From a bacterium (GTDB lineage Bacteria > BMS3Abin14), in assembly GCA_029210965.1 (NCBI GenBank), contig JARGFZ010000014.1, positions 1-64,000 on the forward strand: DNA of 64,000 nt. Direction: 5' to 3'. This document shows, piece by piece, positions 1 through 64,000 of the stretch. The position numbers and the translations under genes were made by a program. The notes beneath the pieces were generated by a model. The model worked only from the letters and a program-made list of their open reading frames with translations, was not told the DNA's origin and searched no databases. How positions within the stretch are numbered: position 1 is the stretch's first letter; every line of letters starts with the position of its first letter.

Positions 1-77
1 TACGCCGTGGCAGGCCCGTCTTCGTCTTTTAGACTACGCCGTGGCAGGCCCGTCTTCGTCTTTTAGACTACGCCGTG
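1..77. repeat. 34-bp direct tandem repeat, two full copies plus a start of a third
   Basis: Positions 1-34 and 35-68 are identical, and the third copy begins at 69 and diverges after about nine bases. There are no spacers, so this is not a CRISPR array. The unit contains CCGTGGCAGGCCCGTCTTCG; a related reverse-complement stretch (CCTGCCACGGCG followed by CGAAGACGG) occurs near 55945-55992. The array may continue beyond the left edge. Confidence 0.85.
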
Positions 78-571
78 ACAAACGGAGCAGGTTTTCTCTG
101 CGGCTCTGCGTCCCTGCGAGAGGCAGCCTTTACCGCTTTTACAGGAACCGGAATGACCCGGGTACTCATTTCCCGGAAGAGCCTGAATTCGCGCTATTTG
201 CAAACTATCTTGCGCACTGATTAGTATATCGACAGTCATTGATCCGGGCGCCCCCCTCGGGGCGCGTTGATGACTTTTTGCGAAGTCATCAACTATTTAA
301 TCGTGAATGCCTTCACTCCATTTTCCCCCTTGATTTCCGTGGTCAGACCAATTAACATCTTATGAATTATTGCCTCAATCATTGCTTCAAATTCCCGGGG
401 CAATTCCGACTTGCTCGACCAGGAACCCGGCCAGGACCAAGACCCCTGTACTGAGCCAATCATCGACAGGCAGCACAGTTCCGGGACATCTCAGGGAAGC
501 CGAAGGATTCGGCGTTCCTCGCCCAGGTTGCGGTCAAGATCTACAGACCCGGCCACGGAAGGAGAAACAAG
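78..571. other. Gene-free left-end spacer with repeat fragments
   Basis: No credible gene is seen. The stretch at 88-150 resembles 61605-61655 (shared core CTCTGC...GCGAGAGG...GGAACCG), suggesting a dispersed intergenic element. Positions 232-292 hold a truncated MITE-like copy (separate entry). The last 150 bp is ordinary spacer leading to a GGAG ribosome-binding site at 561-564. Confidence 0.6.
232..292 (-). repeat. Truncated copy of the 157-bp MITE-like element
   Basis: Read on the minus strand, it starts with the same terminal hairpin TTGATGACTTCGCAAAAAGT and continues through the GC-rich hairpin and the AATCAATGA-like motif found in the copies at 34771 and 40229, but the second half is missing. 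Confidence 0.75.
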
Positions 572-2035
572 GTGAGCGGTACCAAAAAGATCCAACGGCT
601 ACTGGTGGCCAACCGGGGTGTCGCTGCGGTGAGGATCATGCACACCTGCCGGGACAGGAAGATCCCCACGACAGCTGTCTATAGTACCCCTGACCGGCTG
701 GGACACCATGTTTTCATGGCAGACAAATCGGTCCACATCGGGGAAGCGCCACCGGTTGAATCCTACCTGAACATGGAGAAGATCCTTCAGGCGGCCCTGG
801 AAACCGGCTCCAACGCCATCCACCCCGGCTGGGGTTTCCTGGCGGAAAACGCGGCCTTCGCCCGAATGGTCATGGACGCCGGACTCATATGGGTGGGCCC
901 GCCACCCGAGGTAATAGAAGGAATGGGTGACAAGGCACAGGCCAGGAAAGTTGCCATCAAGGCCGGTGTCCCGGTCATCCCAGGAACGGAGGAGGTCACC
1001 TCCGCTGCAGACGCCTTGAAGTGGATGGACGATTCGGGTGTTGACTATCCCATCATGATCAAAGCGGTGGCTGGTGGGGGAGGTCGAGGACTCGTCCGGG
1101 TTGACCGTCCCGAGGAGATGGAGCAGGCCGTCAACCAGGCCAGTTCCGAAGCGGAAAAAGCCTTCGGCAACGGAGATCTCATTCTTGAAAAATTCATTGA
1201 GAACGCCCGGCACATAGAGATCCAGGTCCTGGCCGACCAGGCCGGCAACACGGTCCACCTTTACGAGAGGGAGTGCACTATCCAGAGGCGCAACCAGAAA
1301 GTGCTGGAAGAGGCCCCCTCCCCTTCCCTCAGTGAGGATCTGCGCCAGGAGATGTGCGCCCAGGCCGTTAACCTGACGAAAGCAATGGGCTATCATTCGG
1401 TGGGTACAGTGGAGTTCATACTCGATTCGGCTACCAACAAGTACTACTTCCTGGAGGTCAATACGAGACTTCAGGTGGAGCACGGCATAACAGAGCTTAT
1501 CACCGGATACGATCTGGTTAGCCTGATGATCGACGCGGCCGAGGGCAAGACCCTTCAGATCAGCCAGGAGGACATCAAACCCAACAGGTGGGCCATGGAG
1601 GTGCGTCTCAACGCCGAGGACCCTGAAACTCTGGGGCCATCCTTCGGCAGGATCTCCCGCCTGCGCACACCCGAAGGTCCCAACGTAAGGGTGGCCTCGG
1701 GGATCTACCAGGGCGCATCGGTCCCGCCCTACTACGATTCCCTTCTCATGCTCATCATGAGTGCCGGGCACGACAGGGAGGACGCCCTCAATGTCATGGA
1801 CCGGGCACTGGGCAGAAGCCTGAGAGTGGAGGGTGTCAAAACTCTTAAACCCCTCCTTATAAGCATCATTCGCCACCCGGCTTTCCGGGCGGGAGATTTT
1901 TCTACCAGCTTTATCGACGAAAACATCAAGGAACTCATCAAGACGTTCCGCGAACCCACAGCGGAAGACGAACTTCTGAAGATAGCCCAATACCTGGCAG
2001 AGGTATCAGCTCTGGGGCCGCGGTCCTGGATATAA
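572..2035 (+). CDS. pycA: Biotin carboxylase subunit (PycA/AccC family)
   Basis: This is the ATP-dependent biotin carboxylase of a split biotin enzyme, carboxylating the biotin carried by the partner protein with bicarbonate. The 487-residue length fits the family. The N-terminal fold carries LLVANRG, the ATP-grasp domain has the glycine loop AVAGGGGRGL, and the conserved EVNTRLQVEH motif is present. The GTG start at 572 is preceded by GGAG with good spacing. It ends 9 bp before the carboxyltransferase gene, so the two form an operon. The pyruvate assignment rests on the partner; acetyl-CoA or propionyl-CoA carboxylase cannot be excluded from this subunit alone. Confidence 0.93.
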   Translation: MSGTKKIQRLLVANRGVAAVRIMHTCRDRKIPTTAVYSTPDRLGHHVFMADKSVHIGEAPPVESYLNMEKILQAALETGSNAIHPGWGFLAENAAFARMVMDAGLIWVGPPPEVIEGMGDKAQARKVAIKAGVPVIPGTEEVTSAADALKWMDDSGVDYPIMIKAVAGGGGRGLVRVDRPEEMEQAVNQASSEAEKAFGNGDLILEKFIENARHIEIQVLADQAGNTVHLYERECTIQRRNQKVLEEAPSPSLSEDLRQEMCAQAVNLTKAMGYHSVGTVEFILDSATNKYYFLEVNTRLQVEHGITELITGYDLVSLMIDAAEGKTLQISQEDIKPNRWAMEVRLNAEDPETLGPSFGRISRLRTPEGPNVRVASGIYQGASVPPYYDSLLMLIMSAGHDREDALNVMDRALGRSLRVEGVKTLKPLLISIIRHPAFRAGDFSTSFIDENIKELIKTFREPTAEDELLKIAQYLAEVSALGPRSWI

Positions 2036-2044
2036 GGAATAATC

Positions 2045-4066
2045 ATGAGTAACAAAAATATGTTCAGGCCCGGCATGTCCCCGAGAGACCTCATAAACAA
2101 GGTGCGCTCCCTCCCGGGGGTGGGTATCACCTCCACCGGCATGAGGGATGCGGGGCAGTCAGACTTTAAGAATCGACTGAGGATCCACGACCTCGAGACC
2201 CTGGCGCCCTACTATGAACGTATGGACCTGTTCAGCGCCGAGGTCCATGGCGGCGCCCGCTGGCACGTGGGGATCATGAACCGCCGGGAGAGCCCTTTCG
2301 AAGAAACAGCCATTTTAAGGGAGAAAATGCCCAACGTCCTCCTGCAGACCCTCGTGCGGGAAACCAGCCTCTGGGGCTACCGGCCCTACCCCAAAAACGT
2401 CATAAACTTCGTGATATCCCAGGTTGATATCGACATCTGGCGATGTTTTTCCTTTCTCAACGACGTCAGGAACATGCGCACCATCTGTGAGGTGGTCATG
2501 GAAAGAGGTCTCCATTTCCAGCCTGCAGTTTCCTTTACCCAGGCCGACTGGGCCACCAACGAATACTACATCAATGTGGTCAACGACATGGTGGACCTGT
2601 GCGGAGGTGTCGATGAGATCGTCATGTGCATCAAGGACATGGCCGGCGTTGGAAGCCCCGAGAGGATCCGGGAGCTTGTGGACACCATGCTGCAGAAATA
2701 CCCGGAAATGGTGATCCAGTACCACCGCCACTCCACCGACGGCCTCGGGCTTCCCGCACTGCTTGCCGCGGCACAGGCGGGGGCCAAACTGCTCGACGCC
2801 CAGGAGGACTCTCTAACGAGATTCTACGGTCAGCCGCCCATCCTCTCCCTCCATGCCTACCTGGAAGAAGCCGGGATCCCGGTGCACCTGAACCGTCCCG
2901 AGACCGAAGCAGCCGTCCAAACGGCCCGTGAGTGGATCCGGCAGTACGGTTGGGCGGAGTCGCCCTTCAAGGGGACGGACCACACGGTAGTCCAGCACCG
3001 GATGCCCGGCGGGGCCTTCCCCAGTTCATTCGAACAGGCCGAGCAGGGCGGATTTCTCCACCTTATGCCCATGATCCTGAAGGTCATGTCCCTTTATAAC
3101 CGCATTGTGCATTATTTCGATGTGACGCCAGGTTCCCAGATGACCTGGGTCACCTGCAGCGGCACCGTGAACCGGTACGCCAAGGAGTTTGGAATTGCAG
3201 GCGTCCACCGTCTCATCGCTCTACTCACCAGGTTCACAGAGGAGGTAGACCAGGATCTGGAGAGGCTGGAACCGGAAGAAAAAGCAGAGCTCATGGAGTT
3301 CTTTGTCACGGCGCCTGGCGACTTCAAGAACCTCATCCAGGGAGGGTACGGAAAGCTTCCGGCCGGTTGGCCGGCCGACTGGGTCTACGAGAGCGTATTC
3401 GGTGAGCAATGGAAGGAAAAGCTTGCAGAGAGGAGCGATGCATCACCACTGGACTCGACCCGGGACGAGGACCTCGATGCGGTGCGCGCCGACCTGGCGG
3501 CAAAGCTGGAGTGGGAACCCACCGAGGAGGAGTTCATCCTCTACCTCATGCACCCCAAGGACACGGTGGATATGATCCACTTCCGGGAGGAGTACGGTGA
3601 AGCCTCCATGGTCCTGCCTACCAGCGTCTGGCATTCGGGCCTGGAAAAACCCGGAGACACGGTGGACTTTACCATGATGGACAAACCCCACACCGTGGAG
3701 ATGGTCTCTGTAGGGGAGGAGCATGAAGGATACATCTCCGTGGTCCTCAGGATCAACAATCAGACAAGGGTATTTACAGTTGAGACCCCGCGGGTAGTCA
3801 AAACCGAGATCCGCATGGCCCGGGCAGCTAACGAGGTGGGATCACCCATCACCGGATCGATCTGGAGGCTCGGGAACCCCAAACGTGGGGACCTTGCCGT
3901 GGGGGATATCGTTCATGAGGGCGAGGAAATAGCCAATATCGAAGCCATGAAAATGGAGAACGTCATAGCGGCTACCCTCACAGGGCATATTGCAGAGATC
4001 TGTATTCAGTTAAACGACTCTGTGATCGAAGGACAGCTGCTGTATGTGCTGGAAGAGGAAAAGTAA
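2045..4066 (+). CDS. pycB: Biotin-dependent carboxyltransferase with C-terminal biotinyl domain (PycB/OadA-like)
   Basis: The 673-residue protein has an HMGL-like TIM-barrel carboxyltransferase domain (about 1-300), a conserved C-terminal carboxylase region (about 300-480) and a biotinyl domain whose EAMKMEN motif places biotin on Lys636. RDAGQS, FLNDVRNM, IKDMAG and the metal-binding HRH motif correspond to RDAxQS, FDALNDxRN, IKDMAG and HTH in pyruvate carboxylase B and oxaloacetate decarboxylase alpha subunits. The barrel is divergent: DTTFRDA reads STGMRDA and FDALND reads FSFLND. With the upstream biotin carboxylase this should make a two-subunit carboxylase, most likely forming oxaloacetate from pyruvate. 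No sodium-pump beta or gamma subunit is nearby, which argues against a decarboxylase. Confidence 0.85.
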   Translation: MSNKNMFRPGMSPRDLINKVRSLPGVGITSTGMRDAGQSDFKNRLRIHDLETLAPYYERMDLFSAEVHGGARWHVGIMNRRESPFEETAILREKMPNVLLQTLVRETSLWGYRPYPKNVINFVISQVDIDIWRCFSFLNDVRNMRTICEVVMERGLHFQPAVSFTQADWATNEYYINVVNDMVDLCGGVDEIVMCIKDMAGVGSPERIRELVDTMLQKYPEMVIQYHRHSTDGLGLPALLAAAQAGAKLLDAQEDSLTRFYGQPPILSLHAYLEEAGIPVHLNRPETEAAVQTAREWIRQYGWAESPFKGTDHTVVQHRMPGGAFPSSFEQAEQGGFLHLMPMILKVMSLYNRIVHYFDVTPGSQMTWVTCSGTVNRYAKEFGIAGVHRLIALLTRFTEEVDQDLERLEPEEKAELMEFFVTAPGDFKNLIQGGYGKLPAGWPADWVYESVFGEQWKEKLAERSDASPLDSTRDEDLDAVRADLAAKLEWEPTEEEFILYLMHPKDTVDMIHFREEYGEASMVLPTSVWHSGLEKPGDTVDFTMMDKPHTVEMVSVGEEHEGYISVVLRINNQTRVFTVETPRVVKTEIRMARAANEVGSPITGSIWRLGNPKRGDLAVGDIVHEGEEIANIEAMKMENVIAATLTGHIAEICIQLNDSVIEGQLLYVLEEEK

Positions 4067-4374
4067 AGTTTGAGGTTTGAGGTTTGAGGTGAAAATCTAG
4101 ACACTAGAACTAGACACCAGACACTTTATTTTCCCTTCATCCACCTCTTCCATCCGGACGCAGTAACGGGAAATCTCAGGACGACCCGGAGCACCAGAAT
4201 AGTGCCCGCCAGCCACTTGACAAGGTCGGAATCGATGGCAATGCCCTCTAGCCATAGTTTTGGTGAAGGACAGACCAATGACTTAAGTCAACGTTCAAGA
4301 AATAGACAAATCCAGGTTCAGGATCCAGTTACCAGGTTAACCTCTCCACGTTCCACTTATACTTATACTCCACC
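4067..4374. other. Spacer with heptamer arrays, no gene
   Basis: It contains three GAGGTTT-type heptamers at about 4070-4090, TAGACAC/AGACACC units at about 4098-4122, and TACTTA-type units near 4355-4372. No promoter or gene can be supported. It separates the convergent pycB and flavodoxin-fold genes. Confidence 0.5.
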
Positions 4375-5121
4375 CTACCGATACTCCGGGTTCGGATTGC
4401 CGAAATGGCAGCCGGCATCCCACTTGGAGCGCTGATTTCCGTGATCAGGGATCCCGCCAGCATCCCTGATCATACGGGCCATGTGCATGAGGTTCCAGGT
4501 CATGAAGGTCGTGTTCCGGTTGGTAAAATCGTTTTGGGGCCCTCCCGAACCAGGATCCAGGTAGGATGGTCCCGGTCCCACTCCCCCCAGCCAGGCGGCG
4601 TCCGCCTGGGGAGGGATCACGTAACCCAGGTGCTGCAGGGAGTAAAGGATGTTCATGGCGCAGTGTTTTGCTCCATCTTCGTTTCCCGTGATGAGGCAAC
4701 CGCCCACGCGCCCGTAATAGGAATACTGGCCATGTTCATTGAGATCCCCCGAGGAGCCGTAAAGGCGCTCAATGATCCTGGTACAGATGGAAGATTTTTC
4801 TCCCAGCCAGATGGGGGAGGTGATGACCAGGATATCCGCAGCCTTGACCTTAGCATAGATCCTGGGCCAGTCATCCGCATCCCAGCCGTGTTCAGTCATA
4901 TCGGGATAAACACCGCTGGCAACGTTGAAGTCCACCGGCCGGAGGGATTCCACCTTGACCCCGCTTTTTTCCATGATGCCCATGGACATCCGGATAAGCC
5001 CCTCTGTATGGGACATCTCAGGTGTTTTTTTCAAAGTACAGTTAAGGAACAGGGCCGACAGGTCGGAGAAATCCCAGCGGCTGGTTTCGCACAGCTCGAT
5101 CTGTTTGTCTGTATGGGTCAT
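4375..5121 (-). CDS. Flavodoxin-fold NAD(P)H-dependent oxidoreductase
   Basis: A 248-residue cytoplasmic protein with the FMN-reductase/flavodoxin fold: an early LFLNCTLKK strand-loop (phosphate-binding region), ILVITSPIWLGEKSS (the segment contacting FMN in this superfamily) and a later GGCLITGNEDGAKH stretch. The ATG at 5121 is preferred over the upstream TTG at 5127 because GGAGG sits 7 bp upstream of it. The physiological substrate cannot be told from sequence. It lies upstream of, and in the same direction as, nothing clearly linked; the broken aldo/keto reductase follows at 5216-6208 in the opposite order of transcription (upstream on the same strand). Confidence 0.8.
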   Translation of the reverse strand: MTHTDKQIELCETSRWDFSDLSALFLNCTLKKTPEMSHTEGLIRMSMGIMEKSGVKVESLRPVDFNVASGVYPDMTEHGWDADDWPRIYAKVKAADILVITSPIWLGEKSSICTRIIERLYGSSGDLNEHGQYSYYGRVGGCLITGNEDGAKHCAMNILYSLQHLGYVIPPQADAAWLGGVGPGPSYLDPGSGGPQNDFTNRNTTFMTWNLMHMARMIRDAGGIPDHGNQRSKWDAGCHFGNPNPEYR

Positions 5122-5150
5122 AAGCAAACCTCCAAAAAGTCCAACATTTC

Positions 5151-5214
5151 AGTGCATAAGTGCAGGTAAACCAGTGCATGAGTGCACTACTGCACTTTTG
5201 CACTACTGCACTGC
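5151..5214. repeat. Inverted pair of GTGCA/GCACT octamer arrays
   Basis: The left part has repeated CAGTGCAT/AAGTGCAG units, and the right part has GCACTACT, GCACTTTT, GCACTACT, GCACTG units. The two parts are approximately complementary and can fold into a hairpin. Confidence 0.6.
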
Positions 5215-5215
5215 A

Positions 5216-6208
5216 TTATTCATCTATCATCTTCATCCCGTGTTCAAAGTACCGGTCCCCCGCAGCGACACCAACCGGAAAGAGGTCAGCCAACTCTTTC
5301 AGTTCGTCCACTGACAGAACGATGTCGGCCGCCGCCGCGTTCTCCTCAAGATGTTTCATCCTGGTCGTTCCCGGGATCGGGACCATATCCTGGCCCTGCC
5401 CGAGGACCCATGCCAAGGCCATCTGGCCGGGAGTGCAGCCCCTGTTTTCGGCTACGCTCCTGAGTTCCTGAACCAGTTTCATGTTTCTATCAAAATTTTC
5501 TCCCTGGAACCTGGGGAAACGGACACCGCGGGCATCTCCCTCCTTCGCGTAACCATCCCGGTCAATTATCCTGCCGGCGAGAAAAGCCCTGCCCAGGGGG
5601 CTGTAGGGCACAAAGCCGATCCCCAACTCCCGGCAGGTGGGGATGACTTTCTCCTCCGGGTCACGGGTCCAGAAAAAATACTCGGTCTGCAAAGCCGAGA
5701 TGGGATGAATCCTCGAGGCGCGTTAAAGGTTCTCGGGCCCGGCCTCGCTCATCCCGAGGTAGACCACCTTGCCCTCCTCCACAAGACGGGACATTTCTCC
5801 CACCGTATCCTCTATGGGGACCTCCCTGTCCACCCTGTGCTGGTAATAAAGGTCGATGTGGTCCGTCCCCAAGCGCAGGAGGCTCCCCTCGCAGGCCCTT
5901 CGCACATGATCCGGCCGCCCCGAAACACCGGTAAAGGAGCCGTCGTCACCGCGCAGGACACCGAACTTTGTGGCTATGACGAACTGATTCCTCTTACCGG
6001 CTACTGCCTTGCGAAGGAGTGCCTCGTTGTGTCCCATGCCGTACATATCCGAGGTGTCCAGAAAATTGATGCCCAGCTCCAGGGCACGGTGGATGGTCGC
6101 AATGGACTGCTGTTCATCGGCCTTCCCGTAAAATTCCGACATGCCCATGCAGCCAAGACCCAAGGCAGATACGGTCAGACCCTGTGTACCCAGTTTTCTC
6201 TGCTTCAT
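5216..6208 (-). pseudogene. Aldo/keto reductase interrupted by an in-frame TAA stop
   Basis: The full frame matches an aldo/keto reductase of about 330 residues. It has the N-terminal [12 protein letters not shown], the catalytic-region DTSDMYG (Asp, Tyr), [15 protein letters not shown], and after the stop LQTEYFFWTRDPE, GIGFVPYSPLGRAFLAG and IPGTTRMKHLEENA. Both halves lie in the same frame, separated only by TAA at 5725-5723 (codon 162, between PENL and RASRIHP). This is therefore a nonsense mutation, not a frameshift; a single A-to-T change from a Lys codon would explain it. The first half alone lacks part of the barrel and the NADPH-binding end, so it is unlikely to be active. A sequencing or assembly error is the main alternative. 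The start was chosen at the ATG giving MKQRKLG. Confidence 0.85.
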
Positions 6209-6462
6209 ATCAATATCTCGAAAGAAAGTCCAGAGTTTACAGTTTGAGATTCGGAGTTCGAGGCACGGCCCATTATAGCACCTGATTAACTTGTCCCCCA
6301 AGAACTCCAGTACCTCCATACAGATAAATTTAAAGCACATCCATGTCAATTGGCCCTTTTTTTATCCGGCATTAACCGTCCCTGATGTTTTATCTCCGCA
6401 AAAAAAATATTTTTATGTTAGGACATATTGTCCGATTGAACACCACTCTGAAAGGAACCGTA

Positions 6463-7053
6463 ATGACAGATACCGCTTTCCTGGACTCCCAGTTATTCTC
6501 CCTGGCGATCCTTCCATTTCTCATCTTTCTCGCCAGGGTATCGGATGTCACCATCGGTACGATGCGGATCATATTCGTGTCCAGGGGATTCAGGTTTGTT
6601 GCCGCTGCCGCCGGTTTTTTCGAGATCCTCATATGGCTTTTCGCCATTGGCCAGATCATGTCCAACCTCGGGAACTGGATCAATTACGGGGCCTACGCCA
6701 GCGGTTATGCCGTGGGTAATTATATCGGGATCACCATCGAAAGGCAGCTCGCGATGGGATATCTCGTTGTCCGGATAATCACCCAAAAGGATGGTACAGC
6801 ATTGGAGGAAAACCTCCGAAAGGCGAACTTTGTCGTCACCTCAGTGGACGCGGAAGGCGGCCGAGGGCCAGTCAAGATCCTTTTCACAATACTTAAGCGC
6901 AAAGCGCTGCCCGCCATGGTGAAGTTGATAAAATCGACCAACCCCCTGGCTTATTACACTGTCGAGGATCTGCGTTCGGTCAGCTCACCAGGGCCGCACC
7001 CGGTTGGCGGAACAAAACTGTTCCACTTTCCAAGCCTGAGGAAGGGGAAGTGA
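6463..7053 (+). CDS. DUF2179/UPF0316-type membrane protein
   Basis: A 196-residue protein with about three hydrophobic helices (LAILPFLIFLARV, RFVAAAAGFFEILIWLFAIG, and a weaker third), then a C-terminal soluble part of about 90 residues ending in the YTVEDLR motif typical of DUF2179. SDVTIGTMRIIFVSRG and FFEILIWL are hallmarks of the UPF0316 group. The ATG at 6463 follows AAAGGAACC and gives a clean N-terminus, so it is preferred over the longer frame from 6385. Function in this family is unknown; DUF2179 is thought to be a small-ligand domain. Confidence 0.8.
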   Translation: MTDTAFLDSQLFSLAILPFLIFLARVSDVTIGTMRIIFVSRGFRFVAAAAGFFEILIWLFAIGQIMSNLGNWINYGAYASGYAVGNYIGITIERQLAMGYLVVRIITQKDGTALEENLRKANFVVTSVDAEGGRGPVKILFTILKRKALPAMVKLIKSTNPLAYYTVEDLRSVSSPGPHPVGGTKLFHFPSLRKGK

Positions 7054-7176
7054 AGGTATGGGGGTATGGGGGTATGAAATTGAGAGTTGAACACAGATGA
7101 ATAGACCAGTTCAGCGTAAAAATGAGCCTCCCCTGCGTCCTGCGTCCTGAATTCTATATTCCGGTTTTTGGAAATT

Positions 7177-8454
7177 CTACCCCATTTCATCAAAGCACTC
7201 CATGCGCAACCTGTGGTCCTCTAGGCTATCCGTCTGGGCGGTGGCCCGTACCCGGCTTAATTCATCGAAATTATCCTTAACAACCTGAAAGATCTCGGAG
7301 TCCAGATACCCCTCCTTTGTCAAGCGGCCGAGTAAGCGAAGAGCCTTCGCCCGGTCAACACCCTTTCGGTAGGGCCTGTCTTCGGTGACCGCTGCGAAGA
7401 CATCGGCCATGGCCAGCACCCGGGAACCGAATGCGATCTCACCTCCCTCGGAGTGCTCCGGGTATCCGCTGCCGTTGAGCCTCTCGTGGTGCTCAGATGC
7501 CCAGCGTATCCCGTAGCCGAGCTCAGGAACTTTTTCCAGAAGGTTCCTTGTGTGTACCACGTGATTCTGAACCCGGTGATATTCTCCCGTGTCCAGACGT
7601 CCCGCCTTTTCCAGGATCTCGGTGGGGATGGCGATCTTACCCAGATCATGCAGATAACCAGCGATTTTCATGGTTTTACAGTTATTTTCGGAAAACCCCA
7701 GATACCTTGCCAGGACCTCAGCGATATAGGCAACCGCTGCAGAGTGTGTCGCCGTGAAATGGCTTCGGTAATCAATGATCCGGGCAAAGGTACGGGCCAC
7801 CGGTTCAAGATCAATGGGTCCCATTTCCAGAAACCTGGGGTCGACCTTCAGACGCAGTTGATCCTCCAGATCCGGCTGCATGGCACCCAACCAGAACTCC
7901 TCTTTATGGGCCGCACCCAGAAGGGCGTCAACGGCCTCTGGCATGAAGACGGTCCCCTTTCTTGCCTTGATCGGACCCAGTACATCCTCGGTCCTGTCAG
8001 GAACATTACCATCCTCCCCCAGAAGGATAGCCACTCTGTCAGCAAGATGGAGCACGTGACTGCTCACGGGAACCCGCTCACCACCGATGTCTTCATCTTG
8101 TTCCGGTTTCCACCAGGTGTGGTGGGCAAGAATGATCTTCGCCTCCTGGCTGAAAAATTCCATGTCCTTGAGCAGACTGTAACCCAGGCAGGCGTGATGG
8201 TGAGGGTTCTTGAACTCGAATTGAAGTGTATCAAGGCGCTCCTGGAGAGAGAAAGCTCCTATGTCGTGGAGAAGGGCGGAAAAAAGGATCTCGTTTATCC
8301 ATTTTCCTCTTAACCCCATCTCCTCAGCCAGGTGGACCGCAAACCAGGCTGTACGCTTGTGGTGATCCACAACCAGGGGACTTACCAGGTCCATTGCCTT
8401 GGACAGGACAGCCACCAGGTTGAAAAGTGTAACAGGAGATATCTGGGAGTCCAT
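7177..8454 (-). CDS. Tandem HD / HD-GYP domain phosphodiesterase
   Basis: The 425-residue protein has two HD domains. The first has HDIG at about 63-66. The second is an HD-GYP with HDLGK at 269-273 and HHERLNGSGYP at 322-332, the signature of cyclic-di-GMP phosphodiesterases. There is no membrane segment or receiver domain, so it appears cytoplasmic and its input is unknown. It is a single gene, with its own spacer on each side. The catalytic motifs of the HD-GYP domain look intact. Confidence 0.88.
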   Translation of the reverse strand: MDSQISPVTLFNLVAVLSKAMDLVSPLVVDHHKRTAWFAVHLAEEMGLRGKWINEILFSALLHDIGAFSLQERLDTLQFEFKNPHHHACLGYSLLKDMEFFSQEAKIILAHHTWWKPEQDEDIGGERVPVSSHVLHLADRVAILLGEDGNVPDRTEDVLGPIKARKGTVFMPEAVDALLGAAHKEEFWLGAMQPDLEDQLRLKVDPRFLEMGPIDLEPVARTFARIIDYRSHFTATHSAAVAYIAEVLARYLGFSENNCKTMKIAGYLHDLGKIAIPTEILEKAGRLDTGEYHRVQNHVVHTRNLLEKVPELGYGIRWASEHHERLNGSGYPEHSEGGEIAFGSRVLAMADVFAAVTEDRPYRKGVDRAKALRLLGRLTKEGYLDSEIFQVVKDNFDELSRVRATAQTDSLEDHRLRMECFDEMG

Positions 8455-8523
8455 AGATCAAGTATAGATGAAAAGTAAGAGAGAAGCAGAAGCAGGAGTA
8501 AAAGCAGGAACCAGCAGACTGAG

Positions 8524-8799
8524 CTAACGTTTAGCTGATGGGTTCAGGGATCGGGATTTCACGTTTGGGGTTTCGGTTTTCAGGTGCCGATCACAAAAAT
8601 AGACGGGCCATCTAATCACCCTCTTCTGTTTTCTGTCTTTACTTTCTCCGGTCTTTCGAACCCAGTCTGCGGTCCGTGGGGTGACCCTTCTCTCATCTTC
8701 CATCATCCAACCGATATCGATGAACTGGCGCCGATCCATCTGGCTGCCCCGCCTGTCAGGTGTCCCGGTGCGTCTTTCATCCCTTCCTTTTTCAGCCAT
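8524..8799 (-). CDS. Small basic protein, unknown function
   Basis: A 91-residue frame beginning at an ATG preceded by a strong GGAGGAAAGAGGAA ribosome-binding site, the main reason for calling it real. It is highly charged, with repeated DRR/ERR motifs (RRTGTPDRR, MDRRQF, DERRVT) and no membrane segment. The last 20 residues run into repeat-like DNA, so the C-terminus may have been extended recently. No family is recognised. Confidence 0.5.
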   Translation of the reverse strand: MAEKGRDERRTGTPDRRGSQMDRRQFIDIGWMMEDERRVTPRTADWVRKTGESKDRKQKRVIRWPVYFCDRHLKTETPNVKSRSLNPSAKR

Positions 8800-8990
8800 T
8801 TCCTCTTTCCTCCCCACCGGTCATTCTTTCAAAACTTTTCTCATCAGATATTGTCCATAAATACTGCTATCATATTACACCAGAATAAATCCATATATCC
8901 AGGGTGTAAGGCTGGAACAGCCGTTAACGCATACTGCTCGATCCCTGATGACCCTCAAGTCTCCATTTGGATCTTTCCATTGGAAAAATA

Positions 8991-9977
8991 TCAGTGTCCT
9001 TCTTCCTCCGACTCATCATCGTCCGGCTCACTATCTTCATCCCCGGGTTCATCCTCTTGTTCCGTATCACCGCCACCATCATCGCCATCATCGCTACCAC
9101 CATCATCGCCATCATCGTCACCATCATCTTTCGTTTCATCATCCGCCTGGTCCCAATGACGATCTCCGGCATCGCCCGAACCGATGCCGCTTCCGCGGCG
9201 GTGGAAATTTTCTGCCAGTCTTTGGAGGTAATCCCTGATGTCATTCAGGTCCGCTTTTTTGTTCTTCATGAGGGAGATAGCGTAGTCACCCACCGAGCCT
9301 GAATCTACGCCGTAACCGCTGGCCGCCTTGACCATCTCCATGATGTCCTCGGGTTCTATTTTTCGGTTGATCCTGTCCTTGGCCATGGTCTCATAGACCC
9401 TCTCAATGTCCCTTTTGTTCATCCCGGCAGCGATGGCATCGCTGGTCCTCACGATCAGGGTCCGGGAGGAATCACCTTTCCCCTCGACCTTTTCGGCCTG
9501 GGCAGCGGAATATTCAAGGCGCTCACCGACCTTTTTCAAGGCCGCCAGGATCCGGTCCTCACTGACTTTTTTAGCGAGCCCCTCCATGATCTTCTCGGCG
9601 TAAGGTTGAGTCGGCAGGCCTTTTCCCCGGGCCGCATCCAGGGTATCGATCATTTTCGAAAGAGCATCCGGACTAACGTGGCTGTCAAGGGACTTTTCGA
9701 TCACGGGTGCAAGGCGATCTTCCGGATATCCATTCTCAACAGCCCTGGCAGCACTCTGAAGAACCATGCCCCTTTCCACAGCTACAGGCATGCGGTTCAT
9801 GATCGTCATCTTGAGTTCCTGGGAAATGGCCGCCGACCATCCAGGCACTACTGTCATCGACAACAAGATCAGGACAGCAGGGAGACAAAGAGACATTTTT
9901 ATCCGAATAACGATCCGGGACCGATTCTTCATTCTTCTATCCTCCCGCCTTCCCGGCTTTTCGACCGAATCTGTCAA
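8991..9977 (-). CDS. Secreted protein with Asp/Gly-rich acidic tail, last gene of ECF sigma operon
   Basis: A protein of up to 328 residues. An N-terminal signal peptide (SLCLPAVLILLSMTVVPGWSA, about residues 29-49) is followed by a charged helical domain (about 50-255) and a C-terminal 65-residue tail made almost only of D, G, E and S (DDGDDDGDDGG and similar). The ATG at 9977 overlaps the stop of the upstream lipoprotein gene as ATGA, suggesting coupled translation; internal ATGs at 9932 and 9896 also precede the signal peptide. The tail should be unstructured and could bind divalent cations, which is inference. The domain is not recognised. Confidence 0.75.
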   Translation of the reverse strand: MTDSVEKPGRREDRRMKNRSRIVIRIKMSLCLPAVLILLSMTVVPGWSAAISQELKMTIMNRMPVAVERGMVLQSAARAVENGYPEDRLAPVIEKSLDSHVSPDALSKMIDTLDAARGKGLPTQPYAEKIMEGLAKKVSEDRILAALKKVGERLEYSAAQAEKVEGKGDSSRTLIVRTSDAIAAGMNKRDIERVYETMAKDRINRKIEPEDIMEMVKAASGYGVDSGSVGDYAISLMKNKKADLNDIRDYLQRLAENFHRRGSGIGSGDAGDRHWDQADDETKDDGDDDGDDGGSDDGDDGGGDTEQEDEPGDEDSEPDDDESEEEGH

Positions 9978-10390
9978 AATATCCTCAAAGCTCCTTCCGG
10001 TGTCCTGTGCACGCTCAGAACACCCGTTACGCCTCCAAAATCGTCCTGTTCAACTCTTCCCCGTCCCTTTTCAACCGTTACCGATCCATCCACGACAAAG
10101 AAGTACCTGTAATCTCCCGGCATGAGGTCCAGTTCCGCTGTCCAGGTACCGTCTGGTCTCTGGCTGGCCTGCGCCTCAAAGGTGACTGGTGAGGCAACAA
10201 AAGTCCTCATAAGTACGAGCGTCACCCCATCCGCCTCGGGCGAATGGATGGAAAAACGCACGACTCCCTTATCCTTTAACTCCCTGACCGTACTGTTCGT
10301 CACGTCAGAAGGGGAACGCTCCGCCGGAATGTGGGAGCAGGCGGCGATCGGTCCCAGGACCACAAGCACTGCCAGAAGCCTCAAAACCAT
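9974..10390 (-). CDS. CBM48-like lipoprotein
   Basis: A 138-residue protein whose signal peptide ends in a lipobox (LGPIAACS), so a lipid-anchored periplasmic or outer-membrane location is expected. The body resembles the isoamylase-N/AMPK-type CBM48 beta-sandwich: VRFSIHSPEADGVTLVL then PDGTWTAELDLMPGDYRYFFVVDG. The start at 10390 is one base after the anti-sigma stop (TAA G ATG) with AGGATCGG upstream, and is preferred to the ORF start at 10447. It is translationally linked to both neighbours. The ligand is unknown; most CBM48 domains bind alpha-glucans. Confidence 0.75.
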   Translation of the reverse strand: MVLRLLAVLVVLGPIAACSHIPAERSPSDVTNSTVRELKDKGVVRFSIHSPEADGVTLVLMRTFVASPVTFEAQASQRPDGTWTAELDLMPGDYRYFFVVDGSVTVEKGRGRVEQDDFGGVTGVLSVHRTPEGALRIF

Positions 10391-10391
10391 C

Positions 10392-10985
10392 TTATAGACC
10401 GATCCTGGCCACCGAATTTTTTGAGCCGAAGTCGTCATCGACAACATAATCCGCTAGCGGATCTCCGGGCCGCTCCTTGCCATCGACCATGAGAACATAC
10501 CTGTATTCACCCGGCTCGACGTTAAGTTCCACCAGCCAGTATCCACCTTCTCCTCTTTGTTTTAAAGGGATCTCACCTGTCCAGCCGTTGAAATCACCCA
10601 GCACTGAAACGGAGCCCGCACCCGGGGCATAATAGACGATCCTGAACGCCTCCATTTTGCCCCCCTCTGCAGGTGGGTTGAGCATCTTTAATCCCACTCC
10701 GATCCCGACAAGGAGGCATGCCGCAACCACTGCAGCACCTGCGAAAAACGGCCTGAGTCTTGAACCCACTTTCAAGTAAGACAGCCTGATCCCGCCCGAC
10801 AACCTTACCCGGGGTGCCTTGTAAACATCCAGCGTTTCTGCCGAAGCTGTCAACTCCCTCATTCCCTGCACGTATATCCCCAGGTCGGGATCTGACTTGA
10901 GGCGTTGTTCAAAGGCATCTGCCTCTTTAAGATCAAGCTCCCCATCCAGGTACAAGTTGGCCAGGACAATGTCATTATTTCTCAC
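10392..10985 (-). CDS. Membrane anti-sigma factor with periplasmic CBM48 domain
   Basis: A 197-residue protein with three parts: an N-terminal cytoplasmic helical region (about 1-60, containing LYLDGELDLKEADAFE, the usual start of anti-sigma domains but without the ZAS His/Cys zinc motif), one membrane segment (about 79-99), and a periplasmic AMPK-type CBM48 domain (118-197) with GDFNGW at 130-135 and PGEYRYVLMVDG. Its ATG overlaps the sigma-factor stop (ATGA). The layout suggests that the periplasmic carbohydrate-binding-like domain controls release of the sigma factor. That role is inferred, since it is not typical of described ECF anti-sigma factors. Confidence 0.8.
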   Translation of the reverse strand: MRNNDIVLANLYLDGELDLKEADAFEQRLKSDPDLGIYVQGMRELTASAETLDVYKAPRVRLSGGIRLSYLKVGSRLRPFFAGAAVVAACLLVGIGVGLKMLNPPAEGGKMEAFRIVYYAPGAGSVSVLGDFNGWTGEIPLKQRGEGGYWLVELNVEPGEYRYVLMVDGKERPGDPLADYVVDDDFGSKNSVARIGL

Positions 10986-11485
10986 GACATATCCTCTCTG
11001 AGCAGATTTCGAAGAGCATGCCGGGCCCTGTAAACCCTGACCCTGGCGGCGCTCACAGCTATCCCGAGCACTTCCGAGATCTCGCTGTATGACAGTCCGT
11101 CAACGTGCTTTAGCATGAACGGCACTCTATATCCTTCCTCAAGCAGCATAAGGACCCGGGAAAGCTCCATGGCACTCTCTCTTCCCGTAAAAAGCTCCTC
11201 AGGAGTGGGACTGGATTCAGTGTCCAGATCCCGAACCCCTTCGAACCAGTTCCTTTCCCTTTTCGCGCGGGCCCACTTGTTCTTCATGGTGTTTACAGCG
11301 ATGCGGTAGATCCAGGTTTTAAATGTCGAATCCCCTCTGAACTGGCGCCGGGAACGGTATGCCCTGTACGCCGCATCCTGTAACAGATCCGCGGCAAGGT
11401 CTCGATCGCCCACCGATCTTAACAAAAAAGTAAAGAGCTGATCGGAAACCTGCTCATATTCGGAATGAAATTGCGTTTTATCCAT
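10982..11485 (-). CDS. ECF-type RNA polymerase sigma factor
   Basis: A 167-residue sigma-70 family protein with region 2 (DLAADLLQDAAYRAYR, GDSTFKTWIYRIAVNTMKN) and region 4 (LSYSEISEVLGIAVSAARVRVYRARHAL), and no region 1 or 3. It heads the four-gene coupled operon at 11485-8991 and should transcribe genes released by its cognate anti-sigma factor, probably including this operon. The upstream spacer at 11486-11628 carries a GTGAACA heptamer array and was not resolved into promoter elements. Confidence 0.9.
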   Translation of the reverse strand: MDKTQFHSEYEQVSDQLFTFLLRSVGDRDLAADLLQDAAYRAYRSRRQFRGDSTFKTWIYRIAVNTMKNKWARAKRERNWFEGVRDLDTESSPTPEELFTGRESAMELSRVLMLLEEGYRVPFMLKHVDGLSYSEISEVLGIAVSAARVRVYRARHALRNLLREDMS

Positions 11486-11535
11486 ACTGGACTATTTACC
11501 TAGACAGCGGGGAATGTAAAACGTTACATGGTTTT

Positions 11536-11568
11536 TAAAGTGAACAGTGAACAGTAAACTGTGAACAA
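11536..11568. repeat. GTGAACA heptamer array
   Basis: Units GTGAACA, GTGAACA, GTAAACT, GTGAACA in tandem between the sigma-factor gene and the terminator. No facing partner was seen here. Confidence 0.6.
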
Positions 11569-11628
11569 ATACAATGCCATAAATTAAGATCCAAGATTTA
11601 AAACTTCAGGTAGGTGAGAGTTACTTCA

Positions 11629-11667
11629 AAAAGACCGGCCGCCCCATGCGGGTGCGGCCGGTCTTTT
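11629..11667 (-). terminator. Intrinsic terminator of the Asp/Gly-tail gene
   Basis: A 14-bp perfect stem, AAAAGACCGGCCGC paired with GCGGCCGGTCTTTT around an 11-base loop, flanked by A-runs and T-runs so that it can act on both strands. It lies 40 bp past the stop of the 11707-12150 gene and separates it from the sigma operon. Confidence 0.85.
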
Positions 11668-11706
11668 ATCCAGAACATGAGTGTTTACAAATTGGGATAA
11701 AAAGGA

Positions 11707-12150
11707 TTAATCGTCGTCGTCATCCCCGTCATCACTGTCACCATCATCGCCATCATCCTCGCCGTCACCATCATCATCGCCGTCGTCATCGTCGTCCATG
11801 TCGCCGTCGTCATCGTCATCCACATCATCACCCGAATCATTCCCCGAGATATGATCGTCAACGATGGTATTCAGATCCTCTCCGGTGCCGTCCTCGTAGG
11901 CCTCCTTGAGGTCTTCGAGCATCTCCTCAACGTCTCCCTCATCCAATCCGGCTGCGCGGGCTTTCCCAACAGCCGCATCGACAAACTCAGTTGAGATCCC
12001 CGCCTCCACTGCTTCAGTGGCAGCCTCCGCGACGCCATCACCGCTGATGCTGTCTGCCATGGCAGGAGCCATGGCAAAAACCAGTGCGATGAGAACCGCC
12101 ATACCAGAGAACATAAGCATCTTCTTGACTGATAATCTCGCCTTTTCCAT
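11707..12150 (-). CDS. Small secreted protein with poly-Asp/Gly tail
   Basis: About 147 residues: signal peptide (KKMLMFSGMAVLIALVFAMAPAMA), a short helical domain (about 35-95) and a 45-residue C-terminal tail almost entirely of D with G, S, E and M. The ATG at 12150 is used because GGAGG lies 8 bp upstream; the upstream ATG at 12165 overlaps that site. It shares its tail type with the 8991-9977 protein of the ECF operon, so the two may belong to one envelope response. Ca2+ binding or surface exposure is possible but unproven. Function unknown. Confidence 0.7.
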   Translation of the reverse strand: MEKARLSVKKMLMFSGMAVLIALVFAMAPAMADSISGDGVAEAATEAVEAGISTEFVDAAVGKARAAGLDEGDVEEMLEDLKEAYEDGTGEDLNTIVDDHISGNDSGDDVDDDDDGDMDDDDDGDDDGDGEDDGDDGDSDDGDDDDD

Positions 12151-12474
12151 CTTAAATACCTCCATTCGTTCATATCCGGATTTTCACGGCCTGACAGTCT
12201 CGGGCTGCACGTCAACCCTGCAGGGCCATGAATTGCAACGGTTTAACAGTTCAGACATTCAAGCTGCGTTTTCGTTACAGGAAAAGATGGATATGTCTGG
12301 CGGAAGGTTAAATCTGCTGGCGACGGATCGCCAGCGTCAGACGAAGGGAGCTCATTTATTTTTCCATGGGGAACGATTTGATTTTAAGGTTCACTGCTTA
12401 GCGCCTGCCCTGAGGTCGCCCCCGGTGAGTCCCGCCGCTGGCGGGATCGAAGCGTTCCCAGTTTGCCACGGCCT
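12151..12474. other. Spacer with local hairpins, no gene
   Basis: It holds two short hairpins, one of CTGGCGA/TCGCCAG type near 12320 and TCCCGCCGCTGGCGGGA near 12430. It should contain the promoter of the Asp/Gly-tail gene at its left side. No coding frame is supported. Confidence 0.4.
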
Positions 12475-13458
12475 TCACTTGATCCCCATTAACCCCATCA
12501 GATATCTACTGACAAGATACAGGGCAGCGATCATCAGGAGTGGAAAAACAGCGATGTTGAATATGTAGGCGGCCGTCTGGCGCAGAACAGCTGAGGCCAG
12601 CGCCTTTGAACGCTTTTGAATGTATTTCTTAAATTCCCTGATTTTCTCTCCGGAAACAAGCGCGGTTAAGATATTCCCACCGCTCCCTTCCGGTCTCTCT
12701 GTAAGTGCCAGGGCAGGATCAGTACCGTCATAGGGAACCGGCACAGTAACCGTTGACGTCTGTATACCCGATGAAACCGCCTCCGTCTCTTCCTGGCCAT
12801 CACCCTCGAGCAGTGAGGGCATGGTCTGACCCATATCCTCATATAGGCTGTTTGCCTCACTTATCGGTTCGCCTGTTATGTGATCCGATACCCATCCGGC
12901 ACCCACGACGCTCAGCGGCAGACCGATGTAAAGCAGTAGTGCCAGAACCGATGCGACCACACTGCTCCTGGCAAAAGCGGATCTAAAAGGCGAATTATCC
13001 GGAGCTACATCCCTAATAAGAAGCCAGGCCAGTGCGCAGACAAGTGCAGCCCACAGGAACCAGATGTTAACGACTGCGGCAAGGTCCAGTAAATATTCGG
13101 CGATGTAATAGTAGGCTACGGCCGCAAGGAGGACCTTCCAACCGAAATCGACGTAGTCGTAAACCGCTACGGCAAGGTCCCCGACCTTGACGTTGAGTAT
13201 GAAACCCACCTCGGAACTTTTCAGGACAGCGAGCCCTACCTTGAGAGCCGAAAGAAGCAGGAACCCCTTAAGGGCCTGCTCGCGCTGCTGTTCGAGGTGC
13301 ATTTCCGCTGCCTCGCTGACCTTCCCCAATCCGGAGTTGGAAAAAATCACCTCCAGGGCCGGACCGTTGGCAGTAGGGATGAAGGACAGAACCAGGAGAA
13401 CCGCCACAAGGGCGGCCAGGAAGCGAGGGGAGGAAAGAAGAGAGAGGATCGTTTTCAT
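12475..13458 (-). CDS. Uncharacterised integral membrane protein
   Basis: 327 residues with an N-terminal hydrophobic helix (FLAALVAVLLVLSFIP), a cluster of about four to five helices between 95 and 205 (KVLLAAVAYYYIAEYLL, IWFLWAALVCALAWLLI, SSVVASVLALLLYIGLPLSVVG), a hydrophilic loop of about 80 residues and a C-terminal helix (FNIAVFPLLMIAALYLVSRYLMG). No family is recognised. The same-strand membrane protein at 13633-15150 lies upstream with a 175-bp spacer, so they may be cotranscribed. Confidence 0.7.
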   Translation of the reverse strand: MKTILSLLSSPRFLAALVAVLLVLSFIPTANGPALEVIFSNSGLGKVSEAAEMHLEQQREQALKGFLLLSALKVGLAVLKSSEVGFILNVKVGDLAVAVYDYVDFGWKVLLAAVAYYYIAEYLLDLAAVVNIWFLWAALVCALAWLLIRDVAPDNSPFRSAFARSSVVASVLALLLYIGLPLSVVGAGWVSDHITGEPISEANSLYEDMGQTMPSLLEGDGQEETEAVSSGIQTSTVTVPVPYDGTDPALALTERPEGSGGNILTALVSGEKIREFKKYIQKRSKALASAVLRQTAAYIFNIAVFPLLMIAALYLVSRYLMGLMGIK

Positions 13459-13559
13459 GGTATCAGCTCCAATGCTGAATAATCATCCTTATCATGGTCA
13501 TGCCAGGAGGACTAGTCCATGTCCAGACCCAGGTCGAGACCAAGGTTCCAGGTTTTGAT

Positions 13560-13625
13560 CTTCTCCTGCGTTCTGCCTGTCCCGAGCTCAGTCGAGGGGC
13601 GTTCTGCGTTCGGTATTTCTAGACC
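13560..13625. repeat. REP-like palindrome with TTCTGCG heptamers
   Basis: Contains CTGTCCCGAGCTCAGTCGAG followed by GGGCGTTCTG; the same roughly 30-base stretch recurs at 25497-25535. The core read on the minus strand (CCCCTCGACTGAGCTCGGG) is a variant of the CCCTTCGACAAGCTCAGGG palindrome found elsewhere in the window. Confidence 0.7.
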
Positions 13626-13632
13626 CCAGACC

Positions 13633-15150
13633 CTAGACACTTTTTTTATCTTTTTTCTCTCCTCTGATCAAAATCCGAACCTCGTCATCCTCCCACCGAA
13701 TGGAATCGATCTCGAAGGTTTTGAAATTGTACTCCGGGAACATCTTGTACAGGGTCAGGCGATCGATGCGGGAAAGATCCCCCTCCGGGAAGTATTCTCC
13801 CATGGGCTGGATTGTCCTTCGATCATAGATCATGTAGCGGGAACCGGGAGAGTTGGCAGCCGGCTCGGCCTTTACATCCTGTGACTCAGGGGCCGGCTCC
13901 GCCACGGGAGGTACTGCCTCGGATCCCGGCACGGCTTCAATCTCCGGTTGGCTTTCCTCTCCTGAAAGGATCTTCGTTTCATCTATATCGTCCTTAACAT
14001 CAACTTCCAGTTCCACTGGCACAACCTCATCAACCTTGATATGAACCTCGACCTCATCAAAGTTGGACCAATCCAGTTTGACGATCCTCAGTTCACCAGG
14101 TGCCAGTTTTGGAGAGAGAAGCGCAGACAGGGAAACCGGATCCAGGGTAGAAAACCCTTCATCACCAAAGTAGGTCTCGTAATGCTCCCCCGTTGCTGCA
14201 TCAAGAACCTTGTAGCGGGTCCTCATTCCAGAACCCGGTATACTTCCAGTGGTTACAGGCCTTTTCCCGAGGGGCACCCCACCGACTGCTCTGGCGACAT
14301 CCGTACCTTCTGGTTTAGTCTCTGGTATATCAATGGCCGTATCAACAGCCGTCTCAAATGCCATGTATCGGGCTGTCTCCTCGACCCAGTCCTCAGGTAT
14401 GACAAGTTCATCCCCAGGATAGGGTTCTGATGAAGCATCTAATATTTCGGGGGACAGGACCTCATCCATCTGTGATGTCACGATCTCCTCGTCAAGAGCC
14501 ACAAAGGCTGGCCCATGAACACTTTCCTCTACCCCCAGGGACAACCCCAGTTTGCTCTCGGAAAGTTCATCAAACTCGTAAACCGTCTCTTTAACATTGG
14601 GAGGCGGTTCAGCTCCCTTCTGGACAGACTGTCCCACTTCAAATATCTCTTCGTCTGACTCTTCAAACAGGGGTGATTCTTGCGTGTCGATGGGATCAGT
14701 AGCCTGGACTGCCCCATATTTAATCAGTTCAGCCGTCTGGTCATCCTCAATCTTTCCCATGACAAGGGGTTCAAATCCACCAGAAGGAATCGGATCCACT
14801 CTCGAAGCCGCAACAAAGGAAGCCAAAATAAAAATCAGTGCGGTGCCTCCGCCGGCGGCGCCCGCTATCCTTAATTCCAGTATGGGAGGAAAGAAAACAA
14901 ATAAAGCTCCAATACAGACGGTCACAGCAATGAGAGCTGATAAAGCTGCCGCGCCAAGCCGGGTCAGAACCTTGCTGCCCCCAAGGAGCAAAACCGCGAG
15001 CTGAAGCCCGAGAACAGCAAAAAGCCACAGGGCCTGGATATCAACTTTCCACAAAACCTTGAAGGTGAAATAGGTGGTGAGTGTAAAAACAAGAGAGGCG
15101 AACAGAATGAGAGAACTGACTGGTATCCGATCTGATGATCCTTGATTCAT
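13633..15150 (-). CDS. Membrane protein with two copies of an unrecognised C-terminal domain
   Basis: 505 residues. Four membrane helices occupy about residues 12-112, followed by a long acidic low-complexity region (about 115-310). Two related domains follow, at about 312-373 (RYKVLDAATGEHYETYF ... WSNFDEVEVHI) and 438-497 (RYMIYDRRTIQPMGEYF ... WEDDEVRILI), joined by a Pro/Glu/Ala-rich linker. The duplicated unit is about 60 residues and has no match I recognise. The acidic central part and the topology suggest that the bulk faces the cytoplasm or periplasm as a flexible arm; the side is not decidable here. Confidence 0.7.
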   Translation of the reverse strand: MNQGSSDRIPVSSLILFASLVFTLTTYFTFKVLWKVDIQALWLFAVLGLQLAVLLLGGSKVLTRLGAAALSALIAVTVCIGALFVFFPPILELRIAGAAGGGTALIFILASFVAASRVDPIPSGGFEPLVMGKIEDDQTAELIKYGAVQATDPIDTQESPLFEESDEEIFEVGQSVQKGAEPPPNVKETVYEFDELSESKLGLSLGVEESVHGPAFVALDEEIVTSQMDEVLSPEILDASSEPYPGDELVIPEDWVEETARYMAFETAVDTAIDIPETKPEGTDVARAVGGVPLGKRPVTTGSIPGSGMRTRYKVLDAATGEHYETYFGDEGFSTLDPVSLSALLSPKLAPGELRIVKLDWSNFDEVEVHIKVDEVVPVELEVDVKDDIDETKILSGEESQPEIEAVPGSEAVPPVAEPAPESQDVKAEPAANSPGSRYMIYDRRTIQPMGEYFPEGDLSRIDRLTLYKMFPEYNFKTFEIDSIRWEDDEVRILIRGEKKDKKSV

Positions 15151-15325
15151 AGTCCCCTCCGGGGAGTGCTCTGAAGAAGGTTTCCTGTCGGGTATTTTAA
15201 CGAGAAAGAGGGGAAGTTGCCAGTAGTCGATTTATCGTGAAGCGTGAAGGCAAAAATTTTGTCCCCTTTTTTTCCAAGTGAAATAATGCTATCGTATTGA
15301 TAGCAAATATGCCAGGAGGAACGAT

Positions 15326-15544
15326 ATGCCCAACATCCTCGTCAGAGACCTTTCCCCCGAAACGATCAAGATGTTAAAAGCCAGGGCACACAGAAGCGGC
15401 CGTTCCATGCAATCCGAACTGAAAAACATCCTGGAAGGGGCTGCCAGGATGGAATCTCTCGATGCCGCGCTATTATCGGCCAGGATACGCCGTATGCTGG
15501 GAGATAGAGAACACACAGACAGCGCTGACCTGATGGGAACCTAG
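15326..15544 (+). CDS. Ribbon-helix-helix antitoxin, FitA/VapB type
   Basis: 72 residues. The N-terminal MPNILVRDLSPETIKMLKAR followed by AHRSGRSMQSELKNIL matches the FitA-like ribbon-helix-helix fold used by VapB antitoxins to bind DNA. The gene is preceded by AGGAGGAACG and ends 6 bp before the PIN gene, the usual antitoxin-toxin order. It would be expected to repress its own promoter (a -10-like TATCGTATTG/ATAGCAAAT stretch lies at about 15290-15308). Confidence 0.85.
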   Translation: MPNILVRDLSPETIKMLKARAHRSGRSMQSELKNILEGAARMESLDAALLSARIRRMLGDREHTDSADLMGT

Positions 15545-15550
15545 ATCCCG

Positions 15551-15973
15551 ATGGCCCGATTTGTAGTAGAACCTGGTATCGCTGTAAAGTGGTTCCTTCC
15601 GGAGGAATATTCAAACCCTGCCGCCCGCCTTCTGGATGGCGGCAACGAACTGATGGCGCCGGATACCCTTTGGTTCAACGCCGGAAGGCTCATTACCGCC
15701 AAGGTACGCCTGGGTGAACTGTCACCCGATGAGGGAGCCCAGATCATCCAGGCTGTTCAGTCTGTTCCTGTGAAACTCCAGCCTTCACAACCGCTGTTGG
15801 AACCGGCCCTGCGTATCGCCGCATTCCTTGACCTACCCCTTGGGGATGGCCTCGGGCTTGCCGTCGCGGTCCATGGTGATTGCCGGCTTGTCACAGCCAG
15901 CAGAACCCTTTATGAAAAAGTGCAGAAAACTCCCTTTTCTGTTCATGTAAAGTGGGTGGGGGACATCCGGTGA
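15551..15973 (+). CDS. PIN-domain VapC-like toxin with degraded active site
   Basis: A 140-residue PIN-fold protein (FVVEPGIAVKWFLPEE, APDTLW, GDGLGLAVAVH, LVTASRTLYEKV). Comparing motifs with the VapC consensus, the first Asp (VVDAS) is Glu7, the conserved Glu of the E-x-x-N helix is Asn43, and the last Asp (LVTAD) is Ser117; only the central acid, Asp99, remains. The metal-dependent RNase site therefore looks compromised, although the fold and length are intact. It is paired with the antitoxin upstream. It may be a decayed toxin or one retained for DNA or antitoxin binding. Confidence 0.8.
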   Translation: MARFVVEPGIAVKWFLPEEYSNPAARLLDGGNELMAPDTLWFNAGRLITAKVRLGELSPDEGAQIIQAVQSVPVKLQPSQPLLEPALRIAAFLDLPLGDGLGLAVAVHGDCRLVTASRTLYEKVQKTPFSVHVKWVGDIR

Positions 15974-15980
15974 AACCGAT

Positions 15981-16058
15981 ATCAGATCTCATATCTCACA
16001 TCTCAGAAAAAGCACCCGGTCATTTGAGATTTGAGGTCTGAGATTTGAGATTAGATTT
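15981..16058. repeat. Inverted pair of ATCTCA / TGAGATT heptamer arrays
   Basis: Left array 15981-16006 (ATCTCAT, ATCTCAC, ATCTCAG units) faces right array 16023-16058 (GAGATTT, GAGGTCT, GAGATTT, GAGATTA units) across a 16-base loop. The right array abuts the start codon of the next gene at 16059. Confidence 0.8.
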
Positions 16059-16562
16059 ATGTCAAACCCAAAATACCTCCTGGAGTTAAAAAGCGGGGCA
16101 GAGCGTGCCCTCAACGCCGAACCGCCCGACGGTCTCACCGCCTTCCCCTTGTCCTGGGCGCTGTGGGAGGCGATCCGCAGAAGGATCCTGGTGCTGGCGT
16201 GCAAGAGGGAGGGTTGGACCGTAGAGCAGGCCAGGGACGTTCTCATGGAGGAAAGAATAGATAATGGCAGATTCATTGAACTTTTTTCGGGCATTACTAT
16301 GGGAGATGTGTGGGAAGAATCCCTTCCGCTGGAGGCGCTGCAGTTGTGGCCGGAGATCCTCAAAGCTGTGGATCTGAGGAAGAGGATCATTCACGGCACA
16401 AGCCACATTGGGGAGGAAAGCCTTCAGCGAACCGACTGGAATGTGCTGCGGTTTGTAAACCGTCTCCACGAACACCCTCTTGGGGACCCACTGAAAAAGA
16501 TGCCTAAAAAAACGAAGAAGACCTTGTCTGATGAGAGCCTGAGGGAAAGAATAAAAAAGTAG
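16059..16562 (+). CDS. HEPN-like protein
   Basis: A 167-residue, largely helical protein. Around residue 107 it reads VDLRKRIIHGTSHIGEE, which contains the R-x4-H motif (Arg107, His112) that is catalytic in HEPN RNases of the 'RNxivHg' type. The N-terminal half has two predicted long helices. The C-terminus is a Lys-rich tail. No nucleotidyltransferase (MNT) partner is adjacent; the VapBC-like pair lies just upstream. The start codon follows a TGAGATT array directly, with GAG/GAGATT as the only candidate ribosome-binding site. Family membership is inferred from the motif and helical pattern. Confidence 0.6.
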   Translation: MSNPKYLLELKSGAERALNAEPPDGLTAFPLSWALWEAIRRRILVLACKREGWTVEQARDVLMEERIDNGRFIELFSGITMGDVWEESLPLEALQLWPEILKAVDLRKRIIHGTSHIGEESLQRTDWNVLRFVNRLHEHPLGDPLKKMPKKTKKTLSDESLRERIKK

Positions 16563-16599
16563 AAGTATTAGCATTAGGAAGTGAGCATTTCGCCCTTTC

Positions 16600-16655
16600 T
16601 TCTACCTCAACTTATACTTATACTTATACTTCTACTCATACTGATACTGATACTG
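16600..16655. repeat. TACTTA/TACTGA hexamer array
   Basis: Units TACTTA, TACTTA, TACTTC, TACTCA, TACTGA, TACTGA, TACTGG in tandem between the HEPN-like gene and the 52-residue ORF. Confidence 0.75.
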
Positions 16656-16674
16656 GTATTACCTGGAGCCCGAT

Positions 16675-16833
16675 ATGACCGAAAATAAAGAAGACAAAGC
16701 AAAAAGGGAAGCTGAAAGACGCAAAGCTGAGCGCTTCGCATGGTTGGGGCCCCTGCTGGAAAGAAGAAAAGCAGAGGCCGAACCTATTGAGGATACGGAT
16801 GATGGGGAGGAGCTGGAAGAACTGAAAGATTGA
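16675..16833 (+). CDS. 52-residue highly charged protein
   Basis: A complete ATG-TGA frame of 53 codons with GGAG six bases upstream of the ATG, which supports translation. The product is rich in Lys, Arg and Glu (MTENKEDKAKREAERRKAER...), probably one amphipathic helix, ending in an acidic DTDDGEELEELKD-like tail. No family is recognised. It follows the HEPN-like gene by 112 bp and could be its small partner, but this is speculation. Confidence 0.55.
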   Translation: MTENKEDKAKREAERRKAERFAWLGPLLERRKAEAEPIEDTDDGEELEELKD

Positions 16834-16918
16834 GAATTCCGCATTCAGCATTGAGCACGAAAAGCAGCGGCTTCAAGACACTTCAATCTTCAATCCGGAA
16901 TGCTCAATTCGCAATCCG
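16832..16918. repeat. Inverted pair of ATTGAGC / GCTCAAT-type arrays
   Basis: Left 16832-16858 and right 16892-16918 are partly complementary (GGAATTC.../...GAATTGAGCATTCCGG type), 33 bases apart, between convergent genes. It may end transcription on either strand. Confidence 0.55.
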
Positions 16919-16966
16919 TTGTTTCCCCTCTGCACCCTGCACTCTGCACTAACGAGTCCTGCCAAC

Positions 16967-17755
16967 TCAAAGCAGGACTCGCTGCGCTCCCGTATACACG
17001 GTCATTTTATTTCCCCTCACATAGCCTATAAGCGTCAGACCTATGCGCTCTGCAAGATCCAGGGCGAGGCTTGTGGGCGCTGAGCGAGAGATCAGGATAG
17101 GGACCCCCATTTTGGCCACCTTGACCACGATCTCCGAAGACATCCTGCCCGTGGTAACAAGGGATTTATCTCCCAGGGGAATATCCTCCAGGAAACAAGC
17201 CCCCCGTATTTTGTCCACAGCGTTGTGCCTTCCAATATCGTCCCTGAAAACCAGTACCTCTTCCCCATCAGCCAAAGCGCTGTTGTGGACACCGCGGGTC
17301 TCCCTGTAAAGATCCGATAGCCGATTGAGCTCTTTCATCAGGCCGTACACCTGACCAGGACTCACGGTCAGTTCGGAAGTCACAGGTTTGGCCTGAATGG
17401 AATCAAGAACGTGGTAAAAAGTGGCCCCCTTTCCGCAGCCCGAGGTGACCGTCCTCTTCCCCCAGAGCTTTTCGGTAAGATCAAGGTCTCCTGAAAGCTC
17501 TATTTCCACAGTACCCGCTTCGTCATCTACACGGATGCTCTTCAGGTCCTCTTTATTTTGGAGAAACCCCTCGGAAAGAAGGAACCCAACAGCCAGTTCC
17601 CCATTGGCATCCCCCGTGGTGAGCAGGGTGATGAGCTCTTTCCCGTTCAGGAAAACGGTAAGGGGGACCTCCTGGACGATAGAGCGCTCTTCATTTTGGG
17701 CATCCGGACCCTTTATCTGGATGACATCACGGGTATGGTGTTTACGGTCGGACAT
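16967..17755 (-). CDS. fdhD: Formate dehydrogenase accessory sulfurtransferase FdhD
   Basis: About 262 residues. FdhD transfers sulfur from the IscS desulfurase to the molybdenum of the bis-MGD cofactor before its insertion into formate dehydrogenase. Visible features are EVPLTVFLNGKEL, LLTTGDANGELAVGFLLSEGF, the catalytic-loop cysteine in TSGCGKG, and FRDDIGRHNAVDK, all typical of FdhD. The ATG at 17755 has GGAG upstream; the longer reading from TTG 17806 starts inside a REP-like repeat and is not favoured. It belongs with moeA, selAB and fdnGHI nearby, although ligA lies between. Confidence 0.92.
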   Translation of the reverse strand: MSDRKHHTRDVIQIKGPDAQNEERSIVQEVPLTVFLNGKELITLLTTGDANGELAVGFLLSEGFLQNKEDLKSIRVDDEAGTVEIELSGDLDLTEKLWGKRTVTSGCGKGATFYHVLDSIQAKPVTSELTVSPGQVYGLMKELNRLSDLYRETRGVHNSALADGEEVLVFRDDIGRHNAVDKIRGACFLEDIPLGDKSLVTTGRMSSEIVVKVAKMGVPILISRSAPTSLALDLAERIGLTLIGYVRGNKMTVYTGAQRVLL

Positions 17756-17795
17756 AGGGTCTCTGGTCTCCATGGCAGAAGGAGGAATTGGGAAG

Positions 17796-17834
17796 CCCTT
17801 CGACAAGCTCAGGGTCCCGAAGCTGGTCGAGGGA
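17796..17834. repeat. REP-like inverted doublet
   Basis: CCCTTCGACAAGCTCAGGG is followed immediately by its imperfect inverse (TCCCGAAGCTGGTCGAGGG), forming a paired palindrome just upstream of fdhD. Confidence 0.75.
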
Positions 17835-17877
17835 GAGGAGGAGGAATGACAGGCCTTTCTTCATTCTTCATCCTTCA

Positions 17878-19896
<2,019 letters not shown>

Positions 19897-20017
19897 CTAA
19901 ATACAGAGGTCATCACGCCTCTGGCGTGACGTCCTTTGCGGTGAGAAAACTCGCTTTTATAGTAACCGGGATCGCTTCACACAGTCGACGGTTCGCGATG
20001 ACAAATGAAATGGTGTT

Positions 20018-20060
20018 CCTCTCTACACTCTACACTCTACACCCTGCACTCTACACTTCA
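20018..20060. repeat. CACTCTA heptamer array
   Basis: Units CACTCTA, CACTCTA, CACCCTG, CACTCTA, CACTTC in tandem between ligA and moeA. No clear partner was seen. Confidence 0.7.
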
Positions 20061-20073
20061 TCGATAGTGAGGA

Positions 20074-21312
20074 TTAGTCTCCATCGGAGCATAAAGCCTC
20101 TTCACTATCAATGAGATACACTTCCACCTTTTCCCCCGCTTTCGCCCCTTCGGCATCTTCTGACAAAACAATGATCCCGTTGGCGTCCGACATGGAGCGA
20201 AGGATCCCGGAACCCTGATCCCCGGTAGTTTGGACGTAGAGGACCCCGTCTTCTTTCCGCTCAACGATCCCCCTGATAAAGTTGCGACGCCCGGTTTTCT
20301 TTTTAATATCCTGTTCCAGGACAGCTTTCACCGTGGGCCTGAACAGCCGGGTGTGTCCCATCATTTTTCTCAAAGCCGGACGAACATACAGTTCAAAGGA
20401 CAGTGTGGCTGACACCGGGTTGCCGGGGAGGGCAAACACGGGTTTGCCGTGGCGCACTCCGAAGGTCATGGGCTTTCCGGGTTTCTGGGCCACTTTCCAG
20501 AAAAGAACCTCAATTCCTACCGTACCAAAAACATCCTTCAGGAAGTCATAATCACCCATAGAGATCCCCCCCGTGGTCACGAGAACGTCTGACTGGAGTC
20601 CCTCTTCGATCATGGCAGCAAGATGGTCGGGTTCGTCCCGGGCGATTCCGAGCTGTCTGGGAATAGCGCCGCACTCCCTCACCAGAGCGCTCAGGGCGTG
20701 GGAATTGCTGCTGTAGATCTGGGCCTCGTGGGGAACCTCGCCCAGGCTGACCACCTCATCCCCGGTGGCAAGGATCGCCACTTCCGGCCTTCTATAAACC
20801 TTGAGCTGAGCGATCCCCTGGGAAGCAACCAGTCCGAGGTCGGCTGGACGCAGGGGCCGTCTCGCCGGCAGTATCTCATCAAGGGATCTGATATCCTCAC
20901 CGGACCGCCGGATGTTGGCGTCTTTTTTTACAGGACTTGTGAGGAAAAGGTTTTCAGCTTCCACATAGGTGTCTTCCACCCGGACAACCGCATCCACACC
21001 GCCAGGCACAGGCGCTCCGGTCATGATCCTCACCGCCTCGCTTTCAGCAATAGGAGAACCAGCCAGGTCTCCTGCCCTTATAGTCCTGACGATGGGAAGA
21101 GAGACGGGCGTATTATCGGAAGCTCCCTCTGTGGCTACTGCGGTAAGGGCGAAGCCGTCCATGGCTGAATTATCCTGGGGCGGGACGTCTCTACGGGCAA
21201 ATATCGACTCGGCGAGGACCCGGACCAGGCACTGGTCCAGGCTCACAACCTCTTTGCCCAGAAGGTTCACATTGTCCAGGATGATCTTTCTTGCTTCCGA
21301 AACTCTTATCAT
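20074..21312 (-). CDS. moeA: Molybdopterin molybdenumtransferase MoeA
   Basis: 412 residues, matching the family length. MoeA inserts molybdate into adenylated molybdopterin to form Mo-cofactor. The domains are visible: DNSAMDGFAL (domain with the conserved Asp), SGSVTTGGISMGDYDFLKD-type motif (here TTGGISMGDYDFL), and PGNPVSATLSFELYVRP, the most conserved MoeA signature. ATG 21312 follows AGGAGATTGA. Its job here is to supply cofactor for FdnG. No mogA or moa genes are in the window. Confidence 0.94.
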   Translation of the reverse strand: MIRVSEARKIILDNVNLLGKEVVSLDQCLVRVLAESIFARRDVPPQDNSAMDGFALTAVATEGASDNTPVSLPIVRTIRAGDLAGSPIAESEAVRIMTGAPVPGGVDAVVRVEDTYVEAENLFLTSPVKKDANIRRSGEDIRSLDEILPARRPLRPADLGLVASQGIAQLKVYRRPEVAILATGDEVVSLGEVPHEAQIYSSNSHALSALVRECGAIPRQLGIARDEPDHLAAMIEEGLQSDVLVTTGGISMGDYDFLKDVFGTVGIEVLFWKVAQKPGKPMTFGVRHGKPVFALPGNPVSATLSFELYVRPALRKMMGHTRLFRPTVKAVLEQDIKKKTGRRNFIRGIVERKEDGVLYVQTTGDQGSGILRSMSDANGIIVLSEDAEGAKAGEKVEVYLIDSEEALCSDGD

Positions 21313-21731
21313 TCAATCTCCTAAAGCTTCAACGCTGAGGGCCGCCCTTCGACAAGCTCAGGGCAGGCTGGAACGCCGCCTCTCAGGCATTATCACAGAG
21401 GGCCGCTGGAAAAACCTGAAACCAAAGCACTTTCTTTTAAAAAAGGTTAAGACTTTCTAAACGCAGAGGACGCTGAAGTCGCGGAGAAGACCTGTAATTC
21501 CTTCCTCACCTGACCTCTCCTGTAGGGAGAGGGATTTCTGCGAAATCAGATCGGGATCTCTTCGCATGGGTATCTGCTCGCGATGACGGACAACGCACCA
21601 TTTTTCTTTACTGCGTCCTGTGCCCTGCGCCCTGTGTCCTGTGTCCTGTGTCCTGATTGTCATTCTACATTCTGCATTCTGCATTCCCTGCCCTGAGCAA
21701 GTGAAACGCGTCGAAGGGTTCATTCTCATCA
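21313..21731. other. Repeat-filled spacer between moeA and selB
   Basis: No gene is seen. It contains REP-like copies at about 21348-21369 (CCCTTCGACAAGCTCAGGG) and 21695-21725, a short CCTCTCC/GGAGAGG hairpin near 21515-21535, and heptamer arrays TGTGTCC/TGCGCCC (21608-21656) and CATTCTG (21660-21690). Confidence 0.55.
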
Positions 21732-23669
21732 TTACCCATTACCCCTCACCGTTTTTCTTTTTATCCTCACATCCCCCTTACGCATGGTGACCTGGGTTCG
21801 GTCAAGATACTCCAGGAGAGGGATCATCCATTTTCTGGTGGTGTTCACAATTTCCCTGAAATCGGCCAGGGCCATCTCCTGGTTGGACCCAAAATACTTC
21901 TCCACCCCTTTCATGAGAACGGTGTGGGCATTGGATGTAACAAAATAATCGTCTTTGATCCTGACGAGGTCACCTTTGTCAGCCAGAAGGTTGAGAACCG
22001 TTTTGAGGTTTCCAGAAGGGGCTTTGAGGTCCTCGCTGATATCTGCGAGAAAGGGTGCGGAAAGCTGTGTCTTCTCAAGGAGGACCAGCGCTTTTTTTGC
22101 CAGGGCTTCCTGGTCAGGGGTCAGAGTAGCTTCATGGCTTCCAATACGTACGATATCCCCGTCCAAGGCGATCGCGCCCTGTTCCTGAAGTGTTGCCAGA
22201 AGGTTCCTGTAGGGGCGGTCCGGCAGCTGGCGGGCGACCCTCATCCTGAGTTCTTCACGACCAATTCCCGCCCTGGCAGGGTTGGCCTGGTGGAATTTTT
22301 CCAACGCATTTAACAGCCGCTCCTTTATTTTATCAAAGGAGGCGGCAGAGTAGGCCAGTGTCCCGTCACCGGTTACTGCCAGGACAACCTTTGAATCATC
22401 GTCCATGCGGGTCAGCAGCTCTTTCATCTCCGGAGTATCAAGCCCGGTCCTTACAGACAGATTCGCCGCCTCAAGACCAAAGTCCCCGGCCTCTTCAAGG
22501 TAGACTTCCACACGGTCCTGGAGACTGCCCTCCTCCAGGCGCTTTAACCGCTCGATCACGGGTGGACGGTTCCGGCGATGTTTCCCGGGAAGGGGATCAA
22601 TAATGTGGCCACCCCCGATGGTGGCCATGGGAGAATAGCTTCTAATGACAAACCGGTCACCTGGAAGTGCAATGGCCGGCTCTTCCAGGCGCAGCTGTAT
22701 CAGACCCTCTTCGCCAGGTTGAATAACCTCACCATCGAGAATGATTGTCCGCGTCATGATCTCAGCCGTGTAAAGGTGCAGGCGAACCCGCTCGCGGTTT
22801 TTTAACGGTCGAGGGGCTGAAGGGAGAAGACTGACCTTGGCGTCAAGCATGAGAGTGGAGCGCAGAACGCCGGCTCTCACCGCTGTCTGTCCACGGTGGA
22901 TCTCATCCTTATCGATGCCCTGCAGGTTAAGGGCGGTCCTGGTCCCGGCCGAGCTTGACGAAACTGATTCGCCGTGGACCTGAAGGCCCCTGAGCTTCGT
23001 CTTCCTGTCCCCCGGAAGGAACAGGATCTCTTCCCCGGTGGAAATTTTTCCCGAAGTCTGGGTACCGGTGACAACTGTGCCAAACCCCTTCATGGTGAAA
23101 ACTCTGTCCACAGGCAGCCTGAAGATGCCCTTGTCGGTTCTTCCCGGAATTTTCCGGGCAGCAGCTTCAATAGCAGCAACCACTTCCTCTTTACCGCTGC
23201 CGGTGATAGAGGAAACGGGAACAATAGGTGCATCCTGGAGGAAGGTGCCCGAGAGGTAATCCCTTACGTCCTCGGTAATCATCTCGAGCCACTCATCATC
23301 GACCATATCAGTCTTGGTGAGGGCAATAACCCCGTTCTTGACACCCAGGAGCTGGCAGATATCGAGATGCTCACGGGTCTGGGGCATTACTCCCTCATCT
23401 GCAGCAATGACGAGGAGCACCAGATCGATCCCTGTGGCACCGGCTACCATGTTCCTGACGAAACGTTCGTGACCCGGCACATCCACAAGGCCCAACCGCA
23501 AACCGGAGGGGAGGGTGAACGGAGCGAAACCCAGCTCGATGGTAATGCCCCGCTCTTTTTCCTCCTTGAGACGGTCGGTGTCGACACCGGTCAGGACCTT
23601 GACTAATGAAGTCTTGCCGTGGTCGATGTGACCGGCCGTACCAATTATTATGTGGCCCTGGGTGGTCAA
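21732..23669 (-). CDS. selB: Selenocysteine-specific elongation factor SelB
   Basis: 645 residues. SelB carries Sec-tRNA(Sec) to the ribosome at UGA codons marked by a SECIS hairpin. The N-terminal GTPase is complete ([33 protein letters not shown]), followed by beta-barrel domains and a C-terminal region of about 200 residues made of winged-helix repeats that bind SECIS RNA. TTG 23669 is the most N-terminal start giving the GTP motif, with AGAGG upstream. It lies about 320 bp from selA on the same strand, but the spacer is filled with repeats so cotranscription is uncertain. It serves the UGA of fdnG. Confidence 0.95.
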
Positions 23670-23988
23670 CGCCTCTGACCTCTATGGTATCGGGGTATCG
23701 GAGTATCGGGGTATCGGGGTTTTACACCCACACACCCACACACCCACACACCCATACTGTCGTCTTTCATACGCCTCCGGTTACCTCCTCTCTCAGGCCT
23801 TGCATCCCCTCGACATAGCTCGGGGCCTGAGCCTGCCGAATGGCTGAACCCTTCTTGAAAGCCTCTCTGTCTTATGGACATAAATGCCTTTCTCCGCGTC
23901 ACCGCTTCTCCGTTTCCCCGTTTCCCCGTTTCAAGATCTGGCTCTTTCCCCGACACGCCGATACTCCGACACACCGATACGAGCGATC
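23670..23988. other. selB-selA spacer composed of nested inverted repeat arrays
   Basis: The outer pair of octamer arrays is TATCGGGG/TATCGGAG (23687-23720) facing CCGATAC/CCGACAC-type units (23949-23982). Inside are an ACACCCAC array (23724-23755), a REP-like hairpin (about 23805-23835) and a CCGTTTCC array (23888-23932). No gene and no clear promoter were seen. Confidence 0.7.
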
Positions 23989-25407
23989 CTACTGCTTTGC
24001 ATTAAGGAGCGCTCCTATGATAGCCTTTTCCAGGTCTCCCAACTGTCTCGACTGTACCGTGCGCAGGTCGAGACACAGTCTATCATCCACAATGCGCGCG
24101 ATCACCGGCGGGTCTTGAAGTCTAAGCCTGCCCTCCAGGTCGTGGGCGGACATTTCTTCCGGATCGAGAGCAAGGAGCATCGTGGGCAGCTCTTCAAGGG
24201 GCAGGGAGCCTCCCCCCACCCTGGACACTGAGGAGAGAGTCGAGATCCGGACGGGAAGATCGGAAAGCCTTCTTCCCAAACGCCTGGCCCGGGCCGCAAC
24301 AGCTTCTTTTTTAGCGGCCATCATTCTCAAAGTGGGGATCTTTTCAACCACTGTAGCCGGGTCAAGATAGGCCTTCAGAACCGATTCCAGCGCGGCCAGG
24401 GTGAGTTTGCCCACTCTCAGGGCTCTCTTCATTGGGTTATTTTTTATTGCCTGAAGGTACTCCCTGGTACCAACGATGATCCCGGCCTGGGGACCTCCCA
24501 GAAGCTTGTCACCCGAAAAGGTCACCACCTTGGCACCCTGGGCAAGAACCCCCCTGACTGTTGGTTCGCTGTGCTTAAGCCCCAGTTCCCTGAGATCCAC
24601 AAGACAGCCGCTGCCCAGATCCACAGCAACAGGAAGGTCGTGCTCTTTTCCGAGAGCCGCGAGCTCTTCAACAGATGCTTCTTCGGCAAACCCGACGATG
24701 CGGTAGTTGCTGGTGTGCACCTTGAGCAGCAGGCCCGTTTCTGCGGTGATCCTTTTGCGGTAATCCGATATCCGCGTTCTGTTTGTCGTTCCCACCTCGG
24801 CTAGCTGTGCCCCTGAGGCCTCCATGACATCCGGTATCCGGAAACTTCCGCCGATCTCCACAAGTTCACCTCTGGATACGACAACAGCCTTTCCCGAGGC
24901 CATGGTCCGTAGAACAAGCATGACCGCCGCGGCGTTGTTATTGACCACGGTGGCCGCCTCGGCCCCGGTGAGCCGGCAGATAAGCTCCTCCACCAGGTCG
25001 TCCCTGGACCCCCTTTGCCCGCCTTCGATATCATACTCCAAATTGGAGTACCCCCTGGCAGCCATGGCGACCTGACGGATAGCGTCATCCGACAGGGGGC
25101 TCCTCCCCAGGTTGGTGTGGATCACAACCCCGGTGGCGTTAATGACGTGCCGCAGGTTCGGCCGATCCATCTTCAAGATCCTGTGAACGGCCGCCTCGGC
25201 TGTAGTATCAAGGGAAAGATCGGCCTTATCGGTTATTTTCCCCTCCAGCAGAAGACTCCGGATACGGTCGATCTCGCTCCGGACCGCAGCCTTTATAGTC
25301 AGTTCAGGCACGCTGCCGAAAAGACGTTTAACGGCTGCGTGCTCCAGAATCGAATCCACCTTGGGGATATGGCGTAATAGGGATTTATTCGGGATTTTTT
25401 TGGTCAT
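23989..25407 (-). CDS. selA: L-seryl-tRNA(Sec) selenium transferase SelA
   Basis: 472 residues. SelA is a PLP enzyme that converts Ser-tRNA(Sec) to Sec-tRNA(Sec) with selenophosphate. The PLP lysine lies in VTFSGDKLLGGPQAGI; HVINATGVVIHTNLGRSPL, TVVNNNAAAVMLVL and DLGSGCL are conserved. It is followed by selB in the direction of transcription. selC (tRNA-Sec) and selD were not found in the window. Confidence 0.95.
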   Translation of the reverse strand: MTKKIPNKSLLRHIPKVDSILEHAAVKRLFGSVPELTIKAAVRSEIDRIRSLLLEGKITDKADLSLDTTAEAAVHRILKMDRPNLRHVINATGVVIHTNLGRSPLSDDAIRQVAMAARGYSNLEYDIEGGQRGSRDDLVEELICRLTGAEAATVVNNNAAAVMLVLRTMASGKAVVVSRGELVEIGGSFRIPDVMEASGAQLAEVGTTNRTRISDYRKRITAETGLLLKVHTSNYRIVGFAEEASVEELAALGKEHDLPVAVDLGSGCLVDLRELGLKHSEPTVRGVLAQGAKVVTFSGDKLLGGPQAGIIVGTREYLQAIKNNPMKRALRVGKLTLAALESVLKAYLDPATVVEKIPTLRMMAAKKEAVAARARRLGRRLSDLPVRISTLSSVSRVGGGSLPLEELPTMLLALDPEEMSAHDLEGRLRLQDPPVIARIVDDRLCLDLRTVQSRQLGDLEKAIIGALLNAKQ

Positions 25408-25433
25408 AACCGTAAGATTATAGAGGAATAAGT

Positions 25434-25600
25434 TCCTTGTTCCTAGTACCTGGTTCCTGGCACTATATCCAGGTTCCAGGTTTTGGTACTCGCCTGTGTT
25501 CTGCCTGTCCCGAGCTCAGTCGAGGGGCGTTCTGTGTTCTGTGTTCCAGATCCCAGACACCAGACCCCAGCCCCCGAATTTTCTCTGCACTCTGCACTGG
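25434..25600. repeat. Heptamer arrays and REP-like palindrome upstream of selA
   Basis: GTTCCTG/GTACCTG units at 25436-25475 and GATCCCA/GACACCA/GACCCCA units at 25550-25580 flank a copy of the CTGTCCCGAGCTCAGTCGAG REP-like stretch (25502-25525) also seen at 13577. Confidence 0.65.
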
Positions 25601-25601
25601 A

Positions 25602-25675
25602 AGCCTAAACAGCCGTTCAAAACTAAAAAAAAGGGGCCCCTTTCGGGGCCCCATACCTTGATAGGCTGTTTAGGC
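25602..25675 (-). terminator. Strong intrinsic terminator after fdnI
   Basis: Core hairpin GGGGCCCC-GAAA-GGGGCCCC on the minus strand (25652-25633) followed by a run of eight or more T. It is nested inside a 12-bp outer perfect inverted repeat (GCCTAAACAGCC at 25602-25613 and its complement at 25664-25675). This ends the fdnGHI transcript and isolates selA. Confidence 0.92.
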
Positions 25676-25678
25676 TAT

Positions 25679-26281
25679 TTACGCTTCTTCACCGTCCCAT
25701 TTGGCATGATTCTTCTGCGCCCAGGCTTTGGTAACTGTACCCCTTGTCATGGCGCGCCACGTACCAGGGACGCCCCAGGTTCCAAGGTAGGCATGGAGCA
25801 TGATGAAACCGAGGAACACGATGAAGCCAAGGTTATGCAGGAAATACATCCACTGCTGCAGACCCTTACCCAGCTGGAAGGGAAACCACATGGCAAGACC
25901 AGTGCCTCCCATGAAGAGCCCCAGGATCAGAGCTGCCCAACCGGCCATTTTCTGGCCTGCGTTGAACTTCCCTGAAGGGGCCGCCTTGTAACTCGAGTCG
26001 AAGTAACCCTTGACCACCGCAACTACCGTGTCATCTCCAGGAGCAGTGATCTCCTTGATCCACTGCATGAAAATGACCACGGTCGTAACGATGAACAGGA
26101 CACCAGCCCAATGGTGGATAACCCTGGACACATCCACACCGCCGAACACCCCGGTCAGGCCAAAGAAAGACTTAGCATACAACCCGAGGCCGGTCAGTGT
26201 CAGGAAGATGAAGGTTAGCATGTGGATCCAGTGAACAAGCCGCTCACGGGGCGAAAACCTTTTCAAGAGATGATGTGACAT
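25679..26281 (-). CDS. fdnI: Formate dehydrogenase cytochrome b subunit FdnI
   Basis: 200 residues with four membrane helices (WIHMLTFIFLTLTGLGLYA, VIHHWAGVLFIVTTVVIF, MAGWAALILGLFMGGTGLAM, FLHNLGFIVFLGFIMLHAYLG). The histidines in helices 1, 2 and 4 are candidate ligands for two b hemes. It takes electrons from FdnH to the quinone pool. The ATG overlaps the fdnH stop by one base (TGATG), indicating coupling. A terminator follows. Confidence 0.92.
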   Translation of the reverse strand: MSHHLLKRFSPRERLVHWIHMLTFIFLTLTGLGLYAKSFFGLTGVFGGVDVSRVIHHWAGVLFIVTTVVIFMQWIKEITAPGDDTVVAVVKGYFDSSYKAAPSGKFNAGQKMAGWAALILGLFMGGTGLAMWFPFQLGKGLQQWMYFLHNLGFIVFLGFIMLHAYLGTWGVPGTWRAMTRGTVTKAWAQKNHAKWDGEEA

Positions 26282-27099
26282 CAGTACTCACCTCCTTCCC
26301 CGGGTGAGGAGGGCGGGGGTGCTGCTCCGCCCCCTTCGTCGGCGTCTTTGGGACCGACGGTAACGTAATGGGCGAGAAGCCCCACAGCCCCTGCCAGAAA
26401 TGCGATGACACCCACCGGCTTCATGACAGTGCGCCACAGGAAAGTAGCTGTCGGGATTGCGGGCTTGGAGGGCAGGCCGTACTGGCCAGCCTTGTCCTCG
26501 AGCAGAAACACGACGTTTGTGCTCAGAGACCCGCCATCGTAGACCGTGAGGCCCCGATCCTTTGCAGATGCTCTGATCCCTTCCAGTTTACCCTTATCGG
26601 TAAAAAAGAGTGCACCAGTGGGGCAGGTCTTGGTACAGGCGGGCTGCATGCCCATTTCCTGGCGGTCGAAGCACAGAGTGCACTTGAACGCCTTGTCCAC
26701 ACCGAACTTTTCAGCGTTTGCCCCGTCATAGCGGGGGACGTCGAAGGGACAGCCGAATACGCAGTACTTGCACCCGGTGCACAGCGTCTGGTTGATCACC
26801 ACGGAGCCCGCAGCGTCACGAGTGATTGCACCGGGAACGGGGCAAGCCTTCATGCAGCCTGCATCCGTACAGTGCAAACAACGATGCTGGCCAAAGAACC
26901 AACTGATCTCTCCACCGTTTTCTACCTCGTTGAACCGGATCCTGGTGTAGGTGTTGTATGAGAGATTCTGGGGGTTCTCGTAGCTGCCCTTACATTCGGT
27001 TTGTTCCGCCGAAAGACTGTTCCACTGCTTGCAGGCCGTTTGGCAGCCTCTGCAGGCAGTACACTTGGAAGTATCAATAACTATCATTTTTTCAGCCAC
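26281..27099 (-). CDS. fdnH: Formate dehydrogenase iron-sulfur subunit FdnH
   Basis: 272 residues with four ferredoxin-like Cys clusters (CTACRGCQTACKQW; CLHCTDAGCMKACP; CTGCKYCVFGCPF; CTLCFDRQEMGMQPACTKTCP) for four [4Fe-4S] centres, and a C-terminal membrane anchor (about 228-248). It links FdnG to FdnI. The gene starts 16 bp after fdnG and overlaps fdnI by one base. A Pro/Gly/Glu-rich tail ends the protein. Confidence 0.94.
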   Translation of the reverse strand: MAEKMIVIDTSKCTACRGCQTACKQWNSLSAEQTECKGSYENPQNLSYNTYTRIRFNEVENGGEISWFFGQHRCLHCTDAGCMKACPVPGAITRDAAGSVVINQTLCTGCKYCVFGCPFDVPRYDGANAEKFGVDKAFKCTLCFDRQEMGMQPACTKTCPTGALFFTDKGKLEGIRASAKDRGLTVYDGGSLSTNVVFLLEDKAGQYGLPSKPAIPTATFLWRTVMKPVGVIAFLAGAVGLLAHYVTVGPKDADEGGGAAPPPSSPGEGGEY

Positions 27100-27115
27100 T
27101 CAAATCACCCCCTTC

Positions 27116-30100
27116 CTATTTCTTCTCGACGTTGACCATAAAGGCCTTCGTCTCAGGAATCATGGTGTTGGCGTCCCCGATGCCGGGCGTCAAAAGGTTG
27201 CTCGAATCGCCATAGGTCGGGTTGGAATAAGCCTTCCCGTTCGCCATGACGTCGTGCTCCTTTGTTGTCGCCCAACCGAATGACCAGGGGAGTCCCACCT
27301 GGTGAATAGTAGCGCCAGCGACCTGGAACGGCTTGAACCGTTTGGTCACAATGGCAACGGCATCTACCTTGTCACGGGCCGAGGTAACGACGACTTTCTG
27401 TCCGTTAGTGATGCCCTTCTCCTCGGCGAGCTCCACGCTCATTTCCACGAAGTTTGCGGGCATCAGCTCCGCCTGCCATGGCAGCCACCTTGAGAGAACA
27501 CCGGTCTGCCAGTGTTCCGTGACCCTGTAGGTGGTCGCGACCAGCGGATATCTGTCGTCGCAGTTAAGGAACTGGTCCATCTTGCCGGTGAACATCTTCG
27601 CCACCGGGTTGATCCTCTGGGGGTTCATGAGGTTGCGCTCAATGGGGCATTCCAGAGGCTCGTAGTGCTCGGGGAAGGGTCCGTCGGCGAGCCCGGGACC
27701 AAAGATATGAGAGACACCGTGGGGCTTCATGATGTAAGCCAGTCTGGTCCTCTCGTTCCAGGTTCCGTCCGGCTTTCGCAGGGGAGGCCATCCACCGTCC
27801 GGCACATCGCCGATCCACTTTGAACCGTTCCAGTAAATGACCGGCTTGTGGGAGGCCCAGGGCTTACCGTACTCATCCACAGAGGCCCGGTTGTAAATTA
27901 TCCGGCGGTTCACCGGCCAACACCAGGACCAGCCGTTGTACAAGCCGGTGCCGGTGGGGTCGGATTTACCGCGCCGGGCCATATTGTTGCCACTCTCATT
28001 ATAGGAGTTGCAATACAGCCAGTTACCCGACGAGGTCTTGCCGTCGTCCCTGAGGGCGGCGAAGGATACAACGAGGTCGCCCTTCTTGGCGATAACGTTG
28101 CCCTTATCGTCCTTGATGTCCTCAAGGTAATAGCCGTTGATCTCCTTGGCAATGAAATGTGTGTCCATGTGGGAGGTCTTGCCGTCGGGGCCCTTGGGGC
28201 CGTAATCCCAGGCAAGGTTCACGATGGGCTCGGGGAAGACCCCGTTCTGCTCGGAATAGAGCTTCTTCACACGCCACTGGAGTTCGTTGACGATGTCCGC
28301 GTCGGTGGGAGCCGGGGGCTCGACCGCAGCGTAGCGCCACTGGGCCCAACGGCCGGAGTTGGTTATAGAGCCTTCCTTTTCGAAAGACATGGCGCAGGGG
28401 AGCAAAAACACTTCTGTCTTGATCTGACCGGGGTCCACACCCGGGCCGCGCCAGAAGGATCCGGTTTCGTTGTCGAACAGGTTGACGTTCACCATCCAGT
28501 CCAGCTTGCCGAGTGCTGTCCTGACCTTGCCTGCATTGGCGCCGGAGCAGGCCGGGTTCTGGCCCCATGCGAAGAAACCGTTGAACTTGCCCTTGAGCAT
28601 CTCATCAAAGATCATAAGCCATGAGGCGTTCTGCCCGTCGTCAAGCTTCGGCAGCCATGTGTACTGGGTGTCCAGGCTGGCGCTCAGGCCAAAATGGGCC
28701 CTGAGAAGACTGTTGCTGTACTTCGGATAGTTGCTCCACCAGTTGGCGGAATAGGGCTCCTTCGTAGAGGGTGTGTAATTCTTATTGTAGGTTGTGAGGT
28801 TCGTGTCCTTGGCCCGAGGGGTTTTGAGATACCCGGGGAGAATATGGAACAAAAGGCAGTGGTCCGTGGACCCCTGAACGTTGGATTCACCCCGCAGCGC
28901 GTTCACACCGCCGCCCGCCATGCCGATATTGCCCAGCAGCAGCTGGATCATGGCCATTGTCCGGATGTTCTGGGTGCCCACGGTGTGCTGGGTCCAGCCC
29001 ATGGCATACATGATGGTACCTGTGCGGTTGGGCTTGCCTGTGGATGCGAAGATCTTGTAGACCTCGCGCAGCTTATCTACAGGAGTCCCGCAGATGGCGG
29101 ACACCTTGTCCAGCGTGTATCGGGAGTAGTGTTTCTTCAGGAGCTGGAGGACGCACATCGGGTCCTTCATCTCCGGATCCTTTTTGACTTCTCCGTTGGC
29201 ATTGGTATTAAAGGCCCACGCCTTTTTGTCATAACTTCTCTTCTTTGGATCGTACCCCGAAAACACGCCGTCCAGTTCACCTGGCATCTTGAAGTCTGTA
29301 TTCACGATGAAAGGAGCGTTGGTGTACAGGCGGACATAATCCTTGTGGTACAGCTCGTTATCGAGGATGTACATGATCATCCCGCCCAACCAGGCGATAT
29401 CTGAACCCGACCTGATGGGAGCGTAGACATCGGCCTTGGATGAGGTTCTCGTGAACCGCGGGTCCAGGCTCAAAAGCTTGGCACCCTTCTCCTTGGCCTT
29501 CATAACCCATTTAAAACTGATGGGGTGGTTCTCAGCAGCGTTGCTTCCGGAAATTATGATGACATCCGAGTTCCGGATATCGATCCAGTGGTTGGTCATC
29601 GCGCCTCTTCCAAACGACTCTGCCAGAGCCGCTACGGTTGCGCTGTGTCATATGCGCGCCTGGTGTTCGATATACACCAGGCCGAGGGCACGAAGCCATT
29701 TCTGGAGTACATAGCACTCCTCGTTATCGAGCGCCGCACTGCCCACTGAAGCGATGGTATCGGTGCGGTTGACCACCTGGTTATTGGCGTTGACCTTGGT
29801 GAACCCGGCGTCACGGCTCTTTTTGACCCTTTTTGAGATCTCATTATAGGCCCAGTCCCAGGATACCTCTTTCCACTCTGCGCTGCGAGGCGCACGATAA
29901 AGAGGCTTGGTAATGCGCCACTCACTCTCCGAGACCTGCCTGACAGCCTGCGCTTTTGAACACAGGGAACCCTCGTTGATTGGATGATCAGGGTCTCCCT
30001 CGATGTTGACGACCTTACCGGCGTGGGCACTGACGATCATGCCACAGCCCACGGCACAGTAAGGACAGATGGTGGTGGACTCCTTGGCATACTTGATGGC

Positions 30101-30217
30101 GACGTTACCCTTGCGGGTCCCCGCCATCGCTGTGCCTCGGAGGCCCAGGCCACCAAGCGCGGCACCAGACACGGTCGCACCGGAGATCTTGATAAAATCT
30201 CTCCTGGTTACGTTCAT
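27116..30217 (-). CDS. fdnG: Selenocysteine-containing formate dehydrogenase catalytic subunit FdnG
   Basis: 1033 residues with one in-frame UGA (29650-29648) read as Sec190, so any tool splitting it into two ORFs is wrong. The context HQARI-U-HSATVAALAESFGRG matches the active site of respiratory formate dehydrogenases, with the adjacent His191. Features in order: Tat signal RRDFIK at the N-terminus, [4Fe-4S] Cys at 51, 54, 58 and 86, the Sec loop, and molybdopterin-binding domains to the C-terminus (MTNHW, GRWAQWRY, VTEHWQTG). A SECIS-like hairpin lies just past the UGA. It oxidises formate in the periplasm and passes electrons to FdnH and FdnI. SelA/SelB, FdhD, MoeA and FdhE genes lie nearby. 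Confidence 0.96.
29615..29650 (-). promoter_or_regulatory. UGA-Sec codon with bacterial SECIS-like hairpin
   Basis: The UGA is at 29650-29648. About 16 bases downstream on the mRNA, CGGCTCT pairs with AGAGTCG around a GGC loop (29631-29615), comparable in place and size to the fdhF/fdnG SECIS apical stem that binds SelB. The structure was drawn by eye. Confidence 0.8.
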
Positions 30218-30640
30218 CCTTGTCTACACCTTCCTTTCTTACGGGTTAAAGTCCAGATAGCGTACGATAATTTTGCCGGACAAGCGTTGGGGTCACCTCC
30301 TTCCGAAACGGATACCTTCCTCTCGCTGGATTCGATCCGTAAAACGCACAAAGGAAACCATGCGCATTTCATGGCTTCCTTTGCAAGAAAGGCAGGCATC
30401 GGAATTGCTCCCGGCACCCTATCGTCCCGCCCATCCCGAAGGGACGGTACGAGATCGGAAGACCCTTAGCTGACTTTTGAGTCGGCGATCTGGCGGACAT
30501 GATAGCCCGTATGTATTAGCATGCAGAAATACTGTATACCGTATATAAACACTGCACACCAGATATATAAACATGACTCACCTGTTATATATACTGGTGC
30601 ACCTGGCCGAAGCTCCCCTGAAGTGCATTTGCAGAATATC
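30218..30640 (-). promoter_or_regulatory. fdnG leader with structured RNA and palindromic promoter-region sites
   Basis: A 500-bp gene-free stretch upstream of fdnG. Reading toward fdnG: an imperfect palindrome ACCAGATATATAA ... TTATATATACTGGT (about 30557-30599), ATACTGTATACCGTATAT (30529-30546), a stem CGTCCC/GGGACG enclosing a UUCG-type loop (30423-30446), a 14-bp hairpin (30349-30383), then AAGGAGGT and finally AAGGAAGG before the ATG. The position and structured character fit a cofactor-sensing (Moco/Tuco-type) leader of a molybdoenzyme gene. I cannot match the motif with certainty. Confidence 0.4.
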
Positions 30641-30720
30641 TTACGGTGTTTTATTTTTCAAGAAATAACTGAAAAAAATGAAACACCAACACAAAAAAGA
30701 GAGAAATGGCCTGCGTGCCC

Positions 30721-31641
30721 TTAATCGGCATTTTCCTCCTCAGTCACAGCACCTATCCACACCCCGAAGATATTTGGGGCGCCCCTGGAAAACCCTTCTT
30801 CCTCCACAGCGCGGTCAAAACCTGGTGTTTTAAGATCTTCCACTTCCGGATGCATATCACCCAATTCATCACCTTCTAATCGCCATCCTTTAATATAGGC
30901 CTGGCATTCATTACAGACACCGGCCGACAGGGTCTTGTAATCGGCATCCTCTGAAAACAGGAAGCCGCTCTCCTTCGGGCTATGGTGATCACAGTACGGA
31001 CAGGTGAGCCTCTTGAACTGCCAGTGTGACTCACATCTGAAACAGATGAGGTAGCGCTTGCCACCCTCACCCATCATATACCCCACCGCCGGTTCACCGC
31101 CGCACACCGGGCAACTGCCCTTTTCCCAGGCTGAAATGTCGATCCCTTCACACCTGCCGGCAGCGAACAGGAAAGAGCCTTTCAGAGCATTGAAAAGAAC
31201 GAACATCAATACCTCCGGGTTCGCCCCTTTGATCAATAGAAGCTCTTTTCTGAGGGCCTCTTCGCCTTCAGTCAGAAAGGTCCGGGCAAGATCGTTGAGT
31301 CTTGCGGGTTCAGCAGTCAGATTGGCCATGTCCTCCATCAGTGCGTCGGGATCTTCAGAATGTCGGCCCAGGATCCGAACCACATCTTTGACCATGGCAG
31401 CCATTGCTTCCGGGTCGGGAAGCAGGTCTCCCGGATCGATGAGAGAAAACCCTTCAGTAAGCCTCATTTTGGCCTGATCACTGGTTAATCCTTTCTGATC
31501 CCTGGCCGGGAGGGACGTTTTTTCATTAAACTCGAACAGATCCCTATACAGTGCCAGGACATCATCCATTTCTTCGATGTCCAGTTTTCCTGAAAAAAGA
31601 GCCTGGCGGGCGGATTCTCGTCTTGTGTTTTGGTCTGACAT
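30721..31641 (-). CDS. fdhE: Formate dehydrogenase accessory protein FdhE
   Basis: 306 residues. FdhE is needed for assembly or activation of formate dehydrogenases and binds iron through a rubredoxin-like pair of CxxC motifs: CPVCGGEPAVGYM, CFRCESHW, CPYCDHH, CNECQAY are all present. The start at ATG 31641 (MSDQNTRRES) follows GGAAAAACC; the longer frame to 31683 comes from spacer. It lies between the two formate dehydrogenase alpha-type genes on the same strand. Confidence 0.92.
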   Translation of the reverse strand: MSDQNTRRESARQALFSGKLDIEEMDDVLALYRDLFEFNEKTSLPARDQKGLTSDQAKMRLTEGFSLIDPGDLLPDPEAMAAMVKDVVRILGRHSEDPDALMEDMANLTAEPARLNDLARTFLTEGEEALRKELLLIKGANPEVLMFVLFNALKGSFLFAAGRCEGIDISAWEKGSCPVCGGEPAVGYMMGEGGKRYLICFRCESHWQFKRLTCPYCDHHSPKESGFLFSEDADYKTLSAGVCNECQAYIKGWRLEGDELGDMHPEVEDLKTPGFDRAVEEEGFSRGAPNIFGVWIGAVTEEENAD

Positions 31642-31754
31642 TGGAAAAACCTCCGGGTAAAGCAGTTTAGGTACGAGGTACAAGGTAAATGGAACAAGGG
31701 GCCATTTAAAACGAACACCTTTTCCCTGTACCTTGTCCCTTGTCCCTGGTTTTT

Positions 31755-34562
31755 TTACGCTTTCACGATCTTCCCCATAAACACCTTTATCTCCATGCCA
31801 CCAGTTACATAGTCGAAAGCCGGCGGTGTTAGTGCGTTAACTCCCACGTCGTCATGTCCATAGAGGGTCACAGAGGCTACATGATAAATAGCCCCGCTAT
31901 TTTCAAACGAACCTATCCTGCCAGTCACCAGGGCCGTTGCTGGTACACCATCATCGTAATAGGGAGAATGAAGGATAATCCTGTGGCCACTCTTAACTCC
32001 CAATGATTGCGCAAGGTTTTTCCCAATTTCCACGATCCTGTCCACTCCGAGTTCCCTGGCACTGTTCGGCTGGGCTGTGATCCCACCGGTTCCCATTATA
32101 TTGCCTGTCCTGTGCATCATGATGATCACGGGATACTCAGACAGGACCTCCTCCGGCCTTCTGGACAGGTAACCCCATTTGTCACCAACCTCTCTACGAA
32201 GCTGCAAATTCGGGTTGGAACGTCCACCTGTGAGAGAATCGGATAAAGGGCTGTGAAACGGTTCATGGTGTTCCGGGAAGGGATTACCCTTGTCCACAAG
32301 TCTCCAGAACTTCACCGGCAGTTGAGGTCTTAAAGGCAGGACATCTACAGCGGAGTATTTCGTATGACCCTGCCCTTTCCATCTGAGATAGGCGCCTTTC
32401 TCATTTCCTGGTTCCCTTATCCAGGAAAAGGGGTCGGCAATACCCCATGGCCAGAACCAGCCCCACATCTCGTAAAGTCCCACTCCATCAGGGTCGGCCA
32501 GATCTCTCCGATCGGCCAACCATTCTTTACCATTCATCCAGCCGCGATAGAGGTGGTTCCCGCACCGGTCCCCCTTTTGCCACGGTTTTCCAGGAGGCAG
32601 AACCGTTTCCTGGATGGCATCCTGACGCCACCCATTGATCTCAGCCGCGACCTCCTCAGGTATCTGGGTCAAAGGCCAGCTCAGATCCAGCACCGGACCT
32701 GCGAGGACACCTCCTTCGGTCCTATATTTGGAACGCACGGAATTACCCAGATTTACCATAAACTCCAGAAGACCCGGAGGCAGGTTGTTCCCGGCGTCTA
32801 CAGGCCTGACAGATCTTACCCGCCTCCCTGGATCCGTCATGGAACCGTTTTTCAAAGCCGGTGGTTCAGTGGGAATAAAGATAACCTCTGTTTTAATGGT
32901 GGATTCTCTACCGGGAAACTGTTTCCAGAATCTGCTTATTCGATTGGGGATACAGTCCATGACAACAAGGAGATCCAGGCGGGACAGAACCTCCAGGATC
33001 GAGGAGTTATCCGAAAGACTGCTGAGTGGATCCGATCCGATCGTTATCAGGGCCTGGATCTGTTCATCGCCGACACCCTGGATAATGGTACTGATAGATG
33101 GATTTTCATCCGCTTCAAGGTGAGGGAGGTAATCCAAAGCCTTTTTGGTATCGGTGGAGGGGTACCAGGCGCCCACCAGAGCATCAAGGGGTTCCTGGTC
33201 ATCTGGTAGTGTCACTACCTTCTGGTGCCGCCGCGGCAGCGGCAGATAACCCGGTAAGTAAGGTGCAAGAAGACCCATATCACACGCACCCTGTGCGTTA
33301 CCTGCGGCAGAGGGGAGAATAATGCCGCCTCCCTTCTTATCCAGGTTGCCAAGAAGGGCCTGGATAGCAGAGGCCATTCTCATAGCATCCGCCCCGGAGG
33401 GGCTGGCAAGCACCCCGGAACCAAGAATAAAAGTAGCTGAAAAATCGGGGCTGGCAGTCCTTGCCAGCAGGGTGCATGCTCGACGCAGAAGATCCACGTC
33501 CACTCCGGAAATGCTGGAGGTTTTCCTCAGGTCATAACGGTTAAAATGCTCCTTCATTCGCTGGAAAATTGAGTAAGGTTCTGACATGGTGTCGTCCACT
33601 ATCGTCCAGTTCTTGTATTTTCCAGAGGGGTGCCGTTCATATGAGCCCATGATCTCACTCAGTACGATATAGGCAACATCCGAATGTTCGACAAGGTCAG
33701 ACTTCCTGATGTCAGCATACTGCAAGACCCAATGGACAAAAGCGCCCAGAACAGCATTATCTGTCCCCGGACGCAGCTGCAACCAGAGATCCTCATTTTT
33801 TATCGTTTCAGACTTCCGGGGATCAAGGACAATTACGACGCCCCTTCTTTCCCTGACCTCATCAAGGAAACGGCACAATGCCGGGGCCGTTTGTCCAGGA
33901 TTACAGCCGACGAGGACAACGACGTCACTGTAAGAGACCTGAGTGACCGGATGGGTTCCGCCGGGCAGTCCCAGGGTATCCAGAAGTCCGGAAACGGCCA
34001 TGCCATGTCCCGCTCTTACCGATGTATCCATGCTCAGGACACCTAGAGCACGATAAAATTTGGAAATAGTGTATGCCTCTTCGTTGGTAAGACATCCTCC
34101 TGTTACAACACCAAGACTGTCAAAACGATTAGATATCTTTTCGCCATCGGCTGAAAAAAGCCCCAGGTCTCTGTCCCTGAGATCCTTAAGCCGCCTTGCC
34201 ACAAGGTGAATGGCTTTATCCCATCCGATCTCTATGAAATCGTCTCCCCCGGGGGGGCGATACAGAGGTTTGGCGATATCTGCCTCACCAAGTGATCCGG
34301 TGAGTGCTGCTCCCCGTGAACACAGTGAACCGCGAGCCACGGGGCAGTCAGGGTCACCTTCCACGTTCCATCGACCTTGTTCCCTGGATTGGTAGATCAC
34401 TCCACACCCCAGGCTGCACAGTGGACAACGGCCGGGCACCTCCCGGCCATGAAGGAGTCTTGAAAATGAGGAGGCCTGAACAGGCCGGACCTTACCACCG
34501 ATGAAGAGGGAGGCAAGGATCGTCCCGCCAGTTTTCAGAAAAGTGCGGCGTTTGAGTTTCAT
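31755..34562 (-). CDS. FdnG-like molybdopterin oxidoreductase lacking the Sec/Cys residue
   Basis: 935 residues, clearly a paralogue of FdnG: Tat signal RRTFLKTGG, [4Fe-4S] cysteines 46, 49, 53 and 81, three molybdopterin-oxidoreductase domains and the MGD-binding C-terminal domain. Ungapped alignment to the fdnG active-site loop puts Gly185 (codon GGA, 34010-34008) exactly where FdnG has Sec190 (TGA), with the next His186 conserved. The Mo ligand that the enzyme normally needs is therefore missing, and the codons differ by one base. There are no dedicated beta or gamma genes. It may act on another substrate, have a structural or regulatory role, or be a decaying copy; the long intact frame argues against a pseudogene. 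Confidence 0.88.
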   Translation of the reverse strand: MKLKRRTFLKTGGTILASLFIGGKVRPVQASSFSRLLHGREVPGRCPLCSLGCGVIYQSREQGRWNVEGDPDCPVARGSLCSRGAALTGSLGEADIAKPLYRPPGGDDFIEIGWDKAIHLVARRLKDLRDRDLGLFSADGEKISNRFDSLGVVTGGCLTNEEAYTISKFYRALGVLSMDTSVRAGHGMAVSGLLDTLGLPGGTHPVTQVSYSDVVVLVGCNPGQTAPALCRFLDEVRERRGVVIVLDPRKSETIKNEDLWLQLRPGTDNAVLGAFVHWVLQYADIRKSDLVEHSDVAYIVLSEIMGSYERHPSGKYKNWTIVDDTMSEPYSIFQRMKEHFNRYDLRKTSSISGVDVDLLRRACTLLARTASPDFSATFILGSGVLASPSGADAMRMASAIQALLGNLDKKGGGIILPSAAGNAQGACDMGLLAPYLPGYLPLPRRHQKVVTLPDDQEPLDALVGAWYPSTDTKKALDYLPHLEADENPSISTIIQGVGDEQIQALITIGSDPLSSLSDNSSILEVLSRLDLLVVMDCIPNRISRFWKQFPGRESTIKTEVIFIPTEPPALKNGSMTDPGRRVRSVRPVDAGNNLPPGLLEFMVNLGNSVRSKYRTEGGVLAGPVLDLSWPLTQIPEEVAAEINGWRQDAIQETVLPPGKPWQKGDRCGNHLYRGWMNGKEWLADRRDLADPDGVGLYEMWGWFWPWGIADPFSWIREPGNEKGAYLRWKGQGHTKYSAVDVLPLRPQLPVKFWRLVDKGNPFPEHHEPFHSPLSDSLTGGRSNPNLQLRREVGDKWGYLSRRPEEVLSEYPVIIMMHRTGNIMGTGGITAQPNSARELGVDRIVEIGKNLAQSLGVKSGHRIILHSPYYDDGVPATALVTGRIGSFENSGAIYHVASVTLYGHDDVGVNALTPPAFDYVTGGMEIKVFMGKIVKA

Positions 34563-34570
34563 TGAATTCC

Positions 34571-34699
34571 GTGATTCGTGAAAAGTGAATTGTGAGTAGT
34601 GAATTGTGAGTAGTGAATGGTGAATAGTGAACAGTTGGCCGTGAACAGGTATTCTAACCTCTTAACGACCGTTCACTTTTCACGCTTCACTTTTCACTG
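34571..34699. repeat. Inverted pair of GTGAATT / TTCACTT heptamer arrays
   Basis: Left 34571-34634 (GTGAATT, GTGAGTA, GTGAATT, GTGAGTA, GTGAATG, GTGAATA, GTGAACA units) faces right 34670-34699 (TTCACTT, TTCACGC, TTCACTT, TTCACT units). Confidence 0.8.
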
Positions 34700-34770
34700 C
34701 AAAAAAAAACGGTACCACGTTTTTTTGCGGTACCGGCCAATAATGTCAGAGAAATGTTTATGAATCAATG

Positions 34771-34927
34771 TTGATGACTTCGCAAAAAGTCATCAATGCG
34801 CCCCGCGCGGGGCGCCCAAATCAATGATTCGCACCGTAAGTCATTGATTTGTAAAAAAAGGGAAAACGACGCTTTTCCCTTTCCGAGAAGCAAAAAGCCG
34901 ATTACGGACTTTTTGCGACCCTGTCAA
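34771..34927. mobile_element. 157-bp MITE-like element, copy A
   Basis: Ends share an inverted motif (TTGA-6N-CGCAAAAAGTC on the left; the complement on the right). The interior has three hairpins, including GCGCCCCGCGCGGGGCGC and GGGAAAACGACGCTTTTCCC, and no ORF. About 85% similar by eye to copy B at 40229-40387. On the minus strand its third hairpin plus T-run can terminate the upstream GntR gene. No target-site duplication was verified. Confidence 0.75.
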
Positions 34928-34939
34928 TGTTTCTGGCTA

Positions 34940-35635
34940 CTACCCCTCTTCTTCCTCTTTCTGACCCTGGAGCCTGGTCAGGTGGGCCACAAGAACACGC
35001 CCGCCAGTCATAACGTTGGTCCTGACCCTTTCTTCCACAAGGTTCTGATCACCATTTTTGAAACCCTCTATGATTTCGTTATGCTGTGCAATAGCGTTTT
35101 CGAACTGTCCCGGCAGAGTAAGGGAGATGATCCCGAACCGGTTGAAGTGATCATTGAGATTGGAGATCATATGAATAAGACGTTTATTGGCGCACATCTT
35201 TACGAATCCCTCGTGGAATTTTGTGTGGACCTTGTAAAACGATTCCAGGTCGTTCTTGTCTATGAGTTCTTTGAGTTCATCGTTGATCTTTTCCAGTTTA
35301 CCGATATCCTTTGGCTTCATATTTCTTGCCGCAAGCCTTGCGGCAAGGCCCTCCAGGGTACTCTTTATCTCATAAATGTTAATCGCCTCATCGGCATCAA
35401 TAGCAGCAACCACCGCTCCCTTCCGCGGAATGATCTGGATGAACCCTTCGTTCTCCAGTTTGTGGAACGCTTCTCTCAGGGGCGTCCTGCTGATCCCCAT
35501 GGAATCGGCCAGTTCCCCTTCCGGGATTTTCTCGCCCGGCTTGAATTTGCCCTTGATGATAGCCGTTTTGATGGACTCCGCGATATCCTCGGAAAGGAGT
35601 TTGGGCTCATCTATCTTGATCTTGAAACTACTCAT
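34940..35635 (-). CDS. GntR-family regulator, FadR/FCD type
   Basis: 231 residues: N-terminal winged helix (GEKIPEGELADSMGISRTPLREAFHKLENEGFIQIIPRKGAVV, about 30-75) and C-terminal FCD ligand-binding domain with the metal-binding His/Asp pattern (FHEGF..., LIHMISNL). It is a likely metabolite-responsive repressor of a carbon or formate pathway. It follows the formate dehydrogenase paralogue on the same strand and is closely paralogous to the next GntR (35675-36349). The effector is unknown. Confidence 0.88.
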   Translation of the reverse strand: MSSFKIKIDEPKLLSEDIAESIKTAIIKGKFKPGEKIPEGELADSMGISRTPLREAFHKLENEGFIQIIPRKGAVVAAIDADEAINIYEIKSTLEGLAARLAARNMKPKDIGKLEKINDELKELIDKNDLESFYKVHTKFHEGFVKMCANKRLIHMISNLNDHFNRFGIISLTLPGQFENAIAQHNEIIEGFKNGDQNLVEERVRTNVMTGGRVLVAHLTRLQGQKEEEEG

Positions 35636-35674
35636 AAAAATACTCCCTGGTAAAACACAATCCTGACATGGGCA

Positions 35675-36349
35675 TTACAGCTGACTTTTCTCCTCACCAT
35701 CCTGTTCTACTCGTTCGGCCAGTTCCACTCCGCTGAGCAGCGCATGCTCAAGAACCACTGTCTCGGCAAGAGGGCCATCTTTTTCTTCCAGAGCCTTTAT
35801 GATATTTCTGTGCTGTTTCACGGAAGCCAGCAGCCTTCCAGGTACAGATAGAGCCCCAAGACGAAATCTCATGAACCGCTGTACCAGATGCTTATGAAAT
35901 TCAAGGAGTTTTTCATTACCACAATAAGAAATAAAAGTATTGTGAAACTCTTCATTCTTGAAAAAAAACCCGTCCACATCATCCTTTTCAGCCAGCACGG
36001 CCAGCTGTTCATTAATTTTCCTGAGCTTCTCGATCTCCTTTTCAGTGATCTTCTCCGCAGCGATACGGGCAGCGTAGCCTTCCAAAAGGCTTTTCAGATC
36101 ATAAAAATCACCAATATCTTTTCTTGTGATCCTGGAAACAACAGCACCCCTTCTTGGGATGACAGTAAGAAACCCTTCACTTTCAAGTTGTCTGAAAGCC
36201 TCCCGTATAGGGGTGCGACTTATCCCGAGTTTTTTGGCAAGCTCCGGTTCAGTGAGCTTTTGCCCCGGGTTCAGCTCACCCTTTATGATCGAATCTCTCA
36301 GGGAAGATACGATCTGTTCACGAAGTGTTTGGTGTATTTTTAATTGCAT
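35675..36349 (-). CDS. GntR-family regulator, FadR/FCD type (second copy)
   Basis: 224 residues, with the same architecture as the neighbouring GntR and similar motifs (SIIKGELNPGQKLTEPELA, GISRTPIREAFRQLE, PRRGAVV), suggesting tandem duplication. The FCD domain starts at about residue 80. It is 39 bp upstream of the first GntR, so the two are likely cotranscribed from the region at 36350-36420, where a palindrome TTGTACACAGTATACAA lies (separate entry). Confidence 0.88.
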   Translation of the reverse strand: MQLKIHQTLREQIVSSLRDSIIKGELNPGQKLTEPELAKKLGISRTPIREAFRQLESEGFLTVIPRRGAVVSRITRKDIGDFYDLKSLLEGYAARIAAEKITEKEIEKLRKINEQLAVLAEKDDVDGFFFKNEEFHNTFISYCGNEKLLEFHKHLVQRFMRFRLGALSVPGRLLASVKQHRNIIKALEEKDGPLAETVVLEHALLSGVELAERVEQDGEEKSQL

Positions 36350-36394
36350 AAGCCTTTATTACCAGTATGTTACCGTCTAAAAAGAAACATTTTT

Positions 36395-36411
36395 TTGTAC
36401 ACAGTATACAA
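36395..36411. promoter_or_regulatory. Candidate GntR/FCD operator
   Basis: TTGTACACAGTATACAA, an imperfect palindrome of the TTGTATACAA type used by many FCD GntR repressors, 46 bp upstream of the GntR start. Autoregulation is inferred. A related TGTATAC occurs in the fdnG upstream region at 30532-30538. Confidence 0.45.
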
Positions 36412-36612
36412 TTATACTCTATTGCATTGTGCAAAACCATAAAATTCCATCATAAAAGGGTGAATAGTGATCCGTGAAGTCGAACAATCTGTGCGCTTCT
36501 TTGTCAAGTGGAAGTAATGTAAATATGTGAGAAGATGAAGGGACGCTTCTTTTTTATAGATATTTCTGTTCACGGTTCACGATTTACAGTTCACCCTGGA
36601 GAAAATTGCCTC

Positions 36613-36942
36613 ATGTCCAGACATAAACGAACCAAGTCCACCCTCACCCCGGTCAACGAACTACTGGGCTCCCTTATGGCAAAGCTTCAGATGCCGGGGG
36701 ACATAGAAGCCAAGGGAAAGGTTTTCTTTGCCTGGGAGGAGGCTGCCGGTGATGCCGCGCCCTATGCGGAGCCTTTCCGTTTCAGAGGATCGACCCTTAT
36801 CGTCGAAGTGACTGAACCAGCCTGGATCAACGAGCTTTCCATGAGAAAAACAGACATCATTAACCGCCTGGAAAGGGCGGTGGGAGAAAGAGTGGTGGAA
36901 GATATAAAGTTTGAAATAAAGAAAAAGCGGCCGCAGGATTGA
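36613..36942 (+). CDS. dciA: DUF721/DciA family protein
   Basis: 109 residues: short basic N-terminus (MSRHKRTKSTLTPVNELLGSL), then the DUF721 core with VFFAWEEAAGDAAPYAEPFRFRGSTLIVEVTEPAWINELSMRKTDIINRLERAVG. DciA proteins operate with the replicative helicase DnaB in bacteria lacking DnaC. ATG 36613 is chosen over the ORF start at 36535, which lies in repeat-like spacer. It reads toward the TrmN6-like gene, with an inverted repeat array between them. Confidence 0.85.
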   Translation: MSRHKRTKSTLTPVNELLGSLMAKLQMPGDIEAKGKVFFAWEEAAGDAAPYAEPFRFRGSTLIVEVTEPAWINELSMRKTDIINRLERAVGERVVEDIKFEIKKKRPQD

Positions 36943-36953
36943 AAATCTGCAGC

Positions 36954-37037
36954 CAGTGAAAGGTGGACCGTGAATTGTGAAATGTGGATGATGAACGTTT
37001 TTCCTGTTCACCGTTCACTCTTCACTTTTCACCAGTC
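36954..37037. repeat. Inverted pair of GTGAA / TTCAC heptamer arrays
   Basis: Left 36954-36997 (GTGAAAG, GTGGACC, GTGAATT, GTGAAAT, GTGGATG units) and right 37005-37037 (TTCACCG, TTCACTC, TTCACTT, TTCACCA units) lie between two convergent genes and could serve as a terminator hairpin. Confidence 0.75.
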
Positions 37038-37740
37038 ACAGTTCTGATTCCCCGTTGGCCCTTCCATAAATTATTTCCCTCGCTTCCTCTGTATATTCCC
37101 TCCCCTTCCCTTCCCGATACAGGACCAGCGGTTCCTCTCCATACACGATCCCTAACCCATCTCCCTTCAGGGCTTCCAGCAGAACCAGGGACGGCTCCTC
37201 ATTTTCTCTTGAAAGGATGTACCGTTTGCGCACCGGCTCCATGCCGGCGGCGGTCACCGCTGCTGCAAGATCGTCAAAACGCCGCGCCAGGTAGATCCAG
37301 GTGGACGATCCCCCGTCTCGAAGCAGAGCGGAGGCAGAGCGTGCAAAATCTGAAACGCCGCCGTGAATCTCATGACGTGCGGCAGCTCGGGATGGGTCGG
37401 GGCTTATCCGGCCTGTGCCCACCTTTCTGTAGGGCGGGTTGGCCAGAACCATGTCAAACCGCTCCAGAGTTCCTTTCCAGGGGTGGTTTCTGAGGTCAGC
37501 CTGAACAAACCGAATGTTGTCGAGGCTGTTTATGCGGGCGCTTTGCCTTGCCTGCCCGATCAGTTCGGACTGGATCTCTACTCCCAGAAGACTGCAAAAG
37601 GGGTTCTCCTTCGCGAGCAGAAGACCCACCAGGCCGTTGCCGCAGCCAAGATCCGCAATCCTCCATTCAGGGGATGGCTTGATGAAACGGGCAAGGAGGA
37701 GACCATCGATGGAGGCCTTTACACCCTTGGGAGTCTGCAA
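37036..37740 (-). CDS. trmN6: tRNA1(Val) adenine-N6-methyltransferase-like (TrmN6 family)
   Basis: About 234 residues. The SAM-binding motif IADLGCGNGLVGLLLA and the adenine-N6 motif NPPY (VLANPPYRKVGTGRISP) are those of TrmN6, which methylates A37 in tRNA-Val. The N-terminus is uncertain. TTG 37740 gives MQTPKGVKASIDGLLLA, but in-frame sequence upstream (LDEINGIKLLQTPKG) looks like family sequence and lacks an ATG; an ATT start with AGAGG upstream is possible. No ATG is available before the stop upstream. Confidence 0.8.
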   Translation of the reverse strand: MQTPKGVKASIDGLLLARFIKPSPEWRIADLGCGNGLVGLLLAKENPFCSLLGVEIQSELIGQARQSARINSLDNIRFVQADLRNHPWKGTLERFDMVLANPPYRKVGTGRISPDPSRAAARHEIHGGVSDFARSASALLRDGGSSTWIYLARRFDDLAAAVTAAGMEPVRKRYILSRENEEPSLVLLEALKGDGLGIVYGEEPLVLYREGKGREYTEEAREIIYGRANGESEL

Positions 37741-37796
37741 CAGTTTTATACCATTGATTTCGTCTAATATAATTGCCGCATCCTCTCAAGTTGAAG

Positions 37797-37910
37797 TATC
37801 GGCGTGTCGGTGTGTCGGTGTGTCGGCGAAAAGGCCATGCTGAAAGCTATCAGCTGTCAGCTGATTGTCGTGGTTCTCACCGATACCCCGATACCCCGTT
37901 ACGCCGACAC
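37797..37910. repeat. Inverted pair of GTGTCGGT / CCGATACC octamer arrays
   Basis: Left 37797-37828 (TATCGGCG, TGTCGGTG, TGTCGGTG, TGTCGGCG units) faces right 37879-37910 (CCGATACC, CCGATACC, CCGTTACG, CCGACACC units). A CAGCTGT/CAGCTGA heptamer pair lies in the loop. Confidence 0.8.
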
Positions 37911-37916
37911 CTGGAC

Positions 37917-39272
37917 TCAGACCGCAGGTGTTTCAGGGTCTGAGTCCAGCACTTCCCCTTTAAGGTCATGGATATCGCTATCCGTGATCAGCACTCGAAC
38001 AAACGTGCCCGGTTCAATGTCTTCGTCGAGCCTCACCACACCATCAACTTCCGGTGCCTGGCCCTGATGGCGGCCAAAGGGGCCTTTTTCGTCGAACCCT
38101 TCTGCAAGGACAGTCAGTTCCTGCCCAACCAGCCTGCTTAACCTCTGTGCTGAGATCCCGGCCTGCTCCTCCATGAGTTTGTCAGCCCTGGATCTCGCGA
38201 CATCAGAGGGCACCTGATTTTTCATTCCCGCTGCCGGTGTCCCCTCTTCAAGGCTGTAGGGGAAAACACCCAGATGATCGATACCAGCCTCCTGAATGAA
38301 GTGGAGGAGTTCATTAAAGTCCTCCTCCGTTTCCCCCGGAAAACCGGTCATTAGAGTCGTCCTGAGGTAAACACCAGGTATGGCATTGCGGACCCGTCGC
38401 ACCACATCCATGGGCGAGGGTGCCTCCCCCCTGCCCATTCTTTCAAGGACTGAGGCTGATACGTGCTGAAAAGGAACATCCAGATATCGGCAGATTCTCG
38501 GGTCGGAACCTATAACCTCGAGAATTTCATCCGTAACCCGGGATGGATGAACATAAAGGACTCTGAGCCAATAGTCCCCAGGAACGCCGAGGAGGGACCG
38601 CAAGAGGGACGGCAGACTGTCTTTTCCCAGATCCTGTCCGTAGCGTCCAGAATCCTGGGCCACCAGGGTGACCTCCCGGACGTCCTGGCCGACAAGATAC
38701 TCCATTTCGCTTAGGAGGGATGCAGCCGGACGGCTGGTAAACTCTCCTCGAATGGAGGGAATGAGGCAGTAGGCGCACCAGTTGGAGCACCCCTCGCCGA
38801 TCTTGATGTAGGCGCGATGGGAAGGGTGGGAACGAATACGGAAAGGGAAAGATGATTCCGAATTGAGAATTGAGAATTGAGAATTGAGCTCTTCTGCGTT
38901 CTGCGTTCCGGGTTCTGCGTTCTGATCATCGCCCTTTACCGCCCTCACAACACTTTCAAGGTCCTTGTGGGGAACGAGAGCGTCGACCTCAGGCACTTCC
39001 TTCAGGATCTCGTCCCCGTAGCGACTGACCAGACACCCGGTGACCACCAGACGCGTCGGGCCGCCTTCTCTTTTAAGTTGAGCCAGCTCCACGATGCGGT
39101 CCAGGGATTCTTCCACCGCCTCGGTGAGGAAAGAGCAGGTATTTATGAGGAGACAATCAGCATCCTCCGGCTCCTCAACGACGACACAGCCGGCTTTGTG
39201 AAGGTGGCCGAGCATAACCTCGGTGTCGACCAGGTTTTTGTTACATCCAAGACTTACAACAGAAACCTTCAT
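37917..39272 (-). CDS. rimO: Ribosomal protein S12 methylthiotransferase RimO, with repeat insertion in the linker
   Basis: 451 residues: UPF0004 N-terminal domain (Cys10, Cys46, Cys80), radical SAM domain with C-x3-C-x2-C (Cys162, 166, 169 in EGCSNWCAYC) and a C-terminal TRAM domain. RimO adds a methylthio group to Asp89 of S12 in the ribosome. Between the two domains, residues about 116-139 (DQNAEPGTQNAEELNSQF and on) are encoded by TTCTGCG and AATTGAG heptamer arrays, an insertion of spacer-type repeat DNA that keeps the frame. The catalytic parts are intact, so activity is plausible. Confidence 0.92.
   Translation of the reverse strand: MKVSVVSLGCNKNLVDTEVMLGHLHKAGCVVVEEPEDADCLLINTCSFLTEAVEESLDRIVELAQLKREGGPTRLVVTGCLVSRYGDEILKEVPEVDALVPHKDLESVVRAVKGDDQNAEPGTQNAEELNSQFSILNSESSFPFRIRSHPSHRAYIKIGEGCSNWCAYCLIPSIRGEFTSRPAASLLSEMEYLVGQDVREVTLVAQDSGRYGQDLGKDSLPSLLRSLLGVPGDYWLRVLYVHPSRVTDEILEVIGSDPRICRYLDVPFQHVSASVLERMGRGEAPSPMDVVRRVRNAIPGVYLRTTLMTGFPGETEEDFNELLHFIQEAGIDHLGVFPYSLEEGTPAAGMKNQVPSDVARSRADKLMEEQAGISAQRLSRLVGQELTVLAEGFDEKGPFGRHQGQAPEVDGVVRLDEDIEPGTFVRVLITDSDIHDLKGEVLDSDPETPAV
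38861..38925. repeat. Heptamer arrays inside the rimO reading frame
   Basis: AATTGAG units at 38861-38889 and TTCTGCG/TTCCGGG units at 38892-38925, the same kinds of units found in spacers (59868-59880 and 13590-13610). Confidence 0.85.
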
Positions 39273-39287
39273 TGTTTATGCGGTCCC

Positions 39288-39402
39288 CAAGAGCACAGCA
39301 TCTTCTGCGTTATCGCCCCTCGGAAATCCTCGACGTATGTCGGCATATACGCCTCCGGTGTTCCTCGGAACTCTGGCCTTGTATCTGCCGCACTCTTGTG
39401 AA
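39288..39402. repeat. Fold-back element upstream of rimO
   Basis: An imperfect palindrome: CTGCGTTATCGCCCCTCGGAA on one arm and its near complement on the other, around a centre of GTATGTCGGCATATAC type. Similar in style to the 55744-55884 fold-back element. It is not coding. Confidence 0.5.
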
Positions 39403-39528
39403 CCTTTAAGGAGCATGGTGACGGTGACTTTCATAAATATAGAAGGTGGAAGAAGGGAGGTGGAATAAAAGCAATACGTCTTTCCTCCCTTATTCCCTAT
39501 TCCTCATTCCCTATTCCACGATAACATT

Positions 39529-40212
39529 TCACGGCTCAATCACTTCCGTTCCTTTCGGAACATCCCACTTGAACAGGTCATCCGAAAGCTCCACCCCGGT
39601 TTTTATGCCATGAAAGGTTATTGTGGTCACATTCCCCAACTTATGGTGAATGGCGATGCGCTCCACAAGGCCTGAGTCGGAGGCCACCAGGATGGAGATC
39701 TTGTCGTAGGGAAGGTTATCTTCAAGAGGAAACAGGTCGAGAGGAACACTCTCACCGGGAGCGGTCACCCTTGACTGAACGGTGAAATCTTCCTCGATCC
39801 CGTCCAGTCCGCTGAAGAAGGTGGCAGCACCCATTCTCATCTCTTTAGGGGTTAATTCCCTGACGATGATCTGTTTGCGGGAGGGGGTATGGATCCAGAC
39901 CCTGGAGTTGTTTATGACTACAGAGTGAGGGCGTTTACCGCCATAATCCCAGCGCATACGGTCCGGGGGGCTGAAGAAAAGGATCCCCTCCTCCCTGGAA
40001 CTCATACCCACTCCGGGCCGTTCTTCAGTCTGAACAAAGTCGGCCTGAAGACCCACCAGGGAAGCATAGGTTTTTCTTGCCAGGGCAAGGGCCCGGTCAG
40101 CCTCGTCCTGGCACAACCCGGGGGAGGGAAACGCTATCAGAAAAGCGATAACAGCCAGGAATGCGAACAGCGTGTCGCAATTGCCCGATCTTTTGAATTT
40201 TGAAAGGTTCAA
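39529..40212 (-). CDS. lolA: Outer-membrane lipoprotein carrier LolA family
   Basis: 227 residues: signal peptide (FAFLAVIAFLIAFPSPGLC), then the LolA beta-fold (VGLQADFVQTE, GILFFSPPDRMRWDY, SVVINNSRVWIHTPSRKQI, VPLDLFPLEDNLPYDKI). It carries lipoproteins across the periplasm. TTG 40212 starts 17 bp from the MITE-like copy B, which separates lolA from ftsK. No ATG gives a full signal peptide. The family function is firm; the start is not. Confidence 0.85.
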   Translation of the reverse strand: MNLSKFKRSGNCDTLFAFLAVIAFLIAFPSPGLCQDEADRALALARKTYASLVGLQADFVQTEERPGVGMSSREEGILFFSPPDRMRWDYGGKRPHSVVINNSRVWIHTPSRKQIIVRELTPKEMRMGAATFFSGLDGIEEDFTVQSRVTAPGESVPLDLFPLEDNLPYDKISILVASDSGLVERIAIHHKLGNVTTITFHGIKTGVELSDDLFKWDVPKGTEVIEP

Positions 40213-40228
40213 TTCTTTTTCACCAAGA

Positions 40229-40387
40229 TTGATGGACTCGCAAAAAGCCCATCAATGCGCCGCGTGCGGGGCGCCCAAATCAATGACTCGCACTGTAAGT
40301 CATTGATTTGTAAGGAAAGGGAAAACGACGCTTTTCCCTTTCCGTGGAGCGAAAAGTCCCGGATTGGACTTTTTGCGACTTTATCAA
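40229..40387. mobile_element. 159-bp MITE-like element, copy B
   Basis: Same architecture and orientation as the element at 34771: inverted ends of CGCAAAAAG type, central GCGCC...GGCGC hairpin, AATCAATGA/TCATTGATT hairpin and GGGAAAACGACGCTTTTCCC hairpin. It lies between ftsK and lolA inside a presumed same-strand transcript. Confidence 0.75.
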
Positions 40388-40433
40388 GATTGAAGCCTTC
40401 CTCTGCGTTGAAAAACATCGCCAGGATTGCATA

Positions 40434-42620
40434 TCAATCAACCTCATACCTCCGCAGGAGCGGCCTGGGTTTGGCGCCATCCGGCGGGCCGATGTGACCG
40501 TCTAGCTCCATGCGCTCAACCATGCGGGCAGCCCTGTTATAACCCACCTTGAAGTTTCTCTGGATCATGGAGGCCGAAGCATAACCCTTGTTGTAGACGA
40601 AATCCAGGGCCACCTGGTACTTCTCGTCCTCTTCTCCGTCATCTTCTGCCCCTGGAATAGAGGGCTGATAGTCGAACAGATCTTCCCTGTATTCAGGCTT
40701 GGCCTGGTCCTTGAGAAATTTGACAACTCTCCCCACTTCGTCCTCCGTGACAAAGCACCCGTGCAAGCGTGTCAGGCCGGTCATCCCTGTCTTGATGAAC
40801 AACATATCGCCCCGACCGAGAAGCTGCTCCGCCCCGTTGTGGTCCAGGATGACCCGGGAGTTTGACTTGTCGGTGACCTTGAAAGCCATGCGGCCGGTGA
40901 TGTTAGTTTTGATGCTCCCGGAAATGATGTCCACCGAGGGACGCTGTGTTGCCAGAATAAGGTGAATACCTGCCGCACGGGCCATCTGCCCCAGTCTGGC
41001 TATGCACTCTTCCACATCCCTGGATGTGGTCATCATGAGATCGGCCAGTTCGTCAATGATGACCACGATGTGCGGAAGTTTCCTGTCTTCATCCTCCCCC
41101 AGCTCTTCCTTGATCCTGGCGGTCTTGGTGTTGTAGCTGTCTATATTCCTGGCTTTCCTTGCAGACAGAAGCTGGTACCTTCTCTCCATCTCGGCCACGA
41201 GCCAGCGAAGGGCAGAAGCTGCCTTCTTCGGCTCCATGACAACCGGTGCCAGCAGGTGGGGGATCCCCTCGTAGGGAGAAAGTTCCAGCATCTTCGGATC
41301 CACCATAACCAGACGGACATCGTCTGGCGTAAGGTTGAACAACAGGGACAGGATCATGGAATTGATGGCCACGCTCTTACCTGTGCCGGTAGCTCCGGCC
41401 ACAAGCATGTGGGGCATGGAATCCAGATCGGTGATGTAGGGAACACCCGATGTATCCTTCCCTATAGCGAACCTGAGAATCCCCTTGTACGATTCAAACT
41501 CGGCTGAGCCCAGGATCTCCCTGAGGCGAACTGTCTCAGGTTCAATGTTGGGAACCTCGATCCCGATGGCTGATTTGCCCTGGATGCGCTCCACGATCCT
41601 GATATCCACCCCGCCCATGGCAAGGGAAAGATCACCGGTACGGCTTACGATCTGGTTGACCTTGATCCCAGGCCCCGGTTCATACTCGAATACAGTGATG
41701 ACAGGACCCGGGTTGACCGCTGTTACCTGGCCGTGGATCCCGTAATCCTGAAGTTTTTTAACAAGCATCCGGCTTCTGGCGAGATGCTCTTCCTCCGTCA
41801 CATTTCTGTGATCCTCGTCTGGCATGTCAAGAAGGTGAAGAGGGGGAAGGGAGAATTTGCCCCGTGGGCGCGGGAGAGTGTCGAACTCCTCCTGTCTGGG
41901 GGAGGCTGCACGGGTCCGGTTAACAACCGCAGGCTTACTCTCTATCGTCGGCGGTTTGATTTTCTGTTCAATTTCCTTTGCGCGGCTGACAACTTTTTTC
42001 CGGCGGGTGCGTTCTCGTTTCTTGGTCACCAGAGTAAACAACGCACCGATCAACCCGGCCAGCCAGGCTGCCGCGGCCCTCAGGGAAAGGTTGGTCATGA
42101 TCAGAGTGGCGGCCAGGAGAAGGGCCAGAACGATAACATGGGCCCCTGCCACGTTAAAAAAGGATATCAGACCGTCCGCAGCAAGTTTGCCGATGGTACC
42201 GCCGGCCTGGACCTTGCCCCCTGTAAAGGTTATCGGACCCAACCTCAACTGGACCAGAACGCACAAGGTCAAAACAAACAGAGCAGCACCCGCCGACCTC
42301 AATGCCCAGCTACCCCAGTTCCTGTGGAAGAAACGTGTCACACCGAGGAATAAAAAGAAAACCGGGATCATGAAAGCGGTCCAGCCAAGAGCCTGGATAC
42401 TCGCGTCCGCCAGGTAGGCGCCGACGATGCCGCCCATGTTGCTCGCCTGGCTCTGCCCGGTGCCAGTACTATTGAGAGATATGTCCCGGGGCGAGTAGGA
42501 AACCAGGGCCAGGAGAAAAAAGAGCCCCACAGCCACAAGAGCCACACCGACGATCTCACGCCAGCGGGAGTGGGACGCGGGAGACAGCTTCTTCTCTTTT
42601 CGAGGTTCGTTCTTGGCCAT
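40434..42620 (-). CDS. ftsK: DNA translocase FtsK/SpoIIIE
   Basis: About 728 residues: four N-terminal membrane helices (EIVGVALVAVGLFFLLALVSY, VGAYLADASIQALGW, ...), a short linker (FtsK of enterics has a much longer one), the RecA-like motor with Walker A GATGTGKSVAINSM and Walker B LVMVDPKMLE, and a winged-helix gamma domain (KGYASASMIQRNFKVGYNRAARMVERMELDGHIGP). It moves DNA toward dif and coordinates chromosome dimer resolution at the septum. ATG 42620 (MAKNEPRK) has GAAGGTG upstream and is preferred to the first start. Confidence 0.96.
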   Translation of the reverse strand: MAKNEPRKEKKLSPASHSRWREIVGVALVAVGLFFLLALVSYSPRDISLNSTGTGQSQASNMGGIVGAYLADASIQALGWTAFMIPVFFLFLGVTRFFHRNWGSWALRSAGAALFVLTLCVLVQLRLGPITFTGGKVQAGGTIGKLAADGLISFFNVAGAHVIVLALLLAATLIMTNLSLRAAAAWLAGLIGALFTLVTKKRERTRRKKVVSRAKEIEQKIKPPTIESKPAVVNRTRAASPRQEEFDTLPRPRGKFSLPPLHLLDMPDEDHRNVTEEEHLARSRMLVKKLQDYGIHGQVTAVNPGPVITVFEYEPGPGIKVNQIVSRTGDLSLAMGGVDIRIVERIQGKSAIGIEVPNIEPETVRLREILGSAEFESYKGILRFAIGKDTSGVPYITDLDSMPHMLVAGATGTGKSVAINSMILSLLFNLTPDDVRLVMVDPKMLELSPYEGIPHLLAPVVMEPKKAASALRWLVAEMERRYQLLSARKARNIDSYNTKTARIKEELGEDEDRKLPHIVVIIDELADLMMTTSRDVEECIARLGQMARAAGIHLILATQRPSVDIISGSIKTNITGRMAFKVTDKSNSRVILDHNGAEQLLGRGDMLFIKTGMTGLTRLHGCFVTEDEVGRVVKFLKDQAKPEYREDLFDYQPSIPGAEDDGEEDEKYQVALDFVYNKGYASASMIQRNFKVGYNRAARMVERMELDGHIGPPDGAKPRPLLRRYEVD

Positions 42621-42640
42621 GGGCACCTTCAATTCATGAT

Positions 42641-42740
42641 AGATTTGATCTCACATCTCAGATCTCAGATCTCAGATTTAAAGCGAAAAAACAATCGTGA
42701 ATTCAGCATGTTTGAGATTTGAGATTTGAGATTTGAGATT
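42641..42740. repeat. Inverted pair of ATCTCAG / GAGATTT heptamer arrays
   Basis: Left 42641-42679 (ATCTCAC, ATCTCAG, ATCTCAG, ATCTCAG units) faces right 42710-42740 (GAGATTT repeated four times), about 30 bases apart. Confidence 0.85.
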
Positions 42741-42746
42741 CTCTTT

Positions 42747-43520
42747 CTATACCAGAAACACCAAAGAAAGAGAACCTAGAGCCAGACAGTACACCGCGAA
42801 GGGAAGCAGGTTTTCACGGCCGAGGAGTTTCATGAGGAAGGCGACAGATGCCCATCCAACCAGAGCAGCCGAAACGGCGCCCGCAAGGAAAGACAGGGGT
42901 AGCCCGCCTTCCGTGAGCACACCGGACTCGAGCAACAGGGCTCCGCCAATGGCAGGGATTGAGAGCAGGAAGGAAAACCGGGCGGCCTCCCTACCCGAAT
43001 ATCCGATGAACATACCCATGGCGATAGTGGATCCGGACCTGGATATACCGGGAACAATGGCCAGCGCCTGAGCAAGACCTATCAGGATGGCGCCAGACAC
43101 AGTGATGTCGACAACGGTTCGATGGCCCCTGCCCCTTATTCGCCAGGCTGCCGCCAGGATGCACCCTGTCAGAAGCAGGCCGACTGACGCTACTCTCGGG
43201 GCCGAAAAAAGAGGCTCTATCATTTCGGACAGAAACACACCCACAACCCCAGCCGGGATGGAGCCGATGACGAGAAGGGCAGGCAGACGCCATCCTCCTT
43301 CAGACGGCCGGGCCATGTCATGGGCCAATTGAACCAGATCGCGCCTGAAATATATGAGCACCGCCGCAAGGGTCCCGCCGTGTAGCAGAACATCGAAAGC
43401 CGCAGCCGGCGTATTGAATCCGGATAGCAGCTCCTGGGCCAGGACAAGGTGGCCGGAGGAGGAGACAGGGAGGAATTCTGTCAGACCTTGAAGAATTCCC
43501 AATAAAATCGATTCAAACAT
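42747..43520 (-). CDS. uppP: Undecaprenyl-diphosphatase UppP
   Basis: 257 residues, about eight membrane helices. The signatures EFLPVSSSGHLVL and PGISRSGSTI are the BacA/UppP catalytic motifs. It dephosphorylates undecaprenyl diphosphate to recycle the cell-wall lipid carrier, and confers bacitracin tolerance when overexpressed. ATG 43520 is the first in frame. Confidence 0.95.
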   Translation of the reverse strand: MFESILLGILQGLTEFLPVSSSGHLVLAQELLSGFNTPAAAFDVLLHGGTLAAVLIYFRRDLVQLAHDMARPSEGGWRLPALLVIGSIPAGVVGVFLSEMIEPLFSAPRVASVGLLLTGCILAAAWRIRGRGHRTVVDITVSGAILIGLAQALAIVPGISRSGSTIAMGMFIGYSGREAARFSFLLSIPAIGGALLLESGVLTEGGLPLSFLAGAVSAALVGWASVAFLMKLLGRENLLPFAVYCLALGSLSLVFLV

Positions 43521-43554
43521 ATCTTAATTACCTCATATTCATGGTCTGACAGAA

Positions 43555-43655
43555 CGTATCGGGGTATCGGGGTATCGGCGAAAAGGCTTTTAATCGACGT
43601 GCCGATATTGTTTGGCTCTGTCCCCGATACGCCGTTACGCCGACACTCCGACACC
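43555..43655. repeat. Inverted pair of TATCGGGG / CCGATACG octamer arrays
   Basis: Left 43555-43580 (TATCGGGG, TATCGGGG, TATCGGCG) faces right 43622-43655 (CCGATACG, CCGTTACG, CCGACACT, CCGACACC). Confidence 0.8.
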
Positions 43656-43661
43656 TGCCGG

Positions 43662-45317
43662 TTATTCCTCCAGAATAACTGGAAGAACCGTGGGCTTCTT
43701 ATCAAGCGCTTTCCTATATATTCCTCGCACCGCAGTCCTTAAATTTTCCTTCAGCTCCGGAAGGGAAGTCTTTTCCTTTCGCCAGGCCTTCAAAACCCGC
43801 CGCGCAGCACCGGCTGCCTCCAGGTCCAGTTCCTCCCCGTGAGGGCCTACGATCACTCCCCTGCTGTATACCACCGGTTCGGGAAGTTTGTCTCCCCTTG
43901 CGGGCAGGGATACCGCAACGACCACGACCCCTTCACGGGCCATCCGCCTGCGATCCCCGAGTATCGGGTCGCCCATGGTCCCTATCATGGACCCATCCAC
44001 CAGCATGCGGCCGGAGGGTACTGATTCTTCGGTCCTGGTCCCCGAAGGACCCAGTTCGAGCACCTGGCCCGGGTCCAGGATATGAATACCATCGCTGCCC
44101 ACACCGTTATTGAGCGCCACATCCGCGCAGGCCACCAGATTTCGGTAATCTCCATGGACAGGGACAAAGTGACGCGGCGAGGTCATCTGGATCATAGCGG
44201 AGATCTCGCCAGCGGACGCATGCCCGGATATGTGAACCCTGGGGGGAGCCTGGTAATGCACCTTGGCTCCGGCTCGAAAAAGGTTGTCGATATTCTGACC
44301 AACAGCCAGTTCATTGCCCGGTATCATACGGGACGAAAAGATAACCGTGTCTCCCGGCCCTGCCTGGACCTGGGCATGCTCCCCGCGGGCGATACGGCTC
44401 AAGGCGCTGAAAGGTTCTCCCTGGGTCCCGGTGGTCAGGTACACGACCTTCCCGGCCTCATTTTTTTCAAGCGTCCCGTGGAAAGCTATAACACCGGGTG
44501 GCGGTTCCAGATATCCCAGTTTCGAGGCGATCTCAAAATTCTGGATCATTCGCCGGCCCTCGAGGACAACTTTTCGACCTGAAGCGGCAGCCGCAGATAT
44601 CACCGCACCCATCCGCTGGATATGGGAAGCAAAGGTCGCAACGAAGACCCGGCCCGATGTATTCTCGAACAGATCGGCTAGAGCACTGGCCACCTCGGAC
44701 TCGGGAGGTGTGATACCGGGGCGATCCGCATTGGTACTGTCGCAAAGCAGGAGATCAACACCCTCGCGGCCGACGATTTTCAACGGTTCGAGATAATCAC
44801 CATCATCTCCCTCCGGCAGCCGGAAATCCCCAGAATGGACCACAGTCCCGGCTGGTGTCCGAATGATCAGGGAAGCTGAATCAGGGATGCTGTGATCCAC
44901 CGGAACCGCTTCGATCCTGGCTCCGGCGACCTCGAAGGGCTGTCCAAAAAGGATCTTCCTCAGATCCCGGTCCTCCAGATGAGCTCCACCCCATCCGTTG
45001 GCCATCCTCTCCCGAGCCATGGCCAGGGTAAAGGCTGTCCCGTAAACCGGAACATCCACCTGACTCAACAGGGAGGGAAGAGCACCCACATGGTCGTCGT
45101 GACCGTGGGTCAGGATGATGGCTTTCAACCGGTCTGCGTTCTCCAGGACATAGGTGAAGTCTGGCAGGAAAAGGTCCACACCAGGGAAGTTGCCCTGGGG
45201 AAACTTGATCCCGGCATCGATGAGGATGAACGAATTCCCCCATTCCAGTACAGCGCAGTTCATCCCGAAGGTGCCCACACCGCCGAGGGGAATAAAACGC
45301 AGAGTTGAGTTATTCAT
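43662..45317 (-). CDS. rnj: Ribonuclease J
   Basis: 551 residues: metallo-beta-lactamase fold with the zinc motif HGHDDHVGALP, beta-CASP domain and the RNase J C-terminal domain. It is a 5'-to-3' exo- and endoribonuclease for RNA turnover. ATG 45317 (MNNSTLRFIPLGG) follows AAGGATAG; the GTG at 45335 is less likely. In deltaproteobacteria RNase J often coexists with RNase E; no other RNase gene is in this window. Confidence 0.92.
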   Translation of the reverse strand: MNNSTLRFIPLGGVGTFGMNCAVLEWGNSFILIDAGIKFPQGNFPGVDLFLPDFTYVLENADRLKAIILTHGHDDHVGALPSLLSQVDVPVYGTAFTLAMARERMANGWGGAHLEDRDLRKILFGQPFEVAGARIEAVPVDHSIPDSASLIIRTPAGTVVHSGDFRLPEGDDGDYLEPLKIVGREGVDLLLCDSTNADRPGITPPESEVASALADLFENTSGRVFVATFASHIQRMGAVISAAAASGRKVVLEGRRMIQNFEIASKLGYLEPPPGVIAFHGTLEKNEAGKVVYLTTGTQGEPFSALSRIARGEHAQVQAGPGDTVIFSSRMIPGNELAVGQNIDNLFRAGAKVHYQAPPRVHISGHASAGEISAMIQMTSPRHFVPVHGDYRNLVACADVALNNGVGSDGIHILDPGQVLELGPSGTRTEESVPSGRMLVDGSMIGTMGDPILGDRRRMAREGVVVVAVSLPARGDKLPEPVVYSRGVIVGPHGEELDLEAAGAARRVLKAWRKEKTSLPELKENLRTAVRGIYRKALDKKPTVLPVILEE

Positions 45318-45347
45318 GAACCCTATCCTTTTCACTCAACTCTGCTT

Positions 45348-45417
45348 GTATCGGAGTATCGGAGAAAATACCTTTTGCTCTACCCCGGTACCCCGACACC
45401 CCGATACCCCGACACCT
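45348..45417. repeat. Inverted pair of TATCGGAG / CCGATACC octamer arrays
   Basis: Left 45348-45365 (two TATCGGAG units) faces right 45382-45417 (CCGGTACC, CCGACACC, CCGATACC, CCGACACC). Confidence 0.75.
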
Positions 45418-45433
45418 GAGCTGCAGGGAAAAG

Positions 45434-46264
45434 TCATTTGACGACCCCCTGCAGCCGCATCGCCAATTCCGCGAACTGCTCCACCGACAACTGCTCCGCC
45501 CTGACGGTTGGCAACAGTCCCATCCCGGGAATGATCTGTCCCAGTTTTTCCTTGCCAACTGTGGGGAAACCGGCAGCGAGGCTGTTGACCAGTTTTTTTC
45601 TTCTCTGGCCAAAAGCTGCCTTGACAACGCTCATAGTGAATAGTCTGTCCGGCATCGGGTACAGGGCCTCCTCGAGGACATCCCACCGCACAAGGGCTGA
45701 ATCCACTCTGGGCGGGGGCAGGAACACTGTAGGTGGAACCTTCCTCACGATCACAGGTTTTCCGAAGAGTTGGCACGCCACAGACAGGATGCCGTACTCC
45801 TTGCCGCCATGATCCGCTGCCATGCGCACAGCCACTTCCCACTGAACAAGAAAAACGGCCCGTCGAACCCGATCCCTGTTTTCCAGGACCCTGAACAGGA
45901 TCTGGGTGGAAATGGCATAGGGGAGGTTGCCAAGGGCCACAACTCTGCCCTCAGGGGGAAGCAGATCATCCCACGGCACCCTCAGTGCATCACCCTTGAC
46001 CAGCCTGAGTGAAGGGTTACCGGCAAACTTCTCCTCCAGGGCCGGGTGAAGACCCGCATCAACTTCTACAGCGGTCACCTTCACGCCCGCAGCAAGGACC
46101 ATTTCGGTGAGCCTTCCCGTACCGGCACCGATCTCCAGGACCTCATCACCTGGAACCAGATCGGCAGCCCTGACGATAAGCCCAAGTATGTTTTTATCGT
46201 GGAGAAAATGCTGACCGTAAGCTGGAGGGGCGTAGGGGCGCTTACTCACGGCCTTCTCCAACAT
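45434..46264 (-). CDS. rsmA: 16S rRNA dimethyladenosine transferase RsmA/KsgA
   Basis: 276 residues. Motifs in order: AYGQHFLHDKNIL, SAM-binding VLEIGAGTGRLTEMVL, and catalytic LGNLPYAISTQIL. It dimethylates two adjacent adenines in the 3'-end hairpin of 16S rRNA; its loss confers kasugamycin resistance. Length and motifs are normal for the family. The upstream spacer carries a GAGTGCAG array. Confidence 0.95.
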   Translation of the reverse strand: MLEKAVSKRPYAPPAYGQHFLHDKNILGLIVRAADLVPGDEVLEIGAGTGRLTEMVLAAGVKVTAVEVDAGLHPALEEKFAGNPSLRLVKGDALRVPWDDLLPPEGRVVALGNLPYAISTQILFRVLENRDRVRRAVFLVQWEVAVRMAADHGGKEYGILSVACQLFGKPVIVRKVPPTVFLPPPRVDSALVRWDVLEEALYPMPDRLFTMSVVKAAFGQRRKKLVNSLAAGFPTVGKEKLGQIIPGMGLLPTVRAEQLSVEQFAELAMRLQGVVK

Positions 46265-46282
46265 TCAAGGGACCATGAGAAG

Positions 46283-46523
46283 GAGTGCAGGGTATAGAGT
46301 GCAGAGAATAATTCTCTGAACTGAAAGAACTGGCCCTGGCTATTATGTCGGATTGATTAATTATCAATAGAGTTTTCCTGTTCCGGTATCGAGAATGATA
46401 AAAAATAGTGTAAAAATATTGACACAAAAATATTGGGGGGACATGCCTCAGATTGCTTGCGTAATGAGTTTACCTTTGCACTCTGCACTCTGCACTTTAC
46501 ACCCTGCACTTTACACTCTGCAC
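46283..46523. repeat. Facing GTGCAGA / CACTCTG heptamer arrays upstream of two divergent genes
   Basis: Left 46283-46308 (GAGTGCAG, GGTATAGA, GTGCAGA units) and right 46477-46523 (CACTCTG, CACTCTG, CACTTTA, CACCCTG, CACTTTA, CACTCTG) are complementary and lie 170 bp apart, flanking the divergent promoter region of rsmA and the LpoA-like gene. Confidence 0.75.
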
Positions 46524-46570
46524 TGCCTTTCCCGATTGACAATCGGGAAAGGGTCGGGCACATTTCCAAA

Positions 46571-48637
46571 ATGCTCTCATTTCCCAGGTATTTCCGATGT
46601 TTATACCCCACAACGGTCCTGGTCGCAACACTGTGCGCCTGCGCCACCGTCCCTCCTGCCAGTATGCCGCCGGCCCAAACCGCCGCGCCGAAAACTTCAG
46701 CCGACATTTACGCACCTCCGGTCGCGAAACCGATTCCTTCCTCCAAATCCACCCCGCCGATCGTGGCGATGAAAGAAAAACCGAGGGACACCGCAAAGGA
46801 ACGGGAGGAACTTCTGAAATACGAGGAGGCTGTCAGGCTGTTCAGGGAGGAGAAGCGAACGATGGAAGCCTTCCAGATGCTCGAGGGTTTCCTCAGGATG
46901 CACCCGAACAGTTCCTTTGCGGACGATGCCCTTCTGGAGCAGGCGCGCATCAGGATCTTCGAGGAGGAATCCGGGAAGGCTGTTTCCATTCTTATAAAGC
47001 TGCTCCACGATTTTCCGGCAAGCTACTTGAGGAAGGCAGCCAACCTGGAACTGGAGCGGATCTATTTCTCAGAGGAGAGGTGGAGAGACTGCATTGAAGC
47101 AGGTGACAACGTCCTGATCTTTGACACGCTACCTGATGAAAAGGTTGAAGCCCTTTCCATGAGGGCTGTCTGCCGGTTCCGTAAGAAGGATCGAATGAAA
47201 GCTGTTGACGATGCCATCCAGGCCAACCTGCTCACTTCAGGCGATGAGATGCATGCCAAAGCAGTCCAGGCCCTGGAGCTCATCGCATCCGAGTTGAAAG
47301 ACCACGAACTTGAGACCATCATGTCACAGTCGGATGGAAGCCGGCCCTATGCCCTCATCGCCATGGTTCGTCTGGAGAGGGACATAGAAAAAGGGTACCA
47401 AGCCGAGGCCATGGCCAACCTTATGGACCTCCTCGTTCACTATCCCGGTGAGATCCCGGAAGAGAGGATCCAAAATATTTATGCCGGACTGCGCGACCAT
47501 CTTCTGGGCCAGACCAACACTTTGGGTGCGGTCCTTCCTCTATCAGGCCGGTTCGCCGTCTATGGCCAGAAAGCTCTGCAGGGCATTCAGGCAGCCCTGG
47601 GCTTTCTGGGAGCACCAACTGACGAACAGTCTGCTACAGAGTTCAGGCTGTTGGTGAAAGATTCGGGCGCTGATCCCGTTCAGGCCGCCCAGGCGGTGAG
47701 GGACCTGTCCGAGACCCACCAGGTGATCAGCATCATCGGCCCCATATTCTCCCGCACGACACGGGCGGCCGCGGAAGCGGCGGAGGAATCGGGTACGCCC
47801 ATCATCTCTCTTTCCCCCGACCCGGAGATACCCGCCCTCGGAAGGAACGTCTTCAGAAGGAGCCTGCTGGACTCTCAGCAGATCACCACAATCGTGCGCC
47901 TCCTCAACGATCGACTCATGATGAACCGCTTCGCCTTCCTCTATCCGGACAGCCCTTATGGTCGGGAGATGATGAACCTTTTCTGGGATGAAGTGGACAA
48001 GCGGGGAGGCGAGATCGTAGCGGCGGAAAGCTTTCCTCCCGGCCAGACCGATTTCGGCCCCCAGATCCGTGCAATGGTGGGCCTGAACCGTAAAATGACC
48101 CAGGAAGAGCTGGCCTTCAAGGAGGCCGGGGGAGATGTAGAACTTGCCCCCATCATTGATTTTGACGCCCTTTTTATCCCGGCGGATTACCAGACAGTAG
48201 GGCTCCTGGCCCCGCAGCTTGCATACTATGATGTCAATGAAGTGCTCCTCGTGGGATCGGACGGCTGGAACAGCCCCTGGCTGGTGGAGCTGGGTGAACA
48301 CTACGTGGAGGGGGCCCTGTTTACAGGCGGATTTGTCCAGGATCTTGAAAACACAGCGATAAGGGAAATGTCCGAGAAATACTGGCTCACCTTCGGCGAG
48401 GACCCCCAGGGCCTGGCAGTTCAGGCTTACGACGCGGCCAGGATCATACGGGAGGGGGTAGCGTCGGGAATGGTCCGTAACAGGTCCACCATGCGCGAAT
48501 ACCTCATGAACCTGAAGGACTTCCCCTCCGCAGAGGGCTTGCTGACCACCGATGAGAACGGTGATATTCTCCAAAAACCCTACCTGCTCACCATCGTCGA
48601 TGGGAAGATCCAGCGGTTTGAAATAGAATTTGATTAG
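46571..48637 (+). CDS. LpoA-like lipoprotein with periplasmic-binding-protein fold
   Basis: 688 residues. Signal peptide with lipobox-type VLVATLCACATV gives a lipid-anchored protein. N-terminal tetratricopeptide-like helices (about 70-350) are followed by a C-terminal periplasmic-binding fold (LGAVLPLSGRFAVYGQKALQGIQAAL and on, about 360-685) of the LivJ/LpoA kind. LpoA proteins activate the peptidoglycan synthase PBP1A at the outer membrane; amino-acid transport is the alternative, but the TPR half and lone gene favour LpoA. The start at ATG 46571 avoids a long N-terminal extension encoded by heptamer repeats. Confidence 0.8.
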   Translation: MLSFPRYFRCLYPTTVLVATLCACATVPPASMPPAQTAAPKTSADIYAPPVAKPIPSSKSTPPIVAMKEKPRDTAKEREELLKYEEAVRLFREEKRTMEAFQMLEGFLRMHPNSSFADDALLEQARIRIFEEESGKAVSILIKLLHDFPASYLRKAANLELERIYFSEERWRDCIEAGDNVLIFDTLPDEKVEALSMRAVCRFRKKDRMKAVDDAIQANLLTSGDEMHAKAVQALELIASELKDHELETIMSQSDGSRPYALIAMVRLERDIEKGYQAEAMANLMDLLVHYPGEIPEERIQNIYAGLRDHLLGQTNTLGAVLPLSGRFAVYGQKALQGIQAALGFLGAPTDEQSATEFRLLVKDSGADPVQAAQAVRDLSETHQVISIIGPIFSRTTRAAAEAAEESGTPIISLSPDPEIPALGRNVFRRSLLDSQQITTIVRLLNDRLMMNRFAFLYPDSPYGREMMNLFWDEVDKRGGEIVAAESFPPGQTDFGPQIRAMVGLNRKMTQEELAFKEAGGDVELAPIIDFDALFIPADYQTVGLLAPQLAYYDVNEVLLVGSDGWNSPWLVELGEHYVEGALFTGGFVQDLENTAIREMSEKYWLTFGEDPQGLAVQAYDAARIIREGVASGMVRNRSTMREYLMNLKDFPSAEGLLTTDENGDILQKPYLLTIVDGKIQRFEIEFD

Positions 48638-48644
48638 AAGCGAA

Positions 48645-48750
48645 TTTCATATCTCATGTCTCAAATTTCAAATCTCAAAGTTTCAATTCCAGTTCCTCAA
48701 ATTATTAATCTGCCGCTCTTTTTGAGATCTGAGATCTGAGATTTGAGATC
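48645..48750. repeat. Inverted pair of ATCTCAT / GAGATCT heptamer arrays
   Basis: Left 48645-48680 (ATCTCAT, GTCTCAA, ATTTCAA, ATCTCAA units) faces right 48722-48750 (GAGATCT, GAGATCT, GAGATTT, GAGATC), between the convergent LpoA-like and btuC genes. Confidence 0.8.
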
Positions 48751-48760
48751 ACGTCGCGCT

Positions 48761-49762
48761 TTATTTATCCCGGATCAGAAGAGCGAGGAAGAACGGCCCC
48801 CCCAGCAGGGCGGTGATCACCCCCACCGGGATCTCCGCCGGGGCGATGACGGTGCGGGCGAAGGTGTCGCACACGGTGAGGAATACCCCGCCGAACAGGA
48901 TCGTGGCCGGGATGAGGGCCCTGTGACCGGGCCCCACCATGAGACGGCATATGTGGGGAACCATGATCCCCACGAACCCGATGGGGCCGCACACGGCAAC
49001 GACCCCCCCCACCAGCAGGGAAGTGGCGAAGAAAAGCCTTCGCTGCATCCTGGCCACGCTCACACCCCGGCTTGCCGCCATCTCCTCCCCCGTGGTGAGC
49101 AGGTCCAGTTCCCTCCAGCTGATGAGGATAAGAATCGTCCCCAGGGCGACGAAGGGGATCATCTGGAAAACAGACCTGAACCCGGCCACCTCCAGCCCAC
49201 CCATGAGCCAGCGGATGATCCGGAAGGTATGGGTGAAGTCGGAAATATACTGGATGAACAGGTTGAGGCTGGAGAAGAAGAAGTTCACCGCCACTCCCGC
49301 CAGCAGCAGGGTGGCCGTGGTGAGCATGGCTCCTGACCTGGTGAGCGCCCTCGATATCCCGTAGACGAGAAGAACGGAAAGGGCTGCTCCGGCAAGGGCC
49401 GCCATGGAGATTCCGGAGATCCCCAGCAGGGTCACGGCTACTCCGAACCGGATGGCCATGGCCGCTCCCAGGGCGGCGCCCGAGGCGACCCCCAGTGTGA
49501 AGGGGGTCGCCAGGGGGTTGCGGAAGAGGGCCTGGAACGCCATCCCGGCGACGGCCAGCCCCGCGCCCGTGAGCCAGGCCGCCAGAACCCGCGGCAGCCG
49601 GATCTTCCAGAAGATATCGTACTCCTTGCCGGGGGCCGCCCCTCCGCCAAGGATGTCGAAGGGGGAGATGGGGGTCATCCCCACGAAGGGGGCCATCCCG
49701 AGGACGAGGATGGTGGCCGCGGCCAGCATACCAAGGACAAGGGTGACCCTCCCGGCCTTCAT
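48761..49762 (-). CDS. btuC: Vitamin B12/iron-siderophore ABC transporter permease (FecCD family)
   Basis: 333 residues with about ten membrane helices in the FecCD/BtuC arrangement (LAAWLTGAGLAVAGMAFQALFRNPLATPF, GISRALTRSG, GGVVAVCGPIGFVGIMVPHICRL, PAEIPVGVITALLGGPFFLALL). ATG 49762 overlaps the ATPase stop by four bases (ATGA). With btuD and btuF it completes a B12 importer; the riboswitch upstream of btuB supports cobalamin rather than iron. Confidence 0.9.
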   Translation of the reverse strand: MKAGRVTLVLGMLAAATILVLGMAPFVGMTPISPFDILGGGAAPGKEYDIFWKIRLPRVLAAWLTGAGLAVAGMAFQALFRNPLATPFTLGVASGAALGAAMAIRFGVAVTLLGISGISMAALAGAALSVLLVYGISRALTRSGAMLTTATLLLAGVAVNFFFSSLNLFIQYISDFTHTFRIIRWLMGGLEVAGFRSVFQMIPFVALGTILILISWRELDLLTTGEEMAASRGVSVARMQRRLFFATSLLVGGVVAVCGPIGFVGIMVPHICRLMVGPGHRALIPATILFGGVFLTVCDTFARTVIAPAEIPVGVITALLGGPFFLALLIRDK

Positions 49763-50553
49763 GAACCGGGCCCTTCCGGCACCACCATGGGGCGGCCTGT
49801 GACCGGGTGCCCGACGAAGGTAAAGGGCCGCGCGTAGATGCCTTCGAGAACAGCATTGTCCATGAACATATCAGGCAAACCGTCGAAAGCGACCTCCCCG
49901 TTCACGAGGGCCACCACCCGGTCGGAATAGAGGGCCGCGTGGTTGATGTCGTGGGTTACTGCCAGCACGGTGACTCCGGAGTCGCGGTTGAGCTCCAGCA
50001 GGAGGGACTGGACCTCTCCGGCGTGGAGAGGGTCGAGGAAGGTCGTGGGTTCGTCCAGGAGTAGGACTCCGGCGCCCTGCGCCAGGGCCCCCGCGATGAG
50101 GACCTTCTGCCGCTCTCCTCCGCTCAGGGTCCGGATATCCCTTTCGGCAAAGCGTGCCGTTCCCGTCATGGCGAGGGACCGGTCCACGATCCGGAGGTCT
50201 TCAGCCCCGGTGAATGTGAAGGGGCTGTGGTGGGGGTAGCGTCCCATGAGAACGAACTGGCGGACCGTGAAGGGGAAGACGCTGCCGTCGGCCTGGGGAA
50301 CGTAGCAGAGCCGGGCCGCCAGCTCTTTTTGCGTCATGTCAGGAGTGGACCGCCCCTGGACACGCACGCTGCCGGTCCAGTCCGACCGGATCCTGATGAG
50401 GCATTTCAAAAGGGAGCTCTTACCCGCCCCGTTTGGACCGACGATGGAAAGATACTGGCCTTCGGGGACGACGAAGGTCACATCCCTGAGGATGGCATTC
50501 CCGCCGATGGTGAGTGAAAGGTTATCAATTTCAAGGATCGGATCGTTTTTCAT
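49759..50553 (-). CDS. btuD: ABC transporter ATPase, BtuD/FhuC type
   Basis: 264 residues: Walker A GPNGAGKSSLLK, signature motif LSGGERQKVLIA, Walker B GVLLLDEPTTFLD and H-loop VLAVTHDINH. It powers the BtuC permease. ATG 50553 with AGGTTG upstream is preferred over GTG 50580. It is separated from btuF by about 590 bp of repeat-rich spacer, so it may have its own promoter. Confidence 0.92.
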   Translation of the reverse strand: MKNDPILEIDNLSLTIGGNAILRDVTFVVPEGQYLSIVGPNGAGKSSLLKCLIRIRSDWTGSVRVQGRSTPDMTQKELAARLCYVPQADGSVFPFTVRQFVLMGRYPHHSPFTFTGAEDLRIVDRSLAMTGTARFAERDIRTLSGGERQKVLIAGALAQGAGVLLLDEPTTFLDPLHAGEVQSLLLELNRDSGVTVLAVTHDINHAALYSDRVVALVNGEVAFDGLPDMFMDNAVLEGIYARPFTFVGHPVTGRPMVVPEGPGS

Positions 50554-50580
50554 AATTAACACAACCTGAACCTGTCTCAC

Positions 50581-51142
50581 ACAGACACAGGCACAGAGAG
50601 TACCTGTGAAACACGGAAATTCATCGACGCATGTCCCAATTGCTCCAAAACCAATTTCACCACGGAGTCACGGAGGACACGGAGAAAAGATTCCTCCTCA
50701 CCGGCTCATTCCTGTTGGAATGAGCCGGTGAGAGGTGGAGATTCTTTATGTGTTCTTTGTGCTTCCGCCGTCGCTCTTTGAGCTATGGCGGGACAAGCTG
50801 CGTGAGTCCGCCTTTCGTGCTTTTGCGCGAAACCACTTCTTGCGAATGCCATCGCGAGCCGGACTCTATGCGACTTGTCCACCGAGGCTTTATGCGAATA
50901 GTGAAGAGAGTCCCGTGCCGGGATTGAAGCGTCGCACTCGCCGAACTCGTTGCTCCTCGCAATGACGGCGTGATTTCCCCCCGACGTATCCGCCTTTCTC
51001 CGTGTCCTCCGTGACTCCGTGGTAAATGCTCTAAGAGGCATTATCGGCATACGCCAGAGATCTCCCCCCTGATTGTTTTGACCTTCTCCGTGGTCTCTGC
51101 GGCTCTGCGTGAGGCCGCTCTTCAAGCTTTGGCGTGGCGCCA
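50581..51142. other. 560-bp repeat cassette inserted between btuF and btuD
   Basis: Bounded by a 29-bp perfect inverted repeat of CACGGAG units (50659-50687 and 50995-51023). Inside are a perfect 14-bp hairpin CACCGGCTCATTCC/GGAATGAGCCGGTG (50699-50730) and a tail resembling the widespread GTTGCTCCTCGCAATGACGG repeat (about 50950-50970). A CTCTGCGGCTCTGCGTGAG array lies at 51092-51112. No credible gene. Confidence 0.75.
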
Positions 51143-52150
51143 CTATTTTGGTTCATTATGTATCAAAGCAGTCATTTCCTCGAGGAGGGTCACGAACCTG
51201 GGTCCCGGGATAACGACGTAGTCCTCGCCCAGGATGTAAATCCGCCCCGTCCTCGCTGCCCGCAGACCCGGGATGTCGTTCCACCGCGAGAGGAGAGCCG
51301 GCATGTCCTCATCCGGCCCGAGATCGGGGATCATCTCCAGGATGACATCCGGATCGATCCTGGCGATCCCCTCCGCGGACAGCGCCGGGAACTTGAGGGT
51401 CTCGTCGCTGTAAGCGTTCTCCCCGCCGGCCAGCCTGATGAGATCATCGTAAAACCCGTCCCGTCCGGAAACGTAGATCTCCCCCGACGCTCCGGGTTCG
51501 AGGCTCCTGCCCACCGCTACGAGGACACGCGGGGTAAAGTTGAAGTTGTACCCGGAAACGACCCTTGAAAGGCGGGCCTTGAGATCCTTCACGTAGGCCC
51601 GTGACACGGCGGCCACACCGCACGCCTTCCCGATACTGTTGATGGAGTTCACGATCCCGTCGACCCGGCTGTGGTCCACGGCCAGGGTGGCGATCCCCAG
51701 TTCATGGAGACGGTCACGGGCCTCCTCGTGCTGGGTGATATGGATCACCAGGTCCGGCTGAAGGGCGACCACCGCCTCGTAATTGACGTCGAGGTACCCC
51801 CCCACCTTTTCTCTGCTCTTCGCCTCGGGAGGGTAGTCGCAATACCTGGTCACGCCCACCACCTTTTCGCCCAACCCCAGCTCGAACAGGATCTCGGTGA
51901 CGCTGGGAGCGAGGGATACAATACGCCGTACCGGCGCATCCACGAGGGGGAGAGGGGGAGAGGGGGAGAGGGGGGGATCGGAACAGGAGACCTGGAAAAC
52001 AGCGAGTAAAATTATTACCGCTGTTTTCCAGACAGTAAAGCGTGAAGCGTGAAGCGTGAAGCGTGGCAAAACGCAACCTTTGAGATATGAGATCTGAGAT
52101 CTGAGATCAAAAGCCTTTTTGGATCTTGGATTTTGGTTTCTGGATCTCAT
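51143..52150 (-). CDS. btuF: Cobalamin-binding periplasmic protein BtuF-like
   Basis: 335 residues in the longest frame. The BtuF/FhuD-type two-lobe binding protein is clear: RRIVSLAPSVTEILFELG, GVTRYCDYPPEAKSREKVGGY, VVALQPDLVI, VLVAVGRSLEPG. The N-terminus is doubtful: the ATG at 52150 overlaps the tonB stop (ATGA), but the first 27 residues come from GATCTCA-type arrays. A TTG at 52069 after AAAGG would give a shorter signal peptide with lipobox FQVSC; residues just before and after it are encoded by GCGTGAA and GGGGAGA arrays. Confidence 0.88.
   Translation of the reverse strand: MRSRNQNPRSKKAFDLRSQISYLKGCVLPRFTLHASRFTVWKTAVIILLAVFQVSCSDPPLSPSPPLPLVDAPVRRIVSLAPSVTEILFELGLGEKVVGVTRYCDYPPEAKSREKVGGYLDVNYEAVVALQPDLVIHITQHEEARDRLHELGIATLAVDHSRVDGIVNSINSIGKACGVAAVSRAYVKDLKARLSRVVSGYNFNFTPRVLVAVGRSLEPGASGEIYVSGRDGFYDDLIRLAGGENAYSDETLKFPALSAEGIARIDPDVILEMIPDLGPDEDMPALLSRWNDIPGLRAARTGRIYILGEDYVVIPGPRFVTLLEEMTALIHNEPK
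51944..52110. repeat. Arrays of GAGAGGG, GCGTGAA and GAGATCT units at the btuF 5' end
   Basis: A run of GAGAGGGG/GAGAGGGGG units at about 51946-51976 encodes a Pro/Ser/Leu stretch (PPLSPSPPLPL), four GCGTGAA units lie at 52040-52066 and GAGATAT/GATCTGA units at 52081-52108, all within or overlapping the btuF frame. Confidence 0.8.
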
Positions 52151-53127
52151 TGTTCCAACCTGAACACATAGGCGATCGTCCTCTCCGATCCCACAGGCAC
52201 GCCGAACCTGGAAGCCGGCTCAAAAACGGCCCTTTCCACCGCCTCCAGGGCCGCATGATCCAGCCTCGGGAAAGAGCTCGTGGATCGTATCCTGGCGCTT
52301 CGCACTTCGCCCTTTGCGCTGATCTGGACTGTTATCACCACCCTCCCTTCCTCTCCACGGCGACGCGACAGAAGCGGGTATTCCGGCTCGTTGAAGACCA
52401 CAGGTTCCGCCTGTACGTAAGCGTGATAAAGGGCTTCGTCCATCATCATCCCGAGGTGGGCCGGAACGCCGGCGAAGGCAAGACGATCGGTGATCGGTTC
52501 TGCACTTTCAGGTTCGACTCCTTCAGCGGAAGCCTGCACGGCAATTGTGGAAGTCCGCGTTTCGACCGGCCCTGTTGCATCCTCCACCGGGGCTCCCGTA
52601 CCACCGGGTTCTGCCGGGTCTTCAGCAGCCGGTTCTCCGTCCGGAAGGATTTGTGAGGACAGCTCTTCCTTCACATCGGTCCCCGACACCACCTGCTCGA
52701 CAGCCTCCGAGGAAGCCTCGGATTCCCGCAACACCGGCTCTTTTTCAGCCGGTGTCTCAACCAGAACGGCTGGATGATCGATCATAGCTGAACGTTCCTT
52801 TTCCACGGACGCAACCATAGCGATTTGCTCCGTGGGCACCCCCCTGTCTCCTTTCTCCCGGCTCCTGTCTCCTGACTCCTTGGTACCTGGTACTTGGTAC
52901 CACCCGTCGCCATCATCCTTCGCCTGAGCGACGGATGACAAGAGGCTATGGGTGGCGGGCCTGGTACTGCTTCTTTCCCCCTCCAGCCACATCACCACCG
53001 GCCCGGCTTCACGGGCATTTTCCGGAGCGTAATTCACTCCCATCCACGCCACAGCGGCAAAGTGGATGGCCACTGAGATTACAATACTCCTGGACCATGC
53101 ATTTGGTGATCTATTAATGGCGGCCAT
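52147..53127 (-). CDS. tonB: TonB-like energy transducer
   Basis: About 326 residues: one N-terminal membrane helix (SIVISVAIHFAAVAWMGVNY), a long low-complexity periplasmic linker rich in Glu, Ala, Pro and Val, and a C-terminal TonB domain (YPLLSRRRGEEGRVVITVQISAKGEVRSARI ... FRL). It transmits proton-motive force to the neighbouring BtuB receptor. ATG 53127 (MAAINRSP) is preferred; the longer start at 53151 lies in a TGCAGAG array. Residues 75-95 or so (WYQVPGTKESGDRSREKG) are encoded by a heptamer array. No exbBD in the window. Confidence 0.9.
   Translation of the reverse strand: MAAINRSPNAWSRSIVISVAIHFAAVAWMGVNYAPENAREAGPVVMWLEGERSSTRPATHSLLSSVAQAKDDGDGWYQVPGTKESGDRSREKGDRGVPTEQIAMVASVEKERSAMIDHPAVLVETPAEKEPVLRESEASSEAVEQVVSGTDVKEELSSQILPDGEPAAEDPAEPGGTGAPVEDATGPVETRTSTIAVQASAEGVEPESAEPITDRLAFAGVPAHLGMMMDEALYHAYVQAEPVVFNEPEYPLLSRRRGEEGRVVITVQISAKGEVRSARIRSTSSFPRLDHAALEAVERAVFEPASRFGVPVGSERTIAYVFRLEQ
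52843..52901. repeat. Heptamer array inside the tonB reading frame
   Basis: Eight consecutive 7-base units (CTGTCTC, CTTTCTC, CCGGCTC, CTGTCTC, CTGACTC, CTTGGTA, CCTGGTA, CTTGGTA) within the flexible linker of the protein. Confidence 0.85.
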
Positions 53128-53178
53128 AATTATTCCCTCTGCACCCTGCACTCAGCACTTTGCACCCTGCACTCTGCA
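53128..53178. repeat. GCACTCA/GCACCCT heptamer array between tonB and btuB
   Basis: Tandem units CTGCACC, CTGCACT, CAGCACT, TTGCACC, CTGCACT, CTGCACT on the plus strand (53140-53178). Confidence 0.7.
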
Positions 53179-55092
53179 CTACATTCCTGCCTTTATCCCC
53201 ACGTACGCGGCCCTTCCCGGCACCCCGTACCCGGCGGCCTCCTCGTACTCCTCGTCCAGGAGGTTCTGCACCCGGCCCGTGAGTTCCACCCTGTCGGTAA
53301 TCTGGTACGATGCGGCCAGGTCCACCAGGGTGTACTCCTCCAGGGTCACGTCACCCCACTCCTTCCTTTCACCCACCCGGACGGCGGCCAGCTCCAGGGA
53401 CGCTCTTTCCGATGGATCGAAGCCCAGCTGCGCGCCGAACCGGGTCCTGGGCCTGCGAAGGAGCTGCTCTCCCTGGTCGTCCTCCGTGCGCAGCAGGGAG
53501 CCGTTCAGCCCCATGGAGAACATCCCTGCCCGGGCGGCGACGGAAAGATCCACTCCCTCGGTCTTCGCCTCGGAGACGTTCTGGTAGCCACCATCCCAGG
53601 TGTAGGGGTCGCCGTCGGGATCGTACCAGGCGATGAGGTTGTCGTACCGGGTCTGGTGCCAGGCCAGAGAGGCCGTGGCCTTGCTGCCCAGGGCCGTCTC
53701 CAGCCCCACATCCCAGCCGGCGCTCCTTTCGGCCTCAAGGTCCGGGCTCCCGTAGTCCGGGTTGAACAGCTGATCGATGGACGGAGCCCTGAAGCCGGTT
53801 CCATAGACAGCCCGGAAACGGGTCGCCCCGCTGACCGGCACCGAGAAGCCGGCGCGCCAGGTCGTCTCTCCGCCGAAGTCGGAGTGATCGTCGGCCCGGA
53901 CTCCAAGGGTCACGGTCATCCCGGATACCGCCTTGTACTGTTCCTGGAGAAAGACCCCGTTGATGGTGGCCGATGTCTCGTCCAGGGTCGAAGTATAGGG
54001 TTCGAACTCGCTGGAATAGTAGGACGAACTGCCCGTCTCCTTCTCGGAATCGACTCCAACTGTCAGTACCGAGTTCTCACCAAGGTACAGGTTATTGATC
54101 CATTCAGCTTTTTCAGACCGGCCCTCGAACTTCAGTTCCATGAGGAAATCGCGTACAGGGTCGGGCCTGTTGAGATCGTGACGGTCGTGGGCGCTCCTCG
54201 ATACCGAGAAGGTGGATTCCCACATCTCGGCCAGGAACAATGCCAGCCGCGCATCCAGGACCAGGTGCCTGGCGTCTCCGGTGTAGTTGGGATCGTCCCC
54301 CCCCGGACCCCCTGAGTGATCGAGTTCGTTGGTCGCGTCCACCGACCGGATGTTCAGCTGGAGATTGCCTCCCGACCCTATCTCCTGTTCCAGGCGGCCC
54401 GAGAAGGTGACGTTCCCGTAGCCGTCCCTCTCGGTATTGCCGTCCGCTTCCGCAGCAGCCGATATCCCGTCCGTCTCCATCTTCGAGGCGGAAAGGGACC
54501 AGGCCGTGCGGCCTCTGCTGCCCCGGGCGGACACGCTGCCGTGGCGGGTGCCGAAAAAACCGCCTTCCACCGACAGGTCCACGTGGGGATCTCCCGTGCC
54601 TTTTTTGGTGATGATCTGGATCACGCCCCCGATGGCGTCGGACCCGTACAGGGTGCTCTGGGGCCCGAACAGGACCTCGATGCGTTCGATATCTTCGGTA
54701 CTCATGTGGGCGAAATCGTAGGTCCGTTCCGGGTTGCTTGGATCGTTGACCTCGACGCCGTCCACCAGGACCAGTGTGAACCGGGTGTCGCCGCCCCGCA
54801 GGAGGACCGAGGAGACCTTCCCGGCCCCGCCCTGGTTGACCAGGTCGATCCCCGGAAGGCCCTTGAGAACATCGGCAACGGTGCGGGCCTGTTTCTTTTC
54901 CAGCTCTTCGGCTGAGATGACGAGGATCGTACCGGAAACCTCGTCCGCGGGAGTTTCCAGGCGTGTGGCGGTGACCACGACCTGGGGTATATCTTCATCG
55001 GTGCGGGTTTCGGACAGGGCGCTACCGGGATGGACGATGCCGCACAAAAACAGCGCGGCAAAGATAGTGACGGTTGCGAGGGCCTTTCTCAT
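53179..55092 (-). CDS. btuB: TonB-dependent vitamin B12 receptor BtuB-like
   Basis: 637 residues: signal peptide (LATVTIFAALFLCGIVHPGSA), TonB box-like segment (IPQVVVTATRLETP), plug domain (LEKKQARTVADVLKGLPGIDLVNQGG) and a 22-strand-type beta barrel ending in YVGIKAGM. The cobalamin riboswitch upstream identifies the ligand. ATG 55092 follows AGGAAAGGAAG, so it is preferred to 55128. It is the first gene of the B12 uptake operon. Confidence 0.92.
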   Translation of the reverse strand: MRKALATVTIFAALFLCGIVHPGSALSETRTDEDIPQVVVTATRLETPADEVSGTILVISAEELEKKQARTVADVLKGLPGIDLVNQGGAGKVSSVLLRGGDTRFTLVLVDGVEVNDPSNPERTYDFAHMSTEDIERIEVLFGPQSTLYGSDAIGGVIQIITKKGTGDPHVDLSVEGGFFGTRHGSVSARGSRGRTAWSLSASKMETDGISAAAEADGNTERDGYGNVTFSGRLEQEIGSGGNLQLNIRSVDATNELDHSGGPGGDDPNYTGDARHLVLDARLALFLAEMWESTFSVSRSAHDRHDLNRPDPVRDFLMELKFEGRSEKAEWINNLYLGENSVLTVGVDSEKETGSSSYYSSEFEPYTSTLDETSATINGVFLQEQYKAVSGMTVTLGVRADDHSDFGGETTWRAGFSVPVSGATRFRAVYGTGFRAPSIDQLFNPDYGSPDLEAERSAGWDVGLETALGSKATASLAWHQTRYDNLIAWYDPDGDPYTWDGGYQNVSEAKTEGVDLSVAARAGMFSMGLNGSLLRTEDDQGEQLLRRPRTRFGAQLGFDPSERASLELAAVRVGERKEWGDVTLEEYTLVDLAASYQITDRVELTGRVQNLLDEEYEEAAGYGVPGRAAYVGIKAGM

Positions 55093-55179
55093 GGGTCTTC
55101 TTCCTTTCCTCCCACCTCGGGGATGCAAAGTACGGTTTCCGGGTACGGAATGGAAAGAGCACCTTGCGCCGCCGACGGG

Positions 55180-55223
55180 GGAGAAAAGAAAAATCCCCGG
55201 ACCTGTAGAAAGGTCCGGGGATT
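55180..55223 (-). terminator. Riboswitch-linked intrinsic terminator
   Basis: Stem AATCCCCGGACCT/AGGTCCGGGGATT (13 bp) with a six-base loop; on the minus strand it is followed by TTTCTTTTCT. Its place between riboswitch and btuB fits transcription attenuation when cobalamin is bound. A T-run on the plus side also makes it bidirectional. Confidence 0.9.
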
Positions 55224-55284
55224 CCGTTTTTTATCCTCCGGCGCGCGTAGACACCCTGTCCTCGAGGGTCCGTCCCGCTATGGG

Positions 55285-55515
55285 TTCCATGGGCAGGTCT
55301 TCTGGCTTCCGGATCGTCCTACTCGCCGCGCCTTCCCGACTTCTTAAAAGCGCTGGGCCACCCATTCGACGCGTCCTCAATAAGCTCTGGACTTGCTCAG
55401 GGTGACTTTGCCGCGCAAAGTCAGTGGCAGATTGTTGCGGCTTTCGTCCCCGGTTACAGCGGCGGGTCCGCGACGGATTCGCACCGTCTTCCCTTAGCCC
55501 ATGGTGGACCTAGCA
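55285..55515 (-). promoter_or_regulatory. Cobalamin riboswitch upstream of btuB
   Basis: Reading the minus strand, the B12 box GCCAGAAGACCTGCC is at 55305-55291, GGGAAGGC lies upstream, GCCACTG at about 55428, GACGAAA, CCGCTGTAACC (about 55459) and GGTGCGAATCC (about 55485) complete the conserved set. It controls the downstream btuB-tonB-btuF genes. The identification is from conserved boxes by eye. Confidence 0.95.
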
Positions 55516-56203
55516 TATGGCAACCCATCTGGCCTGTCAACAAAAGCCTGGGGCCACCATGAGCTAAGGGAACAGTGCAGAGTGCAAAGTGCAGTGTGTA
55601 GAGGTGGAGCGCGGTATAAAAAAGACAAAGTTTCCAGGACCTAGCCCGCATTATTCATGATGGTGATGAGATGTCAGCTAACTGTGTGGCAAATATGGAT
55701 AAATGGGAATGGCACGATAAACATCATGAATTATGCGGGGTTGCCCGGACATAGTCACGAGAGGAGTTTTTCGTTCCGGCAAGGCGACTGTCCAGTGAGC
55801 GCGGAAGCATACTTTAGTATTCCGCACAAGGGAACGACACAGCAACGCAGCCAGAACGGAAAAGAACCTCGTGAATAGTCCGGGCTAGTACTTTGTACCT
55901 ATGAACCAGGGACCAGGGACTGCCTTAAACCGGAATCCTGCCTAGTCTGCCTGCCACGGCGACTTGTCACGGCGAAGTTCATAGAACGAAGACGGAAGCT
56001 CATTAGAGCGACGACGGGTCATCGCGTTTATTTCACCTTCTCTCTACCCCTTCACCCCTGTTAACTCTTGCTCTTGCCCTTTCGCTCAGTCGCTCCATCG
56101 CCAAATCTAAAGATCCTCCGTGTCTGGTATCTTTTCCGTTCTTCCCTATTCACTGTTCACAGTTCACTATTCACGGCATTTATATACAACATTTATATAA
56201 TAC
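55516..56203. other. Gene-free region with dispersed repeats
   Basis: GTGCAGA/GTGCAAA arrays at 55574-55612; a fold-back element (55744-55884, separate entry); GAACCAGGGACC heptamers at 55903-55920; a segment at 55945-55992 related to the 34-bp left-end repeat; and TTCACTG-type arrays at 56145-56176. The 73-codon frame in this area is probably not a gene. Confidence 0.5.
55744..55884. repeat. 141-bp fold-back element
   Basis: Its two halves are inverted copies: the first 36 bases starting CCCGGACATAGTCACGAG match the complement of the last 36 (ending CTCGTGAATAGTCCGGG). The centre (55801-55825) is a hairpin GCGGA/TCCGC with ATACT/AGTAT. No ORF. It looks like a small non-autonomous element or REP-like palindrome. 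Confidence 0.65.
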
Positions 56204-56232
56204 TTGACTCTGAGACATTGCTCGGCTAGACT
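56204..56232 (+). promoter_or_regulatory. Candidate sigma-70 promoter upstream of metY
   Basis: TTGACT (56204-56209), 17-bp spacer, TAGACT (56227-56232), giving a leader of about 300 bases to metY. The spacer is AT-rich just upstream. The leader was searched for a SAM riboswitch; none recognised. Confidence 0.5.
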
Positions 56233-56447
56233 CCCAATCTAACTTTACCCCTACAGTAGGGAATGGATTCTTTTAAACCATGACAATTCACGCAATTCAC
56301 AGCACTTCCAGAACCGAACGACCTGCAACCTGCGGATATACTTCCAATCCGGCCTGTTGCGCCATGGACATGACCTCATGTGCCATGATCAAGCTCTAAG
56401 GACCGCTACGCGGATCTTAGGGCATCTTCTGAACCGACCCCGTTTAA

Positions 56448-59045
<2,598 letters not shown>

Positions 59046-59049
<4 letters not shown>

Positions 59050-59735
59050 ACCTGCTTCACTCACTGGCGCGCCTGGACGAAACGGATCGCTCGTCCCTTT
59101 CCAGCGGTGTGGACTGGGCGTTGACAACCTTGCGGGACCGGGCCCTGGACGACCAGATATCCTCCATTGTCGCTGATGGGGAAAGGGTCCTCGACCTGGG
59201 GTGCGGAAAGGGTGACCTCCTCGCACGCCTCAAAAAGGAACACCGGATCCACGAAAGCGGTATCGAGATCGAAGGTGCGGCTGTGAGCGAGGCTATCGCC
59301 CGGGGCTTGTCGGTGACTCACGGCGACCTGGAGGACAGCTTGACCTCCATGGGCAAACAATCCTGGGATCTTATTATTTTAAACCAGGTGATCACCGTCA
59401 TACGTGATCCGGTGTCTATCCTGCGCGAGTCTCTACGGGCCGGCGTGAAGGTGGCCGTAACCTTCCCCAACTTTGCCGGTTTAAGAACAAGGTCCCAGCT
59501 GGCCTTGCGAGGACGCCTCCCGGTCACACCCGCCCTTCCCTACCAGTGGTACGACACGCCGAACATCAGGCTGGTCACGGTGAAGGATTTCAGAACCCTC
59601 TGCGCTCAAATGGAGGTGAAGATCCTCAAGGAAGCTTTTGTGGGAAGGACGAAAGACGGTGGGTTCCGGCCCGTCAGCACATGGCCCAACCTGAGGGCGA
59701 CATCGGCATTGTTTTTGTTAAAATCAGATGGATGA
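59046..59735 (+). CDS. metW: MetW
   Basis: 229 residues. MetW-type methyltransferase fold: DLGCGKGDLLARL for SAM, GIEIEGAAVSEAI, and WDLIILNQVITVI. MetW is nearly always encoded after metX and activates its function; it is often required for homoserine acylation. The overlap ATGA with metX supports coupling. Slightly longer than usual at the N-terminus (an extra 30 residues). Confidence 0.9.
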
Positions 59736-60042
59736 AAGCAGTAGCTTGGGTAAAGCACAACTACCATAAGTGCGATGTTTTCTGAACGCAGAGGTCGCCA
59801 AGGACGCAGAGGAAGGCTAAATCCTGGGGGAGTATGTTTCCTGTAGATGCGATAAAAGCTTATTCTGGGTCCTGTGTTCTACGTTCTGCGTTCCGACTTT
59901 CGCCCATGCGCCCATGCTCCCATGCCCCCCCGCGTCGCCGTGTCTTCGCGTCCCCGTGTCCTAAACGCACCACGCACCACGCCCTCCGCACTGCCTATCC
60001 TCTTTTACACTTGGCCAAAGCGTTGCTATTCATAGACCTGTC
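59733..60042. other. Spacer with octamer arrays, no gene
   Basis: After the inverted-repeat arm it holds GTTCTGCG-type units (59868-59893), CCCATGCG/CCCATGCT units (59905-59930) and CGCGTCCC/CGTGTCC units (59932-59962). Nothing coding was seen. Confidence 0.5.
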
Positions 60043-60576
60043 ATGGAAACCATCCTTCTACTCATAACCGCCGTAGCAGCATTCTTCTCGGCTTTCGGGG
60101 CTTTTGAGGCAGCCAGGGGCACCAAACGGGCCGCAGAGCTGTCACTGCTCAAAAGCTTCATGGACGAGTACAAGTCCGAGGAGATGACAAAGCACCTCAG
60201 GACTCTGCGGGATGTATCCGACGGGCTAAATGCCAATACGAATTACGGAGTCTCCATGAAGTCGTTCATGGACCGCTCCTACTCCGATGCCATTGAACTT
60301 ACGCGCCGCCGGGTCAAGTTCTACTACTTCTCCATCCACGACCTGTACGAGACCAAATATCTTAAGAAAAGGATCTATCTTAAAGCCATGAAGAACGCCG
60401 GCCTGACCCTGTTCTTCGATGTTGTGGAACCCCTGGACTACTGGAACTCCAAGCGAACCGGCCTCCCCTTCGAGGAAGCGAAGTACCGCCTTATCGATAA
60501 GTCCACCGGGTACGGGAAGAGGGATTGGAAGTGGTATCGTGAAGAGCAGGAGTCAGGAGAAGTGCCGGGTGCCTAG
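60043..60576 (+). CDS. Small membrane-anchored protein, unknown function
   Basis: 177 residues. One N-terminal membrane helix (ILLLITAVAAFFSAFGAFEAA, about 4-24), then a helical, charged cytoplasmic domain (SLLKSFMDEYKSEEMTKHLRTL and RRRVKFYYFSIHDLYE). The layout resembles DUF4760-type proteins, a group of phage- and plasmid-borne or genome-scattered membrane proteins, but this assignment is weak. It is inside the 59785-61708 inverted repeat. The C-terminal end runs into repeat DNA. Confidence 0.6.
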   Translation: METILLLITAVAAFFSAFGAFEAARGTKRAAELSLLKSFMDEYKSEEMTKHLRTLRDVSDGLNANTNYGVSMKSFMDRSYSDAIELTRRRVKFYYFSIHDLYETKYLKKRIYLKAMKNAGLTLFFDVVEPLDYWNSKRTGLPFEEAKYRLIDKSTGYGKRDWKWYREEQESGEVPGA

Positions 60577-60822
60577 TGCCTGGTGTCCCAGTATCCAGGT
60601 TCCAAGATTCAAGATTCAAGATCCAAAACCCAAAGTGCCAAGAACGTTTTTAACCGCAGGGTGACGCGGGGTAAATCTGTACATATAAAACATTAAAACT
60701 TAAAAAGAGCTTTGGTTTGCTTAAAACTTCTTAACCCTGCGATGCGGCCCTGAGTCGGCCGCGCTGCGGTTAGCCAGCTTTTGACCTTCTTCCACGTTCC
60801 AAATTCCACATTCTACATTCTA
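60577..60822. other. Spacer with AAGATTC heptamers
   Basis: AAGATTC, AAGATTC, AAGATCC units at 60602-60625 and CCACGTTC/CACATTC units at 60790-60825. No gene. Confidence 0.5.
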
Positions 60823-61416
60823 CTAAGCGGCCGGAAATACTCGGCCGATATATTCACCCACCTCCTCCAGCCAACCCTTCCTCTCCTCCTCCGTGCTCGT
60901 CACCACCACCGAGAAGTTGCGGCGGTAAAACTTCTTCACCCCGCACAGGTCGAAGATGCAGGTCTTCCACAAGTTCTCCAGGGGATCACCGAAAACCTCA
61001 AGCTCTCTTTTTTCAGGTGTGTTGGAGGTATTAAACACCACAGCGGCTTTTGCCTTCAAAATCCCCACGGGCACTCCCTCACCGCTGTCTTCCTCCTCAA
61101 ACCGGTAGGCCACCTCGGGGCGGATCACCCTGTCCACCCACCCCTTGAGTATGGCCGGAGGCATGCCCCACCAGTTGGGGTGGATGAGGATGATACCGTC
61201 GGCATCCGCAAGCTGCTCACAGTGCCCACCGACGACAGGGTTAACATCGTCATCGAGGATCTCTTCTGACCGCAGGACTGGGACAAACCCCTCGGCGTAA
61301 AGGTCATGAAAGACCCCTGAGTGACCAAGCTGCTCCAGAGTTCTTACCACCGTCTCGGCGATGGCGTGGTTGAAGCTGCCAGGGGTTGGGTGGGCGAGTA
61401 TTACGAGTATATTCAT
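60823..61416 (-). CDS. NAD(P)H oxidoreductase, NQO1/KefF-like
   Basis: 197 residues with the flavodoxin-2 fold: ILVILAHPTPGSFNHAI (the FMN/FAD-phosphate loop), GIILIHPNWWGMPPAILKGWVDRV (the family signature) and a C-terminal region with many charged residues. Probably reduces quinones with NAD(P)H and a flavin. It is opposite in direction to the membrane protein at 60043 and also inside the inverted repeat. Confidence 0.85.
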   Translation of the reverse strand: MNILVILAHPTPGSFNHAIAETVVRTLEQLGHSGVFHDLYAEGFVPVLRSEEILDDDVNPVVGGHCEQLADADGIILIHPNWWGMPPAILKGWVDRVIRPEVAYRFEEEDSGEGVPVGILKAKAAVVFNTSNTPEKRELEVFGDPLENLWKTCIFDLCGVKKFYRRNFSVVVTSTEEERKGWLEEVGEYIGRVFPAA

Positions 61417-61724
61417 AAGGGCCTCCTGTACTCAGTGTAGAGTGCAAGGTGTACAGTGTAGAGAAAATCGTCTTTCCATAAAAGCGGTTTTTCGCACCAG
61501 AGTTCGCGAAGGAACGCAGAGTAAAGATCAATACATTAGTAAAATCTGATTCAATGGTATTTAAGTGAATTTATACCAATTGCAATGGTTGAATTTCATG
61601 CTAGGTTTCTCTGCAGCTTTGCGAGAGGTCAATTTTATCGCTTAGATAGGAACCGTGCTCTCCCCCAATTCTTTAGCCTTCCTCTGCGTCTTTCGCGACC
61701 TCTGCGTTAAAAATTTTTTTGCCC
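61417..61724. other. Spacer with dispersed element
   Basis: GTGTAGA/GTGCAAG heptamers at 61434-61462; a segment at 61605-61655 resembling positions 88-150; the right arm of the inverted repeat at 61660-61708. No gene. Confidence 0.5.
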
Positions 61725-62501
61725 TTATTCTGGGTCCTGTATTCCAGGTTCTGACTTCTGCCCCGCCGCGTGAAGATCGCGCAGTAACAGCCCTACATCC
61801 GGCCTATCTGTAAAGAACCCTGATATCCTTTTTTCCTTGATCATCCTCCAAAGCTCTCTCCGGTCGTTGACGGTATAGATCCATACCGGGAGGCTCAGGT
61901 TCCGGGTGGTGGACAGAAAGCCAACTTTCAGCAACTTTTGACTCACCACCAACACATCCGCCCCGGCCCGGAGAGCCCTGTGCTCCGGATACAGCTTGGT
62001 GATCAGCTGCCATCGGGGGTGGCTGCTGAGGATGAGTCCCGTCCGGACCTCCGGCTTGATATCTTTTATTTTCCGGATCACGGAATCGTTGACAGAGGTG
62101 ATGATGAACTGGTCAGGAACCAGGATCCCGAGGACAGTCTCAAGGACCTGATCTTCGTAACCTGCCTCCTTTAGCTCGATATCCACTGGGATTTTGTCTG
62201 CGCAAAATCGCAGTACTTCCAGGAGGGTGGGTATGGAATATCCTGCTGTTTGAGCGGCTTCTTTTATCTGGTTTATTGACATGGCCTTGATTTCGCGACC
62301 CGCGAAATCAAGGTCGTGGTGAACCACCAGGACTCCGTCAAAAGTTCGCCGCACATCGAACTCGATCATCTCGGCGCACATGTCCACCGCTGCCTCGAAA
62401 GCCTCCATGGTGTTCTCATGGTGGTAGTGGGACGCGCCGCGGTGAGAGATAATGACGGGGCGAGGTTCACTACCTGATATTATTTCGTCGATGGTTCTCA
62501 T
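61725..62501 (-). CDS. Glycerophosphodiester phosphodiesterase
   Basis: 258 residues: GDPD TIM barrel with VIISHRGASHYHHENTMEAF and IEFDVRRTFDGVLVVHHD, conserved catalytic His pair and metal-binding Glu/Asp. It hydrolyses glycerophosphodiesters to glycerol 3-phosphate and an alcohol. There is no signal peptide, so it is cytoplasmic. The catalytic motif reads HRGASHYHHEN, where the family often has HRGASGYxPEN. Confidence 0.85.
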   Translation of the reverse strand: MRTIDEIISGSEPRPVIISHRGASHYHHENTMEAFEAAVDMCAEMIEFDVRRTFDGVLVVHHDLDFAGREIKAMSINQIKEAAQTAGYSIPTLLEVLRFCADKIPVDIELKEAGYEDQVLETVLGILVPDQFIITSVNDSVIRKIKDIKPEVRTGLILSSHPRWQLITKLYPEHRALRAGADVLVVSQKLLKVGFLSTTRNLSLPVWIYTVNDRRELWRMIKEKRISGFFTDRPDVGLLLRDLHAAGQKSEPGIQDPE

Positions 62502-62526
62502 TTATGTGTCACCTCGCCCCGTATGG

Positions 62527-62706
62527 GACACGGGGACGCAAGGACACGACGACACGGGGGAAATATATTTATTATGTTATCGATAGTGTTCACAATAATG
62601 ACCCGTGGAGTGTAAAGTGTAGCAGGTTTCATTGCCTCACTGTATGTGACACGACACTATGAAAATGGTTTTATACCGTGTCCCCGCGTCTCCCCGTCTC
62701 CGTGTC
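62527..62706. repeat. Inverted pair of GACACGGG / CGTGTCCC octamer arrays
   Basis: Left 62527-62563 (GACACGGG, GACGCAAG, GACACGAC, GACACGGG) faces right 62676-62706 (CGTGTCCC, CGCGTCTC, CCCGTCTC, CGTGTC). Another CTCCGCGT array follows at 62735-62753. Confidence 0.8.
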
Positions 62707-62775
62707 ATATGGCTTTAAAGGGTCCCCTCCCCTTCTCCGCGTCTCCGCGTCTTGAAGCTGAGTCCCGTGGAATAA

Positions 62776-63987
62776 CTATCCAAACTCAGCATCCAGTTTC
62801 CCTACCACTTCCGCCAATCTCACCCTCACCCGCTCACGCTCGGCAGGCTCTTTCCCATCCTTGAGGATTCCCAAAGCAGTTTCATAAAGCTTGACGGCTC
62901 TGCCCAGGTTTTCCTCCCGGTCCTTGACATCCGAGTACCTTGACAGGGCATCACCCATAACGGCCATGACCAACCCCCTCTGGATCAGGCTTTCTTCCCC
63001 TTTGGTCTTATCCAGGGCATCGCGTATGTATCGAAGAGCTTGCCGGAGATGTGCTGGACTTTTTTCAATATCGTACAGCTCCAGGAGGACCCTGCTGGTG
63101 TCCGTAAGAACCACGCAGCGCTCTTTTAGATGCTGCGTCTCATCCATAAGCTCAAGTGCCCCCTTGTAAGCATCTGCGGCGCGGGCAAGGCTTTCCCCTT
63201 TTTGAAAATACCCCGCCAGCTCCACATAGGTATCCCCCATAACATTCAGGATCTTCATCCTTTGTGAACCAGCATTCTCATCGTCAACTGCATCGAGTGC
63301 AGTCAGGGCCTTCTCATAGGCATTTGCCGCCTTCCTCAGGTTGACCTGGGGTTCATTGTGAGAAGCAAGCTGCCTGTAGGCGCTGCCGGTCCGGGCAAGG
63401 AACATGGCTTCGGGTCCCGTCAATTCACCTTTACCGGCTGCGAGCGCAGCTGTTTCACAGGTTCTTGCCGACTGGGTCAGGTTTTCCACAGGGCTTTTTT
63501 CCCGGGCGAGATCCTCGTAGACCACAGCAAGTTCGCCAAGCGTCCTGAGGTAGTGGTTGATATAACGGGCAGGAGTAAAAAGCCGTGCAGATTCCCTGAG
63601 GGACTCGCCTGCTCTGAGAATTCGCTGCGGCTTTTCCTCGCCGGTTGCCAGACGGCTGTGGCATGCACCTATTCTGAAAAGAACATTTCCCCTGGCTTCA
63701 CGATCCTCGGTAGGTGAAAGTTCCTCAAGAAGCTGCTCGAGAGACACCAGGGCACCCTTATAATCACCCTGCTTGATGAGGTTGTCGGGTCCGCTCAGGA
63801 GTAAGTCCTCTTCGGATTCACTCTCCAGATCCGGCTTCGGTCTGGCAATCGGAGCCACCTTGATCACCGGCCTGTCCATGGGCGCTTCTTCCTGGAGGGT
63901 CCGGAGCTTGAAGAAGATCCTGATCAAGTAAATGACCATGACGATTATAAAAAGATAAAGCCATCCGGCTGAAAATACCTGAGGCAT
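62776..63987 (-). CDS. Membrane-anchored TPR protein
   Basis: 403 residues. A single N-terminal membrane helix (LYLFIIVMVIYLIRIFF, about residues 10-26), a short linker, then a long array of tetratricopeptide-like helices through the C-terminus, with repeats such as AYEKALTALDAVDDENAG and AYKGALELMDETQHLKE. It probably scaffolds a protein complex at the membrane. The start at 63987 is 14 bases from the right edge, and no alternative start is visible. Confidence 0.75.
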   Translation of the reverse strand: MPQVFSAGWLYLFIIVMVIYLIRIFFKLRTLQEEAPMDRPVIKVAPIARPKPDLESESEEDLLLSGPDNLIKQGDYKGALVSLEQLLEELSPTEDREARGNVLFRIGACHSRLATGEEKPQRILRAGESLRESARLFTPARYINHYLRTLGELAVVYEDLAREKSPVENLTQSARTCETAALAAGKGELTGPEAMFLARTGSAYRQLASHNEPQVNLRKAANAYEKALTALDAVDDENAGSQRMKILNVMGDTYVELAGYFQKGESLARAADAYKGALELMDETQHLKERCVVLTDTSRVLLELYDIEKSPAHLRQALRYIRDALDKTKGEESLIQRGLVMAVMGDALSRYSDVKDREENLGRAVKLYETALGILKDGKEPAERERVRVRLAEVVGKLDAEFG

Positions 63988-64000
63988 AAGATCGGCTCCC

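Follow-up and report, generated by a model that had tools for sequence, protein, structure and literature searches.

A candidate envelope-signalling module pairing an ECF sigma factor with a CBM48-bearing anti-sigma factor and a conserved secreted solenoid protein

Analysis of the window (the whole stretch of 64,000 nucleotides from contig JARGFZ010000014.1) identified a minus-strand operon (11485-8991) of four genes. The first two encode an ECF sigma factor and a membrane-bound anti-sigma factor that carries CBM48 on its periplasmic side; these are followed by a lipoprotein resembling CBM48 and a secreted protein that combines an alpha-solenoid core with an acidic tail. The order of sigma factor, CBM48 anti-sigma factor, lipoprotein (in some lineages) and solenoid was found to recur in at least six phylum-level groups. 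We lean towards the reading that these genes form a self-contained envelope-signalling module, in which the anti-sigma factor would be gated by operon-encoded envelope proteins in a manner like that of RseB and MucB, with the sigma factor driving its own operon and a small secreted protein. The parts, gene order, co-inheritance, shared promoter and narrow set of promoter matches are supported by computation; physical contact between the proteins, proteolysis, the signal and the direction in which control runs are what we infer.

Organization and components of the locus

The first-pass annotation described the sigma factor, the anti-sigma factor with CBM48, a CBM48 lipoprotein and an Asp/Gly-tailed protein as one translationally coupled series, with a second Asp/Gly-tailed secreted protein next door. 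This set of genes proved to be real when examined with Pfam, AlphaFold, Foldseek and profile comparison, the tails of both secreted proteins being seen as described, and the second protein is indeed present (12150-11707), directly upstream of the sigma operon and outside it, with a promoter of its own (Table 1). Coupling is apparent for the first three genes, with those of the sigma and anti-sigma factors overlapping by GTGA and the lipoprotein gene following after a gap of 1 nt, but not for the last gene, the most likely start of which (ATG at 9932, with GGAGG ahead of it; TTG at 9977 is less likely) is situated approximately 41 nt past the lipoprotein stop. A search of plasmids found none that carries the cassette.

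Table 1. Features of the sigma factor locus (window coordinates)
Feature	Position	Strand	Basis
Secreted alpha-solenoid protein with KxxEGxxK (K114, E117, G118, K121) and disordered Asp/Gly-rich tail	8991..9932 (open frame reaches 9977)	-	AlphaFold, conservation
Lipoprotein, lipobox ..PIAAC, degenerate CBM48-like domain	9974..10390	-	sub-threshold Pfam, hhalign
Membrane-bound anti-sigma factor: three helices at the N-terminus, a single transmembrane helix (residues 82-102) and CBM48 on the periplasmic side (112-195)	10392..10985	-	Pfam, AlphaFold, Foldseek
ECF sigma factor, 167 aa, region 2 and region 4 only	10982..11485	-	Pfam, TIGR02937
Promoter (ECF type) ahead of the sigma operon, TGTAACGTTTTACATTCCCCGCTGTCTA	11501..11528	-	motif
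Intrinsic terminator behind the small acidic protein gene, dividing it from the sigma operon	11629..11667	-	fold, sequence
Small secreted protein, Asp/Gly-rich tail, putative monocistronic output, short relative of the solenoid family	11707..12150	-	ORF, homology
Promoter (ECF type) ahead of the small acidic protein gene, TGTAACGAAAACGCAGCTTGAATGTCTG	12252..12279	-	motif

The sigma factor was confirmed with Pfam (Sigma70_r2, 1.5e-13; Sigma70_r4_2, 5.7e-14) and TIGR02937 (80.9 bits against a cut-off of 42.9), its sigma70 regions 2 and 4 alone being the arrangement that defines ECF (group IV) factors. In the anti-sigma factor, CBM_48 (4.5e-9) and AMPK1_CBM (2e-8) both scored over cut-off, and the AlphaFold model consists of the three-helix N-terminus, the membrane helix and a beta sandwich at pLDDT ~95. 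Foldseek matched this sandwich to carbohydrate-binding modules of AMPK-beta (4yee, probability 1.00, TM 0.83 by target length), which are its closest solved structures, the best of them being bound to cyclodextrin. The proviso of the first-pass annotation that the CBM48 domains might prove to be unrelated folds can thus be laid aside for the anti-sigma factor. The CBM48 score of the lipoprotein lies just under the Pfam cut-off (25.5 of 26.8 bits), and its membership is taken from profile-profile comparison with the anti-sigma family alone (hhalign, probability 99.1, E 9.4e-19).

The solenoid core was modelled with a pLDDT >90, and its family matched none in Pfam or NCBIfam. Comparison of the fold with the PDB returned nothing significant, the best match being a designed nanocage (E 8e-3, TM 0.25), and PDB profile matches were rejected as helical-repeat look-alikes.

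Conservation of the module and its promoters

A contig scan with one protein as query recovered a single true relative, its remaining matches being CBM48 proteins of other kinds, among them branching enzymes. The genomic survey showed the gene order, which the first-pass annotation allowed might not be conserved in any relative, to be conserved far beyond chance. Among loci picked by solenoid match alone (n=60; L124-L143 and L160-L199), 58 have a same-strand CBM48 protein no more than 3.5 kb away, and 54 possess an ECF sigma factor in addition, with several of the exceptions truncated at contig ends. Beyond the module the solenoid is rare, almost all strong matches in 193 genomes being situated at a CBM48 anti-sigma factor, while anti-sigma factors of this type with no detectable solenoid were found at three loci (L069, L077, L078). 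The solenoid family is present in roughly half or more of the sampled genomes of three large lineages (95/150, 23/51 and 30/50). Distance matrices of sigma factor, anti-sigma factor and solenoid correlate (r 0.81-0.85, 65 cassettes, 0 of 999 permutations), in part owing to common species history. Co-inheritance and operon order would also fit outputs with no sensory role.

Shared ECF promoter motifs, a comparison raised in the first-pass annotation, were identified in two lineages. In the window family, KGTAAC-N16-TGTCYA heads the sigma operon as well as the gene for the small acidic protein, with the spacing the same at all nine sites, and this common promoter class supports an output role for the second acidic protein. 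The strong terminator hairpin between the two (-32.9 kcal/mol, z -6.58) stands before the sigma promoter. The small acidic protein is homologous to the copy in genome G006, and its placement as a short relative of the solenoid family draws on a comparison of the small copy of genome G001 with the solenoid of that genome. A search of 12 genomes gave 12 exact matches, 9 of which are at cassettes, and brought up two cassette sites outside the defining set (those of the small protein in G008 and the sigma factor in G009); reversed-pattern controls gave an equal total (12 vs 12) and the patterns were derived partly from the same loci, the evidence being the location of the matches and the sites not used for derivation.

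In the G121 lineage, TGTAACC-N15-CGTTA precedes small Gly-rich secreted proteins or the sigma factor. The pattern TGTAAC-N15-17-[CA]GTT[AT] was found at most 1 kb upstream of the sigma factor in 14 of 16 cassettes, against 0.10 expected, mostly before the small Gly-rich secreted protein, and 14 of the 17 exact promoter matches over 51 genomes are at cassettes. GTAAC within 200 nt before the sigma factor was no better than in shuffles for the G072 and G152 lineages, and the promoter claim therefore covers only G121 and the window family. As most matches lie at cassettes, the sigma factor looks, from these two lineages only, to act locally, its promoters pointing to disordered small secreted proteins as the output.

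Proposed mechanism and alternative readings

In the proposed module, the cytoplasmic helical domain of the anti-sigma factor would keep the ECF sigma factor at the membrane, with the periplasmic CBM48 forming a head for docking or sensing, which would work with the KxxEGxxK solenoid (nearly always) and the CBM48-like lipoprotein (in some lineages). With the head occupied, or the monitored envelope structure complete, the anti-sigma factor would be stable; a change of state would cause its inactivation, probably by regulated intramembrane proteolysis, and the freed sigma factor would then use KGTAAC-N16-TGTCYA promoters to express both the operon that encodes it and the neighbouring gene for the small low-complexity secreted protein. 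M50 site-2-protease-type genes were identified in the source genome, but also in every control genome, and hence their presence is not specific. A more specific version, which we put forward tentatively, is that CBM48 is a protein-docking head which, with the solenoid and the CBM48 lipoprotein, may report the assembly of secreted low-complexity surface material made through the sigma factor, constituting an undescribed multi-phylum system. The literature searched contained no account of a CBM48 anti-sigma factor in an ECF system, in keeping with the first-pass annotation, which was aware of no described ECF group with such an output.

It is possible, if not the expectation, that the solenoid, the lipoprotein and the small low-complexity proteins are outputs only (e.g. 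parts of a secreted surface layer), leaving the anti-sigma CBM48 alone to perceive the signal. The separate transcription of the small protein from the same promoter class is compatible with this, as are the extra promoter match immediately ahead of the solenoid gene in some G121-lineage cassettes (G348), the additional larger CBM48 protein with a barrel-like sequence in the G072 lineage and the disordered tails, which suit extracellular material. However, in six phylum-level groups the solenoid stays beside the anti-sigma factor, even in paralogous cassettes with no adjacent sigma factor (L034-L036), which better fits a partner of the anti-sigma factor than a variable output. As it follows the anti-sigma factor across phyla, the last operon gene is regarded here as part of the module and not, as previously suggested, as a mere output.

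The first-pass annotation also suggested glycan sensing. An RsgI-like arrangement, in which the CBM48 of the anti-sigma factor would bind an envelope polysaccharide (an alpha-glucan or another) and so free the sigma factor, with the lipoprotein binding the same glycan, appears doubtful. Its precedent is that RsgI anti-sigma factors carry CBM3 or CBM42 (PMC12203970), and the confirmed fold, with cyclodextrin-bound AMPK modules nearest, agrees with it. Across 72 anti-sigma CBM48 domains, the equivalent of AMPK W100 is invariant (72/72) and that of W133 is kept in 43 (13/13 in the G152 lineage, 24/29 in the G072 lineage), but the K126 equivalent is missing in all 72, and W133 has gone from all 16 cassettes of the G121 lineage and from six of the seven in the window family. 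W100 is a fold hallmark retained in CBM48 generally. The window domain, with W100 but neither K126 nor W133, differs from glycogen-binding AMPK-beta in these residues; furthermore, the lipoproteins have lost both tryptophans (0/19), and no carbohydrate-active enzyme was recognized beside the cassettes inspected.

In window-family solenoids, 36% of the final 45 residues are Asp or Glu, as against 4-16% of the tails in other lineages with the same module. The "Asp-rich" character noted in the first-pass annotation is thus peculiar to the window family. As tail acidity varies by lineage, it is not part of a common mechanism, and a calcium or metal response, with acidic tails binding cations and the sigma factor answering cation stress, is highly improbable and rejected as a general mechanism.

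The module favoured here unites a sigma factor, a CBM48 anti-sigma factor and a protein family that is nameless in Pfam and NCBIfam but common in three large lineages. Given a defined promoter and minimal regulon, a reporter assay could expose its signal, and the module would test whether CBM48 domains sense things other than alpha-glucans in the bacterial envelope.

Comparison with known systems

FecR cell-surface signalling differs from the module, as no FecR domain was found in the anti-sigma factor (Pfam, NCBIfam) and no TonB-dependent receptor was seen among the neighbours scanned. Class I (ZAS-type) anti-sigma factors share the single membrane helix and a gene directly 3' of that of the sigma factor. 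Their N-terminal anti-sigma domain, often marked by HxxxCxxC, may have a counterpart in the three-helix fold predicted for the window protein. The zf-HC2 domain exceeds its cut-off in relatives (the paralogue L034, plus L067 and L134, which are distant members), whereas the window member falls under it (15.2 of 22.2 bits) with its zinc ligands lost, and a CBM48 sensory head was not found described for this class in the literature searched. AMPK-beta and other CBM48 glycogen-recognition domains resemble the periplasmic head in fold and sequence, but the head is part of an anti-sigma factor and lies outside the cytoplasm; the K126 equivalent is absent throughout, and that of W133 mostly absent in the window lineage.

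SigI-RsgI, involved in biomass sensing by Clostridium thermocellum, is similar in that the anti-sigma factor bears an extracytoplasmic module of carbohydrate-binding type. Neither the characteristic N-terminal domain of RsgI nor its autocleaving domain in the periplasm was found in the proteins of the module (Pfam, NCBIfam), and no glycan-degrading targets are seen here; to our knowledge, SigI is not a two-domain ECF sigma factor.

The RseA-RseB and MucA-MucB systems (sigma-E, AlgU) differ in their parts: here CBM48 forms the head and the putative partners comprise a CBM48 lipoprotein and an unnamed solenoid, with no Pfam match to RseA, RseB or MucB families in any part of the module, nor to MucB/RseB domains in the lipoprotein or solenoid. 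They are alike in being operons of an ECF sigma factor, a membrane anti-sigma factor and one or more envelope partners, MucB and RseB being the periplasmic partners of the anti-sigma factors MucA and RseA, with MucB shielding MucA from cleavage (PMC7400510).

Operon layout and promoters

The first-pass annotation described the four genes of the ECF sigma operon as one translationally coupled series. This held for the first three, as a GTGA overlap joins the sigma and anti-sigma genes and the lipoprotein gene follows after a gap of 1 nt, but the last gene most likely starts at its own ATG (9932), judging by the GGAGG site in front of it. Between the gene of the small acidic protein and the sigma promoter, folding predicts a strong terminator (hairpin of -32.9 kcal/mol, z -6.58), and the small protein is therefore encoded on a separate transcript.

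Features of the window and of compared loci (G numbers, compared genomes; L numbers, loci within them)
Feature	Location	Strand	Remarks
Operon: ECF sigma, anti-sigma with periplasmic CBM48, lipoprotein, Asp/Gly-tailed secreted (solenoid) protein	11485-8991	minus	
Second acidic-tailed secreted protein	12150-11707	minus	
Two proteins	12475-13458 and 13633-15150		No Pfam or NCBIfam match; both genes also adjoin the G008 cassette, and the first that of G006 (L028, L031)
DUF5698/DUF2179 protein and HD-domain protein (HD_5, 5e-46)	6385-8454		Pair also flanks the G008 cassette, with the HD gene there in two reading frames
FitA-like ribbon-helix-helix antitoxin (Pfam 1e-12), then 140-aa gene	15326-15973		140-aa product resembles a PIN-domain toxin, without Pfam match
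Putative promoter and PilZ-domain gene, G006	L156:2446-2878		
Apparently shortened sigma gene, G001	L029:7415-7684		
Paralogous anti-sigma/CBM48 and tail-less solenoid	L034:6460-7772		Genome of the window, contig C40
As above	L035:5152-6395		
As above	L036:6217-7412		
Lone solenoid gene, G004	L122:5453-6169		
Lone solenoid gene, G356	L131:2038-3004		Broken into two frames

Comparison of upstream regions, as had been suggested for this system, showed that the sigma and small acidic protein genes share an ECF-type promoter. GTAA (-35) and TGTC (-10) with identical 16-nt spacing were found in nine regions upstream of one or other gene in five genomes, both elements being invariant in an alignment of 11 sites. 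An exact search of 12 genomes for KGTAAC-N16-TGTCYA gave 12 matches, 9 of them at cassettes, and two of the latter were independent of the pattern's definition (before the small protein of G008 and before the sigma gene of G009, which spans two contigs). The reversed control pattern likewise gave 12 matches, so the signal lies in the location of the matches and not in their number. One match was situated 82 nt upstream of a PilZ-domain gene in G006, this cognate-looking promoter (TGTAACGCTTCCATCCCGACATTGTCTA) being the sole strong match away from cassettes; the gene is a possible additional regulon member.

Of 16 cassettes of the G121 lineage (the phylum of that genome), 14 carry TGTAAC-N15-17-[CA]GTT[AT] in the 1 kb preceding sigma (0.10 expected), seven of these loci having played no part in spotting the pattern. 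It mostly precedes a gene for a small secreted Gly/Ser-rich protein. Across 51 genomes, 14 of the 17 exact matches to TGTAACC-N15-CGTTA were at cassettes, with a control pattern giving 8 matches. As matches concentrate at cassettes, the sigma factor appears to serve chiefly its own module and a small low-complexity secreted protein. Small secreted proteins preceding sigma in this lineage (L124, L128, L190) have a common C-terminal motif like DGTGxGYGDGTxxxPxDGTGFG.

Conservation of the module and its solenoid protein

Conservation of the neighbourhood in relatives was borne out both within the small phylum to which the window belongs (12 genomes, one family), where six further genomes possess the cassette, and beyond it, where an anti-sigma profile search found full-length matches. 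Reading of loci in G025 (two), G121, G097, G072 (three), G078 and G152 revealed the same order of sigma, anti-sigma/CBM48 and solenoid, with or without the lipoprotein. Solenoid-profile matches occurred in 95/150 genomes of the G072 phylum, 23/51 of the G121 phylum, 30/50 of the G152 phylum and 4/4 of the G097 phylum. In 60 loci chosen by the solenoid alone, a CBM48 protein was encoded no more than 3.5 kb away, in the same orientation, in 58 and an ECF sigma as well in 54, several incomplete loci lying at the ends of a contig or fetched stretch. Distance matrices of sigma, anti-sigma and solenoid from 65 cassettes correlated at r = 0.81-0.85 (equalled by 0/999 permutations), which partly reflects shared species history.

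The sigma gene of G001 apparently carries an in-frame internal deletion of ~76 residues, with promoter, anti-sigma, lipoprotein and solenoid retained; this may represent functional loss or else an assembly error. The lone solenoid genes of G004 and G356, without nearby sigma or anti-sigma, are possibly remnants.

The solenoid core was predicted by AlphaFold to be all-helical (pLDDT >90 over ~190 residues); it has no family in Pfam or NCBIfam, and a fold search gave no convincing structural match. Its motif K114-x-x-E117-G118-x-x-K121 is conserved across 84 relatives (K121 99%, G118 99%, E117 96%, K114 90%), and the small acidic protein of the window family (the window cassette and orthologues in its phylum) is a short relative of the solenoid N-terminal region. 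The tail is disordered and of low complexity in many relatives. Its description as Asp-rich applies to the window family, where Asp/Glu make up on average 36% of the final 45 residues, but not to the lineages of G121 (49% Gly), G152 (29% Ser/Thr, 15% Pro) or G072 (15% Pro). An additional, larger protein of barrel-like sequence, its CBM48 at the C-terminus, occurs in the G072 lineage. The three paralogous pairs with tail-less solenoids (L034-L036) lack an adjoining sigma gene and adjoin large multiheme cytochromes (Cytochrome_C7, MtrC/MtrF-like), two of the three having another promoter-like site, TGTAACT..CCGTA.

CBM48 domains and a possible ligand

The CBM48 of the anti-sigma factor proved genuine, its periplasmic domain being above both Pfam cut-offs (CBM_48, AMPK1_CBM). 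AlphaFold predicted an N-terminus of three helices, a single membrane helix and a high-confidence beta sandwich, whose top PDB matches were AMPK-beta carbohydrate-binding modules. The N-terminal domain has lost its zinc ligands in the window, with zf-HC2 above cut-off in near and remote relatives. The lipoprotein domain is diverged and CBM48-like, falling below the Pfam cut-off by itself and matching the anti-sigma family with 99.1% probability in profile comparison.

Glycan sensing, also proposed earlier, fared less well. Equivalents of W100, K126 and W133 of AMPK-beta, which we take to be ligand contacts, were present in 72/72, 0/72 and 43/72 aligned anti-sigma domains, respectively. At the W133 position, seven window-family orthologues have R in five, Y in one and W in G005 only, and the G121 lineage has W in 0/16. 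Both tryptophans are gone from the lipoproteins (0/19), and lineages having the lipoprotein are mostly those without W133. These losses argue against binding of an ordinary alpha-glucan here, another ligand being possible.

Proposed mechanism and known systems

Computation establishes the parts of the module, their order, co-inheritance and shared promoter. We favour a reading in which the CBM48 head of the membrane anti-sigma would act as a dock for the operon-encoded solenoid and lipoprotein, with the anti-sigma presumably inactivated by proteolysis; M50 proteases are encoded in the genome, but are universal. The signal and the role of the small secreted proteins are likewise inferred. The chief alternative is that the sigma factor simply produces the solenoid and small proteins as outputs.

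The literature search found no paper on a CBM48 anti-sigma; the main ECF classification lay outside it, so an existing group number is possible. Anti-sigmas with carbohydrate-binding modules and operon-encoded partners are already known. RsgI anti-sigma factors bear carbohydrate-binding modules (PMC12203970), the protein described here having a module of that type, and RseB/MucB are anti-sigma partners encoded in the same operon. The docking proposed resembles in its logic MucA-MucB, in which a periplasmic partner shields the anti-sigma from cleavage (PMC7400510), each system having envelope proteins encoded in one operon with a membrane anti-sigma.
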